NCBI GenBank assembly: GCA_040756715.1
Contig: JBFLYE010000074.1
Location: 1-9,964, forward strand
Origin: JBFLYE01 sp040756715 [NCBI: bacterium]
Lineage (GTDB): Bacteria; UBA9089; UBA9088
Direction: 5' to 3'
DNA length: 9,964 nucleotides
Both the position numbers and the translations under genes were made by a program. The notes below the pieces were generated by a model that saw nothing but the letters and a program-made list of their open reading frames with translations, had not been told where the DNA came from and did no database searches. Shown here in pieces: positions 1-9,964 of this stretch (the first letter of the stretch is position 1; each line of letters begins with the position of its first letter).

Positions 1-10
1 ACTTAAACCT

Positions 11-46
11 TCAATTCAAAATTCAAAATTTAGAATTCAAAATTTC
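11..46. repeat. AT-rich degenerate short repeat (AATTCAAA units)
   Basis: Several near-copies of AATTCAAA or ATTCAAAATT run one after another here, with a period of about 7-9 nt. On the minus strand they lie downstream of the broken endonuclease gene. The unit resembles the AAATCCAAA units in the ComEA-like gene (7012-7115), so it may belong to the same class of dispersed degenerate repeat. The remainder of 1-116 holds no gene that I can support. Confidence 0.5.
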
Positions 47-116
47 TTAAAAGGTGGATGAATTTTTAACAGATAAACACAACCCTATCTATTTTTGCAC
101 TAAGTAATGGAAGATA

Positions 117-435
117 CTATAAGTATTTGTTTTTCTTGATTTCTTCTTTAGACATAACCCAATATACTATTCTTTCTATCCAGACACCAATGAAAATAAA
201 GACATCAGCCATATCCACTTTAATCTGTTGATAATTCATCCAAAAAGGTTCATCTGAACCATATCTTAAAGCCTTCTCCATTTCTTTATCAAGTAAGAAC
301 ATAAGCATATATTCATATTCCAAAAGGAAAAACCGACTTCAAACTTCCCAACCTTGCATTAAGCAATTGGTAGTTTTTAGGTTTTAAATTTTGAATCAAA
401 CCTTCCAAATATTGCTTCAATTGTTTTATATCCAT
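117..435 (-). pseudogene. Remnant of the restriction endonuclease partner of the adjacent methyltransferase (frameshifted, internally deleted)
   Basis: An ATG at 435 overlaps the methyltransferase stop by 10 nt and opens a 40-codon frame ending in TGA at 313-315. It includes the words KSVFPF. A second frame (TTG at 323, stop at 117) continues in register with EYEYMLMFLLDKE and ends with MNYQQIKVDMADVFIFIGVW and YWVMSKEEIKKNKYL. Read across one frameshift near the T-rich stretch at about 320-335, the pieces make a roughly 106-residue product. From memory of type II endonucleases that accompany this methyltransferase subfamily, the first part resembles their N-terminus (VFPFNEYEYI-like) and the second their C-terminal region (MNFQQIKP..CDVFIWI..W-like). 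The PD-(D/E)XK nuclease core normally lying between them is missing, as is the extreme C-terminus. The family match is inference. The frameshift and short length are seen directly. Alternatively these are two small unknown ORFs. Confidence 0.5.
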
Positions 436-1475
436 TTTTTCTTTTCGTCTTCTATTTCAGGAAATGGATTCCTCCATTGCCATCCTGTTTGTCTTGTCTT
501 TCTAAAATGTTCTAATCTTCTTATCGTAATCTCAGCAAATATTGGGTCAATATCAAATGTATAAACCCTTCTTTTTAATCTTTCTCCCGCAATTAGACTT
601 GTCCCAGAATGGGCAAAAAAGTCTACAGCCAAATCCTTTTCATTCGTGGCTGAAAGAATTATTCTCTCTATTGCTTTCAAGGGTTTTTGGGCATAACACC
701 CAGGGACATTTTCTTCCATTCTATAAAATACTTGCTGAACATCTACCCATACATTCCCTGCCCTAATATACCTTGATTTGCTTCGCTCTAAATTTTCTGT
801 AATCTTACCGCTTATCTCTTTGTAGTACCCCCTTAATATTTTAGGAATATCAGTGTATTCGGCATCTACATTAAAATTGGGATTGCCTTTAATATAATAA
901 AGAAGCTCTTGTCTTATCCACATCCAGTTTTTTTGCGTTCCATAACCCCTTTGATTTCTTAAAGTGATAATATTTTTAGGTCTTATTTCCTTAAATTTTC
1001 TCATCAGAATAATAAAATCAGGAAGAGGCTGAAGGTTATCTTTATAATCTGCCCCTAACCATATATAAAAATGGGCATCTTTATCCGTTACTAAAATTGC
1101 ATTTTGCACCCATTTTTCTGAAAACTCTAAGTAATTTTTTATGTTTATTTTGAAAAGTGCATTCGTATTTGCATTGCCAATTGCTACATTATAAGGTGGA
1201 TCATTTACAACCAACCTGGCTTTTTCATTAACCATAATCTTTTTAACATCTTCCAGTTTTGTGGCATCTAATACACCAACCTTATGTCCCTGAATTGGGT
1301 CTTCCCATATATCACCATATTTTAACCTGCATAATGGCAATATCCTTTTCTGTAATTCTCCATGAAGGTCTAACCGCTTAAGACACTCGGTAGTTCCACC
1401 CTTTTTTTCTACCCCATCTTGGGTCAACAATTCACTATTGGTCGGGCTTTCCACAATGATAAGGGGTTTGTTCAT
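426..1475 (-). CDS. Site-specific DNA methyltransferase (beta-type N6-adenine/N4-cytosine family)
   Basis: This 349-residue protein transfers a methyl group from S-adenosylmethionine to a base in a specific DNA site, probably adenine N6. The catalytic motif IV is NDPPY at residues 91-95. The SAM-binding motif I lies near the C-terminus as DFFAHSGTS (285-293), followed by RRVYTFDIDPIFAEI (302-316). Catalytic motif before SAM motif is the beta-class order. DPPY rather than SPPY favours adenine. The usual FxGSGT motif has His where the first Gly is expected (FAHSGT), which I recall as typical of one subfamily and not a defect. The segment between motifs (about 100-260) would carry the target-recognition region. 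No Shine-Dalgarno is visible before the ATG at 1475. Its stop overlaps the start of the broken endonuclease relic, so it now looks like an orphan methylase from a decayed restriction-modification pair. The recognition site cannot be predicted here. Confidence 0.88.
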   Translation of the reverse strand: MNKPLIIVESPTNSELLTQDGVEKKGGTTECLKRLDLHGELQKRILPLCRLKYGDIWEDPIQGHKVGVLDATKLEDVKKIMVNEKARLVVNDPPYNVAIGNANTNALFKINIKNYLEFSEKWVQNAILVTDKDAHFYIWLGADYKDNLQPLPDFIILMRKFKEIRPKNIITLRNQRGYGTQKNWMWIRQELLYYIKGNPNFNVDAEYTDIPKILRGYYKEISGKITENLERSKSRYIRAGNVWVDVQQVFYRMEENVPGCYAQKPLKAIERIILSATNEKDLAVDFFAHSGTSLIAGERLKRRVYTFDIDPIFAEITIRRLEHFRKTRQTGWQWRNPFPEIEDEKKKWI

Positions 1476-1498
1476 TGTGAAGTAAAAATATATTCACA
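1476..1498. promoter_or_regulatory. Inverted repeat TGTGAA-N11-TTCACA next to the methyltransferase start
   Basis: TGTGAA (1476-1481) and TTCACA (1493-1498) form a perfect 6-bp inverted repeat immediately upstream of the methyltransferase ATG on the minus strand. It could form a hairpin in the leader or be an operator. The 13-nt distance between TGTGA and TCACA is too long for a CRP site, which has 6. No function is demonstrated. Confidence 0.3.
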
Positions 1499-1552
1499 TC
1501 CCTATTTTTTGTCAATCATTTTGTTCTAAAATGTAGTTACCATAGAAAAACC

Positions 1553-1581
1553 TAGACAAAAATTATAACTTAATTTAAAAT
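1553..1581 (+). promoter_or_regulatory. Candidate sigma-70-type promoter for the ppdK operon
   Basis: TAGACA (1553-1558) and TAAAAT (1576-1581) are separated by 17 nt, each matching 5 of 6 bases of the -35 and -10 consensus. Transcription would start around 1588 and give a leader of about 27 nt. The region is very AT-rich, so chance matches are likely. It is the best-spaced pair that I see between the divergent genes. Confidence 0.4.
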
Positions 1582-1600
1582 AAATTCTTTATTAAAATAA

Positions 1601-1607
1601 AAGGAGG
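1601..1607 (+). promoter_or_regulatory. Strong Shine-Dalgarno AAGGAGG for ppdK
   Basis: AAGGAGG lies 7 nt before the ATG at 1615 and fixes that start. It is the strongest ribosome binding site in the window. Most downstream genes have weak sites or rely on overlap. Confidence 0.85.
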
Positions 1608-1614
1608 AAGAAAA

Positions 1615-4263
1615 ATGGCAAAGTATGTATATTTCTTCGGAAATGGAAAGGCAGATGGAGGGACAGGGTTAAAATCCCTCTTGGGAGGAAAGGGTGCTGA
1701 CTTAGCTGAGATGACCAACATTGGGATTCCGGTTCCCCCCGGATTTACCATTTCAACCGAGGTTTGTAGCTATTATTATAAGAATAGTGAATATCCCGAA
1801 GGTCTAAGGGATGAGGTTGAAAAGGCTTTGGAAAAGCTGGAAAATGCAATGCAAAGGGGGTTTGGAAATAAGGAAAACCCCCTTTTGGTTTCTGTTCGCT
1901 CTGGTGCGCCAATTTCAATGCCGGGAATGATGGATACAATCCTTAATCTGGGCTTAAATGATGAGACAATAAAGGGCTTTATAAAGCAGACAGGAAACGA
2001 GAGGACAGCCTACGATGCCTATAGAAGGTTTATCCAAATGTTTTCTGATATTGTCCTTAAAATAGAGATTAAGAAATTTGAGGATATCCTTTCTTCTAAA
2101 AAGAGAAAAAAGGGTGTTGTCTATGATATTGAGCTTGACTGTGAAGACCTTAAGGAAGTTGTGAAGGATTACAAAAGGCTGGTTGCTTCAGAGAAAAAGG
2201 ATTTTCCACAAGACCCAAGGGAACAGCTATGGATGTCTATTGATACAGTATTTGGAAGCTGGCATAACAAAAGGGCTATTGAGTACAGAAGGATATACAA
2301 AATCTCCGATACATTAGGAACAGCGGTAAATGTCCAGGCAATGGTCTTTGGAAATATGGGAGATACATCGGGAACAGGCGTTGCATTTACAAGAAATCCC
2401 TCAAATGGCGAAAAGAGGCTTTATGGCGAGTATCTTATCAATGCCCAAGGAGAGGATGTTGTTGCCGGGATAAGGACACCAAAGCACATCTCTCATCTTC
2501 ACGATCAGATGCCCAATATTTACAAAGAATTTGAAAGGATTGCAAAGCTTCTTGAAAAGCATTACAAGGATATGCAGGACATAGAATTTACCATTGAGAA
2601 TGGAAATTTATATATCCTCCAGACAAGAAAGGGAAAGAGAACACCAGCCTCCTCGGTCAAAATTGCTGTGGATATGGTAAAGGAGAAGCTGATTACAAAG
2701 GATACCGCATTATTAAGGGTTGAAGCAGGTAGTTTAAAAGCCCTCCTTCACCCCCAGATTGACCCAAGTGCGGATATTTCTTCTGATTGCACAGGCCTTC
2801 CTGCATCCCCTGGGGTTGCTATTGGAAAGATTGTCTTTTCTCCCGATGATGCTGTAAAGATGTCAGAGAAGGATAAGGTTATCCTTGTAAGGGAGGAGAC
2901 ATCTCCCGATGACATCCATGGAATGGCTGTATCAGAGGGAATCCTTACTGCAAGGGGTGGAATGACATCGCATGCCGCTGTGGTTGCTCGGGGGATGGGA
3001 AAGCCCTGTGTCTGCGGATGTGAGATAATAAAGATTGATGAGAAGAAAAAGGAGCTAGAGGTAGAGAAAAAGAGGCTAAAGGAGGGCGATGAGATAACCA
3101 TAGATGGAACAACGGGCAGGGTTTATCTTTCTCGCATTCCATTCATTATTCCACCAAGGATAACCGATGAGCTAAATACCCTTCTTACATGGGCTGATCA
3201 GAAAAGGAGGCTTCGTGTTCGCACAAATGCCGATGACCCAGAGAGTGCAAAAAAGGCAAGGGAATTTGGTGCAGAGGGAATAGGTCTATGCAGAACAGAG
3301 CATATGTTCTTTGGAGAGGAAAGACTTCCCATTATGCAAGAAATGATAATGGCAGAAAAAGAGTTGGATAGGAGAAAGGCATTGGACAAGCTCCTCTCAT
3401 TCCAGAGGGAAGATTTTATGGGAATCTTTAGAGCAATGCAAGGCCTTCCTGTAACCATAAGGCTGCTTGACCCGCCTTTACATGAATTCCTTCCAAAGCA
3501 TGAGGAATTAAGGATTGAGCTTATAAAATTAAGGGTTGAGGATAAAGAGCAAGAAAGACAAAAAGAGATTGAGAAGCTATTGCATAAGGTTTCTAATCTC
3601 TCTGAGATAAACCCAATGCTAGGCTTAAGGGGATGCAGGCTTGGGATAGTTTATCCTGAGATCTCCGAGATGCAAACAAGGGCAATCTTAGAGGCAGCCT
3701 GTATCTTGGCAAAGAAGGGAATAGAGGTTTTCCCAGAGATAATGATTCCTTTGGTTTCAGATAAACAAGAATTTGATGAACAAAAAATGGTAGTAGATAA
3801 GACAGCAGAAAGGGTATTTAAGGAGCAGGGGATTAAGGTAAAATACATGGTTGGAACAATGATTGAGGTTCCCAGGGCGAGCCTTGTGGCAGACAAAATT
3901 GCAGAAAGTGCTGAATTTTTCTCCTTTGGAACAAATGACCTAACCCAGATGACCTTTGCCTTCTCCAGGGATGATGCAGAGAGGAAATTTCTTCCCAAGT
4001 ATTTAGTTGATAAAATATTGAAGGATAACCCATTTGAGGTATTAGACCAGGAGGGTGTGGGCGAGCTTATAAAAATGGGGGTTGAGAGGGGAAGGAAGAC
4101 AAGGAAGGAGCTTAAGGTTGGCATCTGTGGAGAGCATGGCGGAGAGCCATCCTCAGTGATATTCTGCGACAAAGCTGGCCTTGACTATGTCTCCTGTTCA
4201 CCCTATAGGGTTCCTATCGCCCGCTTAGCCGCAGCTCAGGCAAGGGTGAAAAAAGAGGGATAA
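1615..4263 (+). CDS. ppdK: Pyruvate, phosphate dikinase
   Basis: This 882-residue cytoplasmic enzyme interconverts pyruvate + ATP + Pi and PEP + AMP + PPi, and can serve gluconeogenesis or PPi-linked glycolysis. It is full length for the family. The N-terminal nucleotide-binding domain has GGKGADLAEM (24-33), PVPPGF (39-44) and SVRSGAPISMPGMMDT (93-108). The swivelling phosphohistidine domain has TARGGMTSHAAVVARGMGKP with His453. The C-terminal PEP/pyruvate TIM barrel has GLCRTEHMFF (557-566), RLLDPPLHEFLP (616-627), GLRGCRLGI (670-678), GTMIEVPRASLV (747-758), FGTNDLTQMTF (771-781) and the catalytic Cys838 in [10 protein letters not shown]. It is the first gene of the rightward operon. Codons 810-873 (4042-4235) are repeated exactly at 4868-5061 beyond two inserted genes. 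The present C-terminus (ARVKKEG) therefore seems to have been brought in with the cassette, replacing an original ARIKNKEEE end. Confidence 0.97.
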   Translation: MAKYVYFFGNGKADGGTGLKSLLGGKGADLAEMTNIGIPVPPGFTISTEVCSYYYKNSEYPEGLRDEVEKALEKLENAMQRGFGNKENPLLVSVRSGAPISMPGMMDTILNLGLNDETIKGFIKQTGNERTAYDAYRRFIQMFSDIVLKIEIKKFEDILSSKKRKKGVVYDIELDCEDLKEVVKDYKRLVASEKKDFPQDPREQLWMSIDTVFGSWHNKRAIEYRRIYKISDTLGTAVNVQAMVFGNMGDTSGTGVAFTRNPSNGEKRLYGEYLINAQGEDVVAGIRTPKHISHLHDQMPNIYKEFERIAKLLEKHYKDMQDIEFTIENGNLYILQTRKGKRTPASSVKIAVDMVKEKLITKDTALLRVEAGSLKALLHPQIDPSADISSDCTGLPASPGVAIGKIVFSPDDAVKMSEKDKVILVREETSPDDIHGMAVSEGILTARGGMTSHAAVVARGMGKPCVCGCEIIKIDEKKKELEVEKKRLKEGDEITIDGTTGRVYLSRIPFIIPPRITDELNTLLTWADQKRRLRVRTNADDPESAKKAREFGAEGIGLCRTEHMFFGEERLPIMQEMIMAEKELDRRKALDKLLSFQREDFMGIFRAMQGLPVTIRLLDPPLHEFLPKHEELRIELIKLRVEDKEQERQKEIEKLLHKVSNLSEINPMLGLRGCRLGIVYPEISEMQTRAILEAACILAKKGIEVFPEIMIPLVSDKQEFDEQKMVVDKTAERVFKEQGIKVKYMVGTMIEVPRASLVADKIAESAEFFSFGTNDLTQMTFAFSRDDAERKFLPKYLVDKILKDNPFEVLDQEGVGELIKMGVERGRKTRKELKVGICGEHGGEPSSVIFCDKAGLDYVSCSPYRVPIARLAAAQARVKKEG
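4042..4235 (+). repeat. Direct repeat copy A: 3' end of ppdK
   Basis: By direct base-by-base reading, these 194 bp are identical to 4868-5061 (offset 826 bp). The copy encodes ppdK residues 810-873 plus two bases of codon 874, including the catalytic Cys838 loop. The left boundary is sharp (ATTAG here, GTTAG in copy B). On the right, identity collapses within codon 874. The next codons still encode A-Q-A-R in both copies but with different synonymous bases, as between diverged homologues. Confidence 0.95.
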
Positions 4264-4264
4264 T

Positions 4265-4462
4265 ATGGAAAAAGAATATGCTTGGTTTCTGTTGCAAACA
4301 GACTTAGAAAAGAGATATTCAGGTGAGTATATTGCTATTGTAGGAAATTCTGTTGTGGCACATGGAAAGGATTTTAAGAATGTTTTAAAAAAAGCAGAAA
4401 AAAAAGGTGAAGAGCCTTTTATTTATAAAGTTCCACCAAAAGACAAACTTATGGTTGTATGA
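4265..4462 (+). CDS. Small DUF5678-like protein
   Basis: This 65-residue protein has no signal peptide or membrane segment. The core YSGEYIAIVGNSVVAHG (18-34), followed by a charged helix (DFKNVLKKAEKKGEE) and FIYKVP, fits the DUF5678-type pattern of a short beta strand, 'W/Y-I-A-I-V-G-x-x-V-V-A-x-G', a helix rich in Lys and a terminal strand. Its biochemical role is unknown to me. It starts one base after the ppdK stop (TAATATG) with a weak AGAGGGA site, and its stop overlaps the next ATG as ATGA. It and the protease therefore behave as a unit. Small proteins of this type often sit directly upstream of retropepsin-like genes in prokaryotic genomes (from memory), so a partner, substrate or antitoxin-like role is possible but unproven. 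Confidence 0.65.
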   Translation: MEKEYAWFLLQTDLEKRYSGEYIAIVGNSVVAHGKDFKNVLKKAEKKGEEPFIYKVPPKDKLMVV

Positions 4463-4863
4463 TTGAATTCTCTTTTGAAAAGGTATCCTCAGAGAAATTT
4501 GGCGAGGTCTTAAAACCTGTGATTCCTGTAACAATTATTGGGATGAAGAGAAAGGTAAATGTCTTTATGCTTCTTGATTCTGGGGCAGATATTTCAATGA
4601 TTCCATATTCAGTGGGAGAGGCTATTGGTATAGAATTCGATCTCTCAATGAGGGGAGAGGTTTGTGGAATAGGAGAGGGAAGTGTTCCTTATGTAGTGAG
4701 TAAAGTTAGATTCAGGATAAAAGATATTGAAATTCCATCTCGCATTGGATGGGCGTTGATTGAGGAAGTGCCACTTATTCTTGGTCGTTTAGATGTATTT
4801 CAAAAATTTGCCATAGAGTTTAGAGAATTTGAGAATAAGATTTTTCTTAAAAGTCCCCTTTAA
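4459..4863 (+). CDS. Retropepsin-like (clan AA) aspartic protease
   Basis: This 134-residue protein has the single-domain aspartic protease fold of retroviral proteases, which act as homodimers. The active-site motif [14 protein letters not shown] spans residues 36-49 with catalytic Asp40 in D-S-G-A. A flap-like region GEVCGIGEG follows at 66-74. The second hydrophobic-hydrophobic-Gly motif appears as [11 protein letters not shown] (104-114), ahead of the terminal strands. The length is normal for prokaryotic stand-alone retropepsins. No signal peptide or transmembrane segment is visible, so it should be cytoplasmic. The start overlaps the DUF5678-like stop (ATGA), giving translational coupling. 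Its stop codon sits inside a 13-nt palindrome at the junction with the duplicated ppdK end. The natural substrate is unknown. Its N-terminal residues ([19 protein letters not shown]) are the usual short lead-in strand for the family. Confidence 0.82.
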
Positions 4864-4867
4864 GGGG
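4855..4867. repeat. Palindrome CCCCTTTAAGGGG at the cassette/ppdK-fragment junction
   Basis: CCCCTT and AAGGGG flank a single central T, a 6-bp perfect inverted repeat ending exactly at the base before the duplicated ppdK segment begins (4868). It contains the protease stop codon TAA (4861-4863). A one-base loop is too tight for a good full hairpin, so as RNA it would be a shorter stem. It has no T-tract and is not a convincing terminator. Its exact position at the boundary is the notable point. Confidence 0.6.
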
Positions 4868-5061
4868 TTAGACCAGGAGGGTGTGGGCGAGCTTATAAAA
4901 ATGGGGGTTGAGAGGGGAAGGAAGACAAGGAAGGAGCTTAAGGTTGGCATCTGTGGAGAGCATGGCGGAGAGCCATCCTCAGTGATATTCTGCGACAAAG
5001 CTGGCCTTGACTATGTCTCCTGTTCACCCTATAGGGTTCCTATCGCCCGCTTAGCCGCAGC
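4868..5061 (+). repeat. Direct repeat copy B: 3' end of ppdK
   Basis: This is the second copy of the 194-bp segment at 4042-4235 with no mismatch that I can find. The unit-to-unit distance is 826 bp, made of the 194-bp repeat plus 632 bp of unique sequence carrying the two cassette genes. Copy B leads into the codons that overlap hemL and is therefore probably the original chromosomal end of ppdK. Confidence 0.95.
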
Positions 5062-5095
5062 ACAAGCGAGGATAAAGAATAAGGAAGAGGAATGA
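4868..5095 (+). pseudogene. 3'-terminal fragment of ppdK, probably the original gene end
   Basis: The reading frame encodes [11 protein letters not shown] through [13 protein letters not shown], about 75 residues matching ppdK from residue 810 to its end, including the catalytic-Cys loop CGEHGGEP. It has no nucleotide-binding, phosphohistidine or most of the barrel, so it cannot be an enzyme. The frame remains open upstream to a TTG at 4829 inside the protease gene, giving at most an 88-residue product with an unrelated lead. An in-frame ATG at 4901 is another possible restart, without a clear Shine-Dalgarno. The stop overlaps the hemL start as ATGA (5092-5095). Intact ppdK would therefore originally have been coupled to hemL, and translation of the relic could still feed ribosomes to hemL. 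Confidence 0.85.
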
Positions 5096-6375
5096 AAAAC
5101 TCCCCGAACATAAAAGACCTATACGAAAGAGCTCTTCAATATATACCAGGTGGTATAAATAGTCCAGCAAGGGCATTCAGGCCGGTTAAAGAAAAGCCAA
5201 TATTTGTTGAAAAAGGCTCGGGTGCTTATATTTTTGATAAGGAAGGAAAGAAATATATAGACCATTGCCTTTCTTTTGGTGCAATTATCTTAGGTCATAG
5301 CCATTCAAGGGTATCTTCTGCTATAAAAGAGGCAATAGACAAAGGAACAAACTTTGGTCTTTCAACAGAGAAAGAGGTTATTTTATCAGAGATAATCTGC
5401 AAGGCAATTCCATCTATTGAGAAAATAAGGCTTGTTAATTCAGGGACAGAGGCGGTTATGTCTGCTATTAGGCTTAGCCGAGGATGGACAAAAAGAAAAA
5501 GAATAATAAAATTTGAGGGTGGCTACCATGGCTGTGTTGATTCCCTCCTTGTCTCTTGTGGCTCATCCTTAACAACACTTGGAGTTCCAACCAGCTCTGG
5601 GATTCCAGAAGAATTTTTTCAAACAACAATTGTTCTTCCATATAATAACATTCCTTCATTTAAGGCAATAATTGAAAAATACCATCCTGAGATTGCCGCT
5701 GTTATTGTAGAGCCAATTGCGGGAAATATGGGTGTTATCCCAGCAAATTTGGAGTTCTTAAGGGTTTTAAGGGAAGAGACAGAGAAATACAAAATCCTCC
5801 TTATCTTTGACGAGATAATCACAGGCTTTAGATTATGCTTTGGCGGATTTCAAAATATTATTGGAATAAAGCCAGATATTACATTATTAGGAAAGATAAT
5901 TGGAGGTGGCTTGCCGATTGGTGCCTATGGTGGAAAAAAGGAGATAATGGATTGTCTTGCACCAGATGGAGATGTATTTTCTGCAGGAACATTCTCAGGA
6001 AATCCCATTGTTGCATCATGTGGCATTTCTGTTTTAAATATTTTAAAGGAGGAAAACCCATACAACCTGCTTGAGAAAAAGACAAAATACCTTTTAGAAG
6101 GCCTTTCTGGATGTGTCAAGGTAAATCAAGTTGGCTCAATGTTTACCATCTTCTTTACAGATAGCCCTGTATTTGATTACAAGTCTGCAAAGACCTCTGA
6201 TTGCGAAAGGTTTGCCAATTTTTTCAAAGGGCTGCTAAATAAAGGGATATATTTTCCACCCTCCCAATTTGAGGCTTGCTTTATTTCTACCTGCCATACA
6301 GATAAAGATATAGAGAAGACAAAAAAGGCAATTAATTTTTCCTTTGCAAATTTAAATTATAATATTGTAAAATAA
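5092..6375 (+). CDS. hemL: Glutamate-1-semialdehyde 2,1-aminomutase
   Basis: This 427-residue PLP enzyme converts glutamate-1-semialdehyde to 5-aminolevulinate, the tetrapyrrole precursor of the C5 pathway. The N-terminus has the family's [13 protein letters not shown] (18-29) and [15 protein letters not shown] (55-69). The cofactor region shows NSGTEA (116-121), GGYHG (143-147), FDEIITGFR (239-247) and the PLP lysine Lys268 in [17 protein letters not shown]. The C-terminal half has SAGTFSGNP (297-305) and a normal-length small domain. Several usually well-kept positions are altered: YHGC where YHGH is common, SCGSS where KAGSG is common, and GTFSGNP for GTLSGNP. It also carries about eleven cysteines. 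It is therefore a somewhat divergent member. A different class-III aminotransferase of the same family is less likely. The ATG overlaps the ppdK-fragment stop, with AAGGAAGAGG just upstream (5081-5090). Confidence 0.9.
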
Positions 6376-6393
6376 AATGTCAAATATGAAATT

Positions 6394-6873
6394 ATGGTTA
6401 TCTTGGGAATTGATCCAGGGATTGCTCAAACCGGATATGGAATAATCGAGGAAAATAAAGGTTTAAGGCTAATTAAAGCAGGTATTATCAAAACAGACAA
6501 AAAGATGCCAAAGGAAAAGAGGCTTCTTTTTTTATATAAGAGGCTTTTAGAAATAATCAAAGAATTTTCTCCAGAGTCTTGTGGGATAGAAGATGTCTTC
6601 TTTTTTAAGAATGCAAAGACAGCAATGGGCATTGGTGAGGCAAAGGGGATATGTATCCTTGCTTCTGCTTATTCAAGCCTTCCCATCTATAACTACACAC
6701 CCCTTCAGATAAAGCAAGCAATTACAGGCTTTGGAAGGGCAACAAAGCTACAGGTTCAGGAGATGATAAAGAGGCTTCTTGGTCTTTCTTATATAATAAA
6801 GCCAGATGATGCGGCAGATGGTGTTGCCTGTGCTATATGTCATATTCAATCATTATGGAGCAAAAATATTTAA
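6394..6873 (+). CDS. ruvC: Holliday junction resolvase RuvC
   Basis: This 159-residue endonuclease cuts four-way DNA junctions during homologous recombination, normally with the RuvAB branch-migration motor. All four acidic catalytic residues can be read: Asp7 in GIDPG, Glu66 in GIEDVFF, and Asp139 and Asp142 in PDDAADG near the C-terminus. The FFKNAKTAMGIGEAKG segment (70-85), TPLQIKQAITGFGRATK (102-118) and the final AICH helix are typical. Length is standard. The gene lies 18 nt after hemL without a clear Shine-Dalgarno, so it probably depends on the upstream gene for translation. Its 3' end overlaps the ComEA-like gene. ruvA and ruvB are not in this window. Confidence 0.95.
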   Translation: MVILGIDPGIAQTGYGIIEENKGLRLIKAGIIKTDKKMPKEKRLLFLYKRLLEIIKEFSPESCGIEDVFFFKNAKTAMGIGEAKGICILASAYSSLPIYNYTPLQIKQAITGFGRATKLQVQEMIKRLLGLSYIIKPDDAADGVACAICHIQSLWSKNI

Positions 6874-7301
6874 AGGATTTTATTTTATCAAGGGCCCAGC
6901 AAATGCTTGTTGCTATTTTTCTTTTATCTGCAATATTGGCATCATCTATCTTGATATTAAGGAGGATTAAAGAGGAAAGGCAATTTGCCAGGATAGAGGT
7001 TGTGGAGGGACAAATCCCAAATTTTAAATCCGAAATCCGAAATCCGAAATCCGAAACAAATTCAAAATCCAAAATTCCAGATCCCAAACAAATCCAAAAT
7101 CCAAAATCCAAAATAAATATAAACAGAGCAAACCTTAATGAACTTATAGGCCTTCCTGGAATTGGAGAAAACATAGCAAGAGAAATCATAAAATATAGAA
7201 AAGAAAATGGGACTTTTACATCATTAAAGGAGATAATGAAGGTAAAGGGAATTGGAAAAAAGAAATTTGAGAAATGCAAGGATATGATAAGAGTAGATTA
7301 A
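6837..7301 (+). CDS. ComEA-like membrane-anchored helix-hairpin-helix protein
   Basis: This 154-residue protein has one N-terminal membrane segment (MLVAIFLLSAILASSILIL, 23-41) and a C-terminal double helix-hairpin-helix DNA-binding domain. That domain carries ININRANLNELIGLPGIGE (93-111) and IMKVKGIGKKKFEKC (133-147). The architecture is that of ComEA-type proteins, which bind DNA outside the membrane during uptake, although similar single-anchor HhH proteins exist with unknown roles. The linker (about 59-93) is encoded by a degenerate AAATCC-type repeat and reads as low-complexity N-P-K-S words such as IRNPKSE. It overlaps ruvC by 37 nt. An alternative ATG at 6855 (MEQKYLKDF) would shorten the overlap to 19 nt and keeps all domains; neither start has a clear Shine-Dalgarno. 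A lone ComEA-like gene beside ruvC does not prove competence. Confidence 0.78.
   Translation: MSYSIIMEQKYLKDFILSRAQQMLVAIFLLSAILASSILILRRIKEERQFARIEVVEGQIPNFKSEIRNPKSETNSKSKIPDPKQIQNPKSKININRANLNELIGLPGIGENIAREIIKYRKENGTFTSLKEIMKVKGIGKKKFEKCKDMIRVD
7012..7115. repeat. AAATCCG/AAATCCA degenerate repeat array inside a coding sequence
   Basis: About a dozen 7-8-nt units occur. AAATCCG is repeated in tandem at about 7026-7053, followed by imperfect TTCAAAATCC, AAAATTCC, AAATCCCAAAC and three AAATCCA(A) units. The array sits entirely in the linker of the ComEA-like gene and keeps the frame open, encoding repeats of N/P/K/S/I. Similar AAATCC arrays are common between genes in some uncultured lineages (from memory). 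Related AATTCAAA units appear at 11-46. Confidence 0.85.
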
Positions 7302-7726
7302 AGAGGGTTTTGTTTGTTTGCACAGGCAATTCCTGTAGGAGTGTTATGGCAGAGAAATACATTCAAAGCCTAAACCTGGGTCTTGAAGCCTTATCTTGCG
7401 GAATTTCTGCATTAGAAGGGCTTGATCTTCCTCCTTTGACAAAGAGGGTTTTAGAAAATTATGGAATTCCCGTTGCATGTCATGTTATCAGGCAGATAAG
7501 CTCTGATATGGTTTCCTGGGCAGATATTATCTTTGTAATGGAAAGGTATCAAGAACAAAAGGTTATTTCCCTCTTTAAAGAGGCATCGGGAAAAATACAT
7601 CTTCTTAGTGAGTATGCGAAAGAAGAAGATCCAGAGATACCTGACCCTTTTGGTGGTTCAATTGAGGCATATGAAACCTGTTTTTTGAAGATAAAGAGGT
7701 GTATAGATAAAATAGAATGGGATTAA
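7274..7726 (+). CDS. Low-molecular-weight protein phosphatase (YwlE/Wzb-type)
   Basis: This 150-residue cytoplasmic phosphatase of the low-molecular-weight tyrosine phosphatase fold has the phosphate-binding loop VCTGNSCRS, with nucleophile Cys16 and Arg22 (C-x5-R). The general-acid aspartate is Asp124 in PDPFGGS. Length is normal apart from about eight extra N-terminal residues, since the family usually begins just before VLFVCTGN. The residue four after the nucleophile, which separates arginine phosphatases (Thr, as in YwlE CTGNTCRS) from tyrosine phosphatases (Ile, as in GNICRSP), is Ser20 here. The usual Pro after CRS is Val. The neighbouring rpiB supports kinship with the ywlE-rpiB pair known in Firmicutes. 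Specificity, whether phospho-arginine or phospho-tyrosine, remains open. The start overlaps the ComEA-like gene by 28 nt. Confidence 0.88.
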   Translation: MQGYDKSRLKRVLFVCTGNSCRSVMAEKYIQSLNLGLEALSCGISALEGLDLPPLTKRVLENYGIPVACHVIRQISSDMVSWADIIFVMERYQEQKVISLFKEASGKIHLLSEYAKEEDPEIPDPFGGSIEAYETCFLKIKRCIDKIEWD

Positions 7727-7754
7727 GGAATTAGGGGTGGGATAATTTTAAACA

Positions 7755-8180
7755 ATGATTATAGCTATGGGTGCTGATCATGCAGGGTTTCTTTTGAAGG
7801 AGAAAATAAAGGAATACCTTATAAAAAAAGGTTTTGAAATCAGGGATTTTGGGACAGATTCTGATAAATCTTGCGATTATCCTGATTATGGATTCCTGGT
7901 AGGAGATTTTGTCTCAAAGAATAGAACCTCATTAGGCATCCTTATTTGTGGCACAGGAATTGGAATGTCTATTTCTGCTAATAGAATTCCTAATGTAAGG
8001 GCTGCTTTATGCCATAGAGAAGATTTTGCAAGGCTTGCAAGGCAACATAACCATGCAAATATTCTATGCCTTTCTGGAAGGTTCTTGCAGGAAGATGAGG
8101 GATTTAAAATTGTTGATGCATTTTTGGAAGCAAAACCTGAAAAAGGAAGGCATAAAAGGAGGGTTGAGAAGCTTGGGTAA
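7755..8180 (+). CDS. rpiB: Ribose-5-phosphate isomerase B
   Basis: This 141-residue cytoplasmic enzyme interconverts ribose-5-phosphate and ribulose-5-phosphate in the pentose phosphate pathway and feeds nucleotide synthesis. Family motifs are GADHAGF (6-12, substrate-binding Asp8-His9), DYPDYG (41-46), the catalytic-loop LICGTGIGMSISANR (63-77, Cys65 and Thr67) and ARQHNHANILCLSGRF (95-110). His at position 100 replaces the common Asp/Asn of the HND/HNN motif. Length is typical of RpiB. It lies 28 nt after the phosphatase, with a weak purine-rich stretch (about 7733-7741) as ribosome site. Its last 8 nt overlap the most likely carA start. No rpiA is in the window. The related galactose-6-phosphate isomerase is unlikely given a single-subunit gene and this context. 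Confidence 0.93.
   Translation: MIIAMGADHAGFLLKEKIKEYLIKKGFEIRDFGTDSDKSCDYPDYGFLVGDFVSKNRTSLGILICGTGIGMSISANRIPNVRAALCHREDFARLARQHNHANILCLSGRFLQEDEGFKIVDAFLEAKPEKGRHKRRVEKLG
8156..8162 (+). promoter_or_regulatory. Shine-Dalgarno AAGGAGG deciding the carA start
   Basis: AAGGAGG inside the end of rpiB lies 10 nt before TTG at 8173 and only 1 nt before TTG at 8164. The conserved CarA sequence begins at about 8221 and has no ATG or GTG of its own nearby. TTG 8173 is therefore the best-supported start. Confidence 0.6.
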
Positions 8181-9297
8181 GAGTCGGGAGTCAGAGAGTC
8201 AAAGAATCAAAAAGTCGGAAGGGATTCTTCTTCTTGAGGATGGAAGGGCTTTTAGGGGATATTCCTGTGGAGCAAAAGGTGAAAAAACAGGAGAGATTGT
8301 CTTTAATACAAGTATGACAGGGTATCAGGAAATACTAACAGACCCATCGTATTGTGGTCAAATTGTAAATATGACATACCCTTTGATGGGAAACTATGGC
8401 GTAAATAATGAAGATGTAGAATCAAGCAAGCCACAAGTAGAGGGCTTTGTGGTAAAGGAAATGAGCAAGAGATTTTCTAATTTCAGGGCAGAAAGCTCCC
8501 TTTCTAATTACCTTAAGAAAAACAACATCATTGCAATTGAGAGTATTGACACAAGGGCATTGACAAGGCATATAAGGGATAAGGGTGCAATGAAGGCAAT
8601 TATTTCAACAATTGATTTGAACATAGAAAGCCTGCAAAAAAAGCTATCTGATGCACCGGGCATCATAGGAAAAGACCTTGTAAAAATGGTAACCTGCAAA
8701 GAAAAATACACAATTCCTTGCAAGAATAAAAAGGCTAAAATTGCTGTTTTTGATTTTGGTGTAAAGCTAAATATTTTAAGGAAATTAACAGACCTTAATT
8801 GCGAGCTTATAATCTTTCCTGCCTCTTGCACGGCAGATGAAATTCTTAAAGAAGACCCAGATGGAATCCTCCTTTCAAATGGCCCAGGTGATCCCGAGGG
8901 TGTCCCCTATGTAATAGATGAGGTGAAAAGGCTTATAAAAACAAAAATCCCCATATTTGGGATCTGCCTTGGTCATCAGATACTATGCCTTGCTTTTTCT
9001 GGAAAGACATATAAGCTTAAATTTGGACATCGGGGAGGAAATCAGCCTGTTTTAGAGCTAAAAACAGGAAAGATTGATATTACATCACAAAACCATGGAT
9101 TCTGTGTTGATATTAAAAGCCTTCCAGAGATAGTAGAAAAAACACATATAAACCCAAATGACAATACATTAGAGGGAATAGAACATAAAGAGCTTCCCAT
9201 ATTTTCTGTTCAATACCACCCAGAGGCATCCCCTGGTCCACACGATTCAAGCTATTTGTTTGATAGGTTTGTAGGAGATATGAGATACAATGATTAG
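8173..9297 (+). CDS. carA: Carbamoyl-phosphate synthase small (glutaminase) subunit
   Basis: This protein of about 374 residues releases ammonia from glutamine and passes it to CarB for carbamoyl phosphate, which supplies pyrimidine and arginine synthesis. The N-terminal CPSase-small domain begins EGILLLEDGRAFRG and has the hallmark FNTSMTGYQEILTDPSY with GQIVNMTYPLMGNYG. The class-I glutamine amidotransferase domain has LLSNGPGDPEGV, FGICLGHQ with nucleophile Cys265, TSQNHGF, and QYHPEASPGP with His349 and Glu351 (numbering from the TTG at 8173). The frame is open much further upstream to 8026, but that part lies inside rpiB and is not family-like. The first residues after the start are encoded by an AGTC-type repeat. 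carB is not downstream; a convergent unrelated gene follows. It overlaps rpiB by 8 nt and appears to be the last gene of the operon. Confidence 0.94.
   Translation: MGKSRESESQRIKKSEGILLLEDGRAFRGYSCGAKGEKTGEIVFNTSMTGYQEILTDPSYCGQIVNMTYPLMGNYGVNNEDVESSKPQVEGFVVKEMSKRFSNFRAESSLSNYLKKNNIIAIESIDTRALTRHIRDKGAMKAIISTIDLNIESLQKKLSDAPGIIGKDLVKMVTCKEKYTIPCKNKKAKIAVFDFGVKLNILRKLTDLNCELIIFPASCTADEILKEDPDGILLSNGPGDPEGVPYVIDEVKRLIKTKIPIFGICLGHQILCLAFSGKTYKLKFGHRGGNQPVLELKTGKIDITSQNHGFCVDIKSLPEIVEKTHINPNDNTLEGIEHKELPIFSVQYHPEASPGPHDSSYLFDRFVGDMRYND
8181..8220. repeat. AGTC-cored degenerate repeat at the start of carA
   Basis: Five imperfect units of about 8 nt follow one another: GAGTCGG, GAGTCAGA, GAGTCAAA, GAATCAAA and AAGTCGGA. 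They fill the space between the rpiB stop and the first conserved CarA codon. In the carA frame they encode a polar stretch rich in S, E, K and R. The array differs in sequence from the AAATCC array at 7012-7115 but has a similar period. Confidence 0.75.
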
Positions 9298-9541
9298 AGA
9301 AAGCGATAAGCCTACCATTAAAATATGCAAAAAAATACAAGTTAGCTAGAGGAATATACTCAAATAAATGTATGTGTTTAGCTCCTTAATATGTGTTTAA
9401 GCTTCCTCATTAAAAAGCCAGAAACGCTTTGTTTAATTGTTTAGCTTTAGCTAAACACGTCCCATATTTCAATTGTATGACATTTGTATATACAAGGTCA
9501 AGGAAAATCTTTTGGTTTAAAAAACTTATGGAAAGTAAACC
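9298..9541. other. Convergent intergenic region with small repeats, no gene seen
   Basis: The 244 bp lie between the carA stop and the stop of the leftward gene. An imperfect direct repeat, ATGTGTTTAGCTCCTT (9372-9387) and ATGTGTTTAAGCTTCCT (9391-9407), precedes a palindrome of the same word. A second palindrome, TTGTATATACAA, lies at 9484-9495. A 19-codon frame from ATG at 9291 is not family-like. I see no canonical hairpin plus T-tract terminator. Confidence 0.5.
9438..9457. terminator. Possible bidirectional terminator stem (TGTTTAGCT/AGCTAAACA)
   Basis: TGTTTAGCT and AGCTAAACA are perfect reverse complements separated by two bases, so a stem of about 8 bp with a small loop can form on either strand. 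It lies between two convergent genes, where a shared terminator is expected. The stem is AT-rich and no uridine tract follows on either side, so this is weak evidence. An operator or a decayed repeat is equally possible. Confidence 0.3.
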
Positions 9542-9964
9542 CTACCTCACCACCATTGATTTAATGGCAGAGAAGTCATCTCCAATAAGCTTATAGAAGT
9601 ATAAGCCCTTTGAGGCTTTGATGCCATTGTCATTCTTTAAGTCCCAAAATAGAGCAGAGTTTTGCTTTGTGTATGAGCCCTTCTTTTTAAAGCCAAGCTT
9701 CATTGTTCTTATCCTTTGTCCTAGGAGATTATAGATTTCTAATGAGAGATTGGAATCCTTTGCTAGGGTAAAGGGAATATAGCAGAAATTGTTTGCTGGA
9801 TTTGGATAGGATGGAAAAAGCTCTGAGATTTGGGGAGCTTGTGTATTTATGGTTAGTAAGATTGCTTGGGATTGCATTTCTTTGTTTGCCATATTCCTTG
9901 TTGAAATTGGGATAATCTTTATTATTGATTCTGGGTCTTCTGAGATTGCTTTAAAGATTAGGGT
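9542..9964 (-). CDS. C-terminal end of a secreted/surface protein with a T9SS type A / FlgD-like tail domain (partial)
   Basis: The frame has no stop up to the window edge at 9964. The visible 140 residues are therefore the C-terminus of a larger protein, and the ATG at 9892 should not be taken as its start. The tail begins SELFPSYPNPANNFCYIPF, then has LSLEIYNLLGQRIRTM and FWDLKNDNGIKASKGLYFYK, and ends IKSMVVR. The pattern 'YPNPxN, I-P-F, L-x-I-Y-N-x-x-G-Q, W-D-x-x-D-x-x-G, G-x-Y-x-Y-x-L, K-x-M-V' is that of type IX secretion sorting domains and the very similar FlgD-type Ig-like repeats of surface proteins in several candidate phyla. The residues upstream of the tail (about 9820-9964) form a beta-rich stretch that I do not recognise. 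The gene is convergent with carA and is not part of the operon. Confidence 0.8.
   Translation of the reverse strand, partial: TLIFKAISEDPESIIKIIPISTRNMANKEMQSQAILLTINTQAPQISELFPSYPNPANNFCYIPFTLAKDSNLSLEIYNLLGQRIRTMKLGFKKKGSYTKQNSALFWDLKNDNGIKASKGLYFYKLIGDDFSAIKSMVVR

Follow-up and report, generated by a model that had tools for sequence, protein, structure and literature searches.

The window, meaning the whole stretch of 9,964 nucleotides analysed here, contains a full-length ppdK gene whose 3′ part is present twice; all features described below lie on the forward (+) strand. The ppdK reading frame (positions 1615–4263) encodes 882 aa with PEP-utilizers_C and PPDK_N domains. Its last part consists of the first copy of a direct repeat (4042–4235), the native 3′ part of the gene, followed by a recoded set of final codons that is probably cassette-borne, tail A (4236–4263), so that the product ends in ...AQARVKKEG. 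The second copy (4868–5061), a displaced ppdK 3′ part, runs into the probable native ppdK tail, tail B (5062–5095), and this fragment overlaps the start of an intact downstream gene as ATGA (5092–6375; Aminotran_3 domain, named hemL by eye and from the original prediction). The two copies match at 194 of 194 positions, which cannot be attributed to chance, and the bases immediately flanking them differ on both sides. They are spaced 826 bp apart, and the enclosed 632 bp hold a DUF5678 gene (4265–4462) and a gene for a retropepsin-fold protein (4459–4863), with a presumed illegitimate junction at 4864–4867, where, judging from the alignment, the cassette end would be joined within ppdK. Because the fragment end overlaps the hemL start, loop-out between the repeats would yield a ppdK of 884 codons. 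The repeats and their contents agree with the original prediction, which had described identical copies around a two-gene cassette, the first completing ppdK and the second joined to hemL; both cassette reading frames were confirmed. Elsewhere in its own genome of 218 contigs, the region has a single weak 46-base match; no second close copy of the cassette was found there, and a diverged pair is present on contig C84.

The enclosed genes are small, co-oriented and overlapping (65 and 134 aa, ATGA), as in type II toxin–antitoxin (TA) systems, and the first is a putative antitoxin-like partner of the second. The shorter product matches DUF5678 (PF18929) at 67.2 bits (cut-off 23.2), and the longer one matches Asp_protease_2 at 24.8 bits (cut-off 24.3). 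The latter carries a DSGAD motif in which D40, G42, A43 and D44 are invariant in all 36 aligned sequences and S41 occurs in at least 90% of them. The D-[ST]-G catalytic motif together with the modelled retropepsin fold places it among the clan AA aspartic proteases: the structure model has a pLDDT of 92.8, and its best PDB matches are retroviral (HIV/SIV) proteases and Ddi1, with target-normalised TM scores of about 0.6–0.7. The pair falls in no named TA family of Pfam or NCBIfam: Pfam gives DUF5678 and Asp_protease_2, and NCBIfam gives no match. In the library searched, DUF5678 was not described as a TA partner in any paper (one unrelated paper came up), and none combined retropepsin-like proteins with toxin–antitoxin systems.

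The repeat and its tails were compared with the sister species. The C-terminal part of the ppdK product is 91% identical between the two species, and at the nucleotide level 35 of the 194 repeat positions differ. This falls inside the range of the rest of ppdK (5–24 differences per 100-base block), and the repeat thus looks native. An alignment of 21 bases around the repeat edge shows 6 differences between tails A and B. Against the ppdK tail of the sister, tail B has 1 difference and tail A has 5. Being further from the sister tail, tail A looks imported, judging from a sequence comparison of 21 bases, and the partly foreign ppdK tail proposed in the original prediction is to that extent supported. 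The same kind of recoding is seen at an oxidoreductase locus, where the junction codons read GGG ATT AGG GAG TAA versus GGC GTT CGT GAA TAA. At both of these END-type loci the codons leading from repeat to module are homologous yet recoded, so the insert probably derives from the corresponding junction of a different lineage. At the right junction, 9 of the 13 bases preceding copy 2 match native ppdK, a weak similarity, and no donor sequence was found.

The tails also bear on a plain tandem duplication of the ppdK 3′ end, in which the cassette already lay behind ppdK, the tails diverged by mutation and the repeat interior was homogenised by gene conversion. Such a history would suit the loci where mismatches cluster near the repeat edges, as well as a remnant in the same genome in which the start and end of an FTHFS-like gene are fused and which resembles a decayed larger duplication. 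Relative to the sister, however, it requires 5 changes in the 21 bases of tail A against 1 in tail B, and it sits poorly with empty alleles at tsaD and at a GAF-domain gene, which lack both module and duplication. We regard it as improbable.

These empty alleles came from comparing genomes. For ppdK–hemL itself, the comparison of relatives proposed in the original prediction was made and produced no empty site, the sister species having both genes in non-adjacent positions. The same pattern was also sought at other genes, as had been proposed, and recurs behind or before them. Specifically, the genome studied here has an empty accB-like/tsaD junction where the sister has a 66-bp duplication of the tsaD start around a DUF5678/retropepsin pair; conversely, the start of the GAF-domain gene is empty in the sister and carries a 60-bp, 100% identical duplication enclosing HicBA in the genome studied here. 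Since the empty alleles have neither module nor duplication, the two arrived together or close in time. Stacked arrays are found as well, of the forms R-HicBA-R-DUF5678/retropepsin-R and R-MNT/HEPN-R-PIN-R-DUF5678/retropepsin-R, where R marks a repeat. An interleaved array at gyrB (R1-unnamed ORF/MazF-gyrB start-R1′-HEPN/MNT-gyrB) fits an allelic fragment joined end-on.

The stacked arrays would be accounted for if a circle comprising the ppdK end and the cassette, itself produced by loop-out at a similar locus of another strain, had integrated in Campbell fashion, and the final anatomy would be identical. This model nevertheless needs a donor repeat identical over 194 bp beside a tail that differs at 6 of 21 bases, although later gene conversion could rescue it, and it is silent on how each new gene first acquired its module; we consider it unlikely, if less so than tandem duplication. 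Of the 826-bp circle originally suggested, the insertion stands, but the circle as a necessary unit does not: the empty sites, the interleaving of repeats and the duplicated gene starts favour insertion, with long target duplication, of several different TA-like modules.

How often the pattern occurs was estimated for the retropepsin cassettes. Counting the window, 20 retropepsin matches come from 19 genomes of the phylum; in at least 7 of them a direct repeat adjoins the cassette, and 10 of the 19 matches outside the window are less than 600 bp away from the end of a contig (expected 2.7). An orphan ppdK end at G050:C227 was rejected as a strain-variant contig end. In a wider collection of 80 cassettes, at least three of which duplicate loci of the phylum search (L122, L139 and L150), 67 have no flanking repeat at the threshold used and 13 do; among control windows, which overlap one another, the count is 29 of 788 (p = 4e-5). 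Three of the 13 are weak (L157, L169 and L178, best scores 25–32), and L151 may reflect paralogy.

A repeat survey independent of the cassette covered 685 kb from the genome studied here and the sister species, for direct repeats 350–1700 bp apart, and yielded 14 loci. These include a likely gapped-assembly artefact (L250:14563–15739) and two tandem paralogues (L207 and L238), all three kept in the count. The first complexity filter was over-harsh and lost HicAB and other loci, and the replacement threshold was set after the data had been viewed. On a loose reading, 9 of the 14 bracket TA-like modules (HicAB, MazF, HEPN/MNT, PIN, AbiEii, TumE, retropepsin), compared with 4 of 28 control segments with complete ORFs (p = 0.002), or 4 of 120; the nine include a PIN-like protein at L250 without Pfam or NCBIfam match, a YoeB-like one just under the cut-off, and the locus G001:C17. 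Repeats around the TA arrays in G014, G017:C17 and G001:C17 looked by eye dispersed and intergenic rather than like gene ends, and are treated separately here, with G001:C17 still counted in the nine. The strict definition counts only an ORF lying between qualifying copies whose match is above cut-off and has toxin or antitoxin in its Pfam description; control-segment ORFs were scanned individually. By this definition the yield is 4 of 14, which is not significant against 3 of 28 (p = 0.15), with p = 0.002 against 3 of 120; the MazF gene of L219 sits outside its qualifying repeat pair. At the TA-like survey loci the repeats measure 37–254 bp and the targets are starts or ends of unrelated genes; in the clearest cases the repeated piece is one terminus of a housekeeping-type gene that is also present complete and intact. 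In two single-record genomes, 400 kb each, six loci pass the filter and none encloses a TA pair; gene-end and gene-start duplications do occur there, one gene-start duplication being 245 bp long.

The last of these also speaks against an assembly artefact, in which the assembler fused two strain haplotypes at the 194 bp that they share. The assembly is a 218-contig draft and strain-variant contig ends do occur in the collection (G050), but the junction from cassette to copy 2 is contig-internal and lies outside the repeat, and equivalent loci with repeats of 60 and 66 bp, which typical short reads would span, have an empty site in the other genome. The strain-mixture objection raised with the original prediction is accordingly weak, and such an artefact seems very improbable. 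A site-specific recombinase acting in trans appears slightly more remote still. Site-specific elements at tRNA or icd sites replace the gene end, and the replaced ppdK end resembles what they leave; however, no integrase or recombinase ORF was found between the repeats in the ORF list or by domain search, in agreement with the original prediction, and repeats of 37–254 bp target unrelated gene starts and ends. A shared core at the junctions was looked for by eye only. We thus consider both an integrase and an assembly artefact unlikely causes.

A more likely explanation, which we hold to be probable, is an insertion with long target duplication and TA-like cargo, formed by homologous joining on one side and illegitimate joining on the other, with addiction acting against loop-out. 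DNA carrying a related ppdK end and the module would have entered the cell, perhaps by natural transformation; a ComEA-like gene lies in the window, and PF03772 (ComEC) and PF02481 (DprA) occur in all four genomes searched. Its left end would have paired with the native ppdK end, placing tail A on the full gene, and its right end would have been joined illegitimately 194 bp upstream of the pairing point, so that the old ppdK end was displaced and retained as a fragment before hemL. In such operons, the survivors would be only those products that duplicate sequence and spare the gene. Subsequent looping-out across the direct repeats may be selected against, since a cell that lost a TA-like module would die or be arrested. 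Weighing against this explanation are the 67 cassettes that lack a flanking repeat, the strict-definition counts, the two single-record genomes in which no locus encloses a TA pair, the lack of an empty ppdK–hemL site in relatives, the shortness of the tail comparison (21 bases) and the absence of the pair from the named TA families of Pfam and NCBIfam.

This joining mode has printed precedent in PMC4615327 and PMC5361080. Restriction-modification genes insert with long target duplications (Nobusato et al., 2000, as cited in PMC1643837 and PMC3874152), and the shared features are a small addictive-type unit, a direct target duplication of ∼100 bp and, at tsaD and the GAF-domain gene, an empty site in a relative. 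Our loci differ in their TA-like and DUF5678/retropepsin cargo, in having, where the case is clear, repeats made of a gene start or end, in recoded junction codons and in stacked arrays; because the cargo is not restriction-modification, we class them as a variant of long-target-duplication insertion. Vibrio type VI immunity-gene arrays are explained by homology-facilitated illegitimate recombination (PMC5361080) and, on the explanation proposed here, share with our loci anchoring by homology on one side, illegitimate joining on the opposite side, a displaced end that is kept and arrays built by repetition; there the displaced piece is part of the effector-immunity locus, whereas here it belongs to an unrelated housekeeping-type gene, whose intact copy is preserved. 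At the Helicobacter ELS37 PabI locus, the authors of PMC4615327 infer a homologous and a non-homologous junction giving a flanking duplication, but that duplication is 1577 bp and surrounds a 50-kb ICE insertion. Transposed genes in Arabidopsis have flanking direct repeats, which often match the target site in a related species (PMC2869330); that case differs in being from a plant, in the circle model proposed there and in its lack of TA cargo.

Taken together, the analysis suggests that TA-like pairs may enter working operons without a dedicated integration enzyme. It is possible, and we put this forward tentatively, that TA-like modules including DUF5678/retropepsin form an integrase-free class that moves between the same gene junctions across species, brings along a recoded host-gene start or end, is held between direct repeats by addiction and builds arrays of module and gene-end units. 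Annotators who meet a short copy of a housekeeping gene end next to a TA pair may be looking at an insertion scar. Such scars, in which a gene end or start is duplicated and the junction codons are recoded, would make insertion events datable and countable, and would permit asking whether addiction preserves otherwise unstable direct-repeat structures.

The structure at the 3′ end of ppdK is real and recurrent. The predicted 194-bp repeat (4042-4235 and 4868-5061), its 826-bp spacing and the two genes that it encloses, a DUF5678 gene and a retropepsin-like gene, are all borne out in the sequence. Full-length ppdK carries one version of the gene end (tail A, ending AQARVKKEG), and the displaced fragment carries the other (tail B) and overlaps hemL at ATGA. 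The junction between the cassette and the second copy is internal to the contig and lies outside the repeat sequence, so haplotypes sharing the repeat would not alone yield it. Just ahead of that copy, 9 of 13 bases agree with native ppdK. Elsewhere in the window, a DNA methylase gene (N6_N4_Mtase; 426-1475, minus strand) lies upstream of ppdK, and an AAATCC-rich repeat of four imperfect 32-nt copies (7012-7121) falls within the linker of a ComEA-like gene.

By sequence and predicted structure, the second cassette gene encodes a retropepsin. Its Pfam match is barely over the cut-off; all 36 aligned relatives share D40, G42, A43 and D44, and the AlphaFold model (pLDDT 92.8) matches the HIV, SIV and Ddi1 proteases. 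On another contig of the same genome (G000:C84, L043, 5343-6043), a further DUF5678 gene is followed by a DTGA-motif protein without a Pfam match.

When the same cassette is sought elsewhere, as the original prediction proposed, 20 retropepsin matches are found in 8 of the 19 genomes of the phylum, and in at least 7 of them, counting the window, the cassette borders on a direct repeat. The repeat is the start of tsaD on one contig of the sister species' genome (G001:C8), and repeats also abut cassettes at G001:C211, G014:C118 and G014:C224. At G017:C369 a cyclase-like gene end is present three times, around HicBA and the DUF5678/retropepsin pair, and at G010:C597 a phosphoketolase-like gene end surrounds a Bro-N gene, with the cassette next, close to the contig end. 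(Cyclase, phosphoketolase, tsaD, gyrB, FTHFS, oxidoreductase, ilvC and asd were named by eye; HicBA, Bro-N, PIN and nucleotidyltransferase come from a search.) A contig end lies within 600 bp of 10 of the 19 non-window matches, compared with 2.7 expected, an excess that flanking repeats would cause. In the wider collection, repeats surround only 13 of 80 cassettes, compared with 29 of 788 control windows. Outside the 20 matches, two diverged DUF5678/DTG-motif pairs in one genome (L099, G018:C128; L100, G018:C428) also lie between direct repeats.

Empty sites are seen for other genes. In the window's genome an accB-like (biotin-carrier) gene overlaps tsaD, TCATAATG, with no insert at the junction; in the sister this junction is occupied by a DUF5678/retropepsin pair, with a 66-bp stretch of the tsaD start duplicated ahead of the pair (63/66 identical) and full tsaD behind it. 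The reverse holds for a GAF-domain gene, which runs uninterrupted in the sister but has its first 60 bases duplicated around HicBA, at 100% identity, in the window's genome. Each of these two repeats starts on the start codon or a single base ahead of it. No empty counterpart of the ppdK-hemL junction was found in the relatives searched.

At ppdK, and in a sister oxidoreductase gene whose 254-bp repeat encloses a PIN-like gene, the copies match perfectly or almost so until 28 and 13 bp, respectively, before the end of the full gene; beyond that point nearly the same ending is encoded, with codons that differ between the copies. At gyrB the repeat (94%) begins 33 bases into the full gene, and the gene starts differ from each other. 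Tail B is nearest to the sister ppdK tail (1 of 21 differ), from which tail A differs at 5 of 21. From these few bases, we read the insert as having probably carried in the codons next to it from the same junction in another lineage. In another genome (G004:C8, L038, 1526-1624), an orphan ppdK 3′ end with 70% identity to the window's gene follows an exonuclease-like gene (named by eye), on a different contig from that genome's own ppdK, and may be a similar scar of older date. In a remnant in the window's genome (L219, G000:C28, 280-382), the opening 34 bp of an FTHFS-like gene adjoin its closing 55 bp, with DUF3368/UPF0175 and MazF modules alongside.

A survey that did not start from the cassette drew on 685,347 bases outside the window, taken from 40 contigs of the window's genome and from 20 contig stretches of the sister. 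It kept direct repeats 33-450 bp long with an identity of at least 85% and a spacing of 350-1700 bp; simple repeats were left out, as were pairs lying within a single ORF. The 19 remaining pairs form 14 loci. Nine are toxin-antitoxin-like (TA-like) in a loose sense: HicAB, DUF3368/UPF0175, DUF2283/DUF4258, MazF with HEPN/MNT at gyrB, a YoeB-like toxin, a single aspartyl protease, AbiEii, TumE and a PIN-like protein recognised by eye only. The other five are two tandem paralogues, a coiled-coil gene, an AAA ATPase and a probable assembly artefact. By the strict definition, which requires a toxin or antitoxin Pfam description, a score above the cut-off and an ORF located between the qualifying copies, 4 of 14 qualify (HicAB, MazF, AbiEii, TumE). 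Among 120 random matched segments, 28 hold complete ORFs (36 ORFs), and 4 of these 28 are TA-like loosely and 3 strictly. The loose enrichment gives p = 0.002 against the 28 and p = 4e-8 against the 120; the strict gives p = 0.15 and p = 0.002. Insert size may account for part of the enrichment, because the survey detects small inserts only, a class to which TA modules belong.

Another locus, with HEPN and a second gene between copies of an apparently dispersed repeat, came from 117,602 bases of G017. The same filter on two single-record genomes (400 kb each) gave six loci, none with a TA pair. Two of the six are gene-terminus duplications: one, behind ilvC, encloses a membrane protein, and the other, before asd, encloses sequence close to a type I restriction S-like fragment. 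In the asd case, from an archaeal genome (L290, G062, LR991653.1, 7673-9613), the start of the asd-like gene is duplicated (245 bp, 98%) and adjoins the type I S-subunit-like fragment. A sister contig (L247, G001:C17, 2670-7234) carries several small modules in a row, among them HEPN/MNT-like and two retropepsin-like genes (names mostly by eye), with copies of an apparently dispersed repeat between them.

A homologous anchor in the gene, combined with an illegitimate join further inside it, would yield precisely the observed order of full gene, module and displaced gene end; such joining events have been proposed for other systems (PMC5361080, PMC4615327). Selection would be expected to leave gene-sparing products only, as is seen. 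DNA uptake is possible, judging from gene content, since ComEC and DprA family members are kept in all four genomes searched (in the window's genome, ComEC is divided between two contig ends), and the window has the ComEA-like gene. The structure is best read as a variant of insertion with long target duplication, marked by TA-like cargo and recoded junction codons, and we infer that the TA-like modules hold the repeats in place.
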